Shown here one piece after another: positions 1 to 64,000 of a stretch of DNA of 64,000 nucleotides. Made by a program: the position numbers and the translations under genes. Within the stretch, counting starts at the first letter, position 1, and every line of letters begins with the position of its first letter. The DNA comes from Palleronia sp. THAF1. Its GTDB lineage: Bacteria > Pseudomonadota > Alphaproteobacteria > Rhodobacterales > Rhodobacteraceae. The notes under the pieces are model-generated. The model did not search any database and was not told where the DNA came from. It was given only the letters and a program-made list of their open reading frames with translations. Location: the NCBI RefSeq assembly GCF_009363795.1, contig NZ_CP045420.1:1841001-1905000 (forward strand), in the 5' to 3' direction.

Positions 1-571
1 CGCCGCGCAATGCAGCGACGCTCTCCAGCATCCAATCGGTGCCCGGCAGCGCCTCTAGCGCGAGCACCTGCCCGGATGCGACGACGACCCCCTGACCCAG
101 ATCGGCAGGGCCAGTTGCGCGCAACAATGCCGTCGCTCGGTCGGCGTCGCCTTGGGCATCGCTGTCCGGCTCCGCGCGCGTCAGGACACCCTGTGCAGGC
201 AAAAGATCCGGGATCAGATCGGTTGGCCCGATGACGGAAAGCCCGGCCTCTTCGAAGACAGAGATGACGGCGCGCAGCAACGCATCGTCACCCTGCCGCA
301 TGGCCATCGCGAGCCGGGGCACGAGTGGCGCGGTCGCCGCGTCGATGGCGGTCGGGTCGATGGACGGGCGCCGGAGTGATCCGGCGAAGACGATGCGCTT
401 GGTGCCGCGCGCGCGAAGACCTGCAAGAAAGGACCCAAGGTGCTCGAGACGGAAGCTTTCCGCGCCATCCGGGGCGAAACCCTGTAGCCCGGCGACATGC
501 GCCTGCGGGTCAGCCTGCATCAGAAGGCCGGGCAAACGGCCCTGCCCCGCGATGATCGCAAGATCGCTCAC
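1..571 (-). CDS. lpxI: UDP-2,3-diacylglucosamine pyrophosphatase LpxI (3'-truncated by window edge)
   Basis: LpxI (DUF1009 family) hydrolyses UDP-2,3-diacylglucosamine to lipid X plus UMP in lipid A synthesis; alphaproteobacteria use it in place of LpxH. About 190 codons are visible, and the C-terminal part lies beyond position 1. The start is a GTG at 571-569 giving [17 protein letters not shown], with the glycine-rich N-terminus of the family. Further in are RIVFAGSLRRPSID and a conserved acidic stretch. The GTG overlaps the lpxA TGA by four bases (GTGA), so translation is probably coupled. I infer the identity from the N-terminal sequence and from its place directly after lpxA. Confidence 0.88.
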   Translation of the reverse strand, partial: MSDLAIIAGQGRLPGLLMQADPQAHVAGLQGFAPDGAESFRLEHLGSFLAGLRARGTKRIVFAGSLRRPSIDPTAIDAATAPLVPRLAMAMRQGDDALLRAVISVFEEAGLSVIGPTDLIPDLLPAQGVLTRAEPDSDAQGDADRATALLRATGPADLGQGVVVASGQVLALEALPGTDWMLESVAALRG

Positions 572-1365
572 GGCGTGAGGAAACCGCGGTCGCTGTCAGC
601 CAGAACGAACTCGACAATCTGGCGGACGTAATCGCTGTCGGTGTCGTCGCGCAGCCTGCGGGCGCGATCCTGGAACGCGCCTTCGCCTTGCTTGAGCATC
701 TGCAACGCCGCGCGCAGGGCCGTGATGTCGGACCGGGCCACGCCTTTGCGCTTGAGGCCCACAAGGTTCAGCCCGTCAAGCACGCCGCGCGGCCCCTGCA
801 CCAAGGCATGCGGAATCACATCTGCCGTGACCATGGTGACCGCGCCGATGATCGCGCCCTCGCCCACGCGCACGAATTGGTGCACTCCGGACAGACCGCC
901 GATGATCGCGCCGTTGCCGATCTGACAGTGGCCGGCCAAGGCGGCGTTGTTTACGAGAATGACATGATCGCCGACCATACAGTCGTGCGCCACGTGACAT
1001 CCGGCCATGAACAGCCCGTCATCACCCACCCTCGTCACGCCACCGCCACCGGCCGTACCGGGGTTCATGGTGACGTGTTCGCGGATGCGGCAGCGCGCGC
1101 CGATCTCCAGTCGGGTCTTTTCGCCGCCGAACTTCAGGTCCTGCGGGATGCCGCCCAGCACGGCAAAGGGATGCACCTGCGTGTTCGCGCCGATGCTCGT
1201 TTGGCCCGAAACGACCACATGGCTGTCCAGACGCACGCCCGCGTCCAGCACGACCTCTGCGCCGACGACGCAGAACGGGCCGATGTGGCAGTCCGGGCCG
1301 ATGCGCGCACCGTCCTCTATGACCGCCTGCGGGTGGATCGTTGCAGAGGCGTGGATAGTGCTCAC
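568..1365 (-). CDS. lpxA: Acyl-ACP--UDP-N-acetylglucosamine O-acyltransferase LpxA
   Basis: This cytoplasmic trimeric enzyme adds the 3-O-acyl chain to UDP-GlcNAc, the first step of lipid A synthesis. The 265-aa protein has left-handed beta-helix hexapeptide repeats from the N-terminus onward ([13 protein letters not shown], then many I/V-G-x4 turns). The family motif [12 protein letters not shown] lies at residues 124-135, with His127 at the position of the E. coli catalytic His125. The length matches the family (E. coli 262 aa). I chose the GTG at 1365 because the family start [11 protein letters not shown] follows directly and the codon overlaps the fabZ stop as GTGA; the frame is open further upstream but inside fabZ. 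Confidence 0.96.
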
Positions 1366-1814
1366 TTCGGCATGTCCATCATCGCGGTGAACTCTGCCTC
1401 GCAGGCGAGCTCTCCGTCGACAGTCGCGCGGCCCGCGAACTTCCAAACCTTGCCGCCACCACGCTTGGTAGTGACCGACATTTCCAGCACGTCGCCAGGG
1501 ACCACCTTGCGGCGGAATTTGCAGGACTCGATGCCCATGAAATAAACTAGGAAGTCCTTGTCGGCCAAGTCTTGCGCAACGCCCACCATCACGGCGGCGG
1601 TCTGGGCCATCGCTTCGACGATGGTGACGCCGGGCATAATCGGTGCGCCGGGAAAATGGCCTTGGAAATGGGGCTCGTTGAAGGTGACGTTCTTGATCCC
1701 CACGGCGGACTGTGTGCCGTCGATGTCGCGGACCCGGTCTACCAGAAGGAAAGGATATCGGTGCGGAATGATCCGTTGGATCAGGTCGATATCGGCGGTC
1801 TGCAGGTCGGACAT
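1362..1814 (-). CDS. fabZ: 3-hydroxyacyl-ACP dehydratase FabZ
   Basis: FabZ dehydrates 3-hydroxyacyl-ACP in type II fatty acid synthesis and competes with LpxA for 3-hydroxyacyl-ACP. The 150-aa protein shows the hot-dog-fold signature: [13 protein letters not shown] near residues 16-28, then [19 protein letters not shown] with His53 and Glu67 as likely catalytic residues. The ATG at 1814 has a GGGGGC stretch just upstream and gives the usual family length; an in-frame extension to 1877 would add unconserved residues. It lies between skp and lpxA. lpxD, usually found here, is absent: only 75 bases separate fabZ from skp. Confidence 0.96.
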
Positions 1815-1889
1815 GGGGCCCCCGTTCGTGATACTCGGCGTTTCAACCGGCTTAGCCGTTGGTCGGTCGAGGGGCAAGGAAGCGGTGGC

Positions 1890-2435
1890 CTAGTCCTGCG
1901 CCTCGATCTCTGCGTCAATGCGGGCGATCGCGCGGTCGGTGATGTCGGCGTCTGGAGCGGTGGCTAGAACAACACGTCGATCCAGAAGAACGGCGGCACC
2001 CGTTTCAGCCAGCAAATCGGCAAGGATCGGCGTGATGCGACGCACGAATTCCTGCCGGGCCTGATCCTGCATTCGGGTTACAGCCGCCGATTTCGCATCC
2101 TGCTCGGCCCTGATCTGGCGCACTTTCTGATCGAACTCTTCGGCGCGGGCGCGGAAGTCCTGAACGTCAAGCGTAGCGCGGGCATCGGTCAGCGCGCGCT
2201 CTTCCTCTGTCAGCTCTTCTTCGATCCGGCGATTCTCGGCCGCCAAGGCTGTGCCCCGCTGATCGATCTCGGACAGCAACTCTTGCCCGAAACGGCTATT
2301 CCGAAACAGACGTTCCTGATCCACAACCGCGATGCCGGCAGCATCCTGCGCCTGAACGGGAGAAGCCGCCCAGAAGGCGGCCCCGACCAAACCGCCCAGA
2401 ACGGCGCGTCTAGAACTGCGTGGAGAGCGTGACAT
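1890..2435 (-). CDS. skp: OmpH/Skp family periplasmic chaperone
   Basis: Skp-type chaperones hold unfolded outer membrane proteins in the periplasm and deliver them to BamA. The 181-aa protein begins with a signal peptide that carries an RR pair (SRRAVLGG) before a hydrophobic stretch ending in PVQAQ, so Tat export is possible. The mature part starts with the family pattern [13 protein letters not shown], followed by a long charged coiled coil (about residues 60-125). The start is the ATG at 2435; an in-frame ATG at 2453 is an alternative. The gene starts 26 bases inside the end of bamA, so the two overlap and are probably co-translated. Confidence 0.87.
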
Positions 2436-4746
2436 TGAACGTCCGCGTTTCATCAAAGTCCTCGGCCTGCAGCGCTTCGGCAAAGTTGAAGCGCAGCGGT
2501 CCAAGAGGTGTATCCCAGAAGAGCGATACACCGATGGACGAGCGCAGGGCGAAGTCGTCATCGACTTCACTACCCGCAGGTCCGGTGTAACCCAGTCCCC
2601 AAACCGAGCCGACGTCCAAGAAAGCACCGCCGCGAATGCCGTATTCTTCCGGCAGTCCAAGCGGGAAGTCGGCCTCGAACCGAGCAACGGCGAAGTAGTT
2701 GCCGCCAAGCGGATCATCTTCGTCGTTGTTGTTCAGATCGCGCGGACCGACGCCCAGTGGCTCGAACCCGCGCAATTGACGCGACGACAGGAAGAAACGA
2801 TCCGTCACACGCGTGGCGGTTTCGCCAAAGACGTTGCCGACCGCTCCACCCTCGAAGACGGCACGAACGTTGACTTCTTCGTTGAGAATCGCGCGCTGAT
2901 ATCCGGCGAAGACCGTGCCCTTTAGGTACTCGACGTCCCCTCCAAGGCCAGCAACATCAGCCGAAAAGCGCAGCACGATTTCGTTCTGAGGTTCTAAGCC
3001 GCTTCGGCGATTGTCGTAGGAATAGGTCGCGCCGACGGAAGATACAATTTCTTCGCCGGCGTCGAGTTGGATGATGGGCGACGTCTCATCATTGACCTCG
3101 ATTTCTTCCTGAGCAAGCCGGTAGCGCAACTGAAGGCGACCCAGTTCGGACACCGGGAAGGCGACCGCGGTGCTGAAACCTGCGATGTCGGTACTGTACG
3201 ACGCCTCATCCAGATCTGAGGTCTGATAAAACGCGCTGAAGGTACCGCTCAGGTCACGGCCGAACAGATACGGTTCGGTGAAGCTGAAAGAGTAGTTCCG
3301 CGTGTCGGTGCCGCCAGACAGGTTGACGCCTACCGTCTGTCCCCGGCCAAGGAAGTTACGCTCCTGAAACCCGATATTGACGCCAAGACCGGAGTCGCTG
3401 GAGAACGAGCCGCCGAGGGTCAAAGAACCGGTCGGCTGTTCTTCGACGTTCACGTCAACGACGACTTGGCTGGGTGACGATCCCTCGCGGCCTTCCGCCT
3501 GCACGTCGGCGAAGTAGCCAAGCGCGCGGATACGTTCTGCTGCCGCGCGGATCTCGCGGGGATTGAACGGATCGCCCTCGACTACCCGGAACTGTCGGCG
3601 GACCACGCGATCCAACGTGGTCTGGTTGCCCTCGATATCGATGCGCTCAACGAAGACGCGCGGGCCGCGTTCGATCACGAAATTCACGTTCAAACGCAGG
3701 TTCCGCGGATCGCGCTCGATGACCGGGGTCGCGCGGATGAAGTTCAGACCGCGCTCGGTGGCGAGGTTTTCCATCCGAGTGATGGCGTTGTCGATGGCAC
3801 GTGGGCTGTAGGTCTGGCCTGCGTCGATCTTCGCGACAGCCGCGTAGTCGGCGGCATTGATCCCCGGAATGTCCGACGACGCTGTGATGCGTCCGAAATC
3901 CCAAGAATTGCCTTCGGTCACGTTGAACTGGACGAAGAAAGCGTTGCGCTCGCGACTGAACTCGGACGTCACATCGTCGATGCGGAAGTCGATGTAGCCG
4001 CGCGAGCGATAGAAATCGGTCAGAAGCTGACGGTCCAATGCCACACGGTCGGCGATGAAGGTGTCGCTGCCGATAAATGTGCGCAGGAAGCCGGCCTGCT
4101 TGGTGGCCAAGGCGCGCCGCAGGCGGCGGTCGGAGTAGTCGCGGTTGCCGACAAAGGACAGACGCTCGATCTCGACCACGCGGCCTTCCGCGATTTCGAA
4201 CACCAGATCGACGCTGGAATCGCCGCGACGGATGATGCGCGGGGTCACGCTGGCTGCCAGACGACCGCGCACCTCGTAGGCATCTGCAATTGCGCGCGCA
4301 TCTTCTTCGGCACGCGACGGGTTATAGACGCGGTTCGCGACAGAGCCGATCAACTCGCGCAGTTCCGCATCATCCAGACGCTCATTCCCCTCGAAGGCGA
4401 TGCGGTTGACGGTGGGATATTCCTGAACAGTGACGACAAGCGTGTTGCCCTGCGGCGCAATCTCAACCGACTCGAACAGGCCAGAGCCGACGACGCGCTG
4501 GTAGCCCGCGTTCAACTCACCTGCGCTGACGGCCTGTCCGCGCGGAATCGCCAGAAAGCCGGTGACGGTCGCCGGATCGACGCGGTTGGTGCCGCGCACT
4601 TCAATCGAGCTGAACGAAAAGGCCTGCGCCACAGCCATGGGCGCCGTGCTCGCCACGCCCGCTGCCGCCAAGGCAGCGACACTGACGCCCCGCATCGCCA
4701 ACCCCAACAAGGTGCCACGCGCGCACCGACCCCTCATAGCAATCAT
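2410..4746 (-). CDS. bamA: Outer membrane protein assembly factor BamA
   Basis: BamA is the Omp85 core of the BAM machine that inserts beta-barrel proteins into the outer membrane. The 778-aa protein has a Sec signal peptide (to about residue 41, ending AVAQA), five POTRA domains over roughly residues 42-440, and a 16-strand barrel with late motifs such as FFLSSRQLRGFEPLGVGPRD. It ends in Phe (TLSTQF), the terminal signature of outer membrane barrels. The start is the ATG at 4746; a second ATG at 4737 is possible. It lies downstream of rseP and of a 41-aa ORF and overlaps skp. Confidence 0.97.
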   Translation of the reverse strand: MIAMRGRCARGTLLGLAMRGVSVAALAAAGVASTAPMAVAQAFSFSSIEVRGTNRVDPATVTGFLAIPRGQAVSAGELNAGYQRVVGSGLFESVEIAPQGNTLVVTVQEYPTVNRIAFEGNERLDDAELRELIGSVANRVYNPSRAEEDARAIADAYEVRGRLAASVTPRIIRRGDSSVDLVFEIAEGRVVEIERLSFVGNRDYSDRRLRRALATKQAGFLRTFIGSDTFIADRVALDRQLLTDFYRSRGYIDFRIDDVTSEFSRERNAFFVQFNVTEGNSWDFGRITASSDIPGINAADYAAVAKIDAGQTYSPRAIDNAITRMENLATERGLNFIRATPVIERDPRNLRLNVNFVIERGPRVFVERIDIEGNQTTLDRVVRRQFRVVEGDPFNPREIRAAAERIRALGYFADVQAEGREGSSPSQVVVDVNVEEQPTGSLTLGGSFSSDSGLGVNIGFQERNFLGRGQTVGVNLSGGTDTRNYSFSFTEPYLFGRDLSGTFSAFYQTSDLDEASYSTDIAGFSTAVAFPVSELGRLQLRYRLAQEEIEVNDETSPIIQLDAGEEIVSSVGATYSYDNRRSGLEPQNEIVLRFSADVAGLGGDVEYLKGTVFAGYQRAILNEEVNVRAVFEGGAVGNVFGETATRVTDRFFLSSRQLRGFEPLGVGPRDLNNNDEDDPLGGNYFAVARFEADFPLGLPEEYGIRGGAFLDVGSVWGLGYTGPAGSEVDDDFALRSSIGVSLFWDTPLGPLRFNFAEALQAEDFDETRTFNVTLSTQF

Positions 4747-4817
4747 GAGTTTAACCCGTTTCAGACATCCCGATTTCGTGCGTAGCGGGTCATCACGGGC
4801 ATGTCAAAACGGCAATC

Positions 4818-4866
4818 GCCCCACCGATGATATCGGCAGGGCAATTGGGGTCGGTCAAAAAGACCG
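4818..4866 (-). terminator. Two small hairpins between the 41-aa ORF and bamA
   Basis: Read on the minus strand, CGGTC-TTTTT-GACCG (4866-4852) is followed by a near-symmetric stem at 4842-4818, GCCC..CCGAT-GAT-ATCGG..GGGC. A TTTT run follows about 8 bases after the second stem. The structure could be a weak terminator or processing site separating rseP expression from bamA. The U-tracts are poor, so termination is only a guess. Confidence 0.25.
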
Positions 4867-4884
4867 GAAACGTCGGGCGTTAGT

Positions 4885-5010
4885 TCAGAGGCTAAGGATC
4901 AAACCGCCCAGGAAGAGGCACCCACCGATGGCCGCGGGAAACATCACACGATCCAGATTCAACTGGCATAGAAGGGACAGGCTGCGCGAGCCCGAGGCAA
5001 TATACTGCAT
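4885..5010 (-). CDS. 41-aa small hydrophobic protein between rseP and bamA
   Basis: The ATG at 5010 opens a 41-codon frame ending in TGA at 4885. The product starts MQYIASGSRSLSLLCQLNLD, continues RVMFPAAIGGCLFLGGLIL and ends SL. An AAAGG motif lies 8 bases before the ATG. The C-terminal half (about residues 22-41) is one likely membrane segment with two small glycine clusters; two cysteines are present. The ORF is co-oriented with rseP (start 92 bases after its stop) and bamA (138 bases further on). I do not know its function. Its position among sigma-E protease and BAM genes suggests an envelope role, but this is inference from context only. The good Shine-Dalgarno site and membrane-like composition argue against chance. 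Confidence 0.6.
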   Translation of the reverse strand: MQYIASGSRSLSLLCQLNLDRVMFPAAIGGCLFLGGLILSL

Positions 5011-5102
5011 GGTTCACACCTTTCACGATTAGAGTTGCGCCCATGATCGCGTCGATTTGTGTCGGGATTGGGGCAGTATCGCGGTGGCTTTTTGGTGTTG
5101 TT

Positions 5103-6425
5103 CTATGGACACATAAAATCGTTGGTGATCGCGAAGATCATCAGCGTTCCCAGCAACCCAAGCCCGATCGTCATCAGGATATTGAGCGCCCGATCCGAAG
5201 GCGGCTTTCCGCGCACGGCTTCATAGGCATGAAAAACAAGGTGCCCACCGTCGAGCACAGGGATTGGAAACAGGTTCAACAAGCCAACGGCTGTGGACAG
5301 AACCGCGACGAACCATACGAACGAGAGCAGACCGGCACTGGCCGCCGCCCCACTGGTCTGCGCGATGCCCACCGGGCCCTGTAGATTGCAGGTGGAGATC
5401 GCGCCAGCGGCCATATTATACAGGCCTGACAGCGACGAGCGCACGATGAAGATCGTCTGATCCACACCGTAGGACAGCGCTGCAATGGGGCCGGGTGTCG
5501 TCGTTTGCGGCGTCAGGTACAGACCGCCTGTGATGCCGATCAGCCAGCGCGTCTCGAACCCACCCTCTGGCAGCGGCAGGTCCATGCGGCGGGGTTCCAG
5601 ATCGACCGTGCGCGTCTCAAGCGTGTCGGGCGACCATACGGTCAACGACATGGCACTGCCGTCCGAATTGCCGACGATGTCGCGCAGTTGCGAAAAGGCG
5701 AAAATAGATTGGCCGTCGATGGCTGTGATGACTTCATCCGCCCGGATACCGGCGTCGGAGGCTGCGGATTGCGGGTTCACGCCAGCCACGATGGCCGGAT
5801 AAGGATAGGGACCGTCCAGCGTTTCCGTCTGCCCTGCCCGCTCGACCGTGTAGGGAAGCCGCGGCTCCAGTGGCAGGTTGTCCACGAACGCCGTCAGTCC
5901 TTCGACCTCGGGGACATCTTGGTCTGCGATGGTCAACAGCCGATCACCCGGCTCCAGCTGCTGCTCGATCCCCGGCAGCGCGCGGACCTCTTCCACCACC
6001 AACGGATCGGTGGCGACCCCGCGAATCCCGAGGATCACCGCGAAGACGAGGATCGACAGAACGAAATTGAAGATCGGACCGGCCGCGACGGTCGCCGCAC
6101 GCGCCCAAAGAGGCGCACCCGCCATCGTGGTGCGCGGATCGACACCCGGTGTATCGGAGCGCCCGACACTGGCCGCATCGGCGTCCCCCCGGAACTTGAC
6201 GTATCCGCCTGCCGGGATCGCGGCGATCTGCCACCGCGTTCCGCGCTTGTCGGTGCGGCTGAACAGGACCGGCCCCATCCCGATCGAAAAGACATCGGCA
6301 TGGATGCCAGACCATCGGCCCACGATATAGTGACCGTATTCGTGAATCGCGACGATGATCGAAAGCGCGGCCACGAAAGCAAGTATCGTGAAGGCGAAAG
6401 AGCCGAAATCGGGCAGAAGTCCCAT
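5103..6425 (-). CDS. rseP: RIP site-2 metalloprotease RseP
   Basis: RseP is an inner membrane zinc protease that cleaves membrane-spanning substrates such as anti-sigma factors and leftover signal peptides. The 440-aa protein has the zinc-binding HEYGH at residues 28-32 in the first membrane helix. It has a periplasmic PDZ-like region in the middle (GVNPQSAASDAGIRADEVI) and the second catalytic motif LDGG at residues 391-394. C-terminal membrane helices follow. Its length fits the family. It starts 11 bases after dxr in the same operon. Confidence 0.96.
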   Translation of the reverse strand: MGLLPDFGSFAFTILAFVAALSIIVAIHEYGHYIVGRWSGIHADVFSIGMGPVLFSRTDKRGTRWQIAAIPAGGYVKFRGDADAASVGRSDTPGVDPRTTMAGAPLWARAATVAAGPIFNFVLSILVFAVILGIRGVATDPLVVEEVRALPGIEQQLEPGDRLLTIADQDVPEVEGLTAFVDNLPLEPRLPYTVERAGQTETLDGPYPYPAIVAGVNPQSAASDAGIRADEVITAIDGQSIFAFSQLRDIVGNSDGSAMSLTVWSPDTLETRTVDLEPRRMDLPLPEGGFETRWLIGITGGLYLTPQTTTPGPIAALSYGVDQTIFIVRSSLSGLYNMAAGAISTCNLQGPVGIAQTSGAAASAGLLSFVWFVAVLSTAVGLLNLFPIPVLDGGHLVFHAYEAVRGKPPSDRALNILMTIGLGLLGTLMIFAITNDFMCP

Positions 6426-6436
6426 GCAGTCTCCAG

Positions 6437-7606
6437 TCAGGCCGAAAGATGCGGCACAAGGTCATCGGCGGCCCGGCGGGCCTGTGTGTCTATGTCGTGC
6501 ACCATATCAAGGCTGAGCGCGTCATTTCCAAGGCGGCTTTCTGTCATCCGGTCAAGAACCCGCTCAACCAGCTCTGACATCTGCAGAAATCCGATTCGTC
6601 CCGCGATGAAGTGATCGAGCGCGCGCTCCTTCGCGGCATTGAACACGGCACCCGATAGCCCGCCATCGCGCATGACTTCACGCGCCAAGCGCAGGGCCGG
6701 ATACTTGTCCTCATCCGGGGCGCGGAAGGTGAACTGGCCAAGCTTCGCGAAGTCGAGCCTGTCCACCGGCAACGTCCGCCGCTCTGGCCAGTTCAGCGCG
6801 AAACCGATGGCGTGGCGCATGTCCGGCGGGCCGATATGCGCCATCAGCGCGCCGTCGCTAAAGCCAACCATGGCGTGGATCATGGATTCAGGGTGAACGA
6901 GCGCTTCGATCCGATCAGGCGCAATGCCGAAGAATTCATGCGTTTCGATCAATTCCAGCGCCTTGTTGAACATGGATGCGCTGTCGATGGTGATGCGCTG
7001 GCCCATGTCCCAATTAGGATGGGTCGCCGCCTGTTCTGGCGTGGCCCGCGCCAGCTTATCCTTCGGCCAGTCCCGAAACGCACCGCCCGACGCGGTGATG
7101 ATGATGCGCTCGACGGCGGCGATATCCTCCCCGATCAGGGCCTGAAACACCGCAGAATGCTCACTATCCACAGGCAGGATCGTGGCGCGGTGCTCGGCGG
7201 CTGTCGCCATCAAAAGCGGCCCCGCGCAGACAAGGCTTTCCTTGTTGGCCAGCGCCAGCGTTGTCCCTTGCTCCAGCGCGATCAGCCCCGGCTCCAGCCC
7301 CGCAGACCCGACGATACCCGACATGATCCAATCCGCAGGACGGCGCGCGGCGTCAAGGATCGCGGCGCGCCCGGCGGCGGTCTCTACCTTCGTACCAGCC
7401 AGCGCATCACGCAGTGCGGGCAGATCATCTTCGTAGGCGCAAACGGCAATTTCGGGGCACAGGTCGCGGGCCTGTTCGGCCAGGCGCGCGATATTGCGTC
7501 CGCCGGTCAGGGCGACGACATCGAAGTCGTCCCGCCGCCGCGCGATCAGATCAAGCGTGCTGCATCCGATCGAGCCGGTTGAGCCGAAGACGGAAATGCG
7601 TCGCAT
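6437..7606 (-). CDS. dxr: 1-deoxy-D-xylulose 5-phosphate reductoisomerase
   Basis: Dxr converts DXP to 2-C-methyl-D-erythritol 4-phosphate with NADPH, the first committed step of the MEP isoprenoid pathway that feeds undecaprenyl synthesis by the neighbouring uppS. The 389-aa protein begins with the nucleotide-binding loop GSTGSIG at residues 8-14. The metal-binding PVDSEHSAVFQ and TASGGAFRD motifs are present in the middle. The ATG at 7606 places this loop at the usual distance; an in-frame upstream ATG would overlap cdsA. Only four bases separate it from the cdsA stop. Confidence 0.97.
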   Translation of the reverse strand: MRRISVFGSTGSIGCSTLDLIARRRDDFDVVALTGGRNIARLAEQARDLCPEIAVCAYEDDLPALRDALAGTKVETAAGRAAILDAARRPADWIMSGIVGSAGLEPGLIALEQGTTLALANKESLVCAGPLLMATAAEHRATILPVDSEHSAVFQALIGEDIAAVERIIITASGGAFRDWPKDKLARATPEQAATHPNWDMGQRITIDSASMFNKALELIETHEFFGIAPDRIEALVHPESMIHAMVGFSDGALMAHIGPPDMRHAIGFALNWPERRTLPVDRLDFAKLGQFTFRAPDEDKYPALRLAREVMRDGGLSGAVFNAAKERALDHFIAGRIGFLQMSELVERVLDRMTESRLGNDALSLDMVHDIDTQARRAADDLVPHLSA

Positions 7607-7610
7607 GCGC

Positions 7611-8396
7611 TTAGGCCAGCGTGCCCGGAGGGAAGCCAATGATGGGTGTGGTCAGCAACATGAAGACCGACGCGCCCAGCATCCCGTCGAAGCGGTCGAA
7701 CAAGCCGCCGTGGCCAGGCAGCAGCGAAGAGCTGTCCTTGACCCCTGCCCTGCGTTTGACTGCCGACTCCGCCACGTCGCCGATCTGCGCGGCCATTGCA
7801 ACGGCGATGGAGACCGGCACGATTTCCGGGCCGACACCCGTCCACCAGGCAATGCCCCCGCCGACAATCACAGCCCCAATCCAGCCAGCGACAGTGCCCG
7901 CCCAGGTCTTGTTCGGGCTGATACGCGGCCATAGCTTCGGCCCGCCGATTATACGGCCGAAAGCGTAGCCGAACACGTCGGACGCGATGACGACCAGCGC
8001 CAGCCACAGCATCCAGACGAAGCCGAAGTCCGCGCGCAGGATGTACAGGCCAAGACCCGCCAGGATGATCAAGCCGGTGAAGACCGCGAAGGTCAGTCTG
8101 CGCTGGGTGAGTTGCGAAATTCCGATGAAGACCGGCGCGATGACAAGCGGCAAGGCATAGGTGACCGGCAAGATCTCTGCCACAATCAACGCCGCCGCCG
8201 ACAAACCGGCCAGCAGCACGGCGGGTGCTTTCGGGTCCAGCATCCGCACCAGTTCCCAGACCATCACGCCAGAGGCGACTACGGTGAGCGCGGCGAAAGG
8301 GAAGCCCCCGAACCAGACGCAGGCCAGACCCACCAGCGCAACGACGGCACCGACGCCGATGCGTTCGCCCAGATCGTTCCAACGGGATTTGCTCAT
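7611..8396 (-). CDS. cdsA: Phosphatidate cytidylyltransferase
   Basis: CdsA makes CDP-diacylglycerol from phosphatidate and CTP for phospholipid synthesis. The 261-aa integral membrane protein has about seven membrane segments. It ends with the family signature built around SAVKRRAGVKDSS and PGHGGLFDRFD. The ATG at 8396 forms an ATGA overlap with the uppS stop, and the protein then starts MSKSRWNDLGERIG. Confidence 0.95.
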   Translation of the reverse strand: MSKSRWNDLGERIGVGAVVALVGLACVWFGGFPFAALTVVASGVMVWELVRMLDPKAPAVLLAGLSAAALIVAEILPVTYALPLVIAPVFIGISQLTQRRLTFAVFTGLIILAGLGLYILRADFGFVWMLWLALVVIASDVFGYAFGRIIGGPKLWPRISPNKTWAGTVAGWIGAVIVGGGIAWWTGVGPEIVPVSIAVAMAAQIGDVAESAVKRRAGVKDSSSLLPGHGGLFDRFDGMLGASVFMLLTTPIIGFPPGTLA

Positions 8397-9109
8397 GCGG
8401 TCACGGCACCGAAACGACGTTCGCGGTTGCCGTAGCGGCCCACAGTCTCGGCAAAGACGGCGGGCGTGAAATCGGGCCAAAGGGTGTCGATGAACTCGTA
8501 CTCTGCATAAGCTGACTGCCACAGCAGGAAGTTGCTGATCCGCGCTTCGCCGCTGGTACGGATCACAAGGTCGGGGTCGGGTAGGAAACAAGTGTCGAGG
8601 AAGCGGGCGAGCGTGGTTTCATCCACATCATCCGGGCTCAACCGCCCCGCCGCGACTTCCTTGGCCAGACGCTTCGTCGCGCGGCCAATCTCGTCCCGGC
8701 CACCGTAGTTCAGCGCGATGGTAAGGTGCAGCTTGTCGTTGCGGCTGGTCAAAAGCTCCAGCTCATCCATCATCTTCGATAGCTTGGGGCTCAACCGCAC
8801 GCGGTCACCAATGAAGCGCACGCGCACACCCGCGGCCAGCAACTCGCGCGCCTCTGACTGAATGTAGCGACGAAAAAGCTTCATCAGCCCTGCCACTTCA
8901 GTCTGCGTGCGCTTCCAGTTTTCTGTCGAGAAGGCGAAGATCGTCAAATATTCTACGCCCAGGTCGGGGCAGGCCTTGACCACATCCCTGACGCGTTGGG
9001 CACCTGCATGGTGCCCGAAAAGACGGGGCCGACCGCGCGCCTGTGCCCAGCGTCCGTTGCCGTCCATGATGCAGGCGACATGACGAGGTCCGTTTTTCTG
9101 ATCGCTCAT
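8393..9109 (-). CDS. uppS: Isoprenyl (undecaprenyl) diphosphate synthase
   Basis: UppS is a cis-prenyltransferase that makes the C55 lipid carrier for peptidoglycan and O-antigen. The 238-aa protein has the family start HVACIMDGNGRWA, with catalytic Asp16. It also has the substrate-binding LTIFAFSTENW and the C-terminal DLVIRTSGEARISNFLLWQ region. The ATG at 9109 has AGGAAG five bases upstream. The gene heads the uppS-cdsA-dxr-rseP run and follows a 190-base gap after frr that holds TGCAT-type repeats. Confidence 0.97.
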   Translation of the reverse strand: MSDQKNGPRHVACIMDGNGRWAQARGRPRLFGHHAGAQRVRDVVKACPDLGVEYLTIFAFSTENWKRTQTEVAGLMKLFRRYIQSEARELLAAGVRVRFIGDRVRLSPKLSKMMDELELLTSRNDKLHLTIALNYGGRDEIGRATKRLAKEVAAGRLSPDDVDETTLARFLDTCFLPDPDLVIRTSGEARISNFLLWQSAYAEYEFIDTLWPDFTPAVFAETVGRYGNRERRFGAVTA

Positions 9110-9196
9110 GGTCGCTTCCTTCGCGCGCGGTGCGGCTGATTTAGCGGAAAAGTGTAAACGATGCCAGTATAGCGGTAGGGGCAGGCTCGATTTCGG

Positions 9197-9252
9197 CGAT
9201 GCATAGGTGATAACGCTTTGCATAGACGGGTGCGCCCAGATCAAATGCATCG
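9197..9252. repeat. TGCAT-containing repeats in the frr-uppS gap
   Basis: CGATGCAT (9197-9204) and its exact reverse complement ATGCATCG (9245-9252) flank a copy of TGCATAG (9219-9225). The first site also reads TGCATAG (9200-9206), so the two direct copies are 19 bases apart, about two helical turns. The sites lie about 90-140 bases upstream of uppS, and a TATACT hexamer on the minus strand at 9171-9166 could be the -10 element. This looks like an operator array. The binding protein is unknown. Confidence 0.4.
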
Positions 9253-9299
9253 CGCGCTGGCCGCTGAAGCGCGCCACTGGCACGCGTTTCAGACGTGGT

Positions 9300-9863
9300 T
9301 CACACCTGCATGATTTCCTGCTGCTTGGTTTCCAACGCCTCGTCCACTTTCTTGATGTAGCCGTCCGTCATCTCTTGGATCTCGGCCTGCCACAGCTTCT
9401 GATCGTCCTCGCCCATGCCGTCGTTCTTCGCCTTCTTCAGCTGGTCCATGCCGTCCCGGCGGACGTTGCGGATGGCGACGCGGGTGTTCTCGGCGTAGGT
9501 GCCAGCGACCTTCGCAAGCTGAGTGCGGCGCTCCTCGTTCAGTTCAGGGATCGGCAGGCGGATGGTCGTGCCGTCGATCACCGGGTTGATGCCCAGACCG
9601 GACTCGCGGATTGCTTTTTCGGCCTTACTAACCAGCGTCTTGTCCCAGATCGTGATCGTCACCATCCGGGGCTCTGGCACGTTGACCGTGCCGACCTGAT
9701 TGATCGGCGTCGGCGCGCCGTAAGCGTCGACCATGATCGGCTCGACCATGGAGGCGGACGCCCGGCCCGTGCGCAGCGATGCGAATTCCTGGCGCAGAGC
9801 AGCCATCGCGCCGTCCATGCGCCGTTGCAGATCGTCGGTGTCGATTTCGATGTCGTCGGCCAT
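9300..9863 (-). CDS. frr: Ribosome recycling factor
   Basis: RRF, with EF-G, splits post-termination ribosomes. The 187-aa protein matches the family length and its helical layout. Motifs include [19 protein letters not shown] (about residues 29-47), with a conserved arginine-glycine-arginine-alanine stretch, and the C-terminal QEIMQV end. The ATG at 9863 gives [16 protein letters not shown]. It normally follows pyrH directly, but here a protease gene separates the two. Confidence 0.97.
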
Positions 9864-9942
9864 TGTGTTCGGTCCTGCTAGAAGGCGTGTTCCCGGCACA
9901 TATGCCGAAACGGACAGGCAATTTCCAGAGTGTTGAATGAAG

Positions 9943-11745
9943 CTAGAAACACTCGATCAAGCGGGTCGCGTCCTGCAGACGACGCGCTGCGTCTTCTGGA
10001 GACAAGGGTTCAGCATCGGCAGGTGCGCGAGCGTACCCAATATCATGCGCTGACAGAAAGGCGGTGGCGACGCTTCCACGGATCACGAAATTGATGTTCT
10101 GCGCAATGTCGCCAGAGGCTTCGGCAAGCGCAACGGTGTCCAGTTTGGCGACCACCACCCCCACGACATGACCAAAACGATCTACCGCAGGCCCCCCGCT
10201 ATTACCGGGCTGAACCGGAGCGCTGATCTGTAACGTCGTCTCGTCGCCACCCAGACCACGCAGGGACGACACCGCGCCACGCGTGATATTCAGCCCGCCG
10301 AGCAGACCGTGCAGCGGGTAGCCTGCGACAGTCAGGTCCGCGTTCAGACCAGCGTTTCCTGTCGCGAAGGGCAGCGGCGTCATTTCGCTCGCCTCGGAAA
10401 CCCGCACCGCAGCCAGATCGAAGGCCGAGCTCTGCGCAATCACCTCGGCCGCTTGCCCGCCCAAATGCACAAATCGGCATCCATCGATCACATGCGCGTT
10501 CGTCAGTGCGACCCCGTCTTCTGAGACGAAGAAGCCCGTTCCCGTGCTGCGCGCTTCGGTCGGTTGCGGTCGCTGATCGTCAGGCGGCGGCTGTCTTTCG
10601 GGTCGGGCGACCGCCACCCGATTGGGTCTGTCGTCCTCATGCACATCTTCCGACGGATGATCGTCGGCGCTTTCCGAACGGGAAATGGCTGCGAGAGCAT
10701 CCGCGTTCCGATCCAGAACCCCACCGCGAGGCGGAAAGATCGGATCGGCCCCGCCGCGTTTGATGCTGGACGTGACCAAGGCCATCGCATTCGCATGACG
10801 GTCCTGCGCAAAGATCGCCGTCGTCGACCACGTACCCGCAATAAGATCGCTGCGCAGGTAGCTTGCATGACCGGCGAAACGCAGAGAGGTGATCCACATA
10901 TCGCTGTTCCGAACCGTATATGGTTCCGCGATCTGGCCCCGTTCCCCCATAAGATCGGCATGCAAAGATGCCATGCCTGCACCCGGAAAATCGGCGAACA
11001 TGATCGTCAGCATGTCGTCGCGGTGGCGCCATGTCTGCACGCCATCGTCTTCTTCGTGCAGATACAGGCCCTCTTGGGGCAGCAGCATCGAAATACCCAG
11101 CCAGCCGATATCCATCGGCTCCCACCCATCGGCATCCCACTGCCACAGTGTATCGCGGACAAGTTGCGCGGCATGGGCATTCACCGGCTCTGCACCATGC
11201 TGACGCGCAGTATAACGCTCCAGTGCGGCCTGACTGCCGCTGCCCCAAACACCATCGAGCAGGCCGACGTAATCGCCCTGCATGGCGAGGGCTGCCTGTA
11301 GCATCCGCCGTTCCGTGCGGCTTAGTGGGCGGGAGTCGAAATCCGCCCAAAGCGCGGTTGGATCAGCCGGTGCCACCGAACGACCGTCTGCCATCAACGG
11401 CACCTCTCGGCGATAGGCGTCACCTTCCGAGCAATAGGCATCTGGTGGAATGCGCCCTTGCCGCTTCTGGCGGTCCAGCACACTGTCAGCGACGTTGTCG
11501 GGGACCTGAGCCACGACGATCGCATACCACCCGTTGTCGGATGCAAAGACCCGCGCGTCGTCTGACCAACCGTTTTCGTTGATGTAGATGCGGACCTCTC
11601 CAAGCGACTGGCGCGCGGCGACGACGATTCCACAGCGGCCGGCCCCGAACCAGGAACTGGCAGCAACCTGTCCCGAGCCGAGCATTAGGAAGAGGATAAC
11701 TGATAAACGGAACGCGTGCCTCATCCCTCGAAGGTTGAAGAACAC
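9943..11745 (-). CDS. Secreted trypsin-like serine protease with SPOR-like and peptidoglycan-binding-like regions
   Basis: This is a 600-aa exported protein. Residues 1-30 form a signal peptide. Residues about 37-112 resemble a SPOR-like module (alternating [15 protein letters not shown] and [12 protein letters not shown]). Residues 140-180 resemble a peptidoglycan-binding or lytic-associated helix set ([28 protein letters not shown]). A disordered proline-rich linker at 340-400 leads to a trypsin/DegP-type domain with His418 (TNAHV), Asp443 (FDLAAV) and Ser516 (GNSGGP). No PDZ domain is visible. I chose the GTG at 11745 because AAGGGGG precedes it; an ATG at 11724 would also keep the signal peptide. 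It sits between pyrH and frr. Substrates are unknown; a cell-wall-located quality-control protease is an inference. Confidence 0.8.
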
Positions 11746-11771
11746 GCGCCCCCTTTCAAGCGAAAAATCGC

Positions 11772-12500
11772 TTAGTCCGAGACCTTCGTGAACGTCCCCT
11801 CGCCCGCAAGGATGCCGCGAAATCCACCTGGCTCGTCCAGAGAGAACACGATGATCGGCAGGTTGTTGTCGCGCGCAAGCGCGATGGCCGATGCGTCCAT
11901 GACGCCCAAGTGCTTTTGCAGCACCTCGTCGTAGCTCACGTGGTCATACCGAACTGCGTCGTCGTGCTTGGCAGGGTCCTTGTCATAGACGCCGTCCACT
12001 TTCGTACCCTTGAAGATCGCCTGACAGGCCATCTCGTTGGCGCGCAACGTCGCAGCCGTATCAGTCGTGAAATAGGGATTGCCCGTGCCGGCGGCGAAGA
12101 TGCAGACGCGCTTTTTCTCTAGGTGGCGCACCGCGCGGCGGCGGATGTAGGGCTCGGCGACCTCGTTCATGGTGATCGCGCTGATGACGCGTGTGTGGAT
12201 GCCGTGCGCTTCCAGCGCGCCCTGCATCGCCAGCGCGTTCATCACGGTGGCGAGCATCCCCATGTAGTCTGCGGTCGTCCGCTCCATCCCCTGCGCCGAG
12301 CCTTGCAGCCCGCGGAAAATGTTGCCGCCGCCGATGACCATGCAGACCTCGACGCCCATGTCGTGGACCGATTTCACCTCTGCCGCGATGCGCTCGACGG
12401 TGGGGGGATGCAGGCCATAGCCCTGATCACCCATTAACGCTTCGCCCGAAATTTTCAGAAGAACGCGATCGTAGCGCTTGGTTCCGTGTGCATCCGCCAT
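11772..12500 (-). CDS. pyrH: Uridylate kinase (UMP kinase)
   Basis: PyrH phosphorylates UMP to UDP in pyrimidine nucleotide synthesis. The 242-aa hexameric-type kinase begins [20 protein letters not shown]. It has the glycine-rich [11 protein letters not shown] loop (about residues 56-66) and the C-terminal [14 protein letters not shown]. The ATG at 12500 sits 7 bases from a GGGG run, and an upstream in-frame extension would run into miaA on the other strand. A hairpin with an AAGCGA/TCGCTT stem overlaps its stop codon (11758-11773) but has no good U-tract. It is transcribed divergently from miaA. Confidence 0.96.
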
Positions 12501-12574
12501 GTCATGCCCCGCTTTGACCTTGCGGCGGTATGTGCGCCAAAAGGCGCGTCGGGGCAACTGTCGGGATCGACGAA

Positions 12575-13471
12575 ATGGATATGAAGGCGGCAATTCGAGA
12601 CGCCGGGCGCGACAGGCCGGTACTGATCGCCGGACCGACGGCCAGCGGCAAGTCCGCGCTGGCGCTGGCCATAGCCGAGGCGCATGGCGGGGTGATCGTG
12701 AATGCCGACGCGCTGCAGGTCTACGCGCGCTGGCGGGTGCTGACGGCCCGCCCTTCGGACGACGAACTGGCGCACGCGCCGCATCGGCTCTACGGGCACG
12801 TCGGCGCAAACGACGCCTATTCCGCCGGGCATTGGCTGCGTGAAGTAGCGCCGCTGCTGGATGGTTCCGAGCGTCCCATCATCGTCGGCGGCACGGGGCT
12901 GTATTTCACCGCGCTTACGGAAGGATTGGCGGAAATCCCCCCGACCCCCAATGAAGTCAGAGCCGAGGGAGATGCGCTGGACCAGATCACCATGCTCGCC
13001 GCGCTGGATGCCCGAACACGCGCGCGGATCGACACGCAGAACCCCGCTCGCGTGCAGCGCGCATGGGAAGTGTGGCACGCCACCGGGCGGGGCTTGGCCG
13101 ACTGGCAGGACGACACCGCGCCGCCGCTGTTGCCGCCCGAAGCCGCTCTGACGCTGGTGATCGACGCGCCGCCGTCCTTGCTGACACCGCGTATCGAGAC
13201 CCGTTTCGACGCGATGCTGGCGTCCGGCGCGATGGAGGAAGCCCGCGCAAACGCCGCCGACTTCGACTTCAATCGACCCGCAGACCGGGCGATAGGCGCG
13301 CCGGAGTTGATCGCGTATCTGGCGGGCGACCTGACGCTGGGCGACGCACGCGAGCGGGCCGTCATCGCAACGCGCCAATATGCCAAGCGGCAGCGCACAT
13401 GGTTCAGGTCACGGATGAAGGGATGGGATCGTGTCGAATTGTTAACCAAATCCAGCGATCTGCCTGAATAG
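12575..13471 (+). CDS. miaA: tRNA dimethylallyltransferase MiaA
   Basis: MiaA adds the dimethylallyl group to A37 of tRNAs reading UNN codons. The 298-aa protein carries the P-loop GPTASGKS at residues 20-27 and the substrate motif [12 protein letters not shown]. The common family form is DSMQVYR, so here an Ala-Leu replaces the Ser-Met. The C-terminal half has the [13 protein letters not shown] motif typical of MiaA. The start is probably the ATG at 12575; an ATG two codons later is equally possible. It is divergent from pyrH, with about 75 bases between starts. Confidence 0.93.
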
Positions 13472-13551
13472 TCCGAATCTTCTTGGAGAATCGCCCGAAT
13501 CATCTCTAGCCTCTGGGGACACTACCGGCGCTGCCACTCCGGAGACCCAGC

Positions 13552-14352
13552 ATGCTTGATTTTACCCGGCCCACCGCCGGTCCCAGCCTTGTATCCCTGC
13601 CGAAACTTATCGCGGGCGGGCGCTGGCGCACCGCCGCCATGCGGTCCTACAGCCAGCCAGTCCTGTACTGGTTCACGCGCGGCGAGGGGCGGATGACCGT
13701 GCAAGGCGTGTACCGCCCGTTCCACGCGTACGAAGCTATCCTGCTGCCCGCCGGGACGATGCACGGCTTCGAAGGCTCGGACGAGACGGATGGATCGCTG
13801 TTGTTCTTGCCATCAGACGTGATCGAGAGCCTGCCGGAAGACATGGTGACGCTGCACATCGACGCCTCAGAGGCCCGTGACGATCTGAACGCCCGGATCG
13901 AGGATATCCGCACCGAATTGACGCGCGGCACCAAGCGGTCAGAACGCGCGCTGGGCTTCCACCTTGGCCTGCTGGCCGTCTGGCTGGAACGGCAAGCACA
14001 ATACCGAATAGACGAGGTCCGCGATCCCCGCGCGCACGAAACGCTAGCGGAAGCCTATACCTCATTACTGGAACGCTACTTCCGCGACGGGCACACCGTG
14101 GCGGACTTCGCGCGCGCACTCGGCGTGACACCCGCTCATCTGAGCCGGGCCTGCCGCAAGGCCTCCGGGCGTCCGGCGTCCGCTTTCCTGAAGGACCGCG
14201 TGAACTTCGAAGCGCGGCGCTTGCTGGCAGAGACGCGGATGCCCATCTCAGAGGTCGCCGCGACGCTTGGCTTTACGTCGCACGCCTATTTCACCCGTGC
14301 GTTTCAGTCCCTCAATGGCCAGACACCCTCGGCCTTCCGCCGGTCTGCTTAA
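13552..14352 (+). CDS. AraC-family transcriptional regulator
   Basis: This 266-aa protein has an N-terminal cupin-like sensing domain (about residues 20-100, including LLPAGTMHGFEG). The C-terminal AraC DNA-binding domain spans about residues 165-266, with two helix-turn-helix units: HTVADFARALGVTPAHLSR and MPISEVAATLGFTSHAYF. An upstream GGAGACC serves as ribosome site. It lies 192 bases before an ABC importer operon in the same direction, so it may control that operon; this is inference from proximity. The inducer is unknown. Confidence 0.88.
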   Translation: MLDFTRPTAGPSLVSLPKLIAGGRWRTAAMRSYSQPVLYWFTRGEGRMTVQGVYRPFHAYEAILLPAGTMHGFEGSDETDGSLLFLPSDVIESLPEDMVTLHIDASEARDDLNARIEDIRTELTRGTKRSERALGFHLGLLAVWLERQAQYRIDEVRDPRAHETLAEAYTSLLERYFRDGHTVADFARALGVTPAHLSRACRKASGRPASAFLKDRVNFEARRLLAETRMPISEVAATLGFTSHAYFTRAFQSLNGQTPSAFRRSA

Positions 14353-14429
14353 TCCCGATCACTGCGTCACAAGAATGTCGGAAACAGGCACGTGATGTCG
14401 CATTTGGATCACTTTTGTGCGTGTCGCGG

Positions 14430-14460
14430 TTGACGGGCCTGTCCACATCGTGCGCATAAT
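14430..14460 (+). promoter_or_regulatory. Candidate sigma-70-type promoter of the ABC importer operon
   Basis: TTGACG (14430-14435) and CATAAT (14455-14460) lie 19 bases apart within the 192-base gap between the araC-type gene and the substrate-binding protein. This would give a leader of about 78 bases. The spacing is slightly long, which is common for activator-dependent promoters. Confidence 0.45.
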
Positions 14461-14544
14461 TCACGTGCCGCGACCAATGATTGCGTCGCCCAAGGGCCGA
14501 CCGCAGCCATAAGAAGTCGTAACAGGACAATCAGGGAGAGACCT

Positions 14545-16218
14545 ATGAGCCATTCCACCGACCGGATCCATCCGGCCGCAAAGATGCACGCCACCGAATA
14601 TCAGGCCGGCAAGATCAGCCGCCGTGAGTTCCTGACCCGCGCTACCGCGCTGGGCGTCAGCGCAACCGCGGCCTATGGCCTGATCGGTGCCGCCGCCCCC
14701 GCCCACGCAGAGCAGCACACCATGGATGGCGGCACCCTGCGCATCCAGATGGAAGTGCGCGCGCTGAAAGACCCGCGCGTGACCGACTGGCCGCAGATCG
14801 CCAACATCTACCGCGGCTGGCTTGAATACCTGACCGAATACCAGGCCGACGGCACCATCCGCCCGATGCTGCTGGAAAGCTACGAGGTTTCCGACGACGC
14901 CACGACGTACACGCTGAAACTGCGTGAGGGCATCACCTGGAACAACGGCGACGCTTTCACCGCCGAGCATGTGGCACACAACTTCCGCCGCTGGTGCGAG
15001 AAGGGCGTCGAAGGCAATTCGATGGCGTCCCGCATGGGCGATATGGTCGATCCCGACAGCGGTACGATCAAGGAAGGCATTCTTGATGTGCAGGACGACC
15101 TGACGCTCGTCATCAACCTGACCTCTCCCGACATCGCGCTCATGGCCTCGGTCTCGGATTACCCCGGTGCGCTGGTTCACCCCTCTTACGACGGTGGCGA
15201 CATGACCAGCGGCGCGGGCCTGATCGGCACGGGCCCCTACACGCTGGAAGACCTGTCGGTCGGCGTGAAGACGGTGCTGGTGAAGAATGCCGACCACCAG
15301 TGGTGGGGTGCGGAGGCCGAAGGCTTCGGCGGCGCATCGCTAGAGCGGATCGAATACATCGACTACGGGACCGACCCCGCCGCCTGGCTGGCGGCCATCG
15401 AATCCGAAGAAGTCGACATGCTGTATGAAAGTGTCGGTGAATTCATCGAGATCATGGACAGCCTTGATCTTGTGAAATCCGAGACGATCACAGCCTCGAC
15501 AATCGTCATCCGCTGCAATCAGGAGGCCGAGGTAAACGGCGAGAAGCCCTATGCCGACGTACGCGTCCGCAAAGCGCTGCAAATGGCCGTCGATAATTCG
15601 GTCCTGCTTGAGCTGGGCTATTCGGGCCTGGGCGAAGTGGCCGAGAACCACCACGTCTGCCCGATCCACCCCGAATACGCCGAAGTCGACAACCCGGTCG
15701 TCTACGACCCCGAAGGTGCCATGGCGTTGCTGGAAGAGGCCGGGATGGCCGATTACGAGCATGAGCTGGTGTCCATCGACGACGACTGGCGCAAGAACAC
15801 CACAGACGCCTGCGCCGCCCAGCTGCGCGACGCCGGTATCCGGGTGAACCGTTCGATCCTTCCGGGCAACACGTTCTGGAACGACTGGGCCAAGTTTCCC
15901 TTCTCGTCGACCGACTGGAACCAGCGGCCCTTGGGCGTTCAGACGCTGTCGTTGGCCTACCGCTCGGGCGAGGCCTGGAACGAATGTGCCTACGCCAATC
16001 CCGAGTTCGACGCCAAGCTGTCAGAGGCCATGGGGATCGCGGACGCGGATGAGCGTCGGGTCATCATGAAAGAGATCGAGCAGTTGATGATCGACGACGG
16101 CGTCATCATCCAGCCCTACTGGCGCTCGATCTACCGTCACTACACGCAGCATGTGACGGGCGCCGAAGTGCATCCGCTGTATGAGATCCCCCAATACAAG
16201 CTGGGTCTGTCGGCCTGA
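14545..16218 (+). CDS. Peptide/opine-type ABC transporter substrate-binding protein
   Basis: This is a family-5 extracytoplasmic solute-binding protein (DppA/OppA type) of 557 aa. The N-terminus has a clear twin-arginine signal, SRREFLTRATALG, followed by a hydrophobic run ending in AHAEQ, so it is probably exported folded through Tat. The SBP_bac_5 core includes LREGITWNNGDAFTAEHVAHN and TGPYTLEDLSVG. GGGAGAG lies just before the ATG. It leads an operon with two permeases and a double ATPase. The substrate cannot be read from sequence; peptides or other small organic compounds are typical of the family. Confidence 0.93.
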   Translation: MSHSTDRIHPAAKMHATEYQAGKISRREFLTRATALGVSATAAYGLIGAAAPAHAEQHTMDGGTLRIQMEVRALKDPRVTDWPQIANIYRGWLEYLTEYQADGTIRPMLLESYEVSDDATTYTLKLREGITWNNGDAFTAEHVAHNFRRWCEKGVEGNSMASRMGDMVDPDSGTIKEGILDVQDDLTLVINLTSPDIALMASVSDYPGALVHPSYDGGDMTSGAGLIGTGPYTLEDLSVGVKTVLVKNADHQWWGAEAEGFGGASLERIEYIDYGTDPAAWLAAIESEEVDMLYESVGEFIEIMDSLDLVKSETITASTIVIRCNQEAEVNGEKPYADVRVRKALQMAVDNSVLLELGYSGLGEVAENHHVCPIHPEYAEVDNPVVYDPEGAMALLEEAGMADYEHELVSIDDDWRKNTTDACAAQLRDAGIRVNRSILPGNTFWNDWAKFPFSSTDWNQRPLGVQTLSLAYRSGEAWNECAYANPEFDAKLSEAMGIADADERRVIMKEIEQLMIDDGVIIQPYWRSIYRHYTQHVTGAEVHPLYEIPQYKLGLSA

Positions 16219-16230
16219 TATCAGTCCAAG

Positions 16231-16263
16231 GGGCCGCGCCGGTCATCCCGCGCGGCCCTTTTT
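16231..16263 (+). terminator. Intergenic stem-loop after the substrate-binding protein gene
   Basis: A perfect 9-bp stem, GGGCCGCGC (16231-16239) with GCGCGGCCC (16250-16258), is followed by TTTTT (16259-16263). It sits 13 bases after the binding-protein stop and before the permease genes. In many ABC operons such a partial terminator or RNA-stabilising hairpin raises binding protein output over permeases; that role is inferred here. Confidence 0.88.
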
Positions 16264-16298
16264 CGTATCGTACCTGCCCCTGACAGGAGCCTGATCCC

Positions 16299-17345
16299 TT
16301 GGGTCTTTTCCTTCTCCGACGCCTTGGCGTGATGATCCTGACGGCGCTGTGCCTGACGTTCGTCGTGTTCTTCCTGACGAACCTTTCGCCCAACCTTGAA
16401 AAACTTGCGAAGACGCAAGGAAATATGCGGATGACCGACGATGAGGTCGTCTCGTGGCTGGAAAACCGGGGCTACGACCGCAACGTCTTCGCGCGCTACG
16501 GCGAATGGCTGGGCGTCGTGCCGGGCTATGTGGTCGAACAGCCGGGCGGCTTTCGGGGGCGTTGCTTCGGTGAGGCGGACGAGGTTCCACCAGGTGCATC
16601 GACTTTCTGCGGCGTCGTGCAAGGCAACTGGGGCTTTTCGTCTGTCTTCCGCGAAGAGGTCGGCAGCATCATCGCCACGCGCCTTGGCCTGACCGCAAAG
16701 TTGATGGGCTTCGTCATGCTGCTGATGGTGCCTGCGGCGTTGATCATCGGCGTGCTGGCGGGGATGCGCGAAGGCTCTCGGCTGGATCGAGGGCTGTCGT
16801 CGGTGTCCATCGTATCCACGGCAACACCGGAATATGTGTCGGGCGTCATCTTCATCACCGTCTTCGCATCCAGCGCGGTAGGACTGCGCTGGTTCAAGGG
16901 CACCGCGACAGGTGCGATGGAGAACGCGACCTTCGAAAACTTCGCCCTGCCCGTCCTGACCATCGCGCTCTACGGCATCGGTTACATCGCCCGGATGACC
17001 CGCGCGTCCATGGCAGAGGTGATGACCCAACAGTACATCCGCACCGCGCGGCTGAAGGGCGTCAGCTTCCCCAAGGTTGTACTGAAGCACGCCCTTCGCA
17101 ATGCCCTGATCGCGCCCTTCACGGTGATCATGCTGCAATTCCCGTGGCTGCTAAACGGCGTAGTGATCGTAGAGACCCTGTTCAACTACAAAGGCTTCGG
17201 CTGGACGCTGGTGCAGGCCGCATCCAATAACGACATCGAACTGCTGCTGGCCGTATCCGTCGTGTCCGTCTTCGTCGTTCTGGTAACGCAGCTGATATCC
17301 GACATCGGCTACGTCTGGCTCAACCCGCGCATCAGCGTCACGTAA
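16299..17345 (+). CDS. ABC transporter permease, DppB type
   Basis: This inner membrane permease of 348 aa has six likely membrane segments. The first is MGLFLLRRLGVMILTALCLTF, typical of DppB/OppB. A periplasmic loop of about 100 residues between the first two segments contains two cysteines (GRCFGE and STFCGVV). The cytoplasmic EAA loop is around TRASMAEVMTQQYIRTARLKG. The start codon is TTG at 16299, preceded by GGAG, and no better start is in frame. It forms the translocation pore with the next gene. Confidence 0.92.
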   Translation: MGLFLLRRLGVMILTALCLTFVVFFLTNLSPNLEKLAKTQGNMRMTDDEVVSWLENRGYDRNVFARYGEWLGVVPGYVVEQPGGFRGRCFGEADEVPPGASTFCGVVQGNWGFSSVFREEVGSIIATRLGLTAKLMGFVMLLMVPAALIIGVLAGMREGSRLDRGLSSVSIVSTATPEYVSGVIFITVFASSAVGLRWFKGTATGAMENATFENFALPVLTIALYGIGYIARMTRASMAEVMTQQYIRTARLKGVSFPKVVLKHALRNALIAPFTVIMLQFPWLLNGVVIVETLFNYKGFGWTLVQAASNNDIELLLAVSVVSVFVVLVTQLISDIGYVWLNPRISVT

Positions 17346-17357
17346 GGAGGGAGCCGT

Positions 17358-18812
17358 ATGGAACCCCTGACATGGACCGGCGCGCTGGCGCCGTTGACCA
17401 CGATCCTCTTCACCGCATTCGCGGCGCTGATCATCCTGTTCGTCCTGCGCACTGTCGCGGGCCTGTTCCTGGCACCGGCCCCGCCGACGGCGCAAGCCGA
17501 TGGCACGTTGGTGGACGCACGCGGCCCGTTGGAGATGATCGACACCGCGATGTTCTTCGCGCTGCTGGCCGTGATCGGCACGTTGGCGTTGTTTATCTTG
17601 GGCGGCATCGCATTCGATACCGACGGCGGCATCATTGGCGGCATCATGCGCCGCCTCATGCCCGTGTGGATCGCACTCGCACTGACACTGGGACTATCCT
17701 ACGCGTTCAAGCGGCGGCTGGGCCTATACGGCAAGCTCTTCGACTCGACCATCGGCGTGATTGGCTTCGCGCTGGTGATGTTCTGGATATTCTGCGCAAT
17801 CTTCGTGTCCTTCGACCTGATCGCCACATACGATCCTTTAGGGCAGTCGGGTGCCATGAAGAACGAGCTGCCCGGAACACCCTACACCCGCATGATCGGC
17901 GACGTGGCCGACGGCGCATATGGCTACTACCTGCTGGGTGGCGATAATCTGGGGCGTGACGTGTTCAGCCGCATGATCGCAGGCTCATCCGTCGTGGTGC
18001 AAATCGCACCATTGGCAACGCTGTTCGCCTTCATGGTCGGCATCACGCTGGGCCTTCCGGCCGCTTATCAGGGCGGCAAGCTGGACACGGTGCTGACCTT
18101 CATTGCGAACCTGATCCTCGCCTTTCCGGTGATCCTGCTGTTCTACCTGCTGGTCACGCCGGAGATCGTGGCGACCGGCATCCCGACCTACATGGCCGCC
18201 GTCATGTTCCTGTTCCCGATCGCCTTCCTGACGATCCTGCTGAACGCACGCTACCACACGCGCCCCACCCTGCGACTAATCCTGCTGACAGCGGTGATCG
18301 GCGGGTTGGGCTGGCTGTACCTGTCGCTGATCTCAGAGCCGTTCGGCGTGTTCCGCATCCTGCCGAACGCGCTCGACCTGTTCGACGTGCCCGGCGGCAT
18401 CCTGATCGTCTTCGTCGCGGTCGTCTTCGTGAACGCGCCCACGGTGTTCCGCATCGTCCGGGGCATCGCTTTGGACATCAAGACCCGCGACTACGTGGCC
18501 GCCGCGCAGACCCGCGGAGAGGGCAAGTGGTACATCATGCTGTGGGAGATCCTGCCCAATGCGCGCGGACCACTGATCGTCGATTTCTGCCTGCGCGTGG
18601 GCTACACCACGATCCTTTTGGGCACGCTGGGCTTCTTCGGCCTTGGACTGCCGCCCGAAAGCCCCGACTGGGGATCGACGATCAACGACGGCCGCAAGCT
18701 GCTGGCCATCTACCCGCACCCCGCTTTGGCCCCGGCCCTCGCGCTGCTGTCGCTGGTGCTGGGCCTGAACCTGCTGGCGGACGGTCTGCGGGAAGAATCG
18801 CTGCGCGATTGA
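17358..18812 (+). CDS. ABC transporter permease, DppC type, with N-terminal membrane extension
   Basis: This is the second permease of the importer. At 484 aa it is about 180 residues longer than usual DppC proteins (near 300 aa). The first 170 residues hold extra hydrophobic segments (around 20-40, 60-85, 95-115 and 130-155) before the DppC-like core beginning near GDNLGRDVFSRM. Another insertion lies between residues 240 and 360 (TYMAAVMFLFPIAFLTILL and on). The EAA loop is at about 376-400. A strong AAGGAGG lies 6-8 bases before the ATG. Such enlarged DppC forms are unusual in the textbook family, and the function of the extra segments is unknown. Confidence 0.9.
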   Translation: MEPLTWTGALAPLTTILFTAFAALIILFVLRTVAGLFLAPAPPTAQADGTLVDARGPLEMIDTAMFFALLAVIGTLALFILGGIAFDTDGGIIGGIMRRLMPVWIALALTLGLSYAFKRRLGLYGKLFDSTIGVIGFALVMFWIFCAIFVSFDLIATYDPLGQSGAMKNELPGTPYTRMIGDVADGAYGYYLLGGDNLGRDVFSRMIAGSSVVVQIAPLATLFAFMVGITLGLPAAYQGGKLDTVLTFIANLILAFPVILLFYLLVTPEIVATGIPTYMAAVMFLFPIAFLTILLNARYHTRPTLRLILLTAVIGGLGWLYLSLISEPFGVFRILPNALDLFDVPGGILIVFVAVVFVNAPTVFRIVRGIALDIKTRDYVAAAQTRGEGKWYIMLWEILPNARGPLIVDFCLRVGYTTILLGTLGFFGLGLPPESPDWGSTINDGRKLLAIYPHPALAPALALLSLVLGLNLLADGLREESLRD

Positions 18813-18820
18813 TGATCTGC

Positions 18821-18867
18821 CCGGGGGCCAGCCCCCGGTCCCCCGAGGTATTTGTGGAACAGTGAAG
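18821..18867 (+). repeat. Intergenic hairpin-GGTATTT element, copy 1
   Basis: The stem CCGGGGG (18821-18827) / CCCCCGG (18832-18838) is followed by CCCCGAG, then GGTATTTGTGGAACAGTGAA and a final G. It lies between the second permease and the ATPase gene, and its end is three bases from the ATPase ATG, so the tail may double as ribosome site. It is nearly identical to the copy at 41375-41422. Confidence 0.7.
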
Positions 18868-18869
18868 AC

Positions 18870-20951
18870 ATGAGCGACGACACCCCGATCCTCGAGATCG
18901 AAAACCTTTCGATCAGCTTCTTCACCCGCCTGCGCGAGATCCCGGCGGTGATGGACTTTTCCTGCACCGTCCGGCCCGGAGAGGCGATGGGGCTGGTCGG
19001 AGAATCCGGCTGCGGCAAGTCCACCGTGGCGCTGGGCGTCATGCGCGATCTGGGCGTGAACGGGCGGATCGTGGGCGGCACCGTGCGCTACAAGGGGCGC
19101 GACATGGCGTCGATGTCGGATAGCGAGCTGCGCGACATTCGCGGGCGTGATATCGCGATGATCTACCAAGAGCCGATGGCTTCGCTGAACCCCGCGATGC
19201 GGGTGGGCGCGCAGCTGATGGAAGTACCCATCATCCACGAAGGCGTGTCGAAATCCGAAGCCCGCGCCCGTGCGCTGGAAGTGCTGACGGACGTGAAACT
19301 GCCCGATCCCGAGCGTGTGATGAGCGCCTATCCACACCAGCTGTCGGGCGGGCAGCAACAGCGCATCGTCATCGCGATGGCGCTGATGTCGAAGCCGTCG
19401 CTGTTGATCCTGGATGAACCAACGACTGCGCTTGATGTGACGGTTGAAGCCGCCGTTGTCGATCTGGTGAAGGGGCTTGGCGAGAAATACGGCACCTCGA
19501 TGCTGTTCATTTCTCACAACCTTGGTCTGGTTCTGGAAACCTGCGACCGGCTGTGCGTGATGTATTCGGGCGAAGCGGTCGAGACCGGCAACATCGCGGA
19601 TGTCTTCGACAAGATGCGCCATCCCTATACGCAGGCGCTGTTCCGCTCGATCCCGCTGCCCGGCGCGGACAAGAATGCCAAGCCGTTGGTCGCCATCCCC
19701 GGCAACTTCCCCCTGCCCCACGAGCGGCCCAAGGGCTGTAATTTCGGGCCGCGCTGCGACTACTTCGTATCCGGGCGCTGCGACGCCAAGGCGATCCCGA
19801 TGTTCGATGTAGAGGGCACAGCACGGCATGAGACCCGCTGCCTGCGCGCGGATGAAATCGACTGGTCGCGGCAGGAGTTGGGTGCCATCGAGACCACAGC
19901 GACCGAGCCCGGCGATGTCATCCTGCGTATGGAAGACGTGAAGAAATATTACGAGGTCAGCGCCTCGGCGCTCTTCAAGGGCGGTGAGCAACGGGTGGTG
20001 AAGGCCAACGAAGACCTGTCCTTCGACGCGCGCGAAGCCGAGACTCTGGCCATCGTGGGCGAATCGGGCTGTGGCAAGTCCACCTTCGCCAAAGTCCTGC
20101 TGGGGTTGGAGACGACGACCGCCGGTTCGATCACGTTGGACAACCGGGCCATCGGCGAGACGCCCATACAGGAACGCGACACGCAGACGGTGGCCGACGT
20201 GCAGATGGTGTTCCAAAACCCCTTCGACACGCTGAATCCCTCGATGACCGTGGGCCGCCAGATCATTCGCGCGCTGGAGGTCTTCAAGATCGGTAACTCG
20301 GTCGAAGAGCGGCGCGAGAAGATGCTGGACCTCCTCGATCTGGTGAAGCTGCCGCGTGAGTTCGCGGGTCGGATGCCGCGCCAGCTTTCGGGTGGGCAGA
20401 AGCAGCGCGTGGGCATTGCGCGCGCCTTCGCGGGTGGCGCGCGGGTCGTCGTAGCGGACGAGCCTGTCTCGGCGCTGGATGTGTCGGTGCAAGCGGCGGT
20501 GGCCGATCTGCTGATGGAAATACAGCGCACCCAGAAGACGACCCTGCTGTTCATCAGCCACGACCTGTCCATCGTGCGTTACCTGAGCGACCGCGTTCTG
20601 GTCATGTATCTGGGCCACGTGGTCGAGATCGGCGATACTGCCGACGTGTTCTCGCCCCCCTATCATCCTTATACAGAGGCATTGCTGTCTGCGGTGCCCA
20701 TCGCCGACACGCGGGTGAAGAAGAAGCACATCGTGCTTGAAGGCGACGTGCCATCGGCCATGGACCCACCCCCCGGTTGCCCGTTCCAGACGCGCTGCCG
20801 CTGGAAAAGCCAAGTGCCGGGCAACCTGTGCGAGACCGAGGTGCCGCCCATGGTACGGTTCGGCGAAGGTGGCGCGCACCAGATCAAGTGCCATCTGAGC
20901 CGCGAAGATCTGGAAGGCATGGAGCCTGTCATCACGCTGGCGGCAGAATAG
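18870..20951 (+). CDS. ABC transporter ATP-binding protein, DppD-DppF fusion
   Basis: This 693-aa protein joins two nucleotide-binding domains and supplies all ATPase function for the importer. Domain 1 has Walker A GESGCGKS at 44-51, LSGGQ at 158-162 and LLILDEP at 178-184. Domain 2 has Walker A GESGCGKS at 397-404, LSGGQ at 506-510 and ADEP at 529-532. Each half ends with an oligopeptide-transporter C-terminal motif containing cysteines (C290, C296 and C304 in the first; CPFQTRC and NLC in the second). The ATG at 18870 is preferred over an upstream TTG because MSDDTPILEIENLS is a normal start. Confidence 0.95.
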   Translation: MSDDTPILEIENLSISFFTRLREIPAVMDFSCTVRPGEAMGLVGESGCGKSTVALGVMRDLGVNGRIVGGTVRYKGRDMASMSDSELRDIRGRDIAMIYQEPMASLNPAMRVGAQLMEVPIIHEGVSKSEARARALEVLTDVKLPDPERVMSAYPHQLSGGQQQRIVIAMALMSKPSLLILDEPTTALDVTVEAAVVDLVKGLGEKYGTSMLFISHNLGLVLETCDRLCVMYSGEAVETGNIADVFDKMRHPYTQALFRSIPLPGADKNAKPLVAIPGNFPLPHERPKGCNFGPRCDYFVSGRCDAKAIPMFDVEGTARHETRCLRADEIDWSRQELGAIETTATEPGDVILRMEDVKKYYEVSASALFKGGEQRVVKANEDLSFDAREAETLAIVGESGCGKSTFAKVLLGLETTTAGSITLDNRAIGETPIQERDTQTVADVQMVFQNPFDTLNPSMTVGRQIIRALEVFKIGNSVEERREKMLDLLDLVKLPREFAGRMPRQLSGGQKQRVGIARAFAGGARVVVADEPVSALDVSVQAAVADLLMEIQRTQKTTLLFISHDLSIVRYLSDRVLVMYLGHVVEIGDTADVFSPPYHPYTEALLSAVPIADTRVKKKHIVLEGDVPSAMDPPPGCPFQTRCRWKSQVPGNLCETEVPPMVRFGEGGAHQIKCHLSREDLEGMEPVITLAAE

Positions 20952-21002
20952 ACGGAACATCTGCGGCCTGCGGCCCTTTGTCTTCCGACAGGGGGATATG
21001 AC

Positions 21003-21842
21003 ATGACCGACGGAAAAAATGACAAACTGGACTGGGCGATCCCAGTCATGCGCACCGGATACGCCGGGCGAGCGCTGGTCTATCTGGTGGTCGCGGGTAT
21101 CTCCCTTTGGTCCGTTCTGCGCGGTGGCAATGGGCAAGGGACATCCAGCGCCTTCGCCCAGCTTGAAAGCGCTCCACTGGGCAAGGTCGTGCTGGTCCTG
21201 ATCTTTCTGGGCATGTTGGCCTATGCCGTATGGCGGTTGATCGATGCGATCTGGGACCTGGAATGCTATGGCAGCGACGGCGAAGGCATCATCGCACGTC
21301 TGGGCATGATCGTCACCGGCGTGATCCACCTGATCCTTGGCTTCGGTGCATTGTTGTTGGTCTTCACCGCGTCGTCGGGCGGCGGCGAAAGCGGAATCGC
21401 CAAAGCGGCAGGCATGGTCATGGGTCTGCCCGGTGGTCGCTTCATCCTAGGCGCGGCGGGCATCGTGACTATCGGTGCGGGCCTTTACTACGGCAAGAAG
21501 GCTTACGAGCGCGCCTACCGCAAGCACCTGCGGGGCAACGAAGTCACCCGCAACTGGGATGGCCTGCTACGCGCCGGGGTCGCGAGCCAAGGTTTCGTCG
21601 TCGGAATGATCGGTGTGCTCATCGCTTATGCCGCCTGGACCTACAATCCCAGCGAGGCGGGCGGTCTTGGCGGCGTGTTCGGATGGCTGTCAGGTCAGCC
21701 CTACGGCCAGATCCTGATCGGCGTGCTGACCCTTGGCCTGCTGTGTTTCGCGCTTTTCTGCGCGGTGAATGCCGTTTACCGGATCGTGCCGCGCGCGTCC
21801 GACCCCGATATCCAGACACTGGCGGCGCGCTTTTCCAGCTAG
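21003..21842 (+). CDS. DUF1206 integral membrane protein
   Basis: This 279-aa membrane protein is built from three similar units of two helices each, as in DUF1206 proteins. Each unit has a glycine-rich first helix (RTGYAGRALVYLVVAG; RLGMIVTGVIHLILG; RAGVASQGFVVGMIG) followed by a second helix and a basic loop such as YYGKKAYERAYRK. AGGGGG precedes the ATG. It follows the ABC operon by 51 bases and could be read from the same transcript. The family has no established biochemical function. Confidence 0.88.
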   Translation: MTDGKNDKLDWAIPVMRTGYAGRALVYLVVAGISLWSVLRGGNGQGTSSAFAQLESAPLGKVVLVLIFLGMLAYAVWRLIDAIWDLECYGSDGEGIIARLGMIVTGVIHLILGFGALLLVFTASSGGGESGIAKAAGMVMGLPGGRFILGAAGIVTIGAGLYYGKKAYERAYRKHLRGNEVTRNWDGLLRAGVASQGFVVGMIGVLIAYAAWTYNPSEAGGLGGVFGWLSGQPYGQILIGVLTLGLLCFALFCAVNAVYRIVPRASDPDIQTLAARFSS

Positions 21843-22017
21843 CGCTATCAGCTACCCCGAATCGGCGAAATCCCGCCGACGGTCGGCGAGTCTTGGAACA
21901 TCGCTCAGGGCAAGTGCCCAAAATCGTTGCGATCTTGTCTGTCGCCCGTTAGGCACGTCGAAAGCCGAGGTGGGAACCGGCTGCTGCCGACGATAACGGC
22001 GACAAGAGGGGACGTAA

Positions 22018-23337
22018 GTGCTTATAGGTCGAAGAAATTCGTTGGGTGCCGCTCTGGCGCGCGCCTTCCCAGAGCGTCGACTATTCCTGCGTTCAGATAC
22101 CGAAACCCGATTTGTTCGATTGTCTCCGGCAACGCAGGCGATTGCGGTGTCCGGCTCTGCCCTTTTGGTCGGCTGGACGATCCTCGCCTCTGCCGTCGTT
22201 TTGATGGATTCGATCGGAGCCGATGATCTTCGCGACAATGCCGCGCGCGAGCAATCGGTTTACGAGAATCGGTTAAATGCACTGTCCACCGAGCGCGACA
22301 CCGCGCTGACCGAAGCCCGCGCCGCGCAGGACCGGTTTCAGGCCGCATTGCAGCAGGTCAGCGACATGCAATCCGAGTTGCTGGAATCAGAGACCCGCCG
22401 CGAAGAGCTGGAGCGCGGAATGGGCGTGGCTCACGCCAATCTGCGCAAGGCAATCCTGGAGCGTGAGTCGGCCCGTGCCGCGCGCGAACAGCTTGCCGCA
22501 CAGATCGGTGGCGATGCCGAAGCACTGGGTGATGTGGCCCGCCTGGCAGAGTTCGAAAGCACCATCGGCGTTCTGGCGCGCGCACTGGATGATACCGCCG
22601 ATCACCGCGACACGGTTCTGGCGGAAGCCGCTGAAACACAGGCTTTCGCCGAGGAAGTGCTGTTGGAAGCACAGCTGCGCGATGATCGGAACGAAAAGAT
22701 CTTCAGCCAGCTTGAAGACGCCCTGACGATTTCGGTCAAGCCGCTGGACCAGATGTTTCGCAATGCCGGTCTGAACACCGACACACTGCTGAACGCCGTG
22801 CGCCGTGGCTACTCTGGCCAAGGTGGCCCATTGTCGCCCATCAGCTTCTCGACCAAGGGCGAAGCACCCGACGAAGACAGCGCGCGGGCCAACGACATCC
22901 TCGAACGGCTCGACCGCATGAACCTGTACCGGATTGCGGCAACGAAAGCGCCGTTCGCTCTACCGGTCGCGGGCAACTTCCGCTTCACGTCCGGTTTCGG
23001 ACCGCGCTGGGGCCGCATGCACTCTGGCACCGATTTCGCCGGCTCCCATGGCACGCCGATCGTCTCCACAGCCGATGGGGTCGTGATCCATGCCGGACGT
23101 GCTGGCGGTTACGGCAACCTTGTGAAGATCCGGCACGAGTTCGGTATCGAAACCCGCTACGCGCATCTTAGCCGAATCCGGGTCAAGGTTGGTCAAAGGG
23201 TCTCGCGCGGGGATCGGATCGGTGATATGGGGAACACCGGACGATCGACCGGAACACACCTGCACTATGAGGTCCGCGTCGGCGGCAAGGCCGTGAACCC
23301 CATGACCTACATCAAGGCAGCGCGCAATGTTTTCTAA
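22018..23337 (+). CDS. DUF5930/M23 family metallopeptidase (cell-wall endopeptidase or activator)
   Basis: This 439-aa envelope protein has an N-terminal membrane anchor at about residues 40-62. A long coiled coil (about 75-230) follows, then an M23 (LytM) domain at about 315-435. The zinc-site residues His335, Asp339, His414 and His416 (HLH) are all present, so it is probably catalytically active on peptidoglycan crosslinks. The start is GTG at 22018 with GAGGGGA upstream. Its stop overlaps the bactofilin start by 11 bases; M23 peptidase/bactofilin pairs are a recurring arrangement, in which the bactofilin is thought to localise the peptidase. Confidence 0.92.
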   Translation: MLIGRRNSLGAALARAFPERRLFLRSDTETRFVRLSPATQAIAVSGSALLVGWTILASAVVLMDSIGADDLRDNAAREQSVYENRLNALSTERDTALTEARAAQDRFQAALQQVSDMQSELLESETRREELERGMGVAHANLRKAILERESARAAREQLAAQIGGDAEALGDVARLAEFESTIGVLARALDDTADHRDTVLAEAAETQAFAEEVLLEAQLRDDRNEKIFSQLEDALTISVKPLDQMFRNAGLNTDTLLNAVRRGYSGQGGPLSPISFSTKGEAPDEDSARANDILERLDRMNLYRIAATKAPFALPVAGNFRFTSGFGPRWGRMHSGTDFAGSHGTPIVSTADGVVIHAGRAGGYGNLVKIRHEFGIETRYAHLSRIRVKVGQRVSRGDRIGDMGNTGRSTGTHLHYEVRVGGKAVNPMTYIKAARNVF

Positions 23338-23890
23338 ATCCAAGATCAACGAGCCCGGCCCCAAACAGGGCGGCGAGGCCACTCCAAGACATCCGAGCGA
23401 GAGTTCCATGAACAAACCCCAATCCAGCAGCGTCCCCGGTTCATCCCCGAAGGCGAAGCCCCCCGCGTCCATCCTGTCCGCCGACCTGACGGTAAAGGGC
23501 AACCTGAAGACCACCGGCGATATCCAGATCGAAGGCAACGTCGAAGGCGATATCCGCGCCCACCTGCTGACCGTCGGCGAAAGCGCCGTCATCAAAGGTG
23601 AAGTCATGGCCGACGATGTTGTCGTGAACGGCCGCGTCGTGGGACGGGTTCGTGGCTTGAAAGTACGTTTGACCGCCACCGCGCGTGTCGAGGGCGACAT
23701 CATCCACAAGACCATCGCCATCGAGTCCGGTGCGCATTTCGAGGGATCGGTTGCCCGCCGCGATGATCCCCTGAACACCTCCGGCGGTTCGCGCGGCTCT
23801 GCGTCGACGTCCTCTGCTTCCTCCGCACCCTCGTCCACCATGTCATCGGCATCCTCTTCGTCGGACAGCGACAGCGGGTCGACCAGCTAA
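23327..23890 (+). CDS. Bactofilin (polymer-forming cytoskeletal protein)
   Basis: This 187-aa protein has the bactofilin beta-helix at about residues 48-150: repeated short strands such as SADLTVKGNLKTTGDIQIEG and GRVVGRVRGLKVRLTATARV. Flexible tails rich in Ser and Pro flank it, and the C-terminal 35 residues are almost all Ser with a few Asp. Bactofilins polymerise without nucleotide and act as scaffolds for cell-wall enzymes. It overlaps the preceding M23 gene by 11 bases and is followed by a strong terminator. Confidence 0.93.
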   Translation: MFSKSKINEPGPKQGGEATPRHPSESSMNKPQSSSVPGSSPKAKPPASILSADLTVKGNLKTTGDIQIEGNVEGDIRAHLLTVGESAVIKGEVMADDVVVNGRVVGRVRGLKVRLTATARVEGDIIHKTIAIESGAHFEGSVARRDDPLNTSGGSRGSASTSSASSAPSSTMSSASSSSDSDSGSTS

Positions 23891-23915
23891 TTCTCCTGAG
23901 CATCAGGAACGCGAA

Positions 23916-23947
23916 GGGCGTCCGGGACAACCCGCGACGCCCTTTTT
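23916..23947 (+). terminator. Rho-independent terminator after bactofilin
   Basis: GGGCGTC (23916-23922) pairs with GACGCCC (23936-23942), and TTTTT follows at 23943-23947. It lies 26 bases after the bactofilin stop. Confidence 0.93.
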
Positions 23948-24041
23948 CATGGCGTCCCAAGACGTGCATCAGTGAAGCAGGTGCGACGCCAGGGCGGTCC
24001 GGTGCCCCTTCCCTTCCACCGATTCCGACTACTCTTGAAGG

Positions 24042-25289
24042 ATGACCGCTCCCGTTCTTCTGTCCACCGTCGGCTCCCTTGGCGACCTCTTTCCCGTCCT
24101 GTCTCTTGCCCATGCGTTGCAGGCGAAAGGCCAACCGGTGCGTCTGGCCCTGTCGCCCGAAGATACTCAGCGCGCCAAGGCCCAGGGCTTGGACGCTTTC
24201 CCATACGGACCGACGGAGGCAGAAACGCTGGCCTTTTTGGGTATGGATAAGGATGCCGTCGCGCAGCAGGTATTTCGAAATCCATCACCCATCCTGCGCC
24301 GCGCCGTTTATCCGCAGTTGGCAGACCTTGTGCGCGGCTTGATCCCAGAGGCCCGCCGGTCGCGCGCGGTTGGTGGCACGCTTCTGGCGCTCGCGGCACC
24401 GCTGGCGGCGGAAATGGTCCGGCGACCCTATATCGAGCTTGTCCTGCAGCCGATGCTGCTGCGCTCGGCGCTCGATCCTCCGCGTGTGTCGGGGTTCGTG
24501 CCACCGATGCACCCCGCGCCCAATAATACCCTGACCCATGTTTGGAACAATGCGTGGTTGCGCGTCATCGATACAGAGTTCCGACGCCGACACGGTCGCG
24601 CACAATCCCGCGTTCGGGCCGATCTAGGCTTGCCGCCGACGCGTGCCGTGCCGCTGTTCGGCAATGCCATTCCGCCCAGACGCCGTATTGGCCTCTGGGA
24701 TGCGGCGTTCTCTGCGGTTCCAAGTGACCGATCAGATGGTCTTTTGCTGACCGGTTTCCCGCGCCCTGCTCCATCCGAGTTATCCGCCGACCTGGAGAGA
24801 TTTCTGAATGCAGGCCCACCCCCGCTTGTCGTCACGCTGGGATCAGTGTCGCATCGCTTAGCGGGAGAGCGTTTCTGGCACGAAGCAGCCGCCCTCGCCC
24901 GCCGGAATGGACTGCGCGCCGTCCTTCTATCAGGTGATGCGGATGCCCCAGAAGGGCCCGATATCCATCGCATCCATGCCGCTCCCCACGACGCACTATT
25001 CACCCGTGCAGCCGCTGTTCTGCACCACGGAGGCGTCGGCACAACCGGGGCTGCCTGCATCGCGGGCGTGTCGCAACTGATCCTGCCCCTTGGCGCGGAT
25101 CAGCCGGACAATGCGGCGCGAATCGAACGTATCGGTGTCGGTCGCCGCATCCGCTCTGTCGCCAAGGCTGACGACGCGCTGGCCTTCGCGCTATCGCCGG
25201 ACACCCGCGAAGCGGCACGTTCCTTGGCCGAGCGCATGATCCCCGATGCTGCAGACCGCGCAGCTGATGCGTTTCTCGCCGCCCTTTAA
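24042..25289 (+). CDS. UGT/GT1-type glycosyltransferase
   Basis: This 415-aa protein has two Rossmann-like (GT-B) halves. The N-terminal half starts VLLSTVGSLGDLFPVLSLAHAL, a typical acceptor-side motif of sterol/macrolide UDP-glycosyltransferases. The C-terminal half has VVTLGSVSHR, then HHGGVGTTGAACIAG and LPLGADQPDNAARIE, which form the nucleotide-sugar site. No signal or membrane segment is seen. AAGG directly abuts the ATG, a poor spacing, so expression may be low. The gene stands alone between a terminator and fumC. The acceptor is unknown. Confidence 0.88.
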   Translation: MTAPVLLSTVGSLGDLFPVLSLAHALQAKGQPVRLALSPEDTQRAKAQGLDAFPYGPTEAETLAFLGMDKDAVAQQVFRNPSPILRRAVYPQLADLVRGLIPEARRSRAVGGTLLALAAPLAAEMVRRPYIELVLQPMLLRSALDPPRVSGFVPPMHPAPNNTLTHVWNNAWLRVIDTEFRRRHGRAQSRVRADLGLPPTRAVPLFGNAIPPRRRIGLWDAAFSAVPSDRSDGLLLTGFPRPAPSELSADLERFLNAGPPPLVVTLGSVSHRLAGERFWHEAAALARRNGLRAVLLSGDADAPEGPDIHRIHAAPHDALFTRAAAVLHHGGVGTTGAACIAGVSQLILPLGADQPDNAARIERIGVGRRIRSVAKADDALAFALSPDTREAARSLAERMIPDAADRAADAFLAAL

Positions 25290-25370
25290 CGCGTATAGTT
25301 TGCGCCATCACCGTTGCCAGCGCAGACCCCTCGTGCGATCACCTGTTCGCCAACTTCGAAGGGATACCAG

Positions 25371-26762
25371 ATGACCGACACCCGCACCGAATCCGACAGC
25401 TTCGGCCCTCTGGAGGTGCCCTCCGACAAGTATTGGGGCGCGCAGACACAGCGCTCGATCATGAACTTCCCCATCGGATGGGAGCGTCAGCCCATCGCCA
25501 TCGTCCGTGCGCTTGGCGTCATCAAGAAGGCCTGCGCACAGTCGAACAAAGAGACCGGCAAGCTGGACGCGCGACTGGCCGACGCCATCATCCAGGCCGC
25601 CACGGAAGTGACCGAAGGCAAATTCGACGATAACTTCCCCCTTGTCGTCTGGCAGACGGGATCGGGCACCCAGTCGAACATGAATGCCAACGAGGTCATC
25701 GCCAACCGCGCGATCGAGATCTTGGGCGGCACCATCGGATCGAAGGACCCGGTGCATCCGAACGATCATTGCAACATGGGGCAATCGTCGAACGACACCT
25801 TCCCCACCGCCATGCATATCGCCGCTGCGACGACCACGCATGAGGTTCTGCTGCCGGGCCTGACGATGCTGGCCGAGGCGCTGGAAAAGAAAGCGACAGA
25901 GTTCGCCGACATCATCAAGATCGGCCGAACCCACACGCAGGACGCGACGCCCATGACGTTGGGCCAGGAATTCTCTGGCTATGCTCAACAGGTCCGCAAC
26001 GGGATCGCCCGGATCGAGATGGCGTTGCCCGGTCTGTATGAGCTGGCGCAGGGTGGCACGGCGGTGGGCACTGGCCTGAACACCTCGAGAGGCTGGGCAG
26101 AGGATGTGGCCGAACGCATGGCCGAGATCACCGGCCTGCCCTTCGTCACCGCGCCCAACAAGTTCGAGGCACTCGCCGCTCACGACGCCATGGTTTTCAT
26201 GTCTGGCGCGATCAAGTCCGCAGCAATGGCCTGCTACAAGATCGCCAACGACATGCGCCTGCTGGGTTCCGGCCCGCGCTCTGGTCTGGGAGAGCTGATT
26301 TTGCCGGAGAACGAGCCCGGCTCGTCCATCATGCCCGGCAAGGTCAACCCGACGCAGGCCGAAGCGATGACGCAGGTCTGTGCGCATATCTTGGGCAATG
26401 ACGCCGCTATCGGGTTCGCAGGTTCGCAAGGTCAGTTCGAGTTGAACGTCTACAACCCGATGATGGCCTATAACCTGCTGCAATCCATGACCCTTCTGGG
26501 TCACGCCGCCGACAGCTTCACCACGCGCATGCTGAAGGACACGAAAGCCAATGAAGAACGCATCGGCACCTTGATGCGCGAGTCGCTCATGCTGGTCACG
26601 GCACTGGCCCCCACCATCGGTTACGACAACGCCACGAAGGTGGCCAAGACCGCGCATAAAAACGGCACCACTCTGCGGGTCGAGGCTGTGGCGCTTGGCT
26701 TCGTGACCGAGGAAGAGTTCGACCGCGTGGTCCGTCCCGAAGACATGATCGGGCCGAAGTGA
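25371..26762 (+). CDS. fumC: Class II fumarate hydratase
   Basis: FumC hydrates fumarate to malate in the TCA cycle. The 463-aa protein has the superfamily signature [16 protein letters not shown] and the substrate regions [11 protein letters not shown] and [11 protein letters not shown]. The ATG at 25371, with GAAGGGA upstream, gives [20 protein letters not shown], the usual family start; an in-frame ATG at 25314 would add unconserved residues. Its TGA overlaps the start of the next gene. Confidence 0.97.
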
Positions 26763-26932
26763 CGACGCCGGTCAACCTGAATCGGGCGCGCAAAGAGCGG
26801 GCACGGAAGGCGGCCAAAGCACAGGCGGACGCGAATGCGGTCCGGTTCGGGCGCACCAAGACGGAAAAGGCGCAGGAGTCCGCAGTCCGTATCAAAGGCG
26901 CCCGCGACCTGGACGGGCACGCCAAGGAATGA
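26759..26932 (+). CDS. DUF4169 family small protein
   Basis: The GTG at 26759 overlaps the fumC TGA as GTGA and opens a 57-aa frame, which is very basic and helical. It starts [20 protein letters not shown] and later has [14 protein letters not shown], ending DLDGHAKE, the pattern of DUF4169. The function is not known. It overlaps the next gene by four bases (ATGA), so fumC, this gene and the RHH gene are probably translated from one message. Confidence 0.85.
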
Positions 26933-27153
26933 GCGGCCGGCCGGTGAAACGGTCGCTGACGTTGCGCGGCCACCGCACCAGCGTCTCCTTGGAAGACGCG
27001 TTCTGGCGCGAGTTCAGGCGTATTTCAGAGCAGGACGGCCGTCCGTTGAATGCACTGGCGGCAGAGATCGACGAGGCCAGAGACAGCGACATCGGCCTTG
27101 CCTCGGCGATCCGGCTTTTCGTGCTGGAACGCGCATTGGGGACGAAGGATTAA
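26929..27153 (+). CDS. Ribbon-helix-helix domain protein
   Basis: This 74-aa protein has the pattern of RHH_4-type DNA-binding proteins: a short strand KRSLTLRGHRTSVSLEDAFW, then two helices (REFRRISEQDGRPLNALAAEID and SAIRLFVLERAL). It starts at the ATG overlapping the DUF4169 stop. Such proteins usually act as dimeric repressors, but no toxin gene lies next to it. The fixed coupling to fumC and DUF4169 suggests a conserved housekeeping link of unknown kind. Confidence 0.82.
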   Translation: MSGRPVKRSLTLRGHRTSVSLEDAFWREFRRISEQDGRPLNALAAEIDEARDSDIGLASAIRLFVLERALGTKD

Positions 27154-27195
27154 ACAGTCGGCAATGGACATGCGGACGCAACGCAACGCGCCCGA

Positions 27196-28569
27196 CTATT
27201 CGTCCGAGATTGTTGATCCCTCGTTCCGTCGCCGCCGATCCAAATTCAGCCAGATCCCATCCTTCGCGCGGACGGTCAGATGCGCCTCGGGAACTGGGAC
27301 TGTGTCGGTCGGTGACACCCGCCACTCCGCCAGAACGGCGGCAAGAAGAAGCACACCCTCTGCCATGGCGAATCCAGCACCAGTGCAAACACGTGGACCC
27401 GCAGAGAACGGCATATAGGCCTTCCGCGCGCTTTCACGCCCCGCATCTGTCTGCCACCTGCCCGGATCGAAACCGTCCGGGCCGTCCCACATCCGCGTCT
27501 GCCGATGCAGATGCCACGGGCTTAGAACGATCTGATCGCCGCGTCGCGCCGTGCGGTCGCGCAAAGGCTCTTCCTGCACAGCCTCGCGCACCATCATGGG
27601 CACGGGCGGGTACAGACGCAGAGCCTCGCGGAAGACATCGCGCGTCAGGCGCAATTTGGACAGGGATGAAAACGAAGGATCGGCCATGAACGCTTGCGCC
27701 TCTGTCGCCACCTCCTTCTGCACGTCCTCATGTGTCGCCAGCAAATACAGCGCCCATCCTAGAGCGGAAGCAGAGGTTTCGTGCCCCGCAAGGAAGAAGA
27801 TCGCGACCTGATCGACCATCTCATCGGCATCGAAACTGTCCCCGGTTTCAGGGTCTGTCGCCATCAGGATCTTGGTCGACAGATCGTCCGGTGCCGTGCC
27901 CGCCGCGATCAATATCTGACGATCCCGAACGAGCCCTTCGATCAGCGCGCGGATACGTTTCGCAGCAGCCTTCGTCGCAGGACGGTGAAACCGCGGAACC
28001 CAGCGCGGCAATGGGATGAACGCTGCAAGGTTCAGGATCGGCTGGGTGCGCTGGTAGGTGCGGAACTCCTCGAACACCTCTCTCGCGATGGCGTGGTCGA
28101 TGGGGATCGTGAACAGCGTGCGGAAGATCACATCGGCGGCGGCGTGGCTGGCCTCTCCTTCGATCTCCACGCGACCGGGCTGCAGACGCGCCGCCATCGC
28201 ACGCGCCGCATCCAGCATTGCGGGGAACGTATCGCGCAAGCGCCCCCCTTCGAAGGCGGGGTCGATCAGGCGACGCTGACGCTGCCACTCGGCCCCGTTC
28301 GTCAGGAACACCGAGCGGCCCAGCAGCGGGCGCAACCCTTCCCCGATCCGCTCTGACTTCGGAAAATCCAAGGGACGGTCGTTCAGAACAGTTCGGATCA
28401 CCGCTGGGTCGTTCACCATGAACGACCGAAAGAACGGCGTGCGGAACTCTGCCATCCATGCGCGATACAGCCGGGCGGGCTGGGCCGAGAGTATGTCAGC
28501 TCGAAAAAGGCGCAGATAGCGCCAAAGCGAAACGCGATCAGGCCGCGCGGGCGGTTTCGGCGGGATCAT
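27196..28569 (-). CDS. Cytochrome P450
   Basis: This soluble heme monooxygenase of 457 aa shows all P450 landmarks. The I-helix oxygen-binding motif is AGHETSA, the K-helix ExxR is EALR, and the heme loop is FSAGPRVCTG with Cys395 as the axial ligand. The ATG at 28569 overlaps the stop of the alpha/beta hydrolase gene as ATGA; the frame is open further upstream but only inside that gene. The bacterial redox partner is not encoded nearby. The substrate is unknown. Coupling to a hydrolase hints at a two-step modification, which is inference. Confidence 0.95.
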   Translation of the reverse strand: MIPPKPPARPDRVSLWRYLRLFRADILSAQPARLYRAWMAEFRTPFFRSFMVNDPAVIRTVLNDRPLDFPKSERIGEGLRPLLGRSVFLTNGAEWQRQRRLIDPAFEGGRLRDTFPAMLDAARAMAARLQPGRVEIEGEASHAAADVIFRTLFTIPIDHAIAREVFEEFRTYQRTQPILNLAAFIPLPRWVPRFHRPATKAAAKRIRALIEGLVRDRQILIAAGTAPDDLSTKILMATDPETGDSFDADEMVDQVAIFFLAGHETSASALGWALYLLATHEDVQKEVATEAQAFMADPSFSSLSKLRLTRDVFREALRLYPPVPMMVREAVQEEPLRDRTARRGDQIVLSPWHLHRQTRMWDGPDGFDPGRWQTDAGRESARKAYMPFSAGPRVCTGAGFAMAEGVLLLAAVLAEWRVSPTDTVPVPEAHLTVRAKDGIWLNLDRRRRNEGSTISDE

Positions 28570-29813
28570 GCGGCGGTGGACGTGTAGCGCGACGCAGCCA
28601 CGTCGATCCGGCTCTTGGACGGGGCGCGCCCTGCGAAACGCGTCGCCAACGTCTTCGGACCGGCCGTGATGCGGAAATAGTCGTAGGCGTCTGTTTTGTC
28701 GGGTAGATTGTCGAAAGCACAGAGATACTGGAAATGCAGGCGGAAGAAGCGCCAGCGTAGTTTGGTCCATGTCTGTGGCAAAAGCGTCTGGGTGAAGGCC
28801 GCCGACAGGATCAACGGCTGATGCGCGCCTTCGGGGCGCACGCCCGACACGGCCACCGGATCGCAGAGCGCGAAGGCGCAGCCATCGCCGGGTGCCGTGA
28901 CGTCCACCCATGTCAGCGCGTCGGTCTTCGACAGGAACGCCAAATCGGCGCGCAGACGGTGCGCCGCTGGCAGGAAGGACATCATCGGAACCACTTGGCC
29001 CAGCGAAAGGAAAGACAGCACCGGACCGTTCGCCGGCACCCTGCCCTCACGCACCAGATCGGCCAGGATAGAGACCGCCAGATGCGCGCCAGAGGAATGG
29101 CCGACGATCAACACTTCATCCGCGTCACTCGCCAACGCGGCGGCGATGGTCTGGCCCATCTGCGTCATCCGCTCTTCCAGCGCATCCGGATTCGCGCCGC
29201 GCCAGCGGGCCGAGAAGGCATAGTCGTGCATCAGATAGTAGGCGAAGAAGCGACCGTCCTGTTTGCGAAACCATCGCAACACGAAGGCCACGACGAATGG
29301 CAGCGCGATCCAGCCCACGGCGCCAGGCACGCCGACGGCGGATATACCCGAGCGAAGCACCCACGCACCCAGCCAACCAGCCGCCAAAGCCAGTGCAAGT
29401 TGCAGAAGCAGCATACCCACAGGGTAAAGCGCTGCGATCACCGGGCCCTTGCGCAGCCACATCAGCCGCCGTAGTGCGCCGGTGGTGATATAGACCCAGG
29501 CCGTGCGGGCCAATTGTGCGTAGGTGGCGGCGATTCCCGCGTCCATCGAGTCGCGTACGATGTCGGACCAGACGAGCACCTCGACCTGCGCTTCGACCTC
29601 CGCCCCTTCGATCCGCGCCCGAACACCCCAGCCGAAGCGACCACCTGCCTTCGGTGCAGGCTCCACCGAATAGCCGCTGATCGCGGCCTGCGCGGCGCCT
29701 TCGCGTCGGTAGAGTTCGCGGTAGCGGCGGGGCGGCATGGGATCATAGCCCGGGATGTAGAACACCCGGCGGGTTCTGACCTTACGGTCCGGCGTGGCGC
29801 GCGCTTGATCCAT
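28566..29813 (-). CDS. Alpha/beta hydrolase with two membrane segments
   Basis: This 415-aa protein has an N-terminal region beginning with a FYIPGYDPM strand, two membrane segments at about residues 125-150 and 155-180, and a hydrolase core with the nucleophile elbow GHSSG (238-242, Ser240). Acidic and histidine partners probably lie in the region that follows (after DVTAPGDGCAF). It is probably an inner membrane esterase or lipase-like enzyme. The substrate is unknown. It is translationally coupled to the downstream P450 gene. Confidence 0.8.
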   Translation of the reverse strand: MDQARATPDRKVRTRRVFYIPGYDPMPPRRYRELYRREGAAQAAISGYSVEPAPKAGGRFGWGVRARIEGAEVEAQVEVLVWSDIVRDSMDAGIAATYAQLARTAWVYITTGALRRLMWLRKGPVIAALYPVGMLLLQLALALAAGWLGAWVLRSGISAVGVPGAVGWIALPFVVAFVLRWFRKQDGRFFAYYLMHDYAFSARWRGANPDALEERMTQMGQTIAAALASDADEVLIVGHSSGAHLAVSILADLVREGRVPANGPVLSFLSLGQVVPMMSFLPAAHRLRADLAFLSKTDALTWVDVTAPGDGCAFALCDPVAVSGVRPEGAHQPLILSAAFTQTLLPQTWTKLRWRFFRLHFQYLCAFDNLPDKTDAYDYFRITAGPKTLATRFAGRAPSKSRIDVAASRYTSTAA

Positions 29814-29854
29814 TCAGGCAAGATACCGCGAAATCTGGGCGGAAATAAGCCCCG

Positions 29855-30598
29855 TCAGCCGAGCCGCGCGAGGGCGGGGAAGGTCTCTAACAACCAATAG
29901 GAAAAGGCGGAGAATGCGCCCGTCACCAAGGCCAGCCCGACGACCAGCAAAAGCGCGCCCATGACCTTCTCGATCATGCCCATGTGCCGCTTCAGCTTGT
30001 TCATCACACCGGTCGCCCGTTGCAGGAACATGGCAGCGACAAGGAACGGGATGCCCAAACCGGCGGCGTAGACCGCTAGCAATGCGGTGCCGCGTGTCAC
30101 ATCGCCTTCGGACGCGGCCAGCGACAGGATCGCGCCCAGTTGTGGGCCGATGCAGGGAGTCCAACCGAAGGCGAAGGCCAAGCCCAGCACGTAGGCTCCA
30201 AGCGCCGATCCGCCCCGGTCCCCTGCGTCAAGCCGTGCCTCTCGGTCCAGCACGGGGATGCGAAAGACGCCAAGGAAATGCAGGCCGAAGATGATGACAA
30301 CGACGCCGGACACGCGCGCAAACAGCGTTTGATACTGCAGGAAAAACGCCCCGAAGGCCGATGCCGTAAAGCCCAGCAGCAGGAACACCGTCGACAGACC
30401 CAGAACGAAGAACAGCGCGGGCAGGATGGCGCGGCGGGACTTGGATGACGGATCGTTCAGCGTCACGCCGCCCATGTAGGCCAGATAAGGCGGCACGATG
30501 GGCAGCACGCAGGGCGACAGGAAGGACAGCAGACCGGCGAACAGCGCGATCAGCATGGCCGGTGCAAGGCTGGCGTCGATGATGTCGAACCCGAACAT
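29855..30598 (-). CDS. ccdA: Cytochrome c biogenesis protein CcdA
   Basis: CcdA passes electrons across the inner membrane from cytoplasmic thioredoxin to periplasmic thiol proteins needed for heme attachment. The 247-aa protein has six membrane segments and the paired redox motifs LSPCVLPIVPPYLAYMGG (Cys30) and GWTPCIGPQLG (Cys149). It lies upstream of the hydrolase/P450 pair on the same strand with a 41-base gap, but a functional link is not evident. Confidence 0.95.
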   Translation of the reverse strand: MFGFDIIDASLAPAMLIALFAGLLSFLSPCVLPIVPPYLAYMGGVTLNDPSSKSRRAILPALFFVLGLSTVFLLLGFTASAFGAFFLQYQTLFARVSGVVVIIFGLHFLGVFRIPVLDREARLDAGDRGGSALGAYVLGLAFAFGWTPCIGPQLGAILSLAASEGDVTRGTALLAVYAAGLGIPFLVAAMFLQRATGVMNKLKRHMGMIEKVMGALLLVVGLALVTGAFSAFSYWLLETFPALARLG

Positions 30599-30663
30599 GC
30601 GCCACCCTTAACGGCGGCGCGGCGCGGGGTCACGGGCAATTGGCTCACAAGGGCGTGGACTTG

Positions 30664-30930
30664 ATGAAACAGGCGCGCGATACCGCATCCATGACACAAG
30701 ACGCCACACATGACGCTGATCTCGATGCGCTTGGACTGCTGTGCCCCCTGCCCGTTCTGAAGGCCCGTAAACGATTGCAGGCGCTGACTACCGGACAGGT
30801 CCTGCGCGTGCGGGCCGACGATCCGGCAGCGGTGGTGGACGTACCGCATTTCTGTGCCGAGGCTGGGCACGAGTTGGTCTCGGCCACCGACGACGGCGCC
30901 GTTCAGACATACCTGATCCGCAAGGTTTAG
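30664..30930 (+). CDS. TusA-family sulfurtransferase
   Basis: This 88-aa protein is of the SirA/TusA/YeeD type, with the catalytic motif LLCPLPVLKARK (Cys27) and the beta-alpha-beta fold pattern VLRVRADDPAAVVDV ... FCAEAGHELV. The ATG at 30664 is chosen because AAGGGCG lies upstream; an ATG nine codons later is possible. Such proteins carry persulfide sulfur for tRNA thiolation or sulfur metabolism. It is followed four bases later by a gene of unknown function. Confidence 0.9.
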   Translation: MKQARDTASMTQDATHDADLDALGLLCPLPVLKARKRLQALTTGQVLRVRADDPAAVVDVPHFCAEAGHELVSATDDGAVQTYLIRKV

Positions 30931-30933
30931 ACC

Positions 30934-31368
30934 GTGTTACTGGGACAAGGGCGCATACACGCGCGATGGCGGCAGATCGTGCTGACGACCGCGCCAGAGC
31001 ATGTGATGACCGACGATGAGAACTGGACCGATGCCAAGCTGGCGCGCGGTTTCGCCGGAAGCGCAGAGGCGCGGCTGTTCGTGGTGGACGCGGGCGAGCG
31101 CACCTTTGATGTCAGCTTGCACCTGCTGGATGCCGCTCCGGGGTTAGAAGCCGGCCGCCGGGTGATCTGTGCGGATGTCGCGAACCTGTCGGGGCGGATC
31201 GAGGTGGGCGGGCTGGTGGATGACACGCCCACCATCGCGGCGGATCTGCCCCACGGCGAATACGCCGCCTACGTCAGCGAGGATCGGCATAGCGCGGCCT
31301 CTATCGGCACACCAGATCTGCGGATCGTTTTAGTGCCGGAAGTGCCGCTGAAGCGCGGACGATTGTAA
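30934..31368 (+). CDS. Hypothetical protein downstream of the TusA-like gene
   Basis: I do not recognise this 144-aa protein. It has no signal peptide or membrane segment. It is rich in beta-type segments (ARLFVVDAGERTFDVSLHLLD, RVICADVANLSGRIEVGG), and the C-terminal stretch RIVLVPEVPLKRGRL is basic. There are few cysteines. The start is GTG at 30934, four bases after the TusA-like stop, so the two genes are probably coupled. A convergent terminator separates it from rne. Confidence 0.6.
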   Translation: MLLGQGRIHARWRQIVLTTAPEHVMTDDENWTDAKLARGFAGSAEARLFVVDAGERTFDVSLHLLDAAPGLEAGRRVICADVANLSGRIEVGGLVDDTPTIAADLPHGEYAAYVSEDRHSAASIGTPDLRIVLVPEVPLKRGRL

Positions 31369-31380
31369 CGGCAAAGAAGA

Positions 31381-31410
31381 AGGGCCGCCGCGGGATACGC
31401 TGGCGGCCCT
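31381..31410. terminator. Bidirectional terminator between the hypothetical gene and rne
   Basis: AGGGCCGCC (31381-31389) pairs with GGCGGCCCT (31402-31410). The plus side continues TGTCATTTTC and the minus side continues TCTTCTTTGCC, so both convergent transcripts could end here. The minus-side copy also contains the complement of GCAAAGAAG, the tail of the recurring intergenic element. Confidence 0.75.
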
Positions 31411-31417
31411 GTCATTT

Positions 31418-34063
31418 TCAGCGGCGCAGCGACCACCATCCCCGACGTTTAGGCTTGTCGTCGTCATTCGCGGTCTCCGCCGCGTCCTCCTGCGGAGCCG
31501 GGGGTGCCACCGGCGCATCTTCGGTGATCTGCGCCCCGACCGATTCCGGCACGGGTTGATCGACCACCTCGGGCTCTTTCGACGCAGGCTTTTCGGCGAC
31601 CGGCTCTTCGACAGCAGGCTCAGGCTGCGGCGCGGGTGCTTCGGCCTGCGACTCGGCTACGGCTTCTTGCGGCGCGTTCTCTTCTGGAACGGGCGGCGCG
31701 ATGGCCGCGTCTTCCGTCACCTGCTCGGAGACTGCGGCAGCAACCGGCGCGTCCACGTCTGTAGGTTGATCGTCGGACTTGCGACGCGAGCGCGACCGCG
31801 AGCGGCGACGCTTGGGTTTGTCCTGTTGCGGCGCATCGTCGGCAGCGGGCGCATCCGGAGTCGACTGATCGGCAGACGTGTCGTCGTCATCGTCAGACGC
31901 GGAGTCGTTCGCGTCAGAACCTTCGCCATTCGAACCGTCGTTACCGTTTTCGCCGTTCTCACCCGTCTTGCGACGACCACCACGACGACGCCGACGCCGC
32001 TTCTTCTTTGGCCGATCTTCGCTGTCGCTGTCCGAGTCCGCCTCTGGCGCCTTCGCGACGGGCTCTGCCACGGCATCCGGAGCCTCGGGCGCTTCGTCCT
32101 CGATCACCTCGTCCGGGATATCGTCGTCCGGTTCGTCTTCCATGATTTTGGAAGAGGTGATGACCTCTGTCTGTTCGACCACGCGGATGGTCTGATGCTT
32201 GAGCTTCTCGATCTTGAAGTCCGGGCTGATCAGCGAGGGATCGGCTTCCAGCCGCACGGCCATGCCATAGCGCGCCTCGATCAGCGCGATGTGCTCCCGC
32301 TTCTGATTCATCAGGTAGTTGCAAATGGCGACGGGCGCGGTTACGCAAACCTCGCGCGATTTCTTGCGCGTGCCCTCTTCTTCCAGATGACGCAGGATGG
32401 CGAGCGCCACGTTGTCGTCGGATCGTAGCAGACCCGTGCCATGGCAATGCGCACAGGGCTGGGTGGTCGCTTCGATCATTCCGGGACGCAAACGCTGGCG
32501 GGACATTTCCAGAAGGCCGAATCCGGAAATGCGGCCCACCTGAATGCGCGCACGGTCGGTCTTCAGCTTTTCCTTGAAGTGCTTTTCCACGTTCGCATTG
32601 TGCTTGCGGTCTTCCATGTCGATGAAGTCGATCACGATCAGACCGGCAAGGTCACGCAGACGCAACTGGCGAGCCACCTCTTCAGCGGCCTCCATGTTGG
32701 TGCGGTAGGCGGTATCCTCGATGCTGCCTTCCTTGGTGGACCGGCCGGAGTTCACGTCGATGGCGACGAGCGCTTCGGTCACGCCGATGACGATGTAGCC
32801 GCCCGAGGGCAGTCGCACGTCCGGGTTGAACATCGCACCAAGGTAGGATTCGACCTGATGGCGCGCGTACAGCGGCATCGGATCGACGTAGTGTTTCACG
32901 TTCTTGGCGTGGGACGGCATGATCATCTTCATGAAGTCCTTGGCGGTCCGGTAACCGTTGTCGCCTTCGACCCAGACCTCGTCGATCTCGCGGTTGTACA
33001 GGTCGCGGATCGAGCGCTTGATCAGATTGCCTTCCTCGTAGATCGCGGCGGGTGCGACCGATTTCAGCGTCAGCTCGCGGATCTGCTCCCACATGCGCTG
33101 CAGGTATTCGTAGTCGCGCTTGATCTCTGTCTTGGTGCGCTTGGCCCCTGCCGTGCGTACGATCAGCCCGGCGCCTTTCGGCACCTCAATGGACTGCGCG
33201 ATCTCTTTCAGCTTCTTACGGTCGGCGACGTTGGTGATCTTGCGGCTGATGCCACCACCGCGGGCGGTGTTGGGCATCAGGACGCAATAACGGCCGGCAA
33301 GCGACAGATACGTGGTCAGCGCAGCGCCCTTGTTGCCCCGCTCTTCCTTGACGACCTGCACCAGAAGGATCTGGCGCACCTTGATGACTTCCTGAATCTT
33401 GTACTTCTTCGCGCGCGGCTTGCGCTTGGGGCGCACGTCCTCGGGCGTGTCATCGTCGGCCACCGATTCGATGGTTTCGTCCCGCTCGGAGGCGTCATCG
33501 GCGGCGACGTAGGGCTTGGGCTCGTCGTCGTCGTCCTGATGGTGGTCGTCGCCGGGGGCGGTCGCGCCCTCGTCGTCACCCAGATCGACAACATCCATGC
33601 CGGGCACGCTGTTCGCGATCTGGTTGGCCTGCGCATCGGCGGCGTCGTCGCCGTCAACTTCGGCAGTTTGCACGGCATCGTCGGTCTGCGTGTCGGCGGC
33701 CTTGGTGCGGCTGCGCGAACGTGTCCGGCGGCGGGGCTTCTCGGCTTCTTCGTCCTGACGACGCTCTTCCTCGGCGTCGGCCTGCTCTTCTTCCAACAGG
33801 GCCTGACGGTCGGCGATCGGGATCTGGTAGTAATCCGGGTGGATTTCCGAGAACGCAAGGAAGCCGTGGCGGTTGCCGCCATAGTCAATGAAAGCCGCCT
33901 GAAGCGACGGCTCTACGCGTGTGACCTTGGCAAGGTAGATGTTTCCGGCAAGCTGACGCTTGTTCTCGGACTCAAAGTCGAATTCCTCGACTTTGTTGCC
34001 GTCCACCACGACCACGCGGGTTTCTTCCGCGTGGGTCGCGTCGATTAGCATTTTCTTGGGCAT
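31418..34063 (-). CDS. rne: Ribonuclease E
   Basis: RNase E is the core endoribonuclease of the RNA degradosome. In the 881-aa protein the catalytic Asp pair is D436 (ALVAIDVNSGR) and D479 (IVIDFIDM), 43 residues apart as in E. coli. The zinc link is CAHC at 537-540. The S1 domain is interrupted by a highly charged insert at about residues 92-222, first Glu/Arg, then Asp-rich. The C-terminal 230 residues are a low-complexity acidic/Arg scaffold with a run KKKRRRRRRGGRRK. A long structured leader precedes it (34064-34423). Confidence 0.96.
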   Translation of the reverse strand: MPKKMLIDATHAEETRVVVVDGNKVEEFDFESENKRQLAGNIYLAKVTRVEPSLQAAFIDYGGNRHGFLAFSEIHPDYYQIPIADRQALLEEEQADAEEERRQDEEAEKPRRRTRSRSRTKAADTQTDDAVQTAEVDGDDAADAQANQIANSVPGMDVVDLGDDEGATAPGDDHHQDDDDEPKPYVAADDASERDETIESVADDDTPEDVRPKRKPRAKKYKIQEVIKVRQILLVQVVKEERGNKGAALTTYLSLAGRYCVLMPNTARGGGISRKITNVADRKKLKEIAQSIEVPKGAGLIVRTAGAKRTKTEIKRDYEYLQRMWEQIRELTLKSVAPAAIYEEGNLIKRSIRDLYNREIDEVWVEGDNGYRTAKDFMKMIMPSHAKNVKHYVDPMPLYARHQVESYLGAMFNPDVRLPSGGYIVIGVTEALVAIDVNSGRSTKEGSIEDTAYRTNMEAAEEVARQLRLRDLAGLIVIDFIDMEDRKHNANVEKHFKEKLKTDRARIQVGRISGFGLLEMSRQRLRPGMIEATTQPCAHCHGTGLLRSDDNVALAILRHLEEEGTRKKSREVCVTAPVAICNYLMNQKREHIALIEARYGMAVRLEADPSLISPDFKIEKLKHQTIRVVEQTEVITSSKIMEDEPDDDIPDEVIEDEAPEAPDAVAEPVAKAPEADSDSDSEDRPKKKRRRRRRGGRRKTGENGENGNDGSNGEGSDANDSASDDDDDTSADQSTPDAPAADDAPQQDKPKRRRSRSRSRRKSDDQPTDVDAPVAAAVSEQVTEDAAIAPPVPEENAPQEAVAESQAEAPAPQPEPAVEEPVAEKPASKEPEVVDQPVPESVGAQITEDAPVAPPAPQEDAAETANDDDKPKRRGWWSLRR

Positions 34064-34423
34064 TGGTTCGTGTCCGCATACCGGTCATCCCCTGCCACCA
34101 TCGGGTGGATTGGGTCCGCTTCCGGCATGATCGTTTGGTGCGATGGGGGCGTCCAGCCACCGAACTGCCCCTCGGGGCAGTCGGAACGGCGAGATTTTCA
34201 ACGGCGCGCGGCGCATCGCAATTTCAACTCCGGCCCGGAATCGCGTTCCGGTCCATGTACGGGGGCCATTCCACGCAGATGCGGGTCCGGCATCGATCTA
34301 TCTGTCCGGCCCCGAAAACGGGTCGCCGTCAGCGAAATCAGCTCTGGGCGCTATGTCCCATATTTCACAACATAGAGTAGAAATATCGGAATTGCCAACG
34401 ACATTTCATCGAATCGCCGCCGA
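34064..34423 (-). promoter_or_regulatory. Long structured leader of rne (360 bases without a gene)
   Basis: No ORF here is convincing. On the minus strand the region begins with an AT-rich promoter zone and then forms a leader with clear stems: ACTGCCCC-GA-GGGGCAGT (34181-34164) and CCGGAA-CGCGA-TTCCGG (34251-34235). RNase E is known in other bacteria to regulate itself by cutting its own 5' leader, so a similar feedback is plausible. I cannot match this leader to a named RNA family. Confidence 0.55.
34369..34398 (-). promoter_or_regulatory. Candidate rne promoter
   Basis: On the minus strand TTGGCA (34398-34393) and TATGTT (34374-34369) are 18 bases apart. TTGGCA matches the sigma-70 -35 consensus at five of six bases. 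Transcription from here would give a leader of about 300 bases before the rne ATG. Confidence 0.45.
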
Positions 34424-35755
34424 CTACGCGCCGAGATAATCGGATCTGGTCAATCCGTATTTCGCCATCTTCTCATTCAGGGTCCGGCGCGGCAGGCAAA
34501 GCTCGTCCATGACAGCCACGATAGAGCCCTTGTGACGGCGCATCGTATTGTCGATCAGCATTCGCTCGAACGCCTCGACATATTCTTTCAGCGGCTTGCC
34601 TTCCGTCGTCATGCCGGCGTCGCTGTCGTCTTCCGTGGCCATCAGCAGGCTGGAAATTGTGCCCGTGCCGCGCCGGTTCTGCATCGCCGCACGCTCGGCT
34701 ACGTTGATGAGCTGGCGGATGTTGCCGGGCCATGGCGCTTGCAAAAGCTGCGCGGCTTCCTGGGCCGAGACCTCTGGCGCATCGCCGCCGTAGTCTTCGG
34801 CAGCCTGCTCCGCGAAGCGCGTGAACAGCGTCAGGATATCTTCTCCACGGGCGCGCAGCGGCGGCAGGGTGATCTTCATCGCGGCAAGGCGGTAATACAG
34901 ATCGGGGCGCAGCGCGTCCTCGGTCGTCTTGCCCTGCTCGGACAGGTTGGAAATCGCGATGACGCGGGTCTCGGCAGGGCTGCCCTGATCGTTCATCCAC
35001 GTCAGCAGACGGGCCTGCAACGCGGGTGGCAAAGCCTCTATATCCTCCAGCACCAGTGTGCCACTGCGCGCCTGCTCGATCAAAGGCACTTCGGCCTCAC
35101 TCGGCCCGAACAGGCGGTTGGCCAAGGTGGATTCGTCCTGCCCCGCGCAGGAATAAAGAACGAACTTGCGGCCTGTCTTGGCACCGACGGCGTGCAGCGC
35201 GTGGGCCGTCAGCGTCTTGCCGGTGCCCGTCTCGCCCTCAATCAGCACATGGCCGTCGGCCTGGCCCAGATCCAGAATATCCTCACGCAGACGCTCCATC
35301 ACCGGCGACGCACCGATCAATTTGCGCATGATCCCAGAGCCGTCGCCCAACTCGCGCCGCAGGGCGCGGTTGTCCAGCGTCATGCGGCGCGCGTTGGTGG
35401 CGCGCTTGGCCAGTTCGTTCATCTTTTCGGGATTGAACGGCTTTTCCAGAAAATCGAACGCGCCGACCTGCATCGCTTCGACCGCCATCGGCACATCGCC
35501 GTGACCTGTGATCATGATCACCGGCAGCGCGCTGTCTACACTCATCAACCGCTTGAGGAATTGCATCCCGTCCATACCCGGCATCTTGATGTCCGAGATG
35601 ACGATGCCCGGATAATCCGCGCCCAAACCCTTCAGTGCATCCTCGGCGTTCGGAAAGGTCTCGGTGTCGTAGCCCGACAGCGCCAGCCATTGGCCGATCG
35701 ACTGCCGCATGTCCTTTTCATCGTCCACGATGGCGATCTTCATCGCATGTGCCAT
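34424..35755 (-). CDS. dctD: DctD/NtrC-type response regulator lacking the GAFTGA loop
   Basis: This 443-aa protein has a receiver domain (phosphoacceptor Asp55 in SDIKMPGMDG), an AAA+ domain with Walker A GETGTGKT at 174-181, and a C-terminal Fis-type helix-turn-helix. Between LFG (215-217) and the Walker B region the usual GAFTGA sigma-54 contact loop is absent; about eight residues are missing and the sequence reads PSEAEVPLIEQARSG. Walker B is LVLEDI instead of the usual LFLDEI. It pairs with the sensor 3 bases upstream, whose end carries its GGAG ribosome site. The symbol reflects similarity; no dctPQM genes are in view. Confidence 0.87.
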   Translation of the reverse strand: MAHAMKIAIVDDEKDMRQSIGQWLALSGYDTETFPNAEDALKGLGADYPGIVISDIKMPGMDGMQFLKRLMSVDSALPVIMITGHGDVPMAVEAMQVGAFDFLEKPFNPEKMNELAKRATNARRMTLDNRALRRELGDGSGIMRKLIGASPVMERLREDILDLGQADGHVLIEGETGTGKTLTAHALHAVGAKTGRKFVLYSCAGQDESTLANRLFGPSEAEVPLIEQARSGTLVLEDIEALPPALQARLLTWMNDQGSPAETRVIAISNLSEQGKTTEDALRPDLYYRLAAMKITLPPLRARGEDILTLFTRFAEQAAEDYGGDAPEVSAQEAAQLLQAPWPGNIRQLINVAERAAMQNRRGTGTISSLLMATEDDSDAGMTTEGKPLKEYVEAFERMLIDNTMRRHKGSIVAVMDELCLPRRTLNEKMAKYGLTRSDYLGA

Positions 35756-35758
35756 GGT

Positions 35759-37516
35759 CTACTCCGCTGCCTGTAGCGCCGCTGTGTGAAGCGGCAGTTG
35801 CATCTCAAATAGCGCGCCACCCGCGCGTCCGTTCCGTGCCGTCAGACGTCCACCCAGATCGGCGACGATCCCCGAAGAGATCGCAAGGCCCAGCCCGGTG
35901 CCGTCGCCCGGCGCCTTGGTGGTGTAGAACGGTTCGAACAACTGGTCGAAATCGGTGATCCCGTGGCCGTTGTCGCGCACCGTCAGCATCGCGCTGTCGC
36001 CCATGGCAAGGATCAACTCGATCCGGGGGTCGTCCAGATTGGATGTGGCGTCAATGGCGTTGCGCAGCAAGTTCACGATGACTTGCTCGACACGGATACG
36101 ATCGGCGACGATGGGCACGGGTGCGGTGGGCACGGTGCGCTCGATATGCACCGCGCGGCGCTTCAATTGCGGTTCCATCAGTGCCAGCGCAGAAGACAGG
36201 CAATCGCGGAAATCCAAAGGCTCCAAGGCGGTACCGCCCTTGCGGGCATAACTTTTCAGCTGACGTGTGATCGCCCCCATTCGTTCGATCAGATCGTCGA
36301 TGCGGTGAAAGGACGACAGCGCCTCATCGGGGCGCTTGCGCTCCACAAGCAGGCGCGCGCCGGCAAGGTATGTTTTCATCGCGGCCAGCGGCTGATTCAA
36401 CTCATGAGACACGGCTGCCGACATTTCACCCAGCACCGCCAGCTTGGAGGTCTGCGCGACGGTCTGCTCGGCGACTTCCAGATGCTTCTCTGCCCGCTCG
36501 CGTTCTGCAACCTCGCGCTGCAGGGCGACGTTCAGACGGCGCAGTTCCGCGCTTTCTCGCTGGAAGAAAGTCAGCCGCGACAGGGCTTTGCGGCTGACCA
36601 ATGCGGATCCCAGCGCGAACAGCAGCGCGAAGCCCATGATCTCTACCGCCAGCACACCATTCACCCGCTCGCGTACGCTGGAATAGGTTGTGAAGGACGT
36701 CATCCGCCAGCCCTGGAACGGGATGCGCGTGGCCTGCCGCATCACGGCCTCGCCACCCACGTAGGCGTCTGCTGGCAGCACCGTCCAATCCGCCGTGGCT
36801 TGGATCGCGCGCTGGATCGCGCCGGTGGCAGAGCGGCGGGCCAGCGCCTCTTCCTCTGTCAGCCCGCGCCATCGGCTTTCAGTCGCAAGGATGATCCGCC
36901 CTTCGCTGTCCGTCACCATCACCGCGTCCGAGAACCCGGCCCAAGAGCGTTCGAACTGCCCCAGATCGACACCCACGACGATTACGCCGATCATCGAGCC
37001 GTCGACCTCGACCCGGCGCGCGTAGGAGAACGCGAACGCCCCGCTTTCCGTTTGCGTCGTGGTAAAGACCGTATTGCTGGAGCGTTGCGCATTCACGAAG
37101 TACGCGGATGACCGACGATCCGCCCCCAGCATCTGTCGCTCGGTCGAGGCGACGATGCGCCCATCCTCGTCCAGCAGCATCAATGACGCGGCCCCGATCT
37201 CTTCGATGTAAGAAATCAGCCGCTGTGTCGTTTGGCTGTAATCCGCCGAATTCAGCGCACCGATCAGCGCGGGATCGCGGCTAAGCAACAACGGCACAAC
37301 ACTGGCGCGCTGCAGGGTCGACATCAGGTTGCCGGAATACAGCGCCAGCCGCACCTCTGCCCGGTTGCGGGTGCTTTCCGTATAGCGCTCTGTCAGGAAA
37401 ACGTTGGTGACCCAGACGGTCGCGACGGCCACAACACCAAGCACCAGCACGGCGACCCGCAGGAACCAGCGCCGTCGGCGCTCGGACCGGGCGGTAAGAT
37501 CGGAAACGTCGCTCAT
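35759..37516 (-). CDS. dctB: DctB-type sensor histidine kinase
   Basis: This 585-aa membrane sensor has transmembrane segments at about 19-40 and 288-308 that enclose a periplasmic double-PDC/Cache domain like that of DctB (LLDEDGRIVASTERQMLGADRRSS and a second repeat). A coiled linker follows, then the HisKA box SHELNQPLAAMKTYLAGARLL with His371, and a HATPase region with VIVNLLRNAIDA, DNGHGI and GTGLGLAISSGI. The DctB family senses C4-dicarboxylates. It is co-transcribed with the regulator. Confidence 0.9.
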   Translation of the reverse strand: MSDVSDLTARSERRRRWFLRVAVLVLGVVAVATVWVTNVFLTERYTESTRNRAEVRLALYSGNLMSTLQRASVVPLLLSRDPALIGALNSADYSQTTQRLISYIEEIGAASLMLLDEDGRIVASTERQMLGADRRSSAYFVNAQRSSNTVFTTTQTESGAFAFSYARRVEVDGSMIGVIVVGVDLGQFERSWAGFSDAVMVTDSEGRIILATESRWRGLTEEEALARRSATGAIQRAIQATADWTVLPADAYVGGEAVMRQATRIPFQGWRMTSFTTYSSVRERVNGVLAVEIMGFALLFALGSALVSRKALSRLTFFQRESAELRRLNVALQREVAERERAEKHLEVAEQTVAQTSKLAVLGEMSAAVSHELNQPLAAMKTYLAGARLLVERKRPDEALSSFHRIDDLIERMGAITRQLKSYARKGGTALEPLDFRDCLSSALALMEPQLKRRAVHIERTVPTAPVPIVADRIRVEQVIVNLLRNAIDATSNLDDPRIELILAMGDSAMLTVRDNGHGITDFDQLFEPFYTTKAPGDGTGLGLAISSGIVADLGGRLTARNGRAGGALFEMQLPLHTAALQAAE

Positions 37517-37553
37517 GCCGACAGACTAATGGGCGCGCGTCCCGCCAACAAGC

Positions 37554-38222
37554 TTACGCTTGGGCAAGCGCACCAGCCAAACCGGCGAAAAGTCGCTTGC
37601 CGTCGGTGCCACCCAAGGCGGGATCGGCTGCCCGCTCGGGATGGGGCATCATCCCCAGCACGCGGCGATTCTCCGACAGCACACCCGCGATATTGTGGAC
37701 CGACCCATTCGGATTCTCGGCGTAGCTGAAGGCAACGCGCCCCTCGCCGCGCAACCGGGCCAACGTGTCCGCGTCGGCGGTGTAGTTGCCATCATGGTGC
37801 GCGATGGGGATCTGGATGGTCTCGCCCGCAGTGTAACCTTCGGTAAATGCGCTTTCGGCGTCGCCCACCACCAGCGGCACGGTGCGGCAGATGTACTTGA
37901 TGCCGGCGTTGCGCATCAGCGCACCGGGCAAAAGCTGCGTCTCCGTCAGCACTTGGAACCCGTTGCAGATACCCAGAACAAAGCCACCGCGCACCGCATG
38001 ATCCGCGACAGCCCGACACACCGGAGAGGTCGCGGCGATGGCGCCCGACCGCAGGTAGTCGCCGTAAGAAAACCCGCCCGGCACGCCGACCACGTCGACC
38101 CCATCGGGCAGCGTCTGTTCTTTGTGCCAGACCATTTTCACGGCAAATCCGGCATCCTCGAACGCGACCTTGAGGTCGCGGTCGCAGTTCGATCCGGGGA
38201 ATACGATGACTGCCGCTCTCAT
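37554..38222 (-). CDS. purQ: Phosphoribosylformylglycinamidine synthase glutaminase subunit PurQ
   Basis: PurQ releases ammonia from glutamine for PurL in step four of purine synthesis; in organisms with small PurL it works with PurS. The 222-aa protein has the nucleophile in GICNGFQ (Cys86) and the partners in MMPHPER (His194, Glu196). The ATG at 38222 overlaps the stop of the HAD gene as ATGA. purL is not in view. Confidence 0.97.
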
Positions 38223-38758
38223 ACGCGCGCCTCCTCGATGCGGACCATCATGGCCTCGGCATCGGACCAGCGGTCCAGCCGATAGGCCGGATCCTCGTCC
38301 AGATTGTGGTGGGCCGTGAAGCAGACCCCCTGCCCCATGAACCCGTCGAAATGTCGGGTATGGTCGTCGATCAGAACATCGGCGTTCAGGATGCTCTTGT
38401 CGCCGCAGAACACGAGGTTCAGCCGGTCGATGAACGGGAAGTGACGCTCCATCCAGGCGATCTTGTGGCTGCATGATGCGGGATATTCCATGGCGGCCGT
38501 CGCGATGAAGACCTCGTGTCGGTCTTGCAAAGCGCGCAACCCGTCCACCGCGCCATCCACCACAGGGGCGTTCGCGAATGGCAGACCCGTATGCATCACA
38601 CGCGCCATTTCAGTCGCGGTCGCCTCAGGCACCATGTCCTTGAATTCACGGCCCCGCGCGACCTCGCGGCTGATCTCGATGCCCATATCGGCCAGGATTC
38701 GCTGCTTCACGGCGGCGGTGTCGGCGATCACCTCGTCCATGTCGATGGCGATGCGCAT
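38219..38758 (-). CDS. HAD-type 5'(3')-deoxyribonucleotidase-like phosphatase
   Basis: This 179-aa HAD hydrolase has motif I DMDEV (Asp6, Asp8), a TAA motif II in [11 protein letters not shown], a lysine in [11 protein letters not shown] and the acidic motif IDDHTRHF. These match the NT5C/5'(3')-nucleotidase group that dephosphorylates deoxynucleoside or nucleoside monophosphates. It is inserted between purS and purQ with a one-base overlap to purS (TGATG) and an ATGA overlap to purQ. A role in nucleotide salvage or purine homeostasis is likely, but the exact substrate is not shown by sequence. Confidence 0.85.
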
Positions 38759-38988
38759 CACGGCATTTCCACGGTGTAGCTTTCGATCACCGTGTTCGCC
38801 AGAAGCCGCTCGCACATCTGTGCGACCTCGTCTTCCGTCGTGCCATCGGCCACGTCGAGCGCGATCACCTTGCCCTGCCGCACGCCGTTCACGCCGTCAA
38901 AGCCCATCGCCCCCAAGGCATGGCGGATCGCCTCGCCCTGCGGATCCAGAACGCCCTCCTTCAGCATCACGACAACACGAACCTTCAT
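38758..38988 (-). CDS. purS: Phosphoribosylformylglycinamidine synthase subunit PurS
   Basis: PurS is the 76-aa small subunit that bridges PurL and PurQ. The sequence begins MKVRVVVMLKEGVLDPQG and contains the family helix GEAIRHALGAMGF followed by VRQGKVIALDV. Length and motif match. It follows purC with a 48-base gap that holds a copy of the recurring GGTATTT element. Confidence 0.95.
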   Translation of the reverse strand: MKVRVVVMLKEGVLDPQGEAIRHALGAMGFDGVNGVRQGKVIALDVADGTTEDEVAQMCERLLANTVIESYTVEMP

Positions 38989-38996
38989 GGCGCCTA

Positions 38997-39020
38997 CCCT
39001 CTTTGCTTTCCTGAAATACC
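38997..39020 (-). repeat. Intergenic GGTATTT element, copy between purC and purS
   Basis: On the minus strand GGTATTTCAGGAAAGCAAAG (39020-39001) is followed by AGGG. It is co-directional with the operon and sits 9 bases before the purS ATG, where AGAGGG could act as ribosome site. No clear GC hairpin precedes it. Confidence 0.65.
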
Positions 39021-39036
39021 CAAAGCCCGCAGTTGG

Positions 39037-39798
39037 TCAGTTGATCAGCGTTGGCTTCGGCGCGTGGGTCACGTTGGACGGCAACACGCCAAGGCGACGG
39101 GCCACTTCGGTATAGGCGTCGGTCAGAGAGCCCAGATCCCGGCGGAACACGTCCTTGTCCAGCTTCTGGCCGCTTTCGATGTCCCACAGGCGGCACGAAT
39201 CGGGGCTGATCTCATCGGCCACGATCAGGCGCATGAAGTCATTGTCCCAGACGCGACCGATCTCGATCTTGAAGTCCACCAGCTTGATGCCGACGGCCAG
39301 CATCATGCCAGACATGAAATCGTTCACCCGCAGCGCCAGCGCCACCATGTCGTCCAGGTCACGTTGCTCGGCCCAGCCGAACGCCATGATATGCTCTTCC
39401 GACACCAGCGGATCGCCCAGCTTGTCGTCCTTCAGGCAGAATTCGACGATGGGACGCGGCAGAGCCGTACCCTCTTCGATCCCCAGACGCTTGGACAGCG
39501 ATCCGGCGGCGAAGTTGCGCACGATGACTTCCAGCGGGATGATCTCGACCTGGCGGATCAACTGCTCGCGCATGTTCAAGCGCTTGATGAAATGCGTCGG
39601 CACGCCGATCTGCGCGAGGCCGGTCATGAAGAACTCTGACAGGCGGTTGTTCAGCACACCCTTGCCCTCGATCGTCGCCTTCTTCTCGGCGTTGAAGGCG
39701 GTGGCGTCGTCCTTGAAATATTGTACCAAAGTGCCGGGCTCCGGACCCTCGTAGAGAATTTTCGCCTTGCCTTCGTAGACCTTGTTGCGCCGTGCCAT
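39037..39798 (-). CDS. purC: Phosphoribosylaminoimidazole-succinocarboxamide synthase
   Basis: PurC (SAICAR synthetase) joins CAIR and aspartate in purine synthesis. The 253-aa protein begins [20 protein letters not shown]. It has the signatures [11 protein letters not shown]-like ([20 protein letters not shown]) and [10 protein letters not shown] followed by [11 protein letters not shown]. The ATG at 39798 with AAAGGG upstream gives the family length. It heads the purC-purS-HAD-purQ operon and is divergent from the DUF1476 gene. Confidence 0.97.
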
Positions 39799-39868
39799 TC
39801 GGGGGCCCTTTCGCCAGTTCCGCCCGCCTATAGGACAAAGCCGCAAACCCGACAAGGACGCGCCGCGC

Positions 39869-39897
39869 TTGGAAACGTCGTGCGCCATGCGCATATC
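39869..39897 (+). promoter_or_regulatory. Candidate promoter of the DUF1476 gene
   Basis: TTGGAA (39869-39874) and CATATC (39892-39897) are 17 bases apart, 34 bases before the ATG at 39932, in the divergent gap to purC. The match to consensus is moderate. Confidence 0.3.
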
Positions 39898-39931
39898 GAT
39901 CAAGTGACATTCACCAAAGGGAGAGACCGAC

Positions 39932-40237
39932 ATGGCATCGATGGAAGACCGCAAGAAATCCTTCGAAGATAAGTTCGCCCACGACGCCGACATGCAGTTC
40001 AAGGCCGAATCCCGCCGCAACCGCCTGCTCGGCCACTGGGCCGCAGGCCTGCTGGACCGTGATCCGACGGAATACGCCAAGGAAGTCGCCCGCGCCGACT
40101 TCGAGGAAGCAGGCGACGAAGACGTCTATCGCAAGCTTGCAGGCGATCTGGAGGGCAAGGCCGACGAGGCGACCATCCGCGCCAAGATGGCAGAGATGAT
40201 GGATCAGGCGAAAGCCGACCTCGCCGACAAGGGCTAG
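39932..40237 (+). CDS. DUF1476 protein, F1-ATPase inhibitor zeta subunit type
   Basis: The 101-aa helical protein belongs to DUF1476, the family of the Paracoccus denitrificans F1F0-ATPase zeta subunit, which blocks ATP hydrolysis by inserting its N-terminal helix into F1. The N-terminus [20 protein letters not shown] is the inhibitory segment, followed by the four-helix core ([13 protein letters not shown] ... [19 protein letters not shown]). GGGAG lies upstream. The ATP synthase genes are not nearby; here it is divergent from purC. Confidence 0.93.
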
Positions 40238-40279
40238 CCTGGCTTGCTTCATGCAGGCCGCGCATGACATCTTGAAGAA

Positions 40280-40320
40280 CGCGCGTTTGCGCGGGCGCGG
40301 TGGCTGTGCGATGCCCGCGC
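40280..40320 (+). promoter_or_regulatory. Mutually exclusive hairpins in the leader of the homocysteine methyltransferase gene
   Basis: Stem A pairs CGCGC (40280-40284) with GCGCG (40289-40293) around GTTT. Stem B pairs GCGCGGGC (40289-40296) with GCCCGCGC (40313-40320). The two compete for bases 40289-40293. The start codon is 25 bases after stem B. Such switching stems are typical of attenuators or riboswitches, but no known methionine-related riboswitch motif is recognisable. Confidence 0.35.
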
Positions 40321-40344
40321 GACCCATTCATTCAAGGACAGACC

Positions 40345-41361
40345 ATGCCCGACGCCCTGACGAAGATGCTTTCAACCCGCGACTGGATCCTCGCCGATGG
40401 CGCCACGGGCACCACGCTGTTCAACATGGGCCTGTCGTCCGGCGACAGCCCGGAGTTCTGGAACGTGGACCGCCCCGACGACATTCGCGCCCTGTATTCC
40501 GGGCCGGTGCAGTCCGGCTCTGACCTGTTCCTGACCAACACCTTCGGCGGCAACGCCGCGCGCTTGAAACTGCACGACGGTCAGGACCGCGTACGAGAGC
40601 TGAACCGCGCGGGCGCTGAACTGGGTCGCGAAGTGGCCGACACGGCCGGTCGTCCGATCATCGTGGCAGGCTCTATGGGTCCGACCGGCGAGGTCATGGC
40701 TCCGCTGGGCGCGCTGACCCATGAGCTGGCCGTCGAGATGTTTCACGAACAGGCAGAGGGCTTGAAGGAAGGCGGCGTTGACGTTCTTTGGGTCGAGACG
40801 ATCAGTGCCCCGGAAGAGTACCGCGCCGCTGCCGAGGCCGCTGCACTGGTGGATATGCCCTTCTGCGGCACCATGAGCTTCGACACCGCCGGACGCACGA
40901 TGATGGGCACGACCAGCGAAGAAATGGTCAAGATCGTCGGCAAGATGAAGCACGCCCCCCTGGCCTTCGGCGCAAACTGCGGCGTCGGCGCGTCCGATCT
41001 GCTGCGCACCGTTCTGGGTTTCATCGAGGCTGGCGCATCCCGCCCCGTCATCGCCAAGGGCAACGCAGGGATTCCCAAGTACGTCGACGGGCACATCCAC
41101 TACGACGGCACGCCAGAGGTCATGGCGAACTATGCCGAAATGGCGCGCAACTGCGGCGCGCGGATCATCGGCGGCTGCTGCGGCACGACGCCGGAGCATC
41201 TGACCGCGATGAAAGAGGCGCTGGAAACCCGCCCCAAGGGCGACGCGCCGACGCTGGAAGAGATCGGCGCGAAGCTGGGCGGATTCTCGTCCGCCAGTGA
41301 CGGCACCGGCGACCAAAGCGGCCAGCCCCAGCGCGAACGCCGCGGGCGTCGGCGCACCTGA
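40345..41361 (+). CDS. bmt: Homocysteine S-methyltransferase (betaine-homocysteine type; split methionine synthase component)
   Basis: This 338-aa protein contains the zinc-dependent homocysteine-binding TIM barrel. ADGATGTTLFNMG and NTFGGNAARL form the substrate site, and the zinc ligands are Cys212 (FGANCGVG) and Cys278/Cys279 (GGCCGTT). It lacks folate and B12 domains. In Rhodobacterales such proteins are annotated as betaine-homocysteine methyltransferase, and I recall reports that they act as the homocysteine module of a methionine synthase split into separate proteins. The B12-binding module lies 1.6 kb downstream. The C-terminal 30 residues are a disordered Gln/Arg tail. Confidence 0.92.
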   Translation: MPDALTKMLSTRDWILADGATGTTLFNMGLSSGDSPEFWNVDRPDDIRALYSGPVQSGSDLFLTNTFGGNAARLKLHDGQDRVRELNRAGAELGREVADTAGRPIIVAGSMGPTGEVMAPLGALTHELAVEMFHEQAEGLKEGGVDVLWVETISAPEEYRAAAEAAALVDMPFCGTMSFDTAGRTMMGTTSEEMVKIVGKMKHAPLAFGANCGVGASDLLRTVLGFIEAGASRPVIAKGNAGIPKYVDGHIHYDGTPEVMANYAEMARNCGARIIGGCCGTTPEHLTAMKEALETRPKGDAPTLEEIGAKLGGFSSASDGTGDQSGQPQRERRGRRRT

Positions 41362-41374
41362 GCGATTACAGAGC

Positions 41375-41422
41375 GAGGGGCTCTGCCCCTCACACTCCCC
41401 GAGGTATTTTCGGAACAGTGAA
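41375..41422 (+). repeat. Intergenic hairpin-GGTATTT element, copy between bmt and chorismate mutase
   Basis: The stem GAGGGGC (41375-41381) / GCCCCTC (41385-41391) leads to CCCCGAG, GGTATTTTCGGAACAGTGAA and a final G. From CCCCGAG onward it matches the 18821-18867 copy at all but two positions. It ends nine bases before the chorismate mutase ATG. Confidence 0.7.
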
Positions 41423-41431
41423 GGACAGGCG

Positions 41432-41746
41432 ATGAGCGACCGGCGCACGGCAAAAGAGTGCAGCAACATGTCCGAGCTGCGCGCCGCCATCGACAGTATC
41501 GACCGCGATCTGATCGAGTTGCTGGCCGAGCGGGTTGGTTATATCGACCGCGCGGCGCAGTTGAAGCCAGCCGAAGGTCTGCCCGCGCGGACGACGGATC
41601 GGATCGCTGCCGTCGTCGCGAATGTGCGTGCGTTGGCGGAGGATAAGGATCTCGATCCTGATCTGGCCGAACAGATCTGGCGGCTGTTCATAGAATGGGC
41701 CATTGTACGCGAAGAAAAGGTGCTGGGTCCGTCAGTCGAAGAGTGA
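41432..41746 (+). CDS. Chorismate mutase (AroQ type)
   Basis: This 104-aa helical protein begins with a short tail and then ELRAAIDSIDRDLIELLAER, the AroQ/CM_2 signature. A basic helix (RTTDRIAAVVANVRAL) and the C-terminal LAEQIWRLFIEWAIVREE follow. It converts chorismate to prephenate for Phe/Tyr synthesis; the closely related isochorismate-pyruvate lyase activity cannot be excluded. AAGGA precedes the ATG at 41432. Its last 15 bases overlap the end of the convergent radical-SAM gene. Confidence 0.9.
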   Translation: MSDRRTAKECSNMSELRAAIDSIDRDLIELLAERVGYIDRAAQLKPAEGLPARTTDRIAAVVANVRALAEDKDLDPDLAEQIWRLFIEWAIVREEKVLGPSVEE

Positions 41747-42814
41747 CGGCTGATCCGCGTCCCCCAGCGGCACCGCGAACAGATCGCTGCGCAGGGGTGG
41801 CAGGTCGGTCTTCAGCCCCAGTCGCCTTACCGCCATTTCGAACCGCTTGGCTGTCAGCTCGGCGAACAGACCCTCTCCCCGCATCCGGTGACCCCAGTCC
41901 GCCGAATAAAGCGCGCCGCCGTGCATCTCGCGCACGCGGGCAAGCACCTTGTCTCGCTTGTTCGGCGCGTGACGCTCCAGCCAATCTTCAAACAAGCCCG
42001 CGACTTCGAACGGCAGACGCAGCATGATCCAAGAGGCCGCAACAGCGCCCGCGTCGCGCGCCGCAGCCAGGATCGCGTCGATTTCTGTGTCCGTCAGGCC
42101 CGGCACGACAGGAGAGACCATCACCCGCACTTCAACCCCGGCCTTCGCCAAGCGTTCGATCGCCTGCAAACGCCGCTTGGGCGACGGCACGCGCGGCTCC
42201 ATCGTGCGGGCCAGTTCGGCATCCAGCGTTGTGATGCTGATGCCGGCCCGCGCCAGCCCTTGCCCGCTCATCCGAGCCAATATGTCGGCGTCGCGTTCGA
42301 TCATCACGCCCTTGGTGGCGATGGCGACCGGGTGGCGGAAGCGCTCCAACACCTCCAACACCTGCCGCATCACGCGCCACTCCCGCTCTATCGGCTGATA
42401 GGGGTCGGTGTTCGTTCCGATGGCGATGGTGGCAGGCCGGTAGCTGCGGGCGCGCAATTGCCGCTCCAACACCGCCGCCGCGTCTGGTCGCGCGATCAGC
42501 TTGGTCTCGAAATCAAGGCCGGGCGACATCCCCAAGTAGCCGTGCGAGGGCCGCGCGAAGCAGTAGATGCAACCGTGCTCACACCCCCGATAGGGATTGA
42601 TGGATCGATCGAACGAGATGTCAGGAGAGGTGTTGCGTGCGATGATGCTGCGGGGCCGTTCCACCGACACTTCCGTCCGCGCCAACGCAGGCTCATCCGG
42701 AGTCCAGCCATCATCCACCGCCTCTCGCACATGGGCATCGAACCGCGTCTCTGGGTTGCGGTCGGTCCCACGGGCGCGCGTGCGCTTGTGCGGTTGAGGC
42801 GGCAGGTCGGTCAT
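41732..42814 (-). CDS. PA0069-family radical SAM protein
   Basis: This 360-aa radical SAM enzyme has the cluster motif GCEHGCIYC (Cys78, Cys82, Cys85) inside the phrase SINPYRG, which is typical of the PA0069/Rv2578c (SplB-like) group. Downstream are GTNTDPYQPIE and VMVSPVVPGLTD. The reaction of the family is unknown to me; relatives are spore photoproduct lyase-like. It is convergent with chorismate mutase and divergent from the B12-binding gene. Confidence 0.88.
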   Translation of the reverse strand: MTDLPPQPHKRTRARGTDRNPETRFDAHVREAVDDGWTPDEPALARTEVSVERPRSIIARNTSPDISFDRSINPYRGCEHGCIYCFARPSHGYLGMSPGLDFETKLIARPDAAAVLERQLRARSYRPATIAIGTNTDPYQPIEREWRVMRQVLEVLERFRHPVAIATKGVMIERDADILARMSGQGLARAGISITTLDAELARTMEPRVPSPKRRLQAIERLAKAGVEVRVMVSPVVPGLTDTEIDAILAAARDAGAVAASWIMLRLPFEVAGLFEDWLERHAPNKRDKVLARVREMHGGALYSADWGHRMRGEGLFAELTAKRFEMAVRRLGLKTDLPPLRSDLFAVPLGDADQPSLFD

Positions 42815-42978
42815 AGCCGCAAGTTAGAACATAAAGGGAACGCGCGAAACCCTCATATCCTTCATGTGCAACGTGCATTTGACGGAGTGTCGGCAAATAG
42901 CGCAGTGACGTCGCAAACATATCAGCCCGCGCGACGCTTTTGCGCGCAATGGCGGGAAACCCGAAGGAGGCCGGAGCA

Positions 42979-43683
42979 ATGGCGGACGACGAAGAAATCA
43001 TCCTGGCCGATCTGAGCGACGACGAGCTTGTCGAGCAGATGATGGACGATCTGTACGACGGCATGAAAGCCGAGATCGAAGAATCGGTGATCATCCTGCT
43101 CGAACGTGGATGGACCCCCTACGACATTCTGACCAAGGCGCTTGTCGCTGGCATGACCATCGTGGGTCACGACTTCCGCGATGGCATCCTGTTCGTGCCC
43201 GAAGTGCTGCTGGCCGCGAACGCCATGAAGGGCGGCATGGCGATTCTGAAGCCGCTGCTGGTCGAGACCGGCGCGCCGCGCATGGGCAAGATGGTGATCG
43301 GCACCGTGAAGGGCGATATCCACGACATCGGAAAGAACCTTGTGTCGATGATGATGGAGGGCGCGGGCTTCGAAGTCGTGGACCTTGGCATCAACAACCC
43401 GGTCGAGGCCTATCTGGAGGCGCTGGAGCGCGAGCAGCCGGATATTCTTGGCATGTCTGCCCTGCTGACGACCACGATGCCCTACATGAAGGTCGTGATC
43501 GATACGATGTCCGAACAAGGCATCCGCGACAACTACATCGTGCTGGTCGGCGGCGCGCCCCTAAACGAAGAGTTTGGTCGCGCGATCGGGGCTGACGCCT
43601 ACTGCCGCGACGCGGCCGTCGCGGTCGAGACGGCCAAGGACTTCGTAGCGCGCAAGCACAACCAGATGGGCGCACAGGCCTGA
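42979..43683 (+). CDS. Corrinoid (cobalamin-binding) protein, split methionine synthase component
   Basis: This 234-aa protein has a helical cap (about residues 10-95, EILTKALVAGMTIVGHDF-like) and a Rossmann B12-binding domain with the DxHxxG motif GDIHDIGKNL, in which His115 is the lower cobalt ligand. SALLTTTMPYM and VGGAPLNEEFG complete the domain. It resembles the cobalamin domains of MetH or MtbC-type corrinoid proteins. With the homocysteine-binding protein upstream it can supply two of the parts of a split MetH; folate-binding and reactivation parts are not in view. AAGGAGG lies 8 bases before the ATG at 42979. Confidence 0.92.
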   Translation: MADDEEIILADLSDDELVEQMMDDLYDGMKAEIEESVIILLERGWTPYDILTKALVAGMTIVGHDFRDGILFVPEVLLAANAMKGGMAILKPLLVETGAPRMGKMVIGTVKGDIHDIGKNLVSMMMEGAGFEVVDLGINNPVEAYLEALEREQPDILGMSALLTTTMPYMKVVIDTMSEQGIRDNYIVLVGGAPLNEEFGRAIGADAYCRDAAVAVETAKDFVARKHNQMGAQA

Positions 43684-43741
43684 TCGGATGGTGCGGGCCG
43701 CACGACTTGCGGCCCCTCCCCCGACCTCCCATCTATTAACC

Positions 43742-43888
43742 ATGCCCACGCACATCTTCCTGCTGATCCTCGTCTCCGTAATCGCCGCCGCCGGATTAAC
43801 AGTCTGGGGCGTTACCGCTATTGGCTGGCCCATCGCGGCAGTTCTGCCCGCCACGCTGGTCGCTGCCCTTCTCATGCGCCGCTTGTGA
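43742..43888 (+). CDS. 48-aa small membrane protein coupled to DUF1638
   Basis: The ATG at 43742 opens a 48-codon frame to TGA at 43888. The product begins MPTHIFLLILVSVIAAAGLT and continues VWGVTAIGWPIAAVLPATLVAAL, ending LMRRL. It has two short membrane segments (about 5-22 and 25-44) and a basic C-terminus. Its TGA overlaps the GTG start of the DUF1638 gene as GTGA, which supports real translation. No strong ribosome site precedes it. The function is unknown. Confidence 0.6.
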   Translation: MPTHIFLLILVSVIAAAGLTVWGVTAIGWPIAAVLPATLVAALLMRRL

Positions 43889-44514
43889 GTCTACCGGACG
43901 ATCACGCCCTGACCGAAGACGGTATCGCCCCGAACGGGCGGGGCCGCGTGCTGGTTTTGGCCTGCGGTGCGCTGGCGCGAGAGATCACCGCGCTGACGCG
44001 GCAAACTGGTTTGAGCCACGTGGATCTCGCCTGCCTGCCTGCCATTCTGCACAACACGCCCGCGCGCATCGTAACCGCGTTGCGCGCGGCGGTAGAGCGC
44101 CATCGCGAAGACTACGATACGATCCTGATCGGTTACGGCGACTGCGGCACCGGCGGCGAAATTGACGCGCTTTGTGCCGAATTGGGTCTGGACCGCTTGC
44201 CGGGCGCACACTGCTACGCGTTCTTCGAAGGCGTGGATGCGTTCGCCGCACGCGATGAGATCGACGCATTCTACCTGACGGATTTCCTCGCCCGTCAGTT
44301 CGACGCTTTCGTGACGCGCCCCCTTGGACTGGACCGTCACCCAGAGTTGCGGGACATGTATTTCGGGAACTACCGGAAGGTTGTCTTCATGGCGCAGACG
44401 GATGATGCGGTGCTGACTGAAAAAGCGAAAGCTGCCGCCGATGCGCTCGGCCTAGGCTTCGAGCGACGTTTCACGGGCTACGGCGATCTCGAAACGACGG
44501 TGACCGGGCTTTAG
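43885..44514 (+). CDS. DUF1638 protein
   Basis: This 209-aa protein matches the DUF1638 pattern: a VLACGALAREI strand, LPAILHNTPARI, then YGDCGTGGEIDALC with two conserved cysteines, and HCYAFFEG. From memory, DUF1638 genes often lie beside corrinoid proteins and methyltransferases, as here, so a role in corrinoid methyl transfer or its reactivation is plausible but unproven. The start is GTG at 43885, overlapping the 48-aa ORF. Its TAG overlaps the kdsA stop on the opposite strand. Confidence 0.85.
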   Translation: MSLPDDHALTEDGIAPNGRGRVLVLACGALAREITALTRQTGLSHVDLACLPAILHNTPARIVTALRAAVERHREDYDTILIGYGDCGTGGEIDALCAELGLDRLPGAHCYAFFEGVDAFAARDEIDAFYLTDFLARQFDAFVTRPLGLDRHPELRDMYFGNYRKVVFMAQTDDAVLTEKAKAAADALGLGFERRFTGYGDLETTVTGL

Positions 44515-45329
44515 CCCTGCTTCATCAGATCGTCGATGGCGCGCAGGCGTCCGATCAGGTCGCCCATCTGATCCACAGGGATCATGTTCGGGCCATCCGA
44601 CGGCGCATTGTCGGGGTCTTCATGCGTTTCGATGAACAGCGCCGACACGCCCACGGCGCAGGCCGCGCGGGCGAGCACCGGCGCGAACTGGCGTTGGCCG
44701 CCGCTGGTCGCGCCCTGCCCGCCGGGTTGTTGAACCGAGTGCGTGGCGTCGAAGACGACCGGGTAGCCCGTTTGCGCCATGATCGGCAGGCCACGGAAGT
44801 CGCTGACCAACGTATTGTAGCCAAAGCTGGTGCCACGGTCACACAGCATGATCCGCTCGTTTCCGGTCGACGCGATCTTGGTTGCCACATTCGCCATGTC
44901 CCAAGGTGCCAGAAACTGGCCCTTCTTGACGTTGATCGCCGCACCCGTCTCACCTGCCGCCAGCAGCAGGTCGGTCTGGCGGCACAGGAAGGCGGGGATC
45001 TGGATTACATCGCAGGCCTGTGCGGCCGGGCCGCAATGGTCGGGCAGATGCACGTCCGTCAGGGTCGGGCAGTCGAATTCCGCACCGATCTTCGACAGGA
45101 TGGACAGCCCTTCATCCATGCCAAGGCCCCGCGTGGACCCAAGCGAAGAGCGGTTGGCCTTGTCGTAACTGGCCTTGAAAATGAAGCGCGTACCCGTGGG
45201 CGCGCAGGCCTGCGCGATCCGCTCGGCCATCATGCGTGCGTGGTCCAGACTCTCCAGCTGGCACGGGCCGGTGATCAGGGCGAAAGGGTTGGCATCGCCG
45301 ACTTCGATATCGCGGATGGTGACGGTCAT
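44511..45329 (-). CDS. kdsA: 3-deoxy-8-phosphooctulonate synthase
   Basis: KdsA condenses arabinose 5-phosphate and PEP to KDO 8-phosphate for LPS core. The 272-aa protein has the family motifs ITGPCQLES, FKASYDKANRSS, VIQIPAFLCRQTDLL and VNVKKGQF-like (INVKKGQFLAPWDM). The Cys and Asn choices (ITGPCQ; IPAFLCRQTD) leave open the metal-dependent or metal-free class. The ATG at 45329 has AAGGG upstream and gives a family-length protein. It ends the GT-kdsD-kdsB-kdsA run. Confidence 0.96.
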   Translation of the reverse strand: MTVTIRDIEVGDANPFALITGPCQLESLDHARMMAERIAQACAPTGTRFIFKASYDKANRSSLGSTRGLGMDEGLSILSKIGAEFDCPTLTDVHLPDHCGPAAQACDVIQIPAFLCRQTDLLLAAGETGAAINVKKGQFLAPWDMANVATKIASTGNERIMLCDRGTSFGYNTLVSDFRGLPIMAQTGYPVVFDATHSVQQPGGQGATSGGQRQFAPVLARAACAVGVSALFIETHEDPDNAPSDGPNMIPVDQMGDLIGRLRAIDDLMKQG

Positions 45330-45350
45330 GGCATAGCCCTTCGGGATTTG

Positions 45351-45373
45351 GGTATTTGCAAAAAGCAAAGAAG
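45351..45373 (+). repeat. Intergenic GGTATTT element, copy in reverse orientation between kdsB and kdsA
   Basis: On the plus strand, opposite to the kds genes, GGTATTTGCAAAAAGCAAAG is followed by AAG. It fills most of the 45-base gap between the kdsB stop and the kdsA start. Its orientation shows that the element is not just a co-directional ribosome site. Confidence 0.65.
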
Positions 45374-45374
45374 A

Positions 45375-46163
45375 TCAGTCGAGTTGGTCGATCACGCTTT
45401 CGATGCGCGGCACGTCTCCGGGATTGTTCAGCTCCCAGAAGACACGTCCGCGACCATCGACTTCGATACAGGCGACATGCCAGCCGTTCTCAAGAAAACG
45501 CAGCTGCTCCAGCCCCTCCAGACGTTCCAGCGGGCCTTCGGAAAGCTCGGCATAGGCGGCGAGCGCATCGCGCGTGTAGGCGTAGACGCCGACGTGGTGG
45601 AAGACGGGCACATTGTCGGGGTCCAGCTTGCCGGGGTCGACGAAGGGGATGACTTCCTTCGAGAAATAAAGCGCCTTGCCCCCCGTCCCGAACACCGCCG
45701 TAGTGCCGCCAACGCGGCCCTGTTTGCGATCCTCGATGAAATGGCCGTAGGTCGTGGCATCGCAGCGCAGCACCGGGGTGGCGACCGGCGTGCCGCCCTG
45801 CATCGCGTCGATCAACGCCTCGACGAACCATGGCGGGGTCAGAGGCGCGTCGCCCTGCAGGTTCACGATCACATCCGCGTCGATCTTCCCCGTCGCCACC
45901 GCCGCTGCACAACGCTCGGTGCCGTTGCGACAGCTTTCGGGGGTCATGATGACCGACGCACCGAAGCCGCGCGCGTGATCCGCGATCCGGTCGTCATCGG
46001 TGCAGACATGGATCGCATGGTCGCCCACGACCTTCTGCGCGGCATCCCACGTCAGCCGAATCAAGGACTTGCGCGTGCCGTCGGGCAGCGCCAGTTCCAC
46101 CAACGGCTTGCCCGGATACCGGGTCGATGCATAGCGGGCGGGGATCAGGATGGCTGCTTTCAT
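45375..46163 (-). CDS. kdsB: 3-deoxy-manno-octulosonate cytidylyltransferase
   Basis: KdsB activates KDO with CTP to CMP-KDO. The 262-aa protein starts ILIPARYASTRYPGKPL. It has VCTDDDRI, ESCRNGTERCAAA, VIVNLQGDAPLTPP and FHHVGVYAYTRDAL, all family motifs. Its ATG overlaps the kdsD stop as ATGA. Confidence 0.97.
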   Translation of the reverse strand: MKAAILIPARYASTRYPGKPLVELALPDGTRKSLIRLTWDAAQKVVGDHAIHVCTDDDRIADHARGFGASVIMTPESCRNGTERCAAAVATGKIDADVIVNLQGDAPLTPPWFVEALIDAMQGGTPVATPVLRCDATTYGHFIEDRKQGRVGGTTAVFGTGGKALYFSKEVIPFVDPGKLDPDNVPVFHHVGVYAYTRDALAAYAELSEGPLERLEGLEQLRFLENGWHVACIEVDGRGRVFWELNNPGDVPRIESVIDQLD

Positions 46164-47119
46164 GCGACTCCGGCCCTTAGCAGATCGTGGATATGCAGCA
46201 CACCAACAGGCGCGCCTGCGTCGTCGGTGACCATCAGAACAGAGATACGCCGGTCCTGCAGGATCGCCAGCGCCTCAGCCGCCAGCATGTCCGGCCCGAC
46301 CGTCACGGGCGCGCCGGATGCCACATCTCCGGCGGTCCGCTCCATCAGTCCGGCCATGTTGCGGCGCAGGTCGCCGTCGGTCACAACGCCTTGCAGGCTG
46401 CCATCCGGGCCGACGACCGCCGCGATGCCGAAGCCCTTGGAGGTCATTTCAATCAGGGTCTCACCCATGTCCGTTTGCGGCGACACACGCGGCAAGTCAT
46501 CGCCGCCGTGCATCAGCATCGACACCCGTGCCAGCTGCGCCCCCAGCTTGCCGCCGGGGTGGAAGGTGCCGAAGCCTTCGGCGGTGAAGCCGCGCAGGTC
46601 CATCAAGGCGACGGCAAGTGCATCACCCAAGGCCATCGTCATCGTGGTCGACGTTGTAGGCGCAAGGCCCATCGGGCAGGCTTCCGGCTGCTTGGGCAGA
46701 ACCAGTGCGTGATCGGCGGCGGCCGCGACGGTGGACCCGGCACGGCTTGTGATAGCGACCAGCGGGATCGCGAAGCGACGGCAATAGGCGATCAGGTCGC
46801 GTAATTCAGAGGTCTCGCCCGAGTTCGACAGAACAATGCAGACGTCGCCCGTTCCGATCATACCCAGGTCGCCGTGGCTCGCCTCTGTCGGGTGGACGAA
46901 CATGGCGGGGGTCCCGGTCGAGGCGAAGGTGGCCGCGATCTTGCGGCCCACATGGCCCGACTTGCCCACCCCGGCCACGACCACCCGACCGGGCGCATCG
47001 CGGATCGCCCGCACGGCGGCGGCAAAGCCATCGGGCAGCGCTTCGGACATCGCGGTCAAAGCCGCGCCCTCGGTCGCCAACACGCGCCGCGCGGCGCTTA
47101 GGATCGCATCACTGTTCAT
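46160..47119 (-). CDS. kdsD: KpsF/GutQ-type arabinose 5-phosphate isomerase
   Basis: KdsD interconverts ribulose 5-phosphate and arabinose 5-phosphate, the precursor used by KdsA. The 319-aa protein has a SIS domain (about residues 40-175: VVVAGVGKSGHVGRK, LSNSGETSEL, TSTTMTMALGDALAVALM) and two CBS domains at about 205-319. It lies 42 bases after a glycosyltransferase-like gene and overlaps kdsB. Confidence 0.95.
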   Translation of the reverse strand: MNSDAILSAARRVLATEGAALTAMSEALPDGFAAAVRAIRDAPGRVVVAGVGKSGHVGRKIAATFASTGTPAMFVHPTEASHGDLGMIGTGDVCIVLSNSGETSELRDLIAYCRRFAIPLVAITSRAGSTVAAAADHALVLPKQPEACPMGLAPTTSTTMTMALGDALAVALMDLRGFTAEGFGTFHPGGKLGAQLARVSMLMHGGDDLPRVSPQTDMGETLIEMTSKGFGIAAVVGPDGSLQGVVTDGDLRRNMAGLMERTAGDVASGAPVTVGPDMLAAEALAILQDRRISVLMVTDDAGAPVGVLHIHDLLRAGVA

Positions 47120-47161
47120 GGCCGCCTTCTAGGCTTGGCGATGGCGCGCGTCAAAGCCCGC

Positions 47162-48220
47162 CTATCGCATCCACAGATTGGCCGATTTCAACCGGTTGCG
47201 GATCGCACGTTCCTTGCGCGGCAGACCGTCGGCGAACAGATCACGCGCCCGCGCACCCTTGCCTTGCAGCAGGAAGCGCTTGAAAGGTTCGTGCTCTTTC
47301 AGAACCTTCTTCACCTTGTTCTCGGCCATCGCGGCCTCTGCCACCGCAATCGCCGCGTCGCTTTCTCGCGCATACAGCAGCGGCATCAGCCGGTAATGGG
47401 TCGTGACGTCGCCATCCAGCCCGTCCAGCTCGGGGCCAGGCCGACCGCCGCCCATGGCGTGAATGGTCAGTGGCAGCGCGACCTGGTCGAGCCAAGGATC
47501 GAAGGATTGCAGTTGCGCTGCCTCTGGCGGATCGTCGCGGATCGCCAATGCATGATCCAGCCATTTTTGGCCAAATGCGGGGCCGGAACGGGCAAAGAAC
47601 CAACCTGCGTTGAAGTAGAGATAACGCTCCCAGTATTCATCGGGCTGCGCGGGATCGAGCGAGCTTTCGAAGTCCAGATCGAACGTGTCGTAGAGCGACT
47701 TCCAGATTTCGGCGTAGCCCGGACCGTAGAGCTGAAGCTCGGGCCACGTGCCTTCGCGCCGCATGGATGCTGCGGGACGATCAAAGTCGAAAGGCACGGC
47801 GGACAACGTGCCATGAACCAGCGTGTCGCTGTCGAAGAAAACGAAGGGCGCGTCCGGGTCCAGAGCCAACAGCCCTTCGATCTTGTTGCCGTAGGCGTAG
47901 GAGGCACCGAAATGACGGCTCTCGAAGGGGCGGATCTCTGCGCCCAGTTTGGTCAGCAGATCGGCGACGGGTTCCTCCAGTCGCGGATCACCCGGCCATT
48001 TCGCACCGGGTTGCGGCTCCAGCACGATGACGCGGCCCGCGAAATCTGGATCGGCCTGACGCAAAGAGGCAACGAACAGCGCCGCCTCATACCCGATCCG
48101 GCCCTTGTGGCCGACAAGCGCGATATCGAAGGTCTCTGTCACGAACGCCTCATTGTCTTTTGACAGGTCGTTAACACGACGCAAACCCGGCCGCCTAGGG
48201 GCATCGGCGGTATTCGTCAT
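47162..48220 (-). CDS. Glycosyltransferase-like protein of unknown specificity
   Basis: This 352-aa soluble protein has an alpha/beta N-terminal half reading FDIALVGHKGRIGYEAALFVASLR, then FVFFDSDTLV with a DxD motif at residues 130-132, as in GT-A glycosyltransferases that bind a metal-nucleotide sugar. YLYFNAGWFFARSGPAFGQKW resembles the 'NAGVF' acceptor loop of GT8-like enzymes. The ATG at 48220 is preferred to an upstream in-frame start. Being directly upstream of kdsD-kdsB-kdsA it may act in LPS or capsule assembly, which is inference from context. Confidence 0.65.
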   Translation of the reverse strand: MTNTADAPRRPGLRRVNDLSKDNEAFVTETFDIALVGHKGRIGYEAALFVASLRQADPDFAGRVIVLEPQPGAKWPGDPRLEEPVADLLTKLGAEIRPFESRHFGASYAYGNKIEGLLALDPDAPFVFFDSDTLVHGTLSAVPFDFDRPAASMRREGTWPELQLYGPGYAEIWKSLYDTFDLDFESSLDPAQPDEYWERYLYFNAGWFFARSGPAFGQKWLDHALAIRDDPPEAAQLQSFDPWLDQVALPLTIHAMGGGRPGPELDGLDGDVTTHYRLMPLLYARESDAAIAVAEAAMAENKVKKVLKEHEPFKRFLLQGKGARARDLFADGLPRKERAIRNRLKSANLWMR

Positions 48221-48401
48221 TTGTCCGCAGTGTTTGCGCGAGTCCTGCCTTGAGGTTGCCCCTAGCGTGCGGCGCACGGGAAGTTTTGGTAAGGGGTAGA
48301 GGCTGATTGGAAGCGGCGGTCGCTAGATATCTGACGGGTGCCGCACGTGTTTGCCACGCAACCACTTCCGCGCGCTTTTCTCAAATCTTCGATTATGAAA
48401 G

Positions 48402-48485
48402 TGGTGGGCGACCCTGGAATCGAACCAGGCGTGCGTCTCCGCGAGGGAGTTACAGTCCCCTGCCACACCTTGCGGCCTGTCGCCC
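48402..48485 (-). tRNA. tRNA-Tyr (GTA)
   Basis: The 84-base gene, including an encoded CCA, is read on the minus strand. The acceptor stem is GGGCGAC/GTCGCCC, the anticodon loop is CTGTAAC with anticodon GTA at 48453-48451, and there is a long variable arm (GCG-GAGA-CGC), as expected for a class II tyrosine tRNA. The T arm is CCTGG-TTCGATT-CCAGG. It lies between rlmB (divergent) and the glycosyltransferase-like gene. Confidence 0.97.
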
Positions 48486-48573
48486 ACTGGGGGTGCGGAC
48501 TAAAGGCCGCCCCGGAACCCGTCAAGGCGAAAACGACTTGCAATCGGACGCGTCCGGGCGCACCCCGCACGCC

Positions 48574-49365
48574 ATGACAAAGAAGCCGAAATGGGTTGTT
48601 GAAAAGGAACAGGCGCAGCGCGACGAAGCGCGTGCGACCGTGTGGCTGTTCGGCCTGCACGCCGTGCGCGACGCCTTGGTCAATCCCGCCCGCCAGAAGA
48701 TCAAGCTGGTCGTCACCCGCAACGCCCGCGACCGTCTGGGTGAGATCGTGGATAGCGCCACCTGCGAAGTAGTCGAGGCCGATCCACGCAAGTTCCCCGC
48801 CCCCCTAGACCCCGGTTCGGTGCACCAAGGCGCCGCGCTGGAGGTCAAGCCGCTGGACTGGGGTCTGCTGGATGACATCGCCGTCAGCGGCAGCGGCCCC
48901 ATCGTGGCGCTCGACCGGGTGACCGACCCGCATAACGTGGGCGCGATCCTGCGTTCGGCGGAAGTGTTCGGCGCGCGCGCGGTGATTGCCCCGGCCCGCC
49001 ACTCGGCGCCCGAAACGGGTGCGCTCGCCAAGACGGCATCGGGCGCGCTGGAGCGGCAACCCTACCTGCGCGTCGGAAACCTGAGCGACGCGCTGATCCG
49101 GCTGCAGAAGATGGGCTACACCTGCCTTGGCCTCGACGGTGAAGCCACCGTGGACCTAACGCAGGCGCTGACCGACACCGCCGACCGCCCACTGTGCCTT
49201 GTGCTGGGCGCCGAGGGTCCGGGCCTGCGAGAGCGCACGCGTGAGACCTGCGACCAACTGGTGCGGATCGACGCGGCGGGCGCCTTCGGGTCTTTGAACG
49301 TGTCGAACGCCGCGGCGGTGGCTCTGTTCGCAGCGGCGCAAGCCCGGTCGTATTCGCGGTCGTAA
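48574..49365 (+). CDS. rlmB: 23S rRNA (guanosine-2'-O-)-methyltransferase RlmB (TrmH family)
   Basis: This 263-aa SPOUT methyltransferase has an N-terminal substrate-binding domain (WLFGLHAVRDALVNP) and the knotted catalytic domain with IVALDRVTDPHNVGAILRSAEVFG, LVLGAEGPGLRE and SLNVSNAAAVALFAA. The RlmB group 2'-O-methylates G2251 of 23S rRNA. The ATG at 48574 is downstream of the tRNA; longer in-frame starts would run through the tRNA gene. A weak stem with AACCGCG/CGTGGTT follows the stop. Confidence 0.92.
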   Translation: MTKKPKWVVEKEQAQRDEARATVWLFGLHAVRDALVNPARQKIKLVVTRNARDRLGEIVDSATCEVVEADPRKFPAPLDPGSVHQGAALEVKPLDWGLLDDIAVSGSGPIVALDRVTDPHNVGAILRSAEVFGARAVIAPARHSAPETGALAKTASGALERQPYLRVGNLSDALIRLQKMGYTCLGLDGEATVDLTQALTDTADRPLCLVLGAEGPGLRERTRETCDQLVRIDAAGAFGSLNVSNAAAVALFAAAQARSYSRS

Positions 49366-49453
49366 CATCTATCAGAACCGCGTCATCGTGGTTTCAATCC
49401 GTAGACCCAGCGCATCCATCGGCGCATCCTTTCTGGAAATGAAAGGATAGCCC

Positions 49454-49903
49454 ATGCATCGCCGGACCCTTCTGACCACCGCACTCGCCCTGCCCTTCGC
49501 CTCTGCCGCCACCATAGTGCGCGCTGCGGAACCCGAAATCTTCACTGTCGGCGGCTTGGCCATTCGCGGCATCGACCCTGCCGCCTATCACGCAGGCGCA
49601 GGCCCCGTATCAGGATCGACCGCACACAGCCTGACTTGGCGCGGGGCTGAATGGTTGTTTGCGGATGCGGACGCCCGGCAAAGATTCGAAGCATCCCCGG
49701 ACGCCCTCGCCCCCGCATTCGGTGGGTATTGCGCCTATGCCGCCGCGCGCGGCTACCTTGCACCCACCGTGCCAGAGGCATGGACGGTGCATGATGGCAC
49801 TCTCTACCTGAACGCATCCTTGCGTGTGCGAGACCGCTGGCTGCGCAACATCGACGCAGAAATCGCCAATGGCCGCGCGAACTGGCCCGCAATTTTGGGC
49901 TGA
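49454..49903 (+). CDS. YHS domain-containing exported protein
   Basis: This 149-aa protein has a signal peptide with an RR pair (MHRRTLLTTALALPFASA ... VRAAE), possibly Tat-dependent. It then has a YHS-type domain with AIRGIDPAAYH, LTWRGAEWLFADADARQRFEASPDALAPAFGGYCAYA and a single conserved cysteine. YHS domains are found in metal-handling proteins such as copper ATPases, but the function of stand-alone exported forms is not established. AAAGGA lies 7 bases before the ATG. Confidence 0.85.
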   Translation: MHRRTLLTTALALPFASAATIVRAAEPEIFTVGGLAIRGIDPAAYHAGAGPVSGSTAHSLTWRGAEWLFADADARQRFEASPDALAPAFGGYCAYAAARGYLAPTVPEAWTVHDGTLYLNASLRVRDRWLRNIDAEIANGRANWPAILG

Positions 49904-50033
49904 TCCAGTAGATTCACGCCTTGTTCACGTTGGCGCGACCGGCTCTGGTCAAGGAGTCGCTGGCTACCGATATGGCTCACAGGCGTCGGGTCGGAACACC
50001 CGGCGCGATATCACTGTCCCTCGTTCCACACTC

Positions 50034-50066
50034 GCGCCCGAAGCCCACCGCTTTGGGCGCATTTTT
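50034..50066 (+). terminator. Strong rho-independent terminator upstream of the CoA-binding gene
   Basis: A 10-bp stem pairs GCGCCCGAAG (50034-50043) with CTTTGGGCGC (50051-50060), including one G-T pair, around a 7-base loop; A and TTTTT follow. It ends 36 bases before the ATG at 50103 and starts 130 bases after the YHS stop. The 199-base gap holds no convincing ORF. The terminator may close the YHS transcript or a short RNA, or attenuate the next gene. Confidence 0.88.
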
Positions 50067-50102
50067 GTTGCAGGGACCGCACGCACCGATGCACAAAGCG
50101 CC

Positions 50103-50564
50103 ATGACCGACAGTGACCTGCGCCGCATCTTGAACCGCACGAAGACGATCGCCTGCGTTGGTGTTTCGGCGAATCCGGTGCGTCCCAGCTACTACGTGGC
50201 GCGCTACCTTTCGCTGAAGGGCTTCACCGTCCACCCCGTCAATCCCGGCCTTGCGGGGCAAACGCTGTTCGGACGCACCGTCGTCGGATCGCTGGCGGAT
50301 TTGCCGCCCGGCGTTCAAATGCTGGATATCTTCCGCCGCCCCGAACACGTGCCAGCCCTGGTGGACGAGGCGTTGGACGTCATGCCCGACCTTGAAACGG
50401 TCTGGATGCAGATCGGCGTCGTGCATGAAGAGGCCGCCGAGAAAGCCCGTGCACGTGGGCTGACCGTGGTGATAGATCGCTGCCCGAAGATCGAATACCA
50501 GCGCCTGTTCGGCGAATTGCGCATGGGCGGTTTCGCGACGGGCGTGATTTCGTCCAAGCTATAG
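50103..50564 (+). CDS. CoA-binding domain protein (YccU-like)
   Basis: This 153-aa single-domain Rossmann protein reads ILNRTKTIACVGVSANPVRPSYYVARYL, then GFTVHPVNPGLAG, ADLPPGVQMLDIFRRPE and WMQIGVVHEEAAEKARARG. It ends with VIDRCPKIEYQRL, the family's conserved CPKIEY motif. These small CoA-binding proteins resemble one domain of succinyl-CoA synthetase; their role is not established. The ATG at 50103 follows a strong terminator by 36 bases. Confidence 0.9.
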   Translation: MTDSDLRRILNRTKTIACVGVSANPVRPSYYVARYLSLKGFTVHPVNPGLAGQTLFGRTVVGSLADLPPGVQMLDIFRRPEHVPALVDEALDVMPDLETVWMQIGVVHEEAAEKARARGLTVVIDRCPKIEYQRLFGELRMGGFATGVISSKL

Positions 50565-50622
50565 GCCGCCGCTGCGCAAATGGCGCGGCGACGGCCAAGG
50601 GGGATTGCAGAAAAGCAAAGAG
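50564..50622 (+). repeat. Degenerate intergenic element between convergent genes
   Basis: A GC-rich imperfect stem (around 50565-50595) is followed by GGGGGATTGCAGAAAAGCAA and AGAG. The tail matches the GCAAAGAAG end of the recurring element, but the GTATTT core is lost (GATT only). It sits between the CoA-binding gene and a convergent lipoprotein gene. Confidence 0.45.
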
Positions 50623-51129
50623 CTACTGGCTGTAAAGCACGACCGTCGGGATATCGGTCAGCGGGATCTCCAGCAGGCGCATGGTCGACAGGGACAGCGT
50701 GGTGCCGCCCTCTCCCGGCCGCAGCTCTACCAGTCCGGTCTGACCGTTGGCGGGGTTCTCGACCCGGCCCGATTGCGTCGAGGATACAAGCGCCGTCTTC
50801 ACCCACAGGCCCCCTTCGGTCGGATCGCCCAGAGAGGCCGTGACCTCTCCCAGACGATTTCCACCTTCGGTCACCGATTGCGCGGCGGCCTTCTGCTCAT
50901 CCGTCACGGTATCCAGCGACGCGGCGGTGTTCGCCCCGGCGGCAGGCGGCGGTGCGGTGGTGACCATCGCAACCTCTTCCGGCGTTTCGGGCGCGGCAAC
51001 GGCCGGAGCGGGCGCTGGCGCGGCGGGGGCAGCATCGCCGCCACCGCGATTTGCAAGACCGGACAGCTGCGCACAGCCCCCCAGGGCGACGACAAGCGCG
51101 ATGGCGCTAATTGGGAATATACGTGTCAT
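50623..51129 (-). CDS. Putative lipoprotein
   Basis: This 168-aa protein has a signal peptide with the lipobox ALGGC (lipidated Cys19). Residues 30-70 are an Ala/Pro linker, and the C-terminal domain (about 85-168) has beta-rich segments: TEGGLWVKTALVS, GQTGLVELRPGEGGTTLSLSTMRLLEIPLTDIPTVVLY. I do not recognise the C-terminal domain. It lies between two convergent/divergent neighbours and is probably monocistronic. Confidence 0.8.
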   Translation of the reverse strand: MTRIFPISAIALVVALGGCAQLSGLANRGGGDAAPAAPAPAPAVAAPETPEEVAMVTTAPPPAAGANTAASLDTVTDEQKAAAQSVTEGGNRLGEVTASLGDPTEGGLWVKTALVSSTQSGRVENPANGQTGLVELRPGEGGTTLSLSTMRLLEIPLTDIPTVVLYSQ

Positions 51130-51214
51130 CCGCCCTATCTAGTTTGCCGCCCAGCAGACGACAACGACGAATGGCCCCCTTGAGGCATCGCCTCGCCCCC
51201 CATAGGTTCAGCCC

Positions 51215-52219
51215 ATGAACGCACCTCTTATCGACCCATTTCAGCGCGCGATCTCTTACCTTCGCGTCTCCGTCACCGACCGCTGCGATTTCCGCTGCGT
51301 CTATTGCATGGCCGAGAACATGCAGTTCCTGCCCAAAAAGGAGCTTCTGACGCTGGAAGAGCTGGATCGCATGTGCTCGACCTTCATCGACCTTGGCGTG
51401 AAGAAGCTGCGGATCACTGGCGGTGAGCCTTTGGTGCGCCGAGAAATCATGACGTTCTTCAACGCGATGGGTCGCCATCTGGACTCTGGCGCACTCGATG
51501 AGCTGACGCTGACCACAAACGGCAGCCAACTCGCGCGTTTCGCCGATCAGCTTTATGCGGCCGGCGTGCGCCGCGTGAACGTGTCCTTGGATACGCTGAA
51601 CGAAGACAAGTTCGCCCGCGTCACCCGCTGGGGCCGTCTGCCGCAAGTGTTGAAAGGCATCGACGCCGCACAGGCCGCCGGCTTGCGCGTGAAGATCAAC
51701 GTCGTGGCCCTGAAGGGCTTCAACGAGGACGAGATGTTCGAGATCGTCGATTGGTGCGCCAGCCGCGACATGGACCTGACCTTCATCGAAGTCATGCCCA
51801 TGGGCGACATGGGAGAGACTGACCGCATCGGCCAATACTGGCCGCTGTCGGACCTGCGCGCGCATCTGGCACAGCGCTACACCCTGACGGAATTGACCAA
51901 GCGCACCGGCGGACCCGCGCGCTACGTTCGACTGGAGGAAACGGGTCAGGACATCGGGTTCATCACGCCGCTGACCCATAACTTCTGCGAAAGCTGCAAC
52001 CGCGTGCGCCTGACCTGCACGGGTGAGCTGTACATGTGTCTCGGCCAGGAAGACATGGCCGACCTGCGCGCCCCGCTGCGCGCCAGCGAGGACGACCGCG
52101 TGCTGCAAGAAGCGATCCGCGCCGCGATATCGTTGAAGCCAAAGGGCCACGATTTCGACTACTCGCGGCAGGACGTGCAAGGCCAGATGTCCCGTCACAT
52201 GAGCCACACGGGCGGCTGA
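51215..52219 (+). CDS. moaA: GTP 3',8-cyclase MoaA
   Basis: MoaA starts molybdenum cofactor synthesis by radical SAM conversion of GTP. The 334-aa protein has the N-terminal cluster motif C24-x3-C28-x2-C31, [12 protein letters not shown], and a second C-terminal cluster C258-x2-C261-x13-C275 that binds GTP. It ends in the conserved Gly-Gly (SHTGG) needed for activity. It is followed 6 bases later by waaA. Confidence 0.97.
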
Positions 52220-52225
52220 CCCCGT

Positions 52226-53443
52226 ATGTGGGACAATGTCACCGGCGGGTTGGCGCGGCTGGCGTGGCCGATGCTACGCCGCCGGGCGAAGCGGTCATTT
52301 CTGAACCGCGGCGGCGATCCGGCGCGCTGGGGCGAGCGCCTCGGCCATCAGCCCGGCGCCACCCCCGGCGCGATCTGGGTTCACGCCGTCAGCGTGGGTG
52401 AGATGATGTCAGCCCTGCCCCTGATCGACGCGCTGCTGACCGCCGATTCAGAGGCGCGGGTGGTTTTGACGACGACGACAGCGTCTTCGGCGAAGCTGGC
52501 GGCCGACCGCCTGCCCGACCGCGCCACCCATCGCTACGCCCCCGTGGACCATCCCACCGCCGTGCGTCGCTTTTTGGATCACTGGCAGCCCAGTCGCGCG
52601 ATCTTTCTGGAAAGCGAGGTTTGGCCGAACCAGATCGCAGCCTTGCACCGACGCGCCATCCCGCTGGCATTGGTCTCGGCCCGTCTGACCCAGAAAACCG
52701 CCGACGGTTGGCGCAAGTCCGGTCCCCTCGCACGCGCCGTGTTCAAGCGCGTTCCGCTGATCTTGGCGCAAGACGCGCAAACCGCCGCGCGCGCCCGTGA
52801 ATTGGGCGCCCCCCGGATCGAGGTTGCCGGATCGCTCAAGGGGGCTGCTGTGCCGCTGCCCGTGGACGATGCCGAACTTGGCCGCATGATCGCCGCGACC
52901 GAAGACCGACCCGTCTGGGTCGCGGCATCGACGCATGAGGGTGAGGAAGAGATCGTGCTGGAGGCGCACGCCCTGATCCGCCACGAACGCCCAGAGGCGC
53001 TGTGCATCCTCGTGCCCCGCCACGTCGAACGCGGTGCAGAGCTTGCCGAAACGTTAGGGCCTTTTCCGCTGCGATCGGGCGGCGCAGTGCCGGGGCCGGA
53101 TGCGCCCGTCTACGTCGCCGACACCTACGGCGAATTGGGGCTGTGGTTCTCTGTCACCCACGTCGTATTACTTGGCGGCTCGCTTCTGCCCGACATCGGG
53201 GGGCATAATCCACTGGAGCCAGCCGCCTTCGGCTGCACGATCCTGACCGGCCCGCACACGTCGAACGCCGACGCGGAATTCAAAGCCTTGGGCCAGCGCG
53301 TGACCCGTATCGAGGATGCCGAACACCTCGCTGTTGCCGTGCTGGACGCCTGGGACGATGGACCGATTCCCGTGCTTGAAGACAGCGCGAAATCGGACCG
53401 TGCCGCCCGGATCGCGCGCGCCTGTCTGGACCTGCGCGTGTGA
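52226..53443 (+). CDS. waaA: 3-deoxy-D-manno-octulosonic acid transferase
   Basis: WaaA (KdtA) transfers KDO from CMP-KDO to lipid IVA at the inner membrane. The 405-aa GT30 protein has the family motifs IWVHAVSVGEMMSALPLIDAL, VVLTTTTASSAK, AIFLESEVWPNQ, VWVAASTHEGEEEIVL and GGSLLPDIGGHNPLEPAAFG. It lies apart from the kds genes but completes the KDO pathway in this window. It is 64 bases upstream of a family-4 glycosyltransferase. Confidence 0.95.
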   Translation: MWDNVTGGLARLAWPMLRRRAKRSFLNRGGDPARWGERLGHQPGATPGAIWVHAVSVGEMMSALPLIDALLTADSEARVVLTTTTASSAKLAADRLPDRATHRYAPVDHPTAVRRFLDHWQPSRAIFLESEVWPNQIAALHRRAIPLALVSARLTQKTADGWRKSGPLARAVFKRVPLILAQDAQTAARARELGAPRIEVAGSLKGAAVPLPVDDAELGRMIAATEDRPVWVAASTHEGEEEIVLEAHALIRHERPEALCILVPRHVERGAELAETLGPFPLRSGGAVPGPDAPVYVADTYGELGLWFSVTHVVLLGGSLLPDIGGHNPLEPAAFGCTILTGPHTSNADAEFKALGQRVTRIEDAEHLAVAVLDAWDDGPIPVLEDSAKSDRAARIARACLDLRV

Positions 53444-53507
53444 TCGTTGCTTACGCAAACCCCAAGCACCACTCGACATGCGCGGACTGCGCTGAAAGAT
53501 AAGCGCC

Positions 53508-54572
53508 ATGCCAGAGCTGTTCGTTACCAACTACAACCCGCGCTACACCGGCGTTTCGGCCACGGCCGAACGCATGGCGCAAGCACATCTGGACCGCTAC
53601 GATCTGGCGCTGGTCGGCAAGCCGCTTCATGGCCTGCCCGATCCGATCTCACCCGCGCTGGCGCGCAAGCTGTCCCGCACGCCATCGAACGACCGCCCCT
53701 GCGCGGTCTGGCACGTGCGCCGCGACCCAGAGATGCTCTCGGCGATCTATGCCCGCGACGTGCTGCGCTTGCCGATCCGCACGGTCTTCACCTCGGCTGC
53801 CAAACACCGGCACAGTGCGTTCCCACGCTGGCTGATCTCAAAGATGGACGCGGTCATCGCGACCTCTCCCGAAGCGGCGGCGTTCTTCCCCGATGTGGCA
53901 GCCACGCTGCCTCATGGCATCGACCTTGGCCGCTTCTCTCCCGCGCCCGACCGTCGCGCGGCATGGGATGCGCTCGGATACGGCGGGTCAGAGGGCGTGG
54001 CCATCGTGGGACGCATCCGCGCGTCGAAAGGCACCGATGTCTTCGTCGACGCGATGTGCCGCGTCATGCCCGACCGGCCACGCATGCATGCGCTGGTGAT
54101 CGGACAGGCGCGCCCCGCTGACCGCGCTTTCGTCGAAGCACTGCATGCCCGTATCGCCGAGGCCGGCCTGACGGGCCGCTTCCACTTCCTTGGCGACACG
54201 CCCAACGATCAGGTGCGTCAAATCCTCCCCGCCCTTAGCCTTGTCGTGAACGTTGCCCGGTACGAGCCGTTCGGCGTTGTACCCGCCGAAGGCATGGCCA
54301 GCGGCACGCCCTTCGTCTGCTCGGACACGGGCTACTATCGTGCGTTTTCGGATGACGGCCGCTGCGGGCTGATTGTTCCGGTCGAGGATGCGCCGGCCAC
54401 CGCCGCAGCCGTATCCGAGCTGTTGGCCGACGCCGACCGATTGGAGGCGATGGGCCGCGCAGCGCGCGCCAAAGCCGAGGCGGATCATTCGATCCAGGCC
54501 GAAGCGGATGGCGCCGCAGAGATTTACGAGCGGCTCTGGGCCGGAGATGATCTGGCCGTCCATCGGGGGTAG
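53508..54572 (+). CDS. Glycosyltransferase family 4 protein
   Basis: This 354-aa GT-B enzyme has a short N-terminal domain starting ELFVTNYNPRYTGVSATAER and a GT4 C-terminal domain: AIVGRIRASKGTDVFVDAM, LGDTPNDQVRQILPALSLVVNVARYEPFGVVPAEGMASG with the E-x7-E motif, and a C-terminal helix. Following waaA, it probably adds a sugar to the LPS core (mannosyl- or glucosyltransferase-like), which is inference from position. Confidence 0.88.
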   Translation: MPELFVTNYNPRYTGVSATAERMAQAHLDRYDLALVGKPLHGLPDPISPALARKLSRTPSNDRPCAVWHVRRDPEMLSAIYARDVLRLPIRTVFTSAAKHRHSAFPRWLISKMDAVIATSPEAAAFFPDVAATLPHGIDLGRFSPAPDRRAAWDALGYGGSEGVAIVGRIRASKGTDVFVDAMCRVMPDRPRMHALVIGQARPADRAFVEALHARIAEAGLTGRFHFLGDTPNDQVRQILPALSLVVNVARYEPFGVVPAEGMASGTPFVCSDTGYYRAFSDDGRCGLIVPVEDAPATAAAVSELLADADRLEAMGRAARAKAEADHSIQAEADGAAEIYERLWAGDDLAVHRG

Positions 54573-54611
54573 CTGGCCGGGCGCCAGTGAGTATTTGGGA
54601 AAACAAAGAAG
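54573..54611 (+). repeat. Intergenic hairpin-GTATTT element, copy after the GT4 gene
   Basis: The stem CTGGC (54573-54577) / GCCAG (54583-54587) is followed by GAGTATTTGGGAAAACAAAG and AAG. It begins right at the GT4 stop and ends before the stop of the convergent GATase gene, so here it can only act at transcript ends. Confidence 0.65.
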
Positions 54612-54614
54612 GGA

Positions 54615-55334
54615 TCACCGCGCGAAGCGGTCCACGAAGTTGCGCAGAATGCGCGCGGCGTGGGGCGTCTCGATGCCGCTGACGCGGGCTTGCAGAGCGT
54701 CGGCCTCGGCAGCGTCGAAGTAGCCCCGATCCCGGTAGACGCCGATGCGCAGCGCAAAGCTGTCGCCGTTCGCCTCTGGGTGAAATTGCGTGGCATAGAC
54801 GTTGCTGCGGTAGCGGATCATCTGCACCGGACAGGCAGTGCCTTCGACAAGCAGTGTGGCGTCCGGCGGCACCTCTTGCGCGGCTTCCTTGTGGGCGACG
54901 AGGCCGGTGAACTGCTTGGGCACACCCTCCAGCAACGGATCGGCGCGGCCTTCTGGCGTAATGCCCAAGTCTGCGACCGAGATAGGCTCTGACCGGGCGC
55001 TTTTGTCCACCTGTCCTCCCAAAAACGCCGCCAGCGCGCCGACGCCGTAGCACAGGCCGAGGAAGGGTATGTCGCGCGCGCAGACCTGTTTCAGTATAGC
55101 TCGAGTCCGGTCGTTTATCGCAGCCTCCGCAGGCGTAGGGTCGGGATCGCTGACGCAGGCCGGGCCGCCGCCCATGATGATCGCGCGCACATCACTCAGC
55201 GATCCTGGATCGTCCTGTTCCAGACGCACGCGCCGCACATCGGTCGCGGTCAGCCCGCCGCGTGACAGGATCGCGCCGTATTCCTCGTCCGCCGCCTCAT
55301 CCTCTGGGCGGCATTGCAGCAAAAGGACCGTCAC
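54615..55334 (-). CDS. Class I glutamine amidotransferase (GuaA-like GATase domain)
   Basis: This 239-aa protein has the triad of class I glutaminases: Cys95 in FLGLCYGVGA, and His185 and Glu187 in QFHPEANGD. The IIMGGGPACVSDPD oxyanion region also fits. It is a stand-alone domain like those annotated GMP synthase-like, which often act as gamma-glutamyl hydrolases or in polyamine/amino-acid breakdown. The start is GTG at 55334, overlapping the M20 stop as GTGA. The specific substrate is unknown. Confidence 0.87.
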   Translation of the reverse strand: MTVLLLQCRPEDEAADEEYGAILSRGGLTATDVRRVRLEQDDPGSLSDVRAIIMGGGPACVSDPDPTPAEAAINDRTRAILKQVCARDIPFLGLCYGVGALAAFLGGQVDKSARSEPISVADLGITPEGRADPLLEGVPKQFTGLVAHKEAAQEVPPDATLLVEGTACPVQMIRYRSNVYATQFHPEANGDSFALRIGVYRDRGYFDAAEADALQARVSGIETPHAARILRNFVDRFAR

Positions 55335-56488
55335 CGCGGCAATCGTTGTTCGGCCAATGCCACCCACCACGCGACCCCATGCGGGATCGCCGCGTCGTCG
55401 AAGTCGTAGTCGCTGGCATGCAGCGGCGCGGTGGGACCATTGCCGGTCAGGATGTAGGCACCGGGGCGGGCCTGCAGCATGTAGGCGAAGTCTTCCCCAC
55501 CCATGACCAGATCGGCGGCGGCACAATCGCCGGCAACGCTGCGCGCCGCGGCAGCGGCGTATTCCGTCTCAACGGCGTGGTTCGCCATGACAGGGTAGTT
55601 GCGCTCATAGCGGACTTCCGCCCGTGCGCCGTGGGCGCTGGCGATGCCTTCTGCGATCTGTGCCAACCTGGCTTCGGCCATGTCGCGCATCGCGTCGGAC
55701 ATGGTGCGCACCGTCCCCTTCATCGCCACGCGGGACGGAATCACGTTGTCGGCTTGGCTGGAGCTTTCGATGCCAGTGACCGATACGACGAGTTGCTCTG
55801 TCGGGTCCGAGACGCGGGAGGCCAGCGATTGTAGCGCCGTGACGATCTGCGCCGAGATCACGATGGGATCGACCGTCTCGTGCGGTTTGGCGGCGTGGCC
55901 CCCCTGCCCGATGACGTCGATGTGGAAGATGTCGGTCGCCGCGAAGAAAGCGCCTGCGCGGATCGCGAAGGTGCCCACCGGCAAGCCCGGCCAGTTGTGC
56001 ATGCCGTAGACCTCTTGGATTTCGAAGCGGTCCATCATGCCGTCGTCGACCATCTCACCCCCGCCGCCGCCCCCTTCTTCGGCGGGCTGAAAGATGACCG
56101 CGACGGTGCCTTTGTGCGACCGCGTCTCGGCCAGCACCTGCGCCGCGCCCAACAGCATGGCGGTGTGACCGTCGTGGCCGCAGGCGTGCATTTTGCCGGG
56201 TGTCTCGCTGGCGTAATCCGCGCCCGTCGTTTCGGTGATCGGCAGCGCGTCCATGTCTGCACGCAAGCCGATACAGCGGCCAGGGCCATCCTGCCCGTGG
56301 ATCAGCCCAACGACGCCGGTGCGTCCGATTCCCTCGACCACGTCGTCGCAGCCGAAGGCCCGCAGCTTTTCAGCGACGAAGGCGGCGGTCTCATGGACGT
56401 CGAACATAAGCTCAGGATTGCGGTGCAGATGCTGGCGCCATTCGGCGATGGTTGGGGACAACTCGGCGATGCGGTTCGAGGGGGGCAT
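55331..56488 (-). CDS. M20-family amidohydrolase (HipO-like)
   Basis: This 385-aa metallohydrolase of the hippurate hydrolase/N-acyl-amino acid deacylase type has the metal site HACGHDGHTAML (residues 101-112), the catalytic FQPAEEGGGGG, the dimer-domain motif GGHAAKPHETVDP and a late GGEDFAYML. It sits between an FAD oxidoreductase and a glutamine amidotransferase, so the operon may degrade an N-acylated amine or amino acid; this is inference. Confidence 0.92.
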   Translation of the reverse strand: MPPSNRIAELSPTIAEWRQHLHRNPELMFDVHETAAFVAEKLRAFGCDDVVEGIGRTGVVGLIHGQDGPGRCIGLRADMDALPITETTGADYASETPGKMHACGHDGHTAMLLGAAQVLAETRSHKGTVAVIFQPAEEGGGGGGEMVDDGMMDRFEIQEVYGMHNWPGLPVGTFAIRAGAFFAATDIFHIDVIGQGGHAAKPHETVDPIVISAQIVTALQSLASRVSDPTEQLVVSVTGIESSSQADNVIPSRVAMKGTVRTMSDAMRDMAEARLAQIAEGIASAHGARAEVRYERNYPVMANHAVETEYAAAAARSVAGDCAAADLVMGGEDFAYMLQARPGAYILTGNGPTAPLHASDYDFDDAAIPHGVAWWVALAEQRLPR

Positions 56489-56497
56489 TGGGTCAAC

Positions 56498-57844
56498 TCA
56501 CAAATGGAATGCGGCGCGCTGTGTGCCGTCGGTGAAGCGCGCGAAGCGGAACGGGGAGAGGTCGTGATCAGGCGTCTGGTCCAGCGCCAGTGCCGCCGCC
56601 GCGCGTCCCACGGCGGGACCAATGCCGAAGCCGTGGCCCGACAATCCGGTGAGCAGCACCAGTCCGGGCAACGGGCCGACGCGGTCGATCACTGGGATCA
56701 TGTCGGGCAGGCAGTCGATCATCCCCGCCCAACTTTTCCTTAACGCGACTGGCCCGAGAGACGGGAATGCGTCTGCGAACTGCTGCACCATACGGCGCGC
56801 GAAGCGTTGCGACGGGGGCGGGTCGAGCACGCGCATCCGCTCGAAAGGCGAAGGTGCATCCGAAAGCCAGCGGCGTGGGGTCGTCCAGCTATCGGGAAAC
56901 CCGCGCGGGGACGCGGGGCGCAGGTTGGTCGACAGGATGTCCCGCCGGAACGAGGGCCAGAAGCCGCGCCAGTGGCGGAAGGCGGACGGGCCAAGGTAGA
57001 AGTCGTGGTCGAAGGACGGGGCCAGAGAATAGCCGCCATCCGCGCGACGGCGGAAGGCAAAGCGGTCATCCACCCCCTGCCCCGCGAAGACCTCTGGCAG
57101 CGGGTCGGTCGCGCCGACGGTCGCGCGGACAGAAAGCTGTGGCAGGTCAACGCCATGATTGCGCAGCAGGGTCGCCGACCACGCCCCGCCCGCCAGAACG
57201 ACGCGCGGCGCGCGGATGGGTCCCGCTTCGGTGATAACGCCCGTGATGGTGCCGCCGTCCATATCCAGCGCGCGCACGGCGCAGTCTTCGCGGATCGTCA
57301 CGCCTTCGCGCGCGGCAAGGCGCGCCAGTTCGGGAACGGCAACCCAAGGCTCGGCGCGGGCGTCGGATGGCGTCCAAAGCGCGCCGGTCCAACCGGCGTT
57401 GGCATCGGGCAGCATCTCTGCAAGGTCGGCGGTAGAGAGCATCCGACTATCGAGGCCAAGATCCGCCGCCGTCGCGGCCCAACCCGCGTAGGCGGCCAGC
57501 GTCTTGGCATCGCTGGCGAAATACAGCGTGCCGGTTTGCTGAAACCCCAGCGCGCCATTGGTATCGCGCGAAAGGTCCTGCCATAGCCGCACGGACTGCA
57601 TGACCAACGGGATCTCATCAGGGTCGCGGCCCTGTTGGCGAATCCAGCCCCAGTTGCGGGACGATTGCTCTCCGGCGATGCGGCCCTTTTCGCACAACAC
57701 GACCCGTGCCCCAGAGCGCGCAGCATACAGAGCAGTCGTCACACCGGCGACTCCGCCGCCGATTACGACGATATCCGCCTCGGTCGGCAGATCGCCGCGA
57801 TGCTCTACGGGGGTGGCAAGGGTGACGGGGCCTGTAGCGTGCAT
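56498..57844 (-). CDS. FAD-dependent (DadA-like) oxidoreductase
   Basis: This 448-aa flavoprotein has an FAD-binding dinucleotide fold ADIVVIGGGVAGVTTALYAARSGARVVLCEKG (glycine motif at 29-34), the motif SSRNWGWIRQQGRD, and a late GLVLLTGLSGHGFGIGPAVG. It belongs to the DAO superfamily of amine or D-amino acid oxidoreductases. The ATG at 57844 has no clear ribosome site; longer starts run toward the divergent MATE gene. It leads the FAD-M20-GATase operon. Confidence 0.9.
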   Translation of the reverse strand: MHATGPVTLATPVEHRGDLPTEADIVVIGGGVAGVTTALYAARSGARVVLCEKGRIAGEQSSRNWGWIRQQGRDPDEIPLVMQSVRLWQDLSRDTNGALGFQQTGTLYFASDAKTLAAYAGWAATAADLGLDSRMLSTADLAEMLPDANAGWTGALWTPSDARAEPWVAVPELARLAAREGVTIREDCAVRALDMDGGTITGVITEAGPIRAPRVVLAGGAWSATLLRNHGVDLPQLSVRATVGATDPLPEVFAGQGVDDRFAFRRRADGGYSLAPSFDHDFYLGPSAFRHWRGFWPSFRRDILSTNLRPASPRGFPDSWTTPRRWLSDAPSPFERMRVLDPPPSQRFARRMVQQFADAFPSLGPVALRKSWAGMIDCLPDMIPVIDRVGPLPGLVLLTGLSGHGFGIGPAVGRAAAALALDQTPDHDLSPFRFARFTDGTQRAAFHL

Positions 57845-57939
57845 AGGCAAACGGTCTGCGCCCCTGCGCGCGCCGTCAAGGGGGGGTCGCGACGTCGCAC
57901 GGGCTGGTGCTTTGGGGATGCGCGGGCTAGCTGCCACCC

Positions 57940-59322
57940 ATGTCCTCACGCGATCTGACCGAAGGCCCGATATCCCGGGCCGTCCTTGCTGTTTCGGCCC
58001 CCATGACCCTTGGCATTCTGGGGGTGATCTCTGTCGGTCTGGCTGACGCCTATTTTCTTGGTCGCGTGGGACAGGCCGAACTCGCCGCCGTGGGCTTCAT
58101 CTACCCAGTCACCGTCGCGGTCACCTCGCTGTCCATCGGTCTGTCAGCGGGCGCGAACGCCGCGCTGTCGCAAGCCTTGGGGCGTGGAGACGACGACAGC
58201 GCCGCTGCGCGCCTTAGCCTGCATGCGCTGGGATTGGGCGCGGTGCTGGGTGTTCTGGTGGGACTGGCGTTGTGGCTTGGCCAAAAGCCCCTATTCGCTC
58301 TGATCGGCGCGGGCGAGCAAGTGCTGCCAGAGATCGGCGCCTACGTCGTCTGGTGGGCGGCCTCATTCCCGTTTCTGGTGCTGTCGATGCTGGTCGGCGC
58401 GATCTTTCGGGCACGCGGCGACGGTGTGACCGCGTCCGTTATCATGGTCAGCCAAGCGAGTGTGAACATCATCCTCGACCCGCTGCTGATCTTCGGTCTG
58501 GGCCCCTTCCCCGAGATGTCGACCGGCGGCGCGGGACTGGCGACCTTCCTGGTGCGAGTCGCCGCGACGGCGGGCGGGCTTTTCTGGGCGTGGCGGCAAG
58601 GACATCTGACCGGCTGCCGTGATCCACTAAAGCGCGTTCCGCAGAACCTGTGGACCATCGGCGCGGTGGGCCTGCCCGCCGCATTCTCGAACAGCGTGAA
58701 CCCCGCCGGCATGGCCATGGTCACCGCGGCCGTTGCCACTCTGGGCGATGCCGCCGTCGCGGGCTTCGGCGCGGCCACGCGGGTTCAGACCTTGGCCTTG
58801 GTGCCGATGCTCGCACTATCGTCCGGCATCGGGCCAGTCGTCGGGCAAAACTGGGGTGCGGACCGGCGGGACCGGGCACGCGGAGCCGTGCGTGCCACCT
58901 TCCTGATGTGCGCAGGTTACGGTGCGGCCATTGGTGCGGTGCTGCTGCTGTTCGGAGGGCCCATTGCGAGCGCCATCGCGTCCGGAGAGGAGGATGCCGC
59001 CTTCGCTACGACCTATCTGCGCATCGTCGGTCTGTCGCTGTTTGGATATGGCATGGTCGTGACGGCCAACGCCGCGATGAACGCGCGATCCAAAGCCGTC
59101 TGGTCCATGGGCCTGTCGCTGGCGCGCATTTTCGCGCTGTATCTGCCGCTGGCGTGGCTTCTGGTCGGGCCGTTCGGTTTCACCGGCGTATCCGCCGCCG
59201 CCGCTGCTGCCAATGTCGCCGCCGCCGTGGCTGCCCTTTGGGCAGTGACGCGCACGGGTCTGTCGCCGCTGGGAACGAGCGACAGGTCTGTCAGTGCAGT
59301 CGTCGCGTCGCCCGGCGAATAG
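57940..59322 (+). CDS. MATE-family efflux transporter
   Basis: This 460-aa protein has 12 membrane segments in two homologous halves. The first begins ISRAVLAVSAPMTLGILGVISVGLADAYFLGRVG, the family pattern, with polar residues in the first helix bundle. It probably exports cationic drugs or metabolites with Na+ or H+. It is divergent from the FAD oxidoreductase, which could mean the exported compound relates to that pathway. Its end overlaps DUF3422 on the other strand by 32 bases. Confidence 0.93.
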   Translation: MSSRDLTEGPISRAVLAVSAPMTLGILGVISVGLADAYFLGRVGQAELAAVGFIYPVTVAVTSLSIGLSAGANAALSQALGRGDDDSAAARLSLHALGLGAVLGVLVGLALWLGQKPLFALIGAGEQVLPEIGAYVVWWAASFPFLVLSMLVGAIFRARGDGVTASVIMVSQASVNIILDPLLIFGLGPFPEMSTGGAGLATFLVRVAATAGGLFWAWRQGHLTGCRDPLKRVPQNLWTIGAVGLPAAFSNSVNPAGMAMVTAAVATLGDAAVAGFGAATRVQTLALVPMLALSSGIGPVVGQNWGADRRDRARGAVRATFLMCAGYGAAIGAVLLLFGGPIASAIASGEEDAAFATTYLRIVGLSLFGYGMVVTANAAMNARSKAVWSMGLSLARIFALYLPLAWLLVGPFGFTGVSAAAAAANVAAAVAALWAVTRTGLSPLGTSDRSVSAVVASPGE

Positions 59323-60583
59323 CAAGCCAGACGAGCACCAGAACCAACGGTACCAACGCCGCGGTGCCAACCGTTTCGGACACGCCCAAGCGAGCGAACA
59401 CGGGCTTCAAAGCGTAAGCCGCCAAAGACACCGCGTAGTAGCTGATCGCGACGACAGACAGGCCTTCGACCGTGCGTTGCAGACGCAACTGGGTGTCTGC
59501 CCGGCGGTCCATGCTTTCCAACAGCGCCTGGTTCTGGGCAGAGCGTTCCACGTCCACGCGCGTCCGCAGAAGATCACCCGTATGCAAGGCCCGCTCGCTC
59601 ATCTCACGAAGGCGGGTGCGAGTTGCTTTGACGGTCCGCATGGCCGGATCGAAGCGGCGCATCATGAATTCGGCCATCATCTGCCGCCCGTGATAACGTG
59701 TCTCACGCAGGGCTGCGATGCGCTGAGCGACGATGGCCTCATATGCCTCTGTCGCGCCGAATCGGAAAGACGACTGGGCCAATACCGCTTCCAGTTCTGC
59801 CGAAACATGCAGCAGGTCCTTCAAAGTCGCCTCAGGGCTGGCCTGCGATGTCATCTCGTTCATCAATCGGCCAAGATCGGCATCCAGGGCGGACATGCGC
59901 GGTCCCAGTTCCCGCACGCGCGCAAGACCCAGCATCGACATGGTCTTGTAGGTTTCGATCTCGGCCAGGCGCTGCACGATCCGGCCCGTCCGCTGCATCC
60001 CCGTACCGGGCGCCACGAAAACGGCCATCCGCATGTGCCCGCCTGTGTCGATGCGGAAGTCAGAGGCCACCAGCGCCGCGCCCTCCAGTACCTCGCTGAC
60101 AGCGAGGCTTTCGGGCACAAACCAATCGTCCAGCTTGGTTTGAATGGCATCATCGTCCGAACGCACTTCCACGCGGATCAAGGCAGAGGTGATGCGCACA
60201 CCCGGCATGTCGGCCAGCCATTCGGGGGAAAAAACGCCGAACATCGAACGGTCGAAGGCAGCATCCGCCACCCCGTCCCCGAAAACCGTGTAGGTCGTGA
60301 ATTCCGTGTGGTTTTCCCACTTCAGGCGATACCGCCCGATCTGGCCGAACCAGTGCGTCGCGTCCGGCTTCGGGTGGTCCGCGCCGAAACGATCCAACAG
60401 GTCGATCAAGTGCGCACGGTCCAGACTGCGATCCCGCCGCGCCGCGTCAGAGGGTTGTTTGATCGCAAGATACACCGCGTGGGACGGTGCTTGGATCATG
60501 GGAAACGGGCGGGCATGCAGCTCGTTTGCCAAGGTGTAGCGCAAGGCGTGATCGGTCAGCTGTGGGGCGGTCTGGGTGTTCAT
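59291..60583 (-). CDS. DUF3422 protein with C-terminal membrane anchor
   Basis: This 430-aa protein matches DUF3422: an N-terminal domain with LANELHARPFPMIQAPSHAVYLAIKQ and DATHWFGQIGRYRLKWENHTEFTTYT, a long helical middle (about 230-365), and two C-terminal membrane segments (about 370-425) followed by a basic tail. The domain has no established function; the helix-plus-membrane layout resembles RmuC/DUF-type anchored coiled coils. It overlaps the MATE gene end by 32 bases. Confidence 0.9.
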   Translation of the reverse strand: MNTQTAPQLTDHALRYTLANELHARPFPMIQAPSHAVYLAIKQPSDAARRDRSLDRAHLIDLLDRFGADHPKPDATHWFGQIGRYRLKWENHTEFTTYTVFGDGVADAAFDRSMFGVFSPEWLADMPGVRITSALIRVEVRSDDDAIQTKLDDWFVPESLAVSEVLEGAALVASDFRIDTGGHMRMAVFVAPGTGMQRTGRIVQRLAEIETYKTMSMLGLARVRELGPRMSALDADLGRLMNEMTSQASPEATLKDLLHVSAELEAVLAQSSFRFGATEAYEAIVAQRIAALRETRYHGRQMMAEFMMRRFDPAMRTVKATRTRLREMSERALHTGDLLRTRVDVERSAQNQALLESMDRRADTQLRLQRTVEGLSVVAISYYAVSLAAYALKPVFARLGVSETVGTAALVPLVLVLVWLAIRRATRRLH

Positions 60584-60601
60584 TCACCCACTTAAGCGCA
60601 C

Positions 60602-60646
60602 AAGGCCCGGCCGGAACAGGGCCTTGAAGCGTTTCGGCACCGAAAC
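60602..60646 (-). terminator. Two stem-loops downstream of the phasin gene
   Basis: On the minus strand the stem GTTTCGG-TG-CCGAAAC (60646-60631) starts 7 bases after the phasin stop. It is followed by AAGGCCC/GGGCCTT (60625-60619 with 60608-60602). The pair may end or stabilise the abundant phasin message; U-tracts are short. Confidence 0.6.
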
Positions 60647-60652
60647 TGAAAA

Positions 60653-61144
60653 TCAGCTTTTCTTGGCTGCCTTCTTGGCCGTCTGTTCGACCTTGGACAC
60701 CGACTCTTCGATCTGGCTGGTCATCGAGCGATAGGCTTCCTCGTTCGCCTCGCGCGCGTTGTCGGCCATCTTGCGCATGAGCGTCAGGCTTTCCTCTACC
60801 GCTTCGTTCATTGCGGCGGTGCGCGACTTCATGGCGTCGGGGCCTGCGTTCTCATCGGCCCATTCGTACTGCTGGCGCGCGGCATGGGTCATCTTCTCGA
60901 AAATTTCCATCTGCTTATCCAACAGGTCCTTGTAGGCCTCGGCCGCAGATTGGTTCGCCTCGGACATCGCTTCGAAGTTGCGCTGGTTGGCACGGATGAC
61001 CTGCTCCATATCAAACATCTGCGCCTGCGGCTGCTGGAACATCTGCATCATCGCCTGCGGATTCCACATTTGCTTCATGCGGTCGGGTTCGAACATCGCG
61101 AACATCTGAGACATGTCGAACGGGTTCTTCGGGGCTTGGGCCAT
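60653..61144 (-). CDS. Phasin family protein
   Basis: This 163-aa all-helical protein is rich in Met, Gln and Ala. Its N-terminal segment is NPFDMSQMFAMFEPDRMKQMWNP and its core includes IRANQRNFEAMSEANQSAAEAYKDLLDKQ, the phasin pattern. It ends with a lysine-rich tail (KAAKKS). Phasins coat polyhydroxyalkanoate granules. AGGAGCG precedes the ATG. No PHA synthase gene is in the window. Confidence 0.9.
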   Translation of the reverse strand: MAQAPKNPFDMSQMFAMFEPDRMKQMWNPQAMMQMFQQPQAQMFDMEQVIRANQRNFEAMSEANQSAAEAYKDLLDKQMEIFEKMTHAARQQYEWADENAGPDAMKSRTAAMNEAVEESLTLMRKMADNAREANEEAYRSMTSQIEESVSKVEQTAKKAAKKS

Positions 61145-61195
61145 CGGTCGCTCCTGACTAATTCAGTGTATAACGTAGCCGATAGGCCCGCGTCA

Positions 61196-62311
61196 TCAAG
61201 GCGCACTGTCCAGCAGCTGCTTTTCGTTCTTGGCGATCCGGCGGAGGAACTCATCCACATCGCCGTCCCGTTGCACCAATTTGCGGGCCGCCTTCGCCGT
61301 GCCACTTCGATCGGCCGCTTCCTTGAACAAGGGCCGGTCTTCAAAAGCGAAGCGGGTCTGTTGCCCTAGATACAGGCTTTCCGCTGGCATCCCGTTCGCG
61401 AAGAGAACTTCGTGGTTATCGAGCAGCAGATGAACGTAGTGAGTGTCAGTCGGGCTCAGGCGGCTTACGCCCGGAATGCCAAGCAGCTTGACCGCCGGGA
61501 CCAGAATTTCAAAGCTGTCGAACATGCGTCGCGCGATGATCGAGCGCAGAAGCACACGGTGCTGGGGAGAGACCTCTAGCGCGCGGTCCGGCAGCCCCGG
61601 ACCGAAGGTGTTCGCTTCGATGCGGATCGGGCGCAGCATCTTTTGCCGGCCCATATCGTGCGCCGACACATGCAAACCACCGGTCCAGATGACGCGCTGG
61701 TAGCCGTGATCCATCGTCATCACGGAGGCGCCCGCCGTGATCCCTTCGACGGCGCGCAAGCCCTTCGACGTGGCGATCAGCGTTCCAGCCCTAAAACAGA
61801 CGGCTTGCACGTTGTTGTTCTGATCGGCGTCGATGATGACGTCATCACCGGCCGGCGAGAAATCGATGGACCGTGTCTGGATCGAGGTAATGGGTCCGAC
61901 ATCGCCTACATCGTCGTCCAGAAGCATGAAGTAGCGGCTCGCCCCCCCGCCCGTTGGAATGGCCTGAATGAAGACCACGTTGCTCGACCCGGAATCGCCG
62001 CTGACGTCGAAGGAACTGTGCGTGCCGTCTGGATTGAGGGTTGTGATCGTCACGGGCGTATTGTCAGGATCTGCAAGCTCGATGCCGTACTCTACCCCAT
62101 CGATCATCAGCCAGCCGCTGTCCGCATCGTTCCAGTCGTTCAACTGCGTAATCTGTGTGGAAGAATTACCCGATTCAGAATCGCTGTAGGTCGCGTTATC
62201 GACGACACCCAGAATGTCCCCGCCGCCACCAGGCGTGGCCGTGTAGGTCCGAAATTCTCCGATTCCGGAAACCTCGATCAGGTCGGGGATCGGTGTATTG
62301 TTCGCGGGCAT
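61196..62311 (-). CDS. Hint (Hedgehog/intein-type) domain protein
   Basis: This 371-aa protein has an acidic, Gly/Asn/Thr-rich N-terminal half (1-165) without signal peptide, and then a Hint_2 domain at about 170-310. Block A is AVCFRAGTLIATSKGLRAVEGITAG with Cys172, and the late block has SPQHRVLL with His251. Hint domains in Hedgehog proteins and inteins cleave the chain at this cysteine; in Rhodobacterales many proteins share this layout and their role is unknown. The ATG at 62311 has AGGAG 8 bases upstream. It follows lpd by 131 bases. Confidence 0.88.
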   Translation of the reverse strand: MPANNTPIPDLIEVSGIGEFRTYTATPGGGGDILGVVDNATYSDSESGNSSTQITQLNDWNDADSGWLMIDGVEYGIELADPDNTPVTITTLNPDGTHSSFDVSGDSGSSNVVFIQAIPTGGGASRYFMLLDDDVGDVGPITSIQTRSIDFSPAGDDVIIDADQNNNVQAVCFRAGTLIATSKGLRAVEGITAGASVMTMDHGYQRVIWTGGLHVSAHDMGRQKMLRPIRIEANTFGPGLPDRALEVSPQHRVLLRSIIARRMFDSFEILVPAVKLLGIPGVSRLSPTDTHYVHLLLDNHEVLFANGMPAESLYLGQQTRFAFEDRPLFKEAADRSGTAKAARKLVQRDGDVDEFLRRIAKNEKQLLDSAP

Positions 62312-62352
62312 GTCATTTGCTCCTGTCGCCTTGACAGGAAACCTGAACGCCA

Positions 62353-62378
62353 AACGCGGACCCTTTCGGACCCGCGTT
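62353..62378 (-). other. GAAA-tetraloop hairpin in the leader of the Hint gene
   Basis: The minus-strand sequence forms an 11-bp stem (AACGCGGGTCC with GGGTCCGCGTT) capped by GAAA. Two of the pairs are G-U, and these become mismatches on the plus strand, so selection appears to act on the minus-strand RNA. It lies 42 bases before the Hint ATG. No U-tract follows, so it is not a clear terminator. Confidence 0.6.
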
Positions 62379-62394
62379 GGCTATTTTCAAGACT

Positions 62395-62400
62395 ATTATA
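62395..62400 (-). promoter_or_regulatory. Perfect TATAAT hexamer upstream of the Hint gene
   Basis: In an AT-rich island between lpd and the Hint gene, the minus strand reads TATAAT at 62400-62395. Transcription would start near 62387 and carry the GAAA hairpin in the leader. The -35 region reads GGGAAA at 17 bases spacing, which is not a sigma-70 consensus. Confidence 0.4.
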
Positions 62401-62442
62401 AAGAAAACTGAAGTAAATTTCCCCTGCTTCAGGGACAGGCCT

Positions 62443-64000
62443 CTACTTCTTTTTCTTCTTCGGCGGGATCAGATCGGTGATCGTGCCTTCGAACATCTCG
62501 GCCGCAAAGTTCACCGTCTCCGACAACGTCGGGTGCGGGTGGATCGTGTGGCCCAGATCGACCGCATCGGCCCCCATCTCAATGGCCAAAGCGACCTCTG
62601 AAATCAGATCGCCTGCGTTGGTACCCACGATGGCACCGCCGATGACGCGGTCGTCTTCGGGATCGAAGATCAGCTTGGTGATTCCTTCCGACCGACCGTT
62701 CGCCAAGGCCCGACCCGAAGCGGCCCAGGGAAACACGCCTTTTTCGATCTTCAGGCCCCGCTTCTTCGCCTCGCCTTCCGTGATGCCGACCCATGCGACT
62801 TCCGGGTCGGTGTAGGCGACCGACGGGATCACGCGCGCATCGAACGCGCGCTTCTCACCCGCGCAAACCTCTGCCGCGACCTTGCCCTCATGCACGGCCT
62901 TATGCGCCAGCATCGGCTGGCCGACCACGTCGCCAATGGCGAAGATGTGGTCCACGTTGGTGCGCTGCTGATGATCGACCTCGATAAAGCCGCGGTCGGT
63001 CACTTTCACGCCTGCCTTGTCGGCGGCGATCTTCGCGCCGTTGGGCGTGCGCCCCACGCTGACCAGCATTTTGTCGAAGCTCTCGGTCTCGGTGCTGCCG
63101 TCTTCGGCCTCGAACGTGACCTTGAGGCCCGACTTCTGCGCCTCGACGTTCGTCACCTTCGTCTTCAGCTTGATCGCCTTCAGGCGCCCTTCCATCCGCT
63201 TGTGCAACGGTTTCACGATATCCTTGTCGGCACCGGGCAGAATCTGGTCCATCATCTCGACGACCGTGACTTCGGCGCCCAGCGCCTCGTAAACCGTCGC
63301 CATTTCGAACCCGATGATGCCACCGCCAAGGACGAGCATCTTCTTCGGGATCGGATCCAGTTCCAGCGCACCGGTGCTATCCACCACGCGCTTGTCGTCA
63401 TGGGGTACGAACGGCAATTCCACCGGCTGTGAGCCTGCCGCGATGATGCACTGATCGAAGGTCACCGTCTTGGTGCCGTCGCCCGTGTCCACCTCGATCG
63501 AGTTGGCCCCCGTGAATTGGCCATACCCTTGCACGACCGTCACCTTGCGCTGCTTGGCCATGCCGGCCAGACCGCCGGTCAGCTTTTGGACCACGCCATC
63601 TTTCCAATGGCGCAGCTCAGCTTCCTTGATCTTCGGCTTGGAGAAGCTGATGCCGTGTTCTGACATTTCTTCCGTCTCGGTGATGACCTTCGCCGCATGC
63701 AACAGCGCCTTCGACGGGATACACCCGACGTTCAGACATACCCCGCCCAGAGACTCGTAGCGCTCGATCAGGATAACGGACTTGCCCAGATCGGCCGCGC
63801 GAAACGCCGCCGTATAGCCGCCGGGGCCAGACCCCAGAACAACCACCTCGGCATGGTGATCGCCCGATCCGGCTTTCGACCCATCAGCAGCCTTGGGTGC
63901 AGGCGTATTGTCCTTCTGTTCAGGCGCAGGAGCTTCGGATTTTGGCTCATCAGACGCATCCGCGGCTTCGACTACAAGGATCACGTCGCCTTCCTTGACC
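62443..64000 (-). CDS. lpdA: Dihydrolipoyl dehydrogenase with N-terminal lipoyl domain (5'-truncated by window edge)
   Basis: Lpd reoxidises dihydrolipoamide in 2-oxoacid dehydrogenase complexes. About 518 codons are visible. The frame is open to position 64000 and reads VKEGDVILVVEAADASD, the end of a lipoyl domain, followed by a Pro/Ala/Lys linker. The flavoprotein core then has VVVLGSGPGGYTAAFRAADLG, the redox pair GGVCLNVGCIPSKALLH, an NAD fold LVLGGGIIGFEMATVYEALG and the C-terminal HTIHPHPTLSE base motif. It ends in KKKKK. The true start lies beyond the window. Confidence 0.97.
   Translation of the reverse strand, partial: VKEGDVILVVEAADASDEPKSEAPAPEQKDNTPAPKAADGSKAGSGDHHAEVVVLGSGPGGYTAAFRAADLGKSVILIERYESLGGVCLNVGCIPSKALLHAAKVITETEEMSEHGISFSKPKIKEAELRHWKDGVVQKLTGGLAGMAKQRKVTVVQGYGQFTGANSIEVDTGDGTKTVTFDQCIIAAGSQPVELPFVPHDDKRVVDSTGALELDPIPKKMLVLGGGIIGFEMATVYEALGAEVTVVEMMDQILPGADKDIVKPLHKRMEGRLKAIKLKTKVTNVEAQKSGLKVTFEAEDGSTETESFDKMLVSVGRTPNGAKIAADKAGVKVTDRGFIEVDHQQRTNVDHIFAIGDVVGQPMLAHKAVHEGKVAAEVCAGEKRAFDARVIPSVAYTDPEVAWVGITEGEAKKRGLKIEKGVFPWAASGRALANGRSEGITKLIFDPEDDRVIGGAIVGTNAGDLISEVALAIEMGADAVDLGHTIHPHPTLSETVNFAAEMFEGTITDLIPPKKKKK

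What the first reader, a model, noticed from the sequence alone, without database searches (positions are those of the whole stretch)
18821..18867. Recurring intergenic hairpin + GGTATTT + CAGTGAAG/CAAAGAAG element (at least six copies)
Seen directly: copies at 18821-18867(+), 38997-39020(-), 41375-41422(+), 45351-45373(+), 54573-54611(+) and a degenerate one ending 50622(+). The core aligns as GGTATTT, three variable bases, a purine run, then CAGTGAAG or CAAAGAAG. Three copies are preceded by a GC hairpin. The first and third listed copies share 25 of 27 bases although they separate unrelated genes. From memory I have seen similar strings between genes in other Rhodobacterales but know no name or function. 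The conserved tail after the hairpin suggests more than a terminator, for example an RNA-protein binding site or a processed 3' end.
Basis: partly seen in the sequence, partly recalled or inferred. Interest (0 to 1): 0.7.

Follow-up and report, generated by a model that had tools for sequence, protein, structure and literature searches.

The report
Rhodobacteraceae gene-end hairpin-plus-tail element
A short DNA word, a strong hairpin followed by TATTT, three loosely fixed bases and a purine-rich tail, is repeated up to about a hundred times per genome in one bacterial family, where it marks the ends of protein genes and most likely helps to end or seal their messages; no curated RNA family or paper seen here describes it.

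Summary
In 864 kb of this genome the motif gave 39 hits against 0 for the reversed pattern, and its words head the list of enriched intergenic 10-mers. A family-wide form occurs in 214 of 292 family genomes and in 3 of 285 genomes of other alphaproteobacterial families.

It has more anatomy than reported: a conserved G/C-run hairpin (112 of 118 named copies), an optional second hairpin, a second C-run usually as long as the first (41 of 55, 40 of 48, 110 of 124 and 31 of 33 copies in four sets), TATTT, three loosely constrained bases, and a tail with genome-specific dialects.

Copies sit at gene ends. Divergent gaps hold 1 of 35 placed copies. All 26 close pairs found face tail-to-tail. Copies also lie inside operons, are often reversed, and were not seen after 102 stable-RNA gene calls.

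Best reading: a family-specific mRNA 3'-end element, probably a (partial) terminator or 3'-sealing hairpin with an unusual conserved downstream tail. Termination is inferred, not shown. Beta and gamma copies share the tail grammar but lack the canonical hairpin.

The parts
18821..18867 (+). alpha copy 1, in the gap between an oligopeptide/dipeptide-type ABC permease gene (17358-18812) and an ABC ATPase gene (18870-20951); G-run 18823-18827, C-run 1 18832-18836, C-run 2 18840-18844, TATTT 18849-18853, free bases 18854-18856, tail 18857-18867
   Evidence: fold; neighbours; gene limits from the home-made gene caller
41375..41422 (+). alpha copy 2, between a homocysteine S-methyltransferase-family gene (40345-41361) and a chorismate mutase type II gene (41432-41746); G-run 41377-41380, C-run 1 41386-41389, C-run 2 41397-41400, tail ends 41422
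54573..54611 (+). beta copy between convergent genes (glycosyltransferase 53508-54572 + and glutamine amidotransferase 54615-55334 -); short hairpin CTGGC/GCCAG then TGAGTATTTGGGAAAACAAAGAAG
38997..39020 (-). gamma copy between purC (39037-39798 -) and purS (38758-38988 -), no strong hairpin
45351..45373 (+). gamma copy reversed relative to both flanking minus-strand genes (CTP_transf_3 gene 45375-46163 and DAHP_synth_1-family gene 44511-45329)
50565..50622 (+). degenerate gamma-like copy with a strong hairpin (GCCGCCGCTGCGC/GCGCGGCGACGGC) then GGGGGATTGCAGAAAAGCAAAGAG, between convergent genes 50103-50564 + and 50623-51129 -; not among the 39 hits

Best explanation
It is a Rhodobacteraceae-specific 3'-end element of protein-coding genes, working on the transcript of the gene upstream of the hairpin. 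Shown: the anatomy, the placement at gene ends with a preferred direction, the dialects, the family restriction. Inferred: as RNA polymerase leaves the gene, the G/C-run hairpin (and often a second hairpin) forms soon after the stop codon; polymerase pauses over the weak UAUUU stretch followed by three free bases; the G-run may then exchange its partner from C-run 1 to the usually equally long C-run 2, which lies closer to the UAUUU, and pull the RNA out; the purine-rich tail, which would lie in the downstream DNA held by the polymerase (or under a bound factor), sets how often release happens. The result is full termination between convergent genes and partial termination, or a sealed and stabilised upstream message, inside operons such as permease-ATPase and purC-purS.
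For: Gene-end placement: of 36 own-genome copies kept, 14 tandem forward, 10 tandem reversed, 10 convergent, 1 divergent, 1 at a stretch end, against 279 tandem, 43 convergent and 112 divergent gaps of 25-600 nt (copies were not limited to such gaps; divergent depletion Fisher P 4e-4, convergent over tandem P 0.007). Named set: 39 convergent, 33 tandem forward, 15 tandem reversed, 8 divergent, 8 in a called gene, 15 at a locus edge, of 118; forward over reversed in tandem P 0.013. Direction: 26 of 26 pairs closer than 300 bp are tail-to-tail, 15 in fetched loci (L257 and L258 are near-duplicates and come from IMG/VR contigs) and 11 among 50 listed copies of one genome (P 6e-8 for 25 of 25). 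Hairpin: 112 of 118 carry it, median 22.5 nt after the stop (n 76); its flanking two bases are complementary 1.93 of 2 against 1.04 when shuffled (54 copies). C-run 2 equals C-run 1 in 41 of 55 and 40 of 48 listed copies of two genomes, 110 of 124 copies of loci selected for a C-run of five or more, and 31 of 33 of the other loci, each above all 2000 shuffles (which corrects and splits). One pair of relatives changes two hairpin bases and keeps G-U pairs on the forward strand (L271 against L273). Strict hairpin-plus-T ends are rare here: 8 of 745 gene ends (2 of 745 in the control) against 17 of 745 with this element forward.
Against: TATTT is four U of five and in most copies lies several bases after the last strong stem, so it is not a textbook U-tract. 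Forced pairing with the distal C-run is better in only 4 of 47 and 12 of 54 copies, and when the three runs disagree C-run 2 follows C-run 1 (16) more than the G-run (7), with 9 following neither (156 copies), so partner exchange is not favoured over a repeat-copying origin. A test for G-U against A-C in imperfect stems did not point to the forward RNA (18 against 28, and much like shuffled sequence). Reversed copies are common (10 of 24 tandem in the own genome, where direction is not significant, P 0.54; 15 of 48 in the named set). Copies inside operons would damage downstream genes if they terminated fully. None of 42 tRNA calls, 30 RNase P RNA and 30 tmRNA genes is followed by one within 110 nt, though at about 2% per gene end only two or three would be expected. 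Beta and gamma copies lack the canonical hairpin. No RNA 3'-end data were available.
Confidence: 0.52

Rival explanations
1. A post-transcriptional 3' element rather than a terminator: the hairpins block 3' exonucleases and RTATTT is an RNase E cut site (consensus RN|WUU, recalled), so that the upstream message is trimmed to a stable hairpin end, as at intercistronic hairpins of photosynthesis operons (recalled).
For: RTATTT is invariant here by search design, but it fits the recalled RNase E preference; AU is enriched at mapped RNase E sites of Rhodobacter sphaeroides (passages of PMC6238624). Copies lie inside operons, and the hairpin begins soon after the stop codon.
Against: Only about 2% of mapped RNase E sites in R. 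sphaeroides lie in 3' UTRs (same passages). It does not explain the fixed tail, the three-base spacer or the tail-to-tail pairs.
Confidence: 0.2
2. A dispersed REP-like repeat: a small element family that copies itself (or is copied) into gene ends where it does least harm, with any regulatory effect secondary.
For: Conserved hairpin words GGGGGC(GCT/TCT)GCCCCC or GGGGGCCAGCCCCC across genera, genome-wide dialects, turnover and one inverted copy at an orthologous junction, reversed copies in tandem gaps, beta copies matching at many places of the own genome but at one place in one same-genus genome.
Against: No Y1/RAYT-type transposase gene in the own genome (25 of 30 genomes searched lack one). 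Copies identical elsewhere differ in the bases after TATTT, which simple recent copying would not give. Tail-to-tail direction in 26 of 26 pairs is not expected of neutral insertion.
Confidence: 0.2
3. A DNA-uptake-type word embedded in terminators, as in Neisseriaceae and Pasteurellaceae, with genus dialects.
For: Genome-wide dialects and location at gene ends.
Against: Density is about one per 24 kb (36 in 864 kb), far below the roughly one per kb recalled for uptake words; the hairpin is built from G- and C-runs, not from inverted copies of the tail; orientation is tied to genes.
Confidence: 0.04

Closest known systems
Intrinsic (Rho-independent) transcription terminator
   Same: GC-rich hairpin soon after the stop codon, followed by a U-containing stretch, mostly directional, at convergent and tandem gene ends
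   Different: U stretch is UAUUU, usually not abutting the stem; a second C-run of matched length and a conserved tail beyond the expected release zone; dialects by genome; not seen after 102 stable-RNA gene calls (weak)
REP/BIME elements (gammaproteobacteria; features recalled)
   Same: Dispersed short intergenic palindromes with a conserved flanking word, nearly absent between divergent genes
   Different: Tail is asymmetric and long; no Y1/RAYT transposase in this genome; close pairs all tail-to-tail
Uptake-signal terminators (DUS/USS; features recalled)
   Same: Genus dialects, location at gene ends
   Different: Much lower density; the hairpin is not made of the word itself
Rhodobacterales HRC-8-4 motif (passages of PMC8632094)
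   Same: Order-specific terminator-like stem with conserved bases, in 160 representatives
   Different: Described as located mainly between ccoNOQP and ccoGHIS, with a run of U and a conserved loop; not a genome-wide repeat with a downstream tail. Its sequence was not compared here
Intercistronic mRNA-stabilising hairpins (puf-type, recalled)
   Same: Hairpins inside operons of Rhodobacterales
   Different: This is a genome-wide repeated word with a fixed tail, not a single locus

Membership tests
Intrinsic terminator | GC-rich stem-loop at the 3' end of a transcription unit | tested here: met
   112 of 118 named copies have the G/C-run hairpin; gene-end context. Transcription-unit ends themselves are unknown
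Intrinsic terminator | U-rich tract directly after the stem | tested here: not met
   TATTT only, typically after C-run 2 and a four-base head; adjacent to a stem in the CCTCCGGCGGAGG subtype, in L271 and in the fold of window copy 1
Intrinsic terminator | directional action on the upstream gene | tested here: inconclusive
   placement only: 26 of 26 close pairs tail-to-tail, but 10 of 24 and 15 of 48 tandem copies reversed
Intrinsic terminator | RNA 3' ends map to the U tract | not testable with these tools
   no transcript-end data held
REP/BIME | dispersed extragenic palindrome in many copies | tested here: met
REP/BIME | co-resident RAYT (Y1) transposase | tested here: not met
   PF01797: no match in own genome; 5 of 30 genomes have one
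DNA uptake word | about one copy per kb (recalled) | tested here: not met
   36 copies in 864 kb
DNA uptake word | uptake bias | not testable with these tools
   needs transformation assays
Any Rfam family | match at gathering score over the element | tested here: not met
   window: one match, elsewhere; 18 of the 117 named loci searched: none

The most novel reading that the evidence does not exclude
A distinct class of bacterial 3'-end signal: a one-G-run, two-C-run partner-exchange hairpin that drives release at UAUUU plus three free bases, made effective by a downstream DNA tail that is read by polymerase or by a dedicated, co-evolving factor; the tail dialects of each genus would record that co-evolution.
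Probability: 0.22. Interest if true: 0.82.

Novelty: new variant of a known kind. Interest (0 to 1): 0.58.

Why it matters
By a strict hairpin-plus-T rule only 8 of 745 gene ends of the sampled genome look like classical intrinsic terminators, so how this GC-rich genome ends its messages is open. A common, mostly directional, family-specific gene-end word with a conserved part beyond the expected release point would give a handle on that question, could improve operon prediction in a widely sequenced marine and phototrophic family, and might expose a new termination or RNA-end factor.

Tried and rejected
Loop-type test: among 91 tetraloop stems no C(UNCG)G loop and no reverse-strand equivalent was found, so it told nothing about the strand. 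G-U against A-C in imperfect stems was dominated by chance mismatches in G/C-runs. RAYT mobilisation was dropped because the own genome has no Y1 match. A coding reading of beta copies (ATGAGTATTTGTGAA...) was considered and dropped: in the three copies with a called downstream start that I checked, the start is not in frame with that ATG (reasoned distances). A promoter reading was dropped because divergent gaps are nearly empty. A Shine-Dalgarno role of the tail may hold where a start codon follows at 5-11 nt (9 of 49 copies with a downstream same-strand start) but cannot explain convergent copies.

Literature: eight searches were answered; judged by title and start of abstract none listed a paper on this element, but most listed papers were not opened. 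A search for six of its literal words gave 16 papers, 15 listed, none on Rhodobacterales by title. PMC12306157, PMC2267715, PMC6238624, PMC8625941, PMC8632094 and PMC5107571 were seen as found passages only; PMC4824070 as listing abstract only. The library lacks most subscription papers.

Gene calls are from a home-made codon-model caller (retrained), so single context labels can be wrong; the divergent and in-gene labels in particular may include missed or false genes. The loci were selected for a C-run of five or more and for the tail, so their counts describe canonical copies only.

Full report
What was checked. The window lies at 1,841,001-1,905,000 of a 3.34 Mb genome in two contigs. A permissive scan of 864 kb of that genome (window plus 40 spaced 20-kb stretches, partly masked in places) gave 39 matches and none for the reversed pattern; one lies inside a called gene and two are identical over the printed stretch and look like copies of another repeat, leaving 36. 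Without any motif being given, the first 28 enriched intergenic 10-mers after a masked run are words of this element, such as AAAACAAAGA, CTTCATCGTT, CCCGAGGTAT, AAAGCAAAGA, TGAGTATTTG and CTGCCCCTCG; a few unrelated words follow further down.

Anatomy. In the family-wide form the order is: hairpin I (G-run of about 4-6, a short conserved loop, C-run 1), a hairpin II or a three-base linker, C-run 2, a four-base head such as GGAG, GGGA or GAGG, TATTT, three loosely constrained bases, and a purine-rich tail such as GCAAGATGAAGG, ACCAGAAGAAGG or GAACGATGAAG. The pattern did not ask for hairpin I, yet 112 of 118 copies have it, mostly as GGGGGCGCTGCCCCC, GGGGGCCAGCCCCC or GGGGGCTCTGCCCCC or one base longer. 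C-run 2 has the same length as C-run 1 in 41 of 55 listed copies of one genome (shuffled mean 19), 40 of 48 scorable of 50 listed copies of a second (20), 110 of 124 copies from loci selected for a C-run of five or more (64) and 31 of 33 copies from the other loci (19); no shuffle of 2000 reached the observed value in any set (which adds two strings missed and splits the 138 of 153). In a three-way count 124 of 156 have all runs equal; among the rest C-run 2 follows C-run 1 in 16, the G-run in 7, neither in 9. Where the linker is three bases (54 copies), the two bases flanking hairpin I on each side are complementary 1.93 of 2 against 1.04 after shuffling. Forced folding prefers the first C-run in most copies (distal better in 4 of 47 and 12 of 54), but for the first window copy the minimum-energy fold uses the second C-run and the head.

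Place and direction. Own-genome copies: 14 tandem forward, 10 tandem reversed, 10 convergent, 1 divergent, 1 at a stretch end (36), against 279 tandem, 43 convergent and 112 divergent gaps of 25-600 nt; divergent depletion P 4e-4, convergent over tandem P 0.007. They hold 118 copies: 39 convergent, 33 tandem forward, 15 tandem reversed, 8 divergent, 8 in a called gene, 15 at an edge. Forward over reversed is significant there (P 0.013) but not in the own genome (14 against 10, P 0.54). The clearest sign of direction is that pairs closer than 300 bp face tail-to-tail in 26 of 26 cases: 15 in fetched loci, of which L257 and L258 are near-duplicates from viral-contig records, and 11 in the 50 listed copies of one genome. 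The reading that each gene of a convergent pair has its own copy, hairpin first, is an inference from this. Reversed copies remain unexplained.

Distribution and dialects. The family form occurs in 214 of 292 genomes of the family, 96 of 112 genera, with reversed-pattern counts of zero in the rows, and in 3 of 285 genomes of other families of the class, once each. A narrower pattern gave 24 of 149 in the order (there a few reversed-pattern matches also occur) and one or two hits in 8 of 237 genomes outside the family (no more than its reversed control). Tails differ between genomes but are fairly uniform within one, for example GAGG with ACCAGAAGA in 44 of 55 listed copies of one genome, and two main linked head-tail types in another (GGAG with GCTC-type tails, GGGA with GCAAAATGA in 18 of 50). 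The three bases after TATTT vary even among copies that are otherwise identical, though they are not random: one genome uses TTG in 27 of 55. In 2.9 million viral contigs nine stretches matched the exact pattern.

Conservation at matching loci. At the 18812-18870 junction relatives show the element forward (L054, L055 with TACTT, L058 with AATTT, L059, L061), a forward copy in a longer gap (L064), the inverted element (L062), sequence without a recognisable intact element (L056, L060, L067, L068, L069; L067 has a tail-like remnant) or almost nothing (L057, L065, L066, L070); L063 could not be read. At purC-purS within the genus, 13 of 14 genomes could be read: forward elements in the own genome and in L267, L271, L272 (with TACTT), L273 and L277, none recognisable in the other seven. 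L271 and L273 differ by two hairpin bases that keep G-U pairs on the forward strand. Those two genomes are about 96-97% identical over most of 122 kb and share 3 of 3 copies found there. For the 54573 copy, eight of nine other loci could not be read across the junction and one has a short gap without it; beta-type sequence matches many places of the own genome and one place in one same-genus genome.

What it is not. No Rfam family matches at gathering score at the window copies or in 18 of the 117 named loci. The own genome has no Y1 transposase match. None of 42 ARAGORN tRNA calls (a few doubtful), 30 RNase P RNA and 30 tmRNA genes (30 of 61 genomes for each of the last two) is followed by a copy within 110 nt; with 17 of 745 gene ends carrying a forward copy in the own genome, two or three would be expected, so this is only suggestive. 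Strict hairpin-plus-T ends were found at 8 of 745 gene ends, 2 of 745 in the control.

How it most likely works. Placement after stop codons, preferred direction, structure conservation and scarcity of classical terminators make a 3'-end element for messages the best reading. Whether the end is made by polymerase release or by trimming to the hairpin is not decided. The equal C-runs allow the G-run to exchange partners toward TATTT, but copying between neighbouring direct repeats would give the same pattern. The tail is the strangest part: if RNA ends at or just after TATTT, the tail would be downstream DNA. Copies between the ABC permease and ATPase genes and between purC and purS argue for partial action. 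In a report known to me only by its abstract (PMC4824070), a terminator placed very close to a gene end lost function, so the closeness of hairpin I to the stop codon (median 22.5 nt) may couple the element to translation.

Literature. Eight answered searches showed no paper on it by title and abstract start; most were not opened. [quoted passage not shown] PMC8632094). Passages of PMC5107571 on Paracoccus sRNAs show no such motif. The open-access library is incomplete, so absence from print is not shown.

Odds.

Noticed in passing
window 16922-17101 (-): Rfam match RF02647 (Ruegeria cis52 sRNA), 106 bits, lying antisense inside a predicted plus-strand gene (16332-17345).
   Followed up: no
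L080:7762 and L094:6667: Two identical stretches of the own genome with a degenerate core match, perhaps copies of a mobile element or repeat.
   Followed up: no
genome G506, 11 convergent pairs: In 8 of 11 tail-to-tail pairs the two copies use different head classes (GGAG against GGGA), somewhat more than about 5 expected from their frequencies; could avoid long inverted repeats.
   Followed up: partly
window 45351-45373 and, elsewhere, 10 of 24 own-genome and 15 of 48 named tandem copies: Copies reversed relative to both neighbouring genes, often with the tail next to the stop codon; not explained by a simple terminator of the upstream gene.
   Followed up: partly
L257-L265: Nine IMG/VR contigs carry the element; may be host DNA flanking proviruses or true phage gene ends.
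   Followed up: no
own genome beta copies, e.g. window 54590: Beta-type sequence matches many places here but one place in one same-genus genome, suggesting recent local spread.
   Followed up: partly
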